A stretch of 8,509 nt of DNA. Origin: a bacterium. GTDB lineage: Bacteria > Vulcanimicrobiota > Vulcanimicrobiia > Vulcanimicrobiales > SCRA01. Of this stretch, positions 1-8,509 are shown piece by piece (positions within the stretch are counted from its first letter, which is position 1; each line of letters begins with the position of its first letter). The stretch lies in NCBI GenBank assembly GCA_004298675.1, contig SCRI01000005.1:1-8509 (forward strand), read 5' to 3'. Made by a program: the position numbers and the translations under genes. The notes beneath the pieces were generated by a model. The model saw nothing but the letters and a program-made list of their open reading frames with translations. It was not told the origin of the DNA and ran no database searches.

Positions 1-24
1 CCCAACCGGAGCATCGGGTATGCC

Positions 25-44
25 GGCACCGTCCCGCCGGTGCC
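25..44 (+). terminator. Hairpin upstream of the first gene (possible end of preceding unit)
   Basis: A perfect 7-bp stem (GGCACCG at 25-31 with CGGTGCC at 38-44) closes a 6-nt loop. No U-tract follows, so an intrinsic terminator is only a guess. It argues against translation starting at the ATG at 20 and for the internal ATG at 80, because the hairpin would lie inside the longer reading frame. Confidence 0.3.
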
Positions 45-79
45 AGGGAGCGGCCCTGGGACGGCCTAATCCCTGCTAC

Positions 80-370
80 ATGCACCGTACCATCATCGTT
101 CCGGCCTCCATCGAGCGGGCCGCTGGCGCAGTCGCAACGCGCACCGCCCGCTCCGAGCCGTTCCACGTCTACGCGACCCGCGGCGCCGCCGGCGGCATTG
201 CCTACTCCCTCGAGCCGCCCGTCGATCCCACCGTTGTCTACGGCCAATCCTCGTATTGCGACGAGGCTGCCTATCGCGCGCTCTGCGACGGGAACGCCGG
301 CTTCGACGCCCTGCTCTTTGCCATCACCGCCTGCGACGAAGCGGCCGACGACTTGGAGCGGCACGCCTAA
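80..370 (+). CDS. Hypothetical protein, 96 aa
   Basis: Not recognised as a family member. The reading frame is open from an ATG at 20, but the first 20 codons cover a strong hairpin (25-44) and give an Arg/Pro-rich, unprotein-like stretch, so I prefer ATG 80. No clear Shine-Dalgarno site precedes 80; a GGAG lies 8 nt before ATG 20, so the longer form remains possible. The protein has a basic N-terminal half, a central turn-rich region (about residues 38-60) and an acidic, Ala-rich C-terminal part with Cys at 60, 69 and 85. It ends 30 nt before the motif that starts the next unit. It is probably a small cytoplasmic protein of the mobile element. No function is inferred. Confidence 0.5.
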   Translation: MHRTIIVPASIERAAGAVATRTARSEPFHVYATRGAAGGIAYSLEPPVDPTVVYGQSSYCDEAAYRALCDGNAGFDALLFAITACDEAADDLERHA

Positions 371-375
371 CCCAC

Positions 376-391
376 GCAGCACGCGCGCTGC
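376..391 (+). terminator. Small hairpin before promoter copy A
   Basis: GCAGC (376-380) pairs with GCTGC (387-391) around a 6-nt loop, just after the stop at 368-370 and 8 nt before the -10 box of copy A. The stem is short and there is no U-tract, so this is weak by itself. It is listed because a hairpin recurs at the same place in the other units. Confidence 0.2.
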
Positions 392-396
392 CGGCG

Positions 397-414
397 TGTT
401 ATAGTCACAGTATG
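397..414 (+). promoter_or_regulatory. Dyad promoter motif copy A (leaderless start)
   Basis: Extended -10 TG-T-TATAGT (397-405) is followed by CAC and AGTATG. The base 7 nt after the -10 box is A412, the first base of the start codon of the next gene, so the transcript would have no leader. One mismatch to the shared core TATACT-N3-AGTATG. No -35 hexamer is visible. Confidence 0.6.
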
Positions 415-996
415 GCTATGGTCGTACTCGAGCTCTCTTACGACGACATGCCCGCCGCCCGGTCGACGCTCAAGGCTCTCACTACACGGTATTGCTTCTG
501 GTGGTGGCTCCCGTTCGCTTTGGTCGCATGCACTGGCGTCATCCTCATCCGCGCCCGGTTTGTCGATGTATTGCCAGCGTCTACGGCCTCCGCCTTCCTA
601 GGCTCTGCGATGCTCGGGCTCGTCGCCGGCTTAGTCGGTCACGAGCTGATTCACATTCTCGCTTATGACTGGCAGGGTATCCGGGCGTATCTGATGCCAG
701 TACGTCGATCCCTGTCTGAGCTTCACACGCTGGCCACGACGACGCGCGGTGACTATTCCGGACGGAGCGCGGCCGTTGCGCTACTGGCACCATTCGCTGT
801 AGGCGTCGTCATTGCTGCGCTGACGTTGCCGTCCGCCGTCGTGGGACGCCGCCCTGTCTCGGTATTTCTATTCGTTTTCGCATTAGCATGCTTTGGCGGC
901 GCGGGATCGGACGTCACCCAAGCGTTGTTCTGCCTTGCATCGCCGACCCGGCGCGTCTATGAGGACGAGCACGTCCGTAGATTCTACGACCAATGA
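412..996 (+). CDS. Integral membrane protein with HELIH zinc-protease motif (DUF3267-like)
   Basis: 194 aa, with about four hydrophobic segments (roughly residues 30-48, 60-82, 118-140 and 148-175). The second contains H77-E-L-I-H81, the HExxH zinc-binding motif, preceded by Gly. A later membrane segment carries Asp167 in a Gly-rich context (GGAGSDVTQ), placed where intramembrane zincins supply a third ligand. This layout matches the DUF3267 'putative zincin peptidase' group, whose substrates are mostly unknown. Activity here is inferred from the motif only. The ATG at 412 is chosen because it lies at the predicted transcription start of copy A and has no Shine-Dalgarno site; the frame is open further upstream, but that extension would read through the motif. 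It heads a unit followed by a 33-aa peptide 14 nt downstream. Confidence 0.75.
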   Translation: MAMVVLELSYDDMPAARSTLKALTTRYCFWWWLPFALVACTGVILIRARFVDVLPASTASAFLGSAMLGLVAGLVGHELIHILAYDWQGIRAYLMPVRRSLSELHTLATTTRGDYSGRSAAVALLAPFAVGVVIAALTLPSAVVGRRPVSVFLFVFALACFGGAGSDVTQALFCLASPTRRVYEDEHVRRFYDQ

Positions 997-1010
997 GAGG
1001 AGCGCGCTTC

Positions 1011-1112
1011 ATGAATGGCCGCCGTATCTTCTTCGGTTACATGCTCCTGCGCGATCTGCTCACCGGGCGCTGGCTCCTCGCGCTTCTCGACGTCGTTTTC
1101 TTTCGGCGCTAA
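1011..1112 (+). CDS. 33-aa hydrophobic small protein
   Basis: A short gene supported by a strong Shine-Dalgarno site, GAGAGGAG at 995-1002 (overlapping the previous stop), 8 nt before the ATG. The product has a basic start (NGRR), then alternating aromatic and leucine-rich stretches (IFFGYMLL, RWLLALLDVVFF), ending in two Arg residues. It could be a single amphipathic or membrane-associated helix. Its stop codon is part of an AAGGAG that precedes the next frame. Placed directly after a membrane zincin-like protein, it might be a partner or a small regulator, but this is only proximity. Confidence 0.55.
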   Translation: MNGRRIFFGYMLLRDLLTGRWLLALLDVVFFRR

Positions 1113-1147
1113 GGAGTATGCGTGCATCACGCCGAAAGCGCCATCCC

Positions 1148-1378
1148 ATGAGCGCGCTGCGAATCACCATCCGCGGCAAATCGCACATCGTCGGCGAGAT
1201 CTACGACGACCGCCTGCCGCTGTGTGATTATTGCCACACGCAACAAATCCCATTCGACCGTCTGTTCGTGGCGTTGGCCGCCCGCCGTCGCGATACCGAG
1301 CGCTACTATTGCTCGCAGGCGTGCGCGAAAAATGCGGCGACGAAGCGCTACCGCGAGCGGAAGCGCAGCGCCAAATAA
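1148..1378 (+). CDS. Small Cys4 zinc-finger protein, basic C-terminus
   Basis: 76 aa. C26-x2-C29 and C55-x3-C59 are spaced like a treble-clef or FCS/CGNR-type zinc finger, and the second pair is followed by a very basic helix (KRYRERKRSAK) as in CGNR-like proteins. A nucleic-acid-binding role is likely. The N-terminal 25 residues look like a small beta-strand pair. The frame also has an ATG at 1118, but there the AAGGAG lies only 1 nt away, too close for normal initiation. ATG 1148 begins a more protein-like sequence although its Shine-Dalgarno site is weak. Last gene of unit A; a hairpin follows at once. Confidence 0.65.
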   Translation: MSALRITIRGKSHIVGEIYDDRLPLCDYCHTQQIPFDRLFVALAARRRDTERYYCSQACAKNAATKRYRERKRSAK

Positions 1379-1398
1379 GATCGGCCAGCGGCGCGATC
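1379..1398 (+). terminator. Hairpin after unit A
   Basis: GATCG-GCC (1379-1386) pairs with GGC-CGATC, with one bulged G and a 3-nt loop, directly after the TAA at 1376-1378. No U-tract. Possible weak terminator. The rest of the gap up to 1458 shows nothing I recognise. Confidence 0.3.
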
Positions 1399-1458
1399 GT
1401 ATATCCTCGACGGCGACGAAGACCGGCGATTAGCCCCACCCACAGCGTCTCTCAAGAC

Positions 1459-1481
1459 GTGCTATACTATCAGTATAGCAC
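1459..1481 (+). promoter_or_regulatory. Dyad promoter motif copy B: perfect palindrome
   Basis: Two exact 10-bp inverted arms (1459-1468 and 1472-1481) surround a 3-nt spacer. The left arm contains an extended -10, TG-C-TATACT. The expected transcription start, A1475, is followed by TA rather than TG, so this copy cannot begin a leaderless ATG frame. The gene behind it uses a normal Shine-Dalgarno site with a leader of about 31 nt. The extra symmetry is what a dimeric repressor or activator site would show. Confidence 0.65.
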
Positions 1482-1505
1482 CTTGCTTTGTTGGAGGCGC
1501 GCTCA

Positions 1506-1790
1506 GTGTCCAGGTATGCGCTCGCATCTTCCATGCTCACCACTGGGAAACAGGTCATCGTAGGATACGATCGCCCGCTCGACTACTACTTCGCGCAGGT
1601 CGTCGGAGGCTTCGGTGACGTCGCCTCGCTGGACGGGATGTCCGGCTACATTGACCTCGATCATCTCGTAAAGGGCATCGCGCCGTACGCGGCGATGACC
1701 GACGCCGCGCTCGGGCGACTCGCGCGCGACCGCAGGGAGCGCATCGGCAACGCCGTCGGCGTTCTCAACGACGATGGGACCGTTAAGTAG
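1506..1790 (+). CDS. Small protein of unknown function, 94 aa (GYDRPLDYYFAQV)
   Basis: Starts with GTG 1506, chosen for the GGAGG at 1493-1497 with 8-nt spacing; an in-frame TTG at 1488 lies upstream of that site and is rejected. Residues 15-34 (KQVIVGYDRPLDYYFAQVVG) look like a conserved block: a beta strand, a Gly-[YW]-Asp-Arg-Pro turn, then an aromatic strand. Short proteins with a similar block occur in accessory regions of many bacteria, but I know no function. The C-terminal part (about 60-85) is an Arg-rich helix. First gene of unit B, which ends in the methyltransferase. Confidence 0.7.
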   Translation: MSRYALASSMLTTGKQVIVGYDRPLDYYFAQVVGGFGDVASLDGMSGYIDLDHLVKGIAPYAAMTDAALGRLARDRRERIGNAVGVLNDDGTVK

Positions 1791-1811
1791 CGCGGCGGGA
1801 GGAGCGTCACG

Positions 1812-2093
1812 ATGATCAAGATCCAACGGTCGGTCTGTTACGGGAAGAACTACGACGGGGCGCGCGGACCCAAGGGTGCGCAGCAGCCCTGTTGCCTATG
1901 CGGCATCGGCATCCACGCTCCGGGCGCGTACCTGCACTTGCACGACGGCGGTGGGTTCGCCGTGACCGAGAGCGAGGCGATGATCCTGAGCGCGGCCGGT
2001 GACCTCGGCCTGCACCCCATCGGCCCCGAGTGCATCCGTCGGCGGCCAGAGTTGGCGCCGTACGTCGTGCGGACTCCGGAGCGTGCCCGATGA
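1812..2093 (+). CDS. Small Cys-motif (putative zinc-binding) protein, 93 aa
   Basis: Shine-Dalgarno GGGAGGAG (1797-1804) lies 7 nt before the ATG. The protein has C27-C-L-C30 in the N-terminal part and a GPEC motif (C74) followed by an Arg-rich segment, with histidines at 36, 42 and 44 between. This CxxC...GPxC layout is frequent in small phage-encoded proteins and suggests one structural zinc. No enzyme signature is present. Its TGA stop overlaps the ATG of the methyltransferase (ATGA at 2090-2093), so the two are probably co-translated. Confidence 0.7.
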   Translation: MIKIQRSVCYGKNYDGARGPKGAQQPCCLCGIGIHAPGAYLHLHDGGGFAVTESEAMILSAAGDLGLHPIGPECIRRRPELAPYVVRTPERAR

Positions 2094-3190
2094 TAACGGT
2101 TCCGATCGCGGCCCACGACGCCGCCGGCGTCGTGGCGCTGCTGGCTGACCACACCTATGACGAGGTCGAACGCCTCACGGGATGGTCGAAGGGGCGGATC
2201 TGGCGCGCGGCCGTTGAGCGCCGAGCGCGAAAAACGGAGACCCGCATCCGGGAGCGCGGCGAGGAGCGTCGCCGGCGCCAAGAAGAGACGCTGCGCGCGA
2301 TCATTGGCGACACAGTGACAGCCGATGTCATGGACTTCTTCGATTCATTGCCGGACGATTCGCTCGACCTCATCGTCACGTCCGTGCCCTACAACATCGG
2401 CAAGCCCTACGGCGGCGCCCCGCAGAGCGACCACATGCGCCACCTCCGCTATCACGGGTGGATGATGCAAGTGATCTCGGAAATGGCCCGCGCGCTGAAG
2501 CCCGATGCGGTAGCCTTCGTCCAGCTTGGCAATACGCGCGATGACCTCGATCAGACGGTCCCCCTCGACGTCCTGTTCTACGATGCCTTCCGCCGCGCCG
2601 GTCTCACCTTCCAGAATCGCGTCATCTGGACCAAGAACCACGGACTCCAGCCAAAAGGACGCTTGGCTGAACGCTATGAGACGGCGCTTGTCTGGTGCAA
2701 AGGGGACACACCCCGCTTCAATGCAACAGCCGCGCGCACTCCGCAGCTGCACCCCGGCAAACGCTCCTTCAAGGGCGCGCACGCTGGTGAGCTTTCGTGC
2801 CACCCTCTCGGCGCATGGCCCTCAGATGTTTGGGACATCGGGCAGATCAAACACAACCACCCCGAGCGCACCGGCCACCCGGCGCAGTATCCGCTCGCTC
2901 TGGCGAAACGTGCGGTGAACCTCTACAGCCTGCCCGGTGAACTCGTGTGCGACCCGTTCTCGGGTAGCGGAACCACGGCCGCGGCCTGCGTCGAGGCCGG
3001 CCGGGCCTTCGTCGGCGCCGACCTCTTCTACAGCGACCTGCGTCGACAGCGACTCGCGGCCGTCGTTCCCGATACCGTCACGGCGCTCCCGGGCGTCAGC
3101 GAGGACAACCTTGCCGTTTGGCAGGCTGAAGCGCGCCGGCGTGACATTGGCGTAACGCCGCTCATGCTCACACCCATACCGCCACAGTAG
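2090..3190 (+). CDS. DNA methyltransferase (N4-cytosine/N6-adenine, beta-type order) with N-terminal HTH
   Basis: 366 aa. Catalytic motif IV is TSVPY (97-101), a variant of the usual SPPY/NPPY in which the first Pro is Val. SAM-binding motif I, DPFSGSGTT (288-296), lies near the C-terminus. The order IV...I with the likely target-recognition region between them (about 180-265) is the beta-class arrangement of amino-methyltransferases, which modify N4 of cytosine or N6 of adenine; I cannot say which. Residues about 22-48 (TYDEVERLTGWSKGRIWRAA) form a helix-turn-helix-like module, followed by an Arg/Glu-rich linker to about 70. ATG 2090 is set by the ATGA overlap and a GGAG at 2078-2081. No restriction endonuclease is adjacent, so an orphan, host-mimicking or regulatory methylase is likely. 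Confidence 0.92.
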   Translation: MITVPIAAHDAAGVVALLADHTYDEVERLTGWSKGRIWRAAVERRARKTETRIRERGEERRRRQEETLRAIIGDTVTADVMDFFDSLPDDSLDLIVTSVPYNIGKPYGGAPQSDHMRHLRYHGWMMQVISEMARALKPDAVAFVQLGNTRDDLDQTVPLDVLFYDAFRRAGLTFQNRVIWTKNHGLQPKGRLAERYETALVWCKGDTPRFNATAARTPQLHPGKRSFKGAHAGELSCHPLGAWPSDVWDIGQIKHNHPERTGHPAQYPLALAKRAVNLYSLPGELVCDPFSGSGTTAAACVEAGRAFVGADLFYSDLRRQRLAAVVPDTVTALPGVSEDNLAVWQAEARRRDIGVTPLMLTPIPPQ

Positions 3191-3210
3191 GTTGCCCTCA
3201 CACGTGCGAG

Positions 3211-3258
3211 TCGTCGACGTCGTGCCATCGTGCTGTAGCCGCGACGTCACGTCGACGA
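3211..3258 (+). terminator. Long-loop hairpin after the methyltransferase
   Basis: A perfect 10-bp inverted repeat (3211-3220 with 3249-3258) encloses 28 nt, beginning 20 nt after the TAG of the methyltransferase. No U-tract. It may end unit B or form part of a structured leader before copy C. Confidence 0.3.
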
Positions 3259-3274
3259 GGAGGTAGCCTACCAG

Positions 3275-3319
3275 ATGTCGCGGCTGCTGTACTTGAATCC
3301 TGCTATACTACGAGTATGA
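3275..3319 (+). CDS. Possible 14-aa micro-ORF ending on the copy C start codon
   Basis: Reads MSRLLYLNPAILRV and stops at TGA 3317-3319, which overlaps ATG 3316 (ATGA). A long Shine-Dalgarno sequence, GAGGAGG (3257-3263), precedes it with rather wide 11-nt spacing. If transcription continues through from unit B, ribosomes could be passed from here to the 38-aa leader ORF. The frame is very short and could be chance. Confidence 0.2.
   Translation: MSRLLYLNPAILRV
3301..3318 (+). promoter_or_regulatory. Dyad promoter motif copy C
   Basis: Extended -10 TG-C-TATACT (3301-3309), spacer ACG, then AGTATG; exact match to the consensus core. The expected start A3316 is the first base of an ATG opening a 38-codon frame. 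Confidence 0.65.
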
Positions 3320-3432
3320 GGTTGTGGCAAGGATCACTCTCGATGCCCTGCGCGTCACGACGCAAGAGACTGCGGTCGAGCGTCACCTGTTTACGGCGTT
3401 GCGTGTATGCGGGGGCGTGGGGTAGCCGATGA
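3316..3432 (+). CDS. Leaderless 38-aa leader ORF of unit C
   Basis: Begins at the predicted transcription start of copy C and runs 38 codons, ending in TGA 3430-3432 that overlaps the ATG of the next gene (ATGA at 3429-3432). The peptide is strongly basic and Cys-containing (C12, C25, C29; many Arg), with no recognised domain. The exact overlap with a good downstream gene argues that it is translated, either as a coupling leader or as a small protein. No Shine-Dalgarno site precedes it, as expected for a leaderless start. Confidence 0.45.
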   Translation: MRLWQGSLSMPCASRRKRLRSSVTCLRRCVYAGAWGSR

Positions 3433-3821
3433 GCGCGATACCCAGGCACGAGGCCTTCGGCTGGAAGGCAGAGGAGATCGCGTTCGTACGGAGCCGTTTA
3501 CCAGTAATCTCGCGGGCGGTGATTCTACGTGAACTGCGCGAGCGTTTCGGCGCGGACCGTGGCTATCCAACTGATGGCCTGCGCCGCTTGGCACGCCGTC
3601 TCCGCGTGGGAGAGCCGGGACTCACACGGGCGCACGTCAGCCGAGAGCAGCGGTTGACCCACAAGCGGACGTGGCACGCGCGGCGCCGCACCTTGGAACG
3701 ATTCGCAGCCAGGCGCATTCGCGACATGGGGTCAGTACTGCGGCGATTCACCGCCGAGGAGATCCCCGCGCTTGCGTTTCCGCACGGCGGGACTAGTGCC
3801 AGATCGGGGGTCCTACCATGA
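3429..3821 (+). CDS. Basic, helix-rich putative DNA-binding protein, 130 aa
   Basis: The N-terminal 60 residues (W12...EEIAFVRSRLPVISRAVILRELRERFG, then a basic third helix ARRLRV) fit a Myb/SANT- or HTH-like three-helix pattern seen in phage regulators. The middle (65-105) is very Arg/His-rich and may contact nucleic acid. The C-terminal 25 residues look disordered. Start and stop both overlap neighbours by ATGA (3429-3432 and 3818-3821), giving a three-frame coupled chain: leader ORF, this gene, membrane protein. Only a G-rich stretch (3417-3422) could act as a Shine-Dalgarno site, so coupling is probably important. It is a candidate regulator of the element, but nothing links it to the dyad motif apart from position. 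Confidence 0.65.
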   Translation: MSAIPRHEAFGWKAEEIAFVRSRLPVISRAVILRELRERFGADRGYPTDGLRRLARRLRVGEPGLTRAHVSREQRLTHKRTWHARRRTLERFAARRIRDMGSVLRRFTAEEIPALAFPHGGTSARSGVLP

Positions 3822-4648
3822 AACAACACTTCTGGTACCCCGTAACGCTCGTGACAATCGCGGCGTGGGTTGCAGTCGTGCGGATCGTTATGGTCGTCAC
3901 GCGTCCGGGCGCCCTGTTCCCGCACCTTCTTTTCGCGCTCGCTATCGCCGCTATCACCGCGTTTGGCTGCGTCTTTGTCTGGCGAACAGCGAGCGCCGGG
4001 GGCCCGTGGTGGCGGCCGCTCATCGTAGGCGGGGTCGCCGATGTCGTAGTGATGGTCCTCGTGTTCACAGTCGTGGACATGCCGCTTCTCAACCAGTGGG
4101 GCGCTCCGCTCCTCGTCGTCGATAGCAAAGCGATCGAATGCACCACAGTCGAGACAGCGCCGTGCGACGCTCTGAACTACATCGGCGCTGGTACGGTCGC
4201 CGAGGCGGTGGGAAGGCGAGCCATCGCGTCGGCCCTCGAACTCGGTGGCAGTCAGTCCGCCGCCCACGACTATGCGCCCTGTCGCTCGCTGCCAGTTGCC
4301 GCTAGCTGGGCTGCGCTCCGGTCTCCCCACTATCGTCTGCTTTACGCAGATGGGATGCATGAGGTCGGGCGCTGCCAGGCTATGCGAGGTCAGACAGCCG
4401 CCAGCATGCAAGCGTATATCATCGCCGCTCAGTGCCTCCTACCCGCCACGACGTTGCCACGCACGTCAGTTGCGTGCCTTAGCACCGACGACCATCACGT
4501 TGTCATAACTGCGTACTACTTAGCCGAGCAGGATCGCTATCACCGCATTGCCCACGCTATTAGTCAGAGGCTTGCTCCTGGCACCATCCATCGGCTATGC
4601 TCCCGCCGTCATCCTGTGTTCTTTGCCGATGCTTGCGTGGGCTCATAG
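3818..4648 (+). CDS. Membrane protein with three N-terminal TM segments and unusual C-terminal half
   Basis: 276 aa. Hydrophobic segments at about 9-28, 34-55 and 66-88 are followed by a long non-membrane part that begins with Cys108 and Cys116 and a small Gly/Ala-rich region (YIGAGTVAEAVGRRAIASALELGG, about 121-144). If the third segment sends the tail outward, its cysteines could form disulfides; topology is a guess. The second half (from about 146) has a different look, rich in His, Tyr, Cys and Ala, with no domain that I recognise. A frameshift or a second overlapping frame in that half cannot be excluded. Start set by the ATGA overlap with the preceding gene; its own Shine-Dalgarno site is weak. 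A long minus-strand frame across this gene is a shadow. Confidence 0.6.
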   Translation: MKQHFWYPVTLVTIAAWVAVVRIVMVVTRPGALFPHLLFALAIAAITAFGCVFVWRTASAGGPWWRPLIVGGVADVVVMVLVFTVVDMPLLNQWGAPLLVVDSKAIECTTVETAPCDALNYIGAGTVAEAVGRRAIASALELGGSQSAAHDYAPCRSLPVAASWAALRSPHYRLLYADGMHEVGRCQAMRGQTAASMQAYIIAAQCLLPATTLPRTSVACLSTDDHHVVITAYYLAEQDRYHRIAHAISQRLAPGTIHRLCSRRHPVFFADACVGS

Positions 4649-4838
4649 ACTGCCCGCTGCGCATACTCTTGCTATCCCGGTCCTCGTCGCCCAAGTCGCC
4701 GGCGACATGGAGATCGTCGTTATCGGCAGCCAGGCGATCGCCGCTCCCTTGCGTTTACTAGCCGCGGCACATGGCGATACGGACATTGCACTAGGTGTTC
4801 ACGCTGCGGCGGCAGACACTCACCGCTCTCTGCTCTGA
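4629..4838 (+). CDS. Possible truncated nucleotidyltransferase-like fragment
   Basis: A frame open from 4524 to the TGA at 4836-4838, overlapping the end of the membrane protein. ATG 4629 gives 69 aa, but no Shine-Dalgarno site is present and upstream TTG starts are possible. The stretch GDMEIVVIGSQAI followed 13 residues later by GDTDIAL resembles the start of Pol-beta-type nucleotidyltransferases (h-G-[GS]...D-x-D), but the protein ends about 20 residues further on, far too soon for a whole domain. It may be a remnant, a frameshifted gene, or a coincidence. Two hairpins follow at once, consistent with a unit end here. Confidence 0.3.
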   Translation: MLAWAHRLPAAHTLAIPVLVAQVAGDMEIVVIGSQAIAAPLRLLAAAHGDTDIALGVHAAAADTHRSLL

Positions 4839-4841
4839 GTA

Positions 4842-4863
4842 ATCGTCTTCTCCGGTAGACGAT
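4842..4863 (+). terminator. Hairpin 1 after unit C
   Basis: ATCGTCT (4842-4848) pairs with AGACGAT (4857-4863) around an 8-nt loop, 3 nt after the stop at 4836-4838. No U-tract. Confidence 0.35.
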
Positions 4864-4878
4864 ACCCCTCGCGACGAC

Positions 4879-4898
4879 GAGAGCGCCGCATCGCTCTC
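4879..4898 (+). terminator. Hairpin 2 after unit C
   Basis: GAGAGCG (4879-4885) pairs with CGCTCTC (4892-4898) around a 6-nt loop, followed by a pyrimidine-rich stretch (CCTCTGTCTCTC) rather than a pure U-tract. Tandem with the hairpin at 4842. The remaining sequence to 4977 holds nothing I recognise. Confidence 0.35.
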
Positions 4899-4977
4899 CC
4901 TCTGTCTCTCGGCCCCATCTCTGTGCCATGGCCATGCCGCTGCGCTGCTGCTCCTCAACACGCGCCCCATTGCACTC

Positions 4978-4995
4978 GGCTATACTATAAGTATG
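4978..4995 (+). promoter_or_regulatory. Dyad promoter motif copy D
   Basis: TATACT (4981-4986), spacer ATA, then AGTATG; exact core match, but the extended -10 TG is GG here. The expected start A4993 opens a 14-codon frame. A TTGCAC at 4970-4975 is only 5 nt from the -10 box, too close for a -35 box. Confidence 0.6.
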
Positions 4996-5037
4996 ACAGT
5001 TTCCTGCCGTTCCCCATTTATCTCGGTGCTCGCATGA
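4993..5037 (+). CDS. Leaderless 14-aa leader ORF of unit D
   Basis: MTVSCRSPFISVLA, starting exactly at the predicted transcription start and ending in a TGA that overlaps the ATG of the following HTH gene (ATGA at 5034-5037). The downstream gene has no good Shine-Dalgarno site, so it probably depends on re-initiation after this leader. No similarity to the other leader peptides. Confidence 0.42.
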   Translation: MTVSCRSPFISVLA

Positions 5038-5219
5038 ACGCCCGAGCCGCCGCCGCCCTCGCGCACTCGTGGGCCGCGTCCGACGCCATGACCAACACCC
5101 GCCGCTCTCCACGCGAGATCACTCTCTTTCTCCGTAGGAACGGTGCCATCTCCGCAGCCGCGCACCGAACGGGTATCAGCGCCTACTACCGAACGCTCCG
5201 CAAGCAGTCTGCCGCCTAG
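5034..5219 (+). CDS. Small HTH (Fis-like) DNA-binding protein, 61 aa
   Basis: Residues 27-56 (REITLFLRRNGAISAAAHRTGISAYYRTLRK) fit a helix-turn-helix of the Fis/'aAl-x-x-G...AA..lGis' pattern: a helix ending in R-x-G, an Ala-rich helix (ISAAAHRTG), then a recognition helix (SAYYRTLRK). The N-terminal 20 residues are Ala-rich and may help dimerisation. As a small stand-alone DNA-binding protein it is a candidate for a regulator of the element, including of its own promoter; this is inference. Translation is likely coupled to the 14-aa leader. Its stop codon lies in the loop of a hairpin. Confidence 0.7.
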   Translation: MNARAAAALAHSWAASDAMTNTRRSPREITLFLRRNGAISAAAHRTGISAYYRTLRKQSAA

Positions 5220-5228
5220 GTGCGGCAG
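5209..5228 (+). terminator. Hairpin over the stop codon of the HTH gene
   Basis: CTGCCGC (5209-5215) pairs with GCGGCAG (5222-5228); the 6-nt loop contains the TAG stop. Terminator-like stem but no U-tract. Confidence 0.45.
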
Positions 5229-5418
5229 CTCCCACTAATGGCGGTTGCGCGTAATGGCGCTCGGTAACCGCACCCATACGGATGCGTCGTCTTGTTCCGA
5301 CGGTGTAGCGCTGCAGCTTGCCTCACGCGCATGGCGAGCGATTCCGCCTCGACCGATCTGCATACGAGAGCCACCTCCTTCTTGACGAATGCGGCACGCG
5401 GCAGCGCTGAGCTCGATG
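5229..5418 (+). other. Non-coding stretch with further hairpins
   Basis: No supported gene in this part. A compound stem (GCGGTT 5241-5246 with AACCGC 5266-5271, inner GCGC 5247-5250 with GCGC 5257-5260) and a small one (CGTCG 5285-5289 with CGACG 5298-5302) follow the terminator-like hairpin at 5209-5228. An 8-nt direct repeat TAATGGCG occurs at 5237 and 5252. It could be a structured transcript end or a small RNA, or just GC-rich folding. From 5303 to 5418 I see nothing definite. Confidence 0.3.
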
Positions 5419-5436
5419 CGCTATACTAGGTGTATG
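5419..5436 (+). promoter_or_regulatory. Dyad promoter motif copy E
   Basis: TATACT (5422-5427), spacer AGG, then TGTATG (one mismatch). The extended -10 TG is CG here. The expected start A5434 is the first base of an ATG opening an 11-codon frame. Confidence 0.55.
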
Positions 5437-5469
5437 GGTGCTGGGCAGTCTGGCTGTCCTTCCGCTTGA
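5434..5469 (+). CDS. Leaderless 11-aa leader ORF of unit E
   Basis: MGAGQSGCPSA, from the predicted transcription start to TGA 5467-5469. The stop lies within the GAGAGGAG Shine-Dalgarno region of the next gene, 13 nt before its ATG, a good distance for re-initiation. Short enough to be chance; supported by the repeated arrangement. Confidence 0.33.
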   Translation: MGAGQSGCPSA

Positions 5470-5482
5470 GAGAGGAGCACGC

Positions 5483-5692
5483 ATGAGCGCTCCTGTTGAG
5501 AGGATTCGCGCCGAGTTGCGGATGGTCGTCGACGCCGGCCGCGATGCGCGTGCGGAGCGTGCTCTGCTGGCGGTGTTGGATGAGTGTGACAGCCGGTGGT
5601 GTTACGACGGTACCGGGCATCCGGAGGACGAGGCGGTGAACGAGGTCGTTCGGGCAGTTCGGGCCGCCGTAGTGCGCGCGTGGGAGGGTTAG
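5483..5692 (+). CDS. Small acidic/amphipathic protein, 69 aa, unknown function
   Basis: Shine-Dalgarno GAGAGGAG (5469-5476) lies 6 nt before ATG 5483. The product is two amphipathic helices (about 4-36 and 49-66) joined by a short loop with C35, C40 and a DGTGHPEDE turn. No family is recognised. First full gene of unit E; the next gene starts 2 nt after its stop. An alternative upstream start at 5438 would overlap the motif and is not favoured. Confidence 0.65.
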   Translation: MSAPVERIRAELRMVVDAGRDARAERALLAVLDECDSRWCYDGTGHPEDEAVNEVVRAVRAAVVRAWEG

Positions 5693-5694
5693 GG

Positions 5695-6222
5695 ATGAGT
5701 AATGGGGGCATGATGGGAGTCGAGCACGACCTGGGGCAACGCCTTCGCGCTTTGGCCGAACGCTGGAAAGATCTGCGCAGCATAGCCGCGGCGACGTTCC
5801 CATCACCACCGGCACGAGTTGCGCCGTTTATCGAGGCCGTGCAAGAAGCCGCCGACGCGATCGAGCGCCTCCAGCGCGACCTGGATGCGGCCCGCCGTAT
5901 GGCGGCGCGCTTCGAAGCCTCATTCATCGCCGCGGATGAGAGCGGGCGTCGCTATGCGCGTCGGGCGGACGCCGCCGAGCGGCAACGTGACGGGATGACC
6001 TCTGAGATCGAGGACCTGCAACGGCGTGTCCAGATCGGGCACGAGGAGCGAGCTGCGTTTCGGCGCGAGATCGACCGCCTACGTCGCCCCGTTGCGATCG
6101 ACGTCGAGGGCCTCGCGCTTGCTATCCACGGCGCGTACGAGCATGAATGCGGCGACGGTGCTCAGTGCCGCGCCATTGCTCGCGCTGCCGCTGGTGTGAT
6201 TTGTGCGAAGGTGAAGGAGTGA
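5695..6222 (+). CDS. Coiled-coil protein, 175 aa, unknown function
   Basis: Shine-Dalgarno GGGAGGG (5682-5688, inside the previous gene) lies 6 nt before the ATG. Residues about 45-140 are rich in Ala, Arg, Glu and Leu with heptad-like spacing (AADAIERLQRDLDAARRM, EIEDLQRRV, REIDRLRR), indicating a long coiled coil. The C-terminal part contains H142, C150 and C157 in an Ala-rich helix (HECGDGAQCRAIARAA), perhaps a small metal or disulfide site. Such proteins are common as phage genes of unknown role. No catalytic motif is seen. A long minus-strand frame overlapping it is a shadow. Confidence 0.7.
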   Translation: MSNGGMMGVEHDLGQRLRALAERWKDLRSIAAATFPSPPARVAPFIEAVQEAADAIERLQRDLDAARRMAARFEASFIAADESGRRYARRADAAERQRDGMTSEIEDLQRRVQIGHEERAAFRREIDRLRRPVAIDVEGLALAIHGAYEHECGDGAQCRAIARAAAGVICAKVKE

Positions 6223-6273
6223 GGCTCGCGGAGACCCAGGCGCGGGCGCGTTACGTGTTACGTGGAGGATAGC

Positions 6274-6519
6274 GTGACGGGAACAGTTTTCGCGCGCGCC
6301 TATGGCGGTCGTCGCTGGCATGCTTTCGCCCCGTGGTATGCACGCGGAGAGACTTCGTTGTGCGGCGAGATGGGGGTTGCCCTGATCAATGATAGGCCAC
6401 TCCATGGCGAAGCCGCATTCCTCTCCAAGCTCGGGTGCAAGAAGTGTCAACGCGCATACTCCCGCCACACGCGTACGACGACCGAGGGCGTTCAAGGGAT
6501 CTCTGGAGATGAGGAATGA
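6274..6519 (+). CDS. Small zinc-finger-like phage-type protein, 81 aa
   Basis: GTG 6274 is chosen for the GGAGG at 6264-6268 with 5-nt spacing; an in-frame GTG at 6262 lies within that site. The protein has the pattern WHAF...TSLCG...CKKC, with H16, C30, C55 and C58 as likely zinc ligands, followed by a basic tail. Small proteins with WH-x(n)-TxCG-x(n)-CxxC are common in actinophage-like genomes and have no established function. The TGA stop overlaps the ATG of the deaminase gene (ATGA at 6516-6519), so both are likely made together. Confidence 0.68.
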   Translation: MTGTVFARAYGGRRWHAFAPWYARGETSLCGEMGVALINDRPLHGEAAFLSKLGCKKCQRAYSRHTRTTTEGVQGISGDEE

Positions 6520-6977
6520 TGCCAGCCTCAGCTGCTGTAGACGCGGCCCTACGTGCATCCCAAGCGTCTCCTTGCCGGAGCAAGCGCGGCGTAGCGATCT
6601 GGCGAGGTGACACCGTCCTTGGCGTCGGCCATAATCGTCAACCCGGCGGCTTCCGTTGCACGGGAGACGATGCGTGTAAAGCCTCTTGCGCGCGCACCGC
6701 AATCCACGCGGAGCAGGCCGCGCTCCTTTCCTCCACCGGCGGCATTCGCGGGGCAGAGATGCTCCATGTGAAGACCGTTGACGGGTTACTCGTCCCGAGC
6801 GGAGGTCCGTCGTGCTTGGAGTGCAGTAAGCTCCTCCTTGAGGCCGGCATCGCTGGGATGTGGCTCTATCATGAGGACGGGTGGCGACGCTACGATGCGC
6901 TCGACTTCCACACGGCCACCCTTAAGCACCACGGGCTGCCGGTGGTCAGGTCGGTAGCTCCTGGCGGGCGCGTTTAG
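6516..6977 (+). CDS. Cytidine/dCMP-deaminase-superfamily protein
   Basis: 153 aa. H64-A-E66 followed by P98-S-C100-x2-C103 is the HAE...PxxC zinc-hydrolase signature of the CDA superfamily: H64, C100 and C103 bind zinc and E66 shuttles the proton. Extra cysteines before the motif (C48, C54, C58 in CTGDDACKASC) could bind a second zinc, as in some dCMP deaminases and their phage relatives. The substrate (free dCMP/cytidine or a nucleic-acid base) cannot be told from sequence. Start ATG 6516 overlaps the previous stop and has GGAG at 6505-6508; ATG 6519 is an alternative. The motif order is complete, so it is probably active. It sits next to an ASCH protein, hinting at nucleotide metabolism or modification. 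Confidence 0.85.
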   Translation: MMPASAAVDAALRASQASPCRSKRGVAIWRGDTVLGVGHNRQPGGFRCTGDDACKASCARTAIHAEQAALLSSTGGIRGAEMLHVKTVDGLLVPSGGPSCLECSKLLLEAGIAGMWLYHEDGWRRYDALDFHTATLKHHGLPVVRSVAPGGRV

Positions 6978-6978
6978 C

Positions 6979-7524
6979 ATGAAAGCCCTGTCCGTCCGCC
7001 AGCCGTGGGCGTACGCGATTCTCCGCCTTGGCAAGTCGGTCGAGAACCGCACCTGGCCGCTCAGGTTGCGCACGCCGTTTGAGTGCGTCATCCATGCCGG
7101 GAAGGCTTGGGGTCGAAGCGAGCGACTCGACCTCGAGGATCTACGGCAGCGGTACGCGATCGCCGACGAGCTCGCGCTCGGCTCGTTACTCGGCATCGTC
7201 ACGGTCACAGGCTGTGTTACGGCGCCGCGCGACGAGCGCGACGGGGAGTGGTTCTGCGGTCCGTATGCGTTTACGCTTGAGAACCCCCGACCATTCGCAG
7301 AGCCGATTCCCTGGAAGGGCGCATTAGGCTTCTTCGACATCGAGATTCCTGCTCACGCCGCGCCGGCGACGGCCGCCGAAGCATGCTCGTGCCGCTGCGT
7401 TCGCTGCGCCCGATTGCGCGGTGCGCCGTCGCCCGCTCACAACGGCCCCTGCTCCTGCAGTACGCACGGTGGTCAGGCGCCGCTTCCGGATCTAGGGGTG
7501 CGGCCGTGCTTGGTGGACCTCTGA
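6979..7524 (+). CDS. ASCH-domain protein with Cys-rich C-terminal extension
   Basis: 181 aa. Residues 1-122 are an ASCH domain: the N-terminal KALSVRQPWAYAI, the signature G18-K-x-x-E22-N-R24, the VIHAGKAW strand, a GIVTVTGCV strand and the closing PWKGALGFFD. ASCH proteins have a PUA-like fold and bind RNA or nucleotides; the bacterial member YqfB hydrolyses N4-acetylcytidine. The exact role here is unknown. After residue 130 comes a tail absent from typical ASCH proteins, with C136, C138, C140, C143, C158, C160 and C177. It may be a metal-binding extension or result from a frame change near 7370. The start lies 1 nt after the deaminase stop with a weak Shine-Dalgarno site. Confidence 0.85.
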   Translation: MKALSVRQPWAYAILRLGKSVENRTWPLRLRTPFECVIHAGKAWGRSERLDLEDLRQRYAIADELALGSLLGIVTVTGCVTAPRDERDGEWFCGPYAFTLENPRPFAEPIPWKGALGFFDIEIPAHAAPATAAEACSCRCVRCARLRGAPSPAHNGPCSCSTHGGQAPLPDLGVRPCLVDL

Positions 7525-7607
7525 TGCCCCGACTCGGCGCTGCAGGCGCTCCTTGCCAGCGCTTCACATTAGTGGCAGCATATCGTTGCCCGCGCTGCCG
7601 AACATAG
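7524..7607 (+). CDS. 27-aa Cys microprotein
   Basis: Begins within the ASCH stop (TGATG at 7522-7526) with a GGTGG-type Shine-Dalgarno site at 7511-7515. Product MPRLGAAGAPCQRFTLVAAYRCPRCRT: C11 plus a C-terminal CPRC, like half of a zinc ribbon. The overlap and Shine-Dalgarno site favour real translation, but the size allows chance. It closes unit E; a strong hairpin follows. Confidence 0.42.
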   Translation: MPRLGAAGAPCQRFTLVAAYRCPRCRT

Positions 7608-7621
7608 GTAAACGATGACCT

Positions 7622-7655
7622 CACGATCCTCCACCTACCGTGGAAAGCGATCGTG
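7622..7655 (+). terminator. Two-step hairpin after unit E
   Basis: Outer stem CACGATC (7622-7628) with GATCGTG (7649-7655), inner stem CCAC (7631-7634) with GTGG (7640-7643). It is the most elaborate hairpin in the window and starts 15 nt after the last stop of the unit. No U-tract. Confidence 0.4.
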
Positions 7656-7829
7656 ACCACCTGGTGCTCGTGCCTGGTGCTGTGGTGGGTACGTGGCCGA
7701 CCGCTATGCCGCCGCTGGCGAGCTTGGCAGCGACCATTGCCCTAAGATATCCCCGGCATCGTTCACCCCTTGCGACGACGGAGACGTCCATCCTCGACCG
7801 CCGCTGCCCACGCACGCGGACCCACTTCC
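7656..7829. other. Gap without a supported gene
   Basis: A plus-strand frame is open across this stretch from 7640 into the last complete gene, but it has no start signal and would run through motif F, so I do not call it. No repeat, RNA gene or Shine-Dalgarno-led frame is evident. It probably serves as spacer and regulatory DNA before copy F. Confidence 0.4.
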
Positions 7830-7847
7830 TGATACACTTACGGTATG
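7830..7847 (+). promoter_or_regulatory. Dyad promoter motif copy F (degenerate)
   Basis: Extended -10 TG-A-TACACT (7830-7838), spacer TAC, then GGTATG. Two mismatches to the core, but the spacing and the ATG at the expected start (A7845) are kept. Confidence 0.5.
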
Positions 7848-7913
7848 GTGTTCACGAGGCGCGGATCTTCTCTCGGTGCCTCTGCAGATGCCATGCCCAC
7901 CTCGCACCCGTAG
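7845..7913 (+). CDS. Leaderless 22-aa leader ORF of unit F
   Basis: MVFTRRGSSLGASADAMPTSHP, from the predicted transcription start to TAG 7911-7913. It ends 26 nt before the GTG of the next gene and 11 nt before that gene's Shine-Dalgarno site. No similarity to the other leader peptides. Supported mainly by the repeated arrangement. Confidence 0.3.
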   Translation: MVFTRRGSSLGASADAMPTSHP

Positions 7914-7939
7914 CCAACGCCGATGAGGAGCAACCTTCT

Positions 7940-8362
7940 GTGTTGATCACCGCCGCGGCCTCTATGGCTTCCTGCACTCATGCGCGCGCCCGAGCACTGG
8001 CGCTCCATTGCCGCGTCCTTCGCTTCTTCTTCTCCTGGCCTTTGTCTGTCCGGCGCTTCATTGCTGCCTACGACCGCCTACCTGTGACGGAGCCTTTAGG
8101 CAGCTCCGCCGACGATCTCATCGTCCTACACACCGACGGCACCATCTCTCTCGAGACTACCTACTCGCTCGGCGGAAACGACCATGCCTATTCCTATGCC
8201 GAGACCGAAGGTGTGGATGTACTTGTTACAGCGAGCGGCGACGACCCGCGTCCGTGCCCCTGGCGCGTGGCTGCCTACATCGCGCTAGGCCTCTACGTCG
8301 ATCCGCTGATCTCCGTGTTTCGGGCCCTGGAGTGTAGCCTGCATAGAACGCACAGGCACTAG
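7940..8362 (+). CDS. Hypothetical protein, 140 aa
   Basis: Not recognised. GTG 7940 is chosen for GAGGAG at 7925-7930 (9-nt spacing); TTG 7943 and ATG 7964 are alternatives. The N-terminal 30 residues contain Cys/His/Arg-rich sequence leading into an aromatic stretch (RFFFSWPL, 28-35). Residues 55-100 look like a compact beta-rich domain (DDLIVLHTDGTISLETTYS... GVDVLVTASGDD). The last 30 residues include a hydrophobic helix (AAYIALGLYVDPLISVFRAL), possibly membrane-associated, and a His/Arg tail. The frame is open further upstream, but that part crosses motif F and has no start signal. Confidence 0.5.
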   Translation: MLITAAASMASCTHARARALALHCRVLRFFFSWPLSVRRFIAAYDRLPVTEPLGSSADDLIVLHTDGTISLETTYSLGGNDHAYSYAETEGVDVLVTASGDDPRPCPWRVAAYIALGLYVDPLISVFRALECSLHRTHRH

Positions 8363-8401
8363 CACGTTTGCCTGGCATACGCACCACGCGCGGAGGCATA
8401 G

Positions 8402-8509
8402 GTGCCAACCGCCGCCCGGTTAGCCCGTACCGCCGGTCCACACGATTGCCCACTGGACGTCCGACAGGCCTTCGCACGCGCCCTGGATGGCGCCCACTAT
8501 TTCCTGCCC
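8402..8509 (+). CDS. Partial gene running off the window end
   Basis: GTG 8402 follows GGAGG (8392-8396) with 5-nt spacing, and the frame stays open for 36 codons to the window edge (VPTAARLARTAG...CPLDVRQAFARALDGAHYFLP). The strong Shine-Dalgarno site and its place 39 nt after the previous stop support a real gene of unit F. The visible N-terminus has no recognised domain. Confidence 0.5.
   Translation, partial: MPTAARLARTAGPHDCPLDVRQAFARALDGAHYFLP

Follow-up and report, generated by a model that had tools for sequence, protein, structure and literature searches.

The question raised by this locus is what a short dyad does at six places along 8509 bp of DNA. The window, as the whole stretch analysed is called here, is a complete contig (C44) of a 3.03-Mb, 87-contig draft genome (G000), and represents a fragment of an element that was only partly assembled. 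On the + strand, 15-bp cores begin at 400, 1463, 3304, 4981, 5422 and 7833 with 1, 0, 0, 0, 1 and 2 mismatches to TATACTNNNAGTATR, in agreement with the positions, strand and mismatch counts given in a preliminary description of the sequence. Over both strands of the window, with near-palindromes counted twice, the pattern is matched 11 times against 0.10 expected, and none of 200 shuffles of the window reached 11 matches. The motif is genuine: it far exceeds chance expectation and, as shown below, is conserved in a second element.

All window features named below lie on the + strand. Site A (400..414) reads TATAGT-CAC-AGTATG, and its ATG at 412 is the start codon of a 194-aa gene for a DUF3267 putative zincin peptidase (412..996; Pfam 3.9e-6), leaderless by position; a 76-aa protein with two Cys pairs and possible zinc binding is encoded at 1148..1378. 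Site B (1461..1479) is a perfect dyad, GCTATACT-ATC-AGTATAGC, extending in full to a perfect 9+3+9 dyad, TGCTATACT-ATC-AGTATAGCA; it belongs to a leadered class, with GGAGG ahead of a GTG start, and the first gene of its unit encodes a 94-aa protein with no function assigned (1506..1790), while an N6/N4 DNA methyltransferase lies at 2090..3190 (Pfam 2.3e-41 for the frame). Site C (3304..3318; TATACT-ACG-AGTATG) begins a putative 38-codon frame (3316..3432) whose TGA overlaps the ATG at 3429 of a 130-aa basic protein (3429..3821), and site D (4981..4995; TATACT-ATA-AGTATG) begins a putative 14-codon frame (4993..5037) whose TGA overlaps the ATG at 5034 of a 61-aa basic protein (5034..5219). Site E (5422..5436; TATACT-AGG-TGTATG) opens 11 codons followed by GAGAGGAG and an ATG at 5483, and site F, the weakest copy (7833..7847; TACACT-TAC-GGTATG), opens 22 codons followed by GAGGAG and a GTG at 7940. 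The earlier statement that the motif always lies between genes needs qualifying: the ATG of A is the start codon of the 194-aa gene, and those of C to F open short frames.

Among 148 related genomes scanned with TATACTNNNAGTATG, a cluster was found, besides the window's own genome, only in a genome of the same genus (G003), where five exact copies occupy a single strand of one 59,719-bp contig (C227; SCQY01000254.1, MAG FW021_bin.42); with one mismatch allowed, this contig holds nearly all G003 sites. A scan of the genome collection with the full dyad returned the same contig as the one meaningful hit, the other matches looking like chance. When IMG/VR was scanned with the full dyad or with GCTATACTNNNAGTATG, the matches were scattered over lower-G+C, mostly AT-rich contigs; these too look like chance and were rejected as true sites. 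The motif set is known from two elements only. C227 carries 14 motif sites, every one facing its genes; it encodes a relaxase of the MobA/VirD2 type (PF03432, 8e-28), and its translations include, by eye, ParA, RecT, a YqaJ-like nuclease, an SSB, an ATP-dependent ligase and DNA methyltransferases. From this gene content, it is taken here for a plasmid or other mobilisable element. It also encodes a GGDEF-like protein, recognised by eye (30960-31931; L085), and its SSB gene (48256-48592) shares 79.5% DNA identity with sequence on a host contig (G000:C32; L069:300-636) and may have been derived from the host ssb.

Common to the two elements are the methyltransferase (71% identical), the 76-aa Cys protein (54%), the 94-aa protein of unit B (47%), the 61-aa protein of unit D (52%, with the motif upstream in both), a protein related to phrog_3193, of unknown function (181 aa in the window, 6979..7524; 1.2e-37), and a fragment of a nucleotidyltransferase. 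The last is a 48-bp stretch of the window (4699-4746), 87.5% identical to part of a DUF6036 nucleotidyltransferase gene of C227, and is probably a gene remnant. A DUF3267-like membrane protein at the matching place in C227 is similar by eye only, as tblastn did not join the pair. The window further encodes a dCMP-deaminase-like protein (6516-6977; phrog_174, 2.8e-10). A phage origin of the window was rejected, as none of 50,697 phage records gave a DNA match; IMG/VR protein searches returned no relatives of the methyltransferase or the 94-aa protein, and only distant relatives, all lacking the motif, of the phrog_3193-type protein.

The six window sites and the 14 from C227 form a set of 20, in which A2, A4, T6, G11, T12, A13 and T14 are invariant and T1 is present in 19; copy F and a small number of the C227 sites are degenerate. 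The preliminary description had placed an inverted repeat on the -10 box, which is borne out by TATACT followed by a conserved GTAT[G/A]; the full arms reach GC, as (GC)TATACT-N3-AGTATA(GC), with the -10 box usually preceded by GC or TGC and the second arm kept in some ATG copies through a second codon GCx. G occurs at -14 in 19/20 sites and TG at -15/-14 in 11/20, and GC at -14/-13 is the sole upstream block conserved in the 20-site matrix. The reported lack of a -35 box, tested as TTGACA, holds, as the mean best match, at spacings of 15-19 bp, is 2.5 of 6 over the 20 sites versus 2.57 in shuffled sequence. Two classes can be distinguished. In the first, comprising 13 of the 20 sites, an ATG placed exactly 6 nt downstream of the -10 box forms the end of the second half. 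Long genes (194, 406, 145, 296, 163 and 581 aa) begin at several of these ATGs and short frames at others; the frames at C, D and C227:18962 overlap the next start codon as ATGA, resembling coupled cistrons. The remaining seven end in ATA or ATC, and their genes start further downstream, mostly behind a purine-rich ribosome-binding site.

Spacing counts indicate that the host group itself uses leaderless promoters of the form TANNNT-N6-ATG. Within stretches of host contigs, 6 nt is the commonest distance from TANNNT to a following ATG (10 cases, against typically 3-4 at other distances), and TAGANT is found at that distance in 5 cases versus 0-1 elsewhere, while in 39 genomes, with G000 and G003 set aside, TATACT-N6-ATG occurs at least 172 times versus 72 for the reversed control. 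This leaderless -10 feature, TANNNT at a fixed 6-nt distance from ATG, was found at most of the 13 ATG sites. It could follow that the motif is a promoter and nothing else, that is, an extended -10 box joined to a leaderless start, in which the favoured context of a start site would account for the GT ahead of ATG without any regulator; indeed, start sites commonly prefer T at -1 and A at +1. This reading appears rather improbable. AGT stands before the ATG in 7 of 8 exact element sites versus 1 of 137 ordinary TATACT-N6-ATG sites among the matches listed for 41 group genomes (Fisher 3e-10), a comparison that is approximate, as the 137 background strings were transcribed by hand and some of their ATGs lie inside genes. 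Because ordinary sites almost never have AGT there, the second half is, as judged from these sequences, more than a start-site signal.

Two further lines of evidence speak against a promoter alone. The ATG-less sites keep the dyad, their leadered copies retaining AGTATAGC, and the half-sites are conserved between the elements while the spacer changes. The latter is seen in three counterpart pairs that precede homologous genes (A/C227:16952, B/C227:15569 and D/C227:13985): the half-sites are identical (6/6 and 5/5 bases), the 30-bp flanks agree at 5-13 of 30 positions (17-43% identical), the spacer is identical in pair A and wholly different in B and D, and ATG and ATA interchange within A and D. 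The proposal that AGTAT is conserved independently of promoter function thus gains from the counterparts, from the leadered copies and from the rarity of AGT in the background. A weight-matrix scan, which had been put forward as a check, was run with the 20 sites and reached a score of at least 18 at ~30 places in the two elements used to build the matrix, with both strands counted, versus 3 in 769 kb of host contigs; this enrichment in the window and C227 supports an element-wide set. An RNA stem was rejected as a reading of the dyad, as transcription beginning at the A of ATG/ATA would leave most of it untranscribed.

As the leadered copies read GCTATACT on either strand, each half could instead be a -10 box for one strand, giving overlapping bidirectional promoters; this is hardly credible, as the window sites all lie among same-direction genes, a reverse transcript would serve no gene, and the reverse -10 in ATG copies would be a weak CATACT. 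Recognition of the whole motif by a dedicated sigma factor, which had also been suggested, has a possible source in a sigma-70-family gene of C227 (43303-44013; L086), in which Pfam finds sigma regions 2 and 4 and which lies second in a unit headed by the motif (site 44518), separated from the first gene by 4 nt. Such a factor is nonetheless highly improbable and seems unnecessary: the -10 boxes are the same as ordinary host boxes, there is no -35, the window, which is a fragment only, has no sigma gene, and a sigma factor would leave the AGTAT half and the reach of the dyad to +3 unexplained.

Outside the elements, the host chromosome carries isolated sites only. In the rest of the 3.03-Mb genome, two further places have at most one mismatch, both at an ATG: C43:140458, and C26:14858, which lies at the start codon of a MazE-like antitoxin with a MazF-like toxin next to it (C26:14858-15444; L008). 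A MazE-like/MazF-like pair with the same dyad and a start that is leaderless by position is also present at G002:C42:625, and across the order TATACT-N4-GT-ATG was found in 7 of 13 MazE-like homologues. This pattern fits operators because MazE-like antitoxins normally repress their own promoters. In another genome, a HipB/HipA-like pair (G001:C424:2565-4155; L087) has a hipB, leaderless by position, that starts within GCTATACT-CAG-AGTATGGC. The MazE-like cases suggest that such a promoter/dyad arrangement arises repeatedly where genes are leaderless. LexA-type control was rejected on the motif matches, recA and lexA not having been searched by name, as the chromosome holds fewer sites than an SOS regulon would need.

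The MazE-like and HipB-like cases also open the way to a chromosomal regulator, for example one of these antitoxins with the same dyad at its own promoter, that controls the element in addition. This is quite improbable, since the dyad was not conserved at the remaining HipB genes inspected and G003, which holds the richest element, has neither a MazE-like nor a HipB-like homologue at 90% completeness; neither was found in the two elements, apart from one 36-residue match (E 0.5).

The reading preferred here, held with a probability of about 0.72, is that each site is a promoter overlaid by an operator, served by the host sigma factor and bound by one dimeric repressor that shuts off the units together. 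Host RNA polymerase with an ordinary sigma factor would initiate at the A of ATG or ATA, so that ATG copies would give leaderless mRNAs and ATA copies short leaders. The dimeric repressor, made by the element or by the host, would bind the inverted repeat, covering -10 to +3, and would block RNA polymerase at -10/+1, thereby silencing all units jointly, and with them most of the element's genes. Upon entry of the element into a repressor-free cell, the units would fire and then settle to a low level. In most copies, promoter, operator and start codon would thus share ~20 bp.

A candidate for the repressor, though a weak one, is the 61-aa protein encoded in unit D, which is basic, is predicted to have three helices (pLDDT 92), is common to both elements and is motif-headed in both. 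The preliminary description had named it as a small HTH protein that might bind the sites; it may yet do so, and may contain an HTH, but no known HTH is a good match for the three helices predicted. It has no Pfam match, the fold search with the window model gave a best Foldseek E-value of 6 and a best VIA-align Z of 5.4 (RecX), and the C227 protein has no homologues in PLSDB, with C227 alone convincing among the related genomes. The basic protein at 3429-3821, also proposed as a binder, loses ground, as it has no homologue in C227. No XRE gene, which a DdrO-type repressor paired with an IrrE protease would call for, was found among the subset of C227 proteins scanned. A bolder version, which is unlikely, posits a novel family of plasmid master repressors to which the 61-aa protein may belong; repressing by covering -10, +1 and the initiation codon wherever genes are leaderless, such a protein would make promoter, operator and translation start one 20-bp element plasmid-wide.

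If the operator-promoter model is correct, it would describe a circuit regulating a whole plasmid in bacteria that have not been cultivated, a group for which, to our knowledge, none has been described. It would also show how an operator can sit in leaderless genes, with one sequence serving RNA polymerase, repressor and ribosome, and the rules of the sequence can be tested directly on the counterpart sites of the two elements.

Parts of this arrangement have precedents. In Deinococcus-Thermus, a -10 motif adjoining ORFs, with TANNNT only a few nucleotides ahead of the start codon, drives leaderless mRNA with a weak need for a -35 (PMC12340547); this use in Deinococcus parallels that of the host group, but the motif has no palindrome and is not element-specific. 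The DdrO/RDRM system of Deinococcus, in which a dimeric XRE repressor acts on a 17-bp palindrome in or very near promoters (PMC5552922), likewise places a palindrome at promoters in bacteria rich in leaderless genes, but it is a chromosomal damage regulon with another sequence, and the position of the RDRM is variable, whereas the present motif is fixed on -10/+1. The stoperators of cluster A mycobacteriophages are many dispersed asymmetric sites for a monomeric repressor that also stops elongation (PMC9283540); they share with the present sites their dispersal across an element for what would here too be one repressor, but are spread also through transcribed regions, whereas the dyads are fixed at starts and promoters.

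Closer parallels are offered by plasmids. In the ArdK/StbA/KorA network of R388, repressors control the promoters of maintenance genes, ssb and ardC among them, by negative feedback (PMC3937220), much as a plasmid repressor would act on the element promoters here; ArdK uses direct repeats at -35 (PMC9723621), whereas the present sites are inverted repeats at -10/+1. KorA of the IncP-1 plasmid RK2/RP4 is a small dimeric repressor whose inverted-repeat sites lie in the -10 regions of promoters plasmid-wide (PMC9723621, PMC4889941). The likeness lies in a -10-region inverted repeat at many element promoters (20 sites in two elements), with maintenance genes being jointly controlled in the KorA system. 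The differences are that no KorA-family protein (PF16509) scored over the cut-off in the four genomes of the genus, as was also the case in control genomes, and that the KorA operator has arms without a spacer, whereas the present operator runs into the start codon. Most probably, the motif is an operator-promoter acting across the plasmid, a regulon type that is already known, here adapted to leaderless genes; the new point would be the start codon inside the operator.
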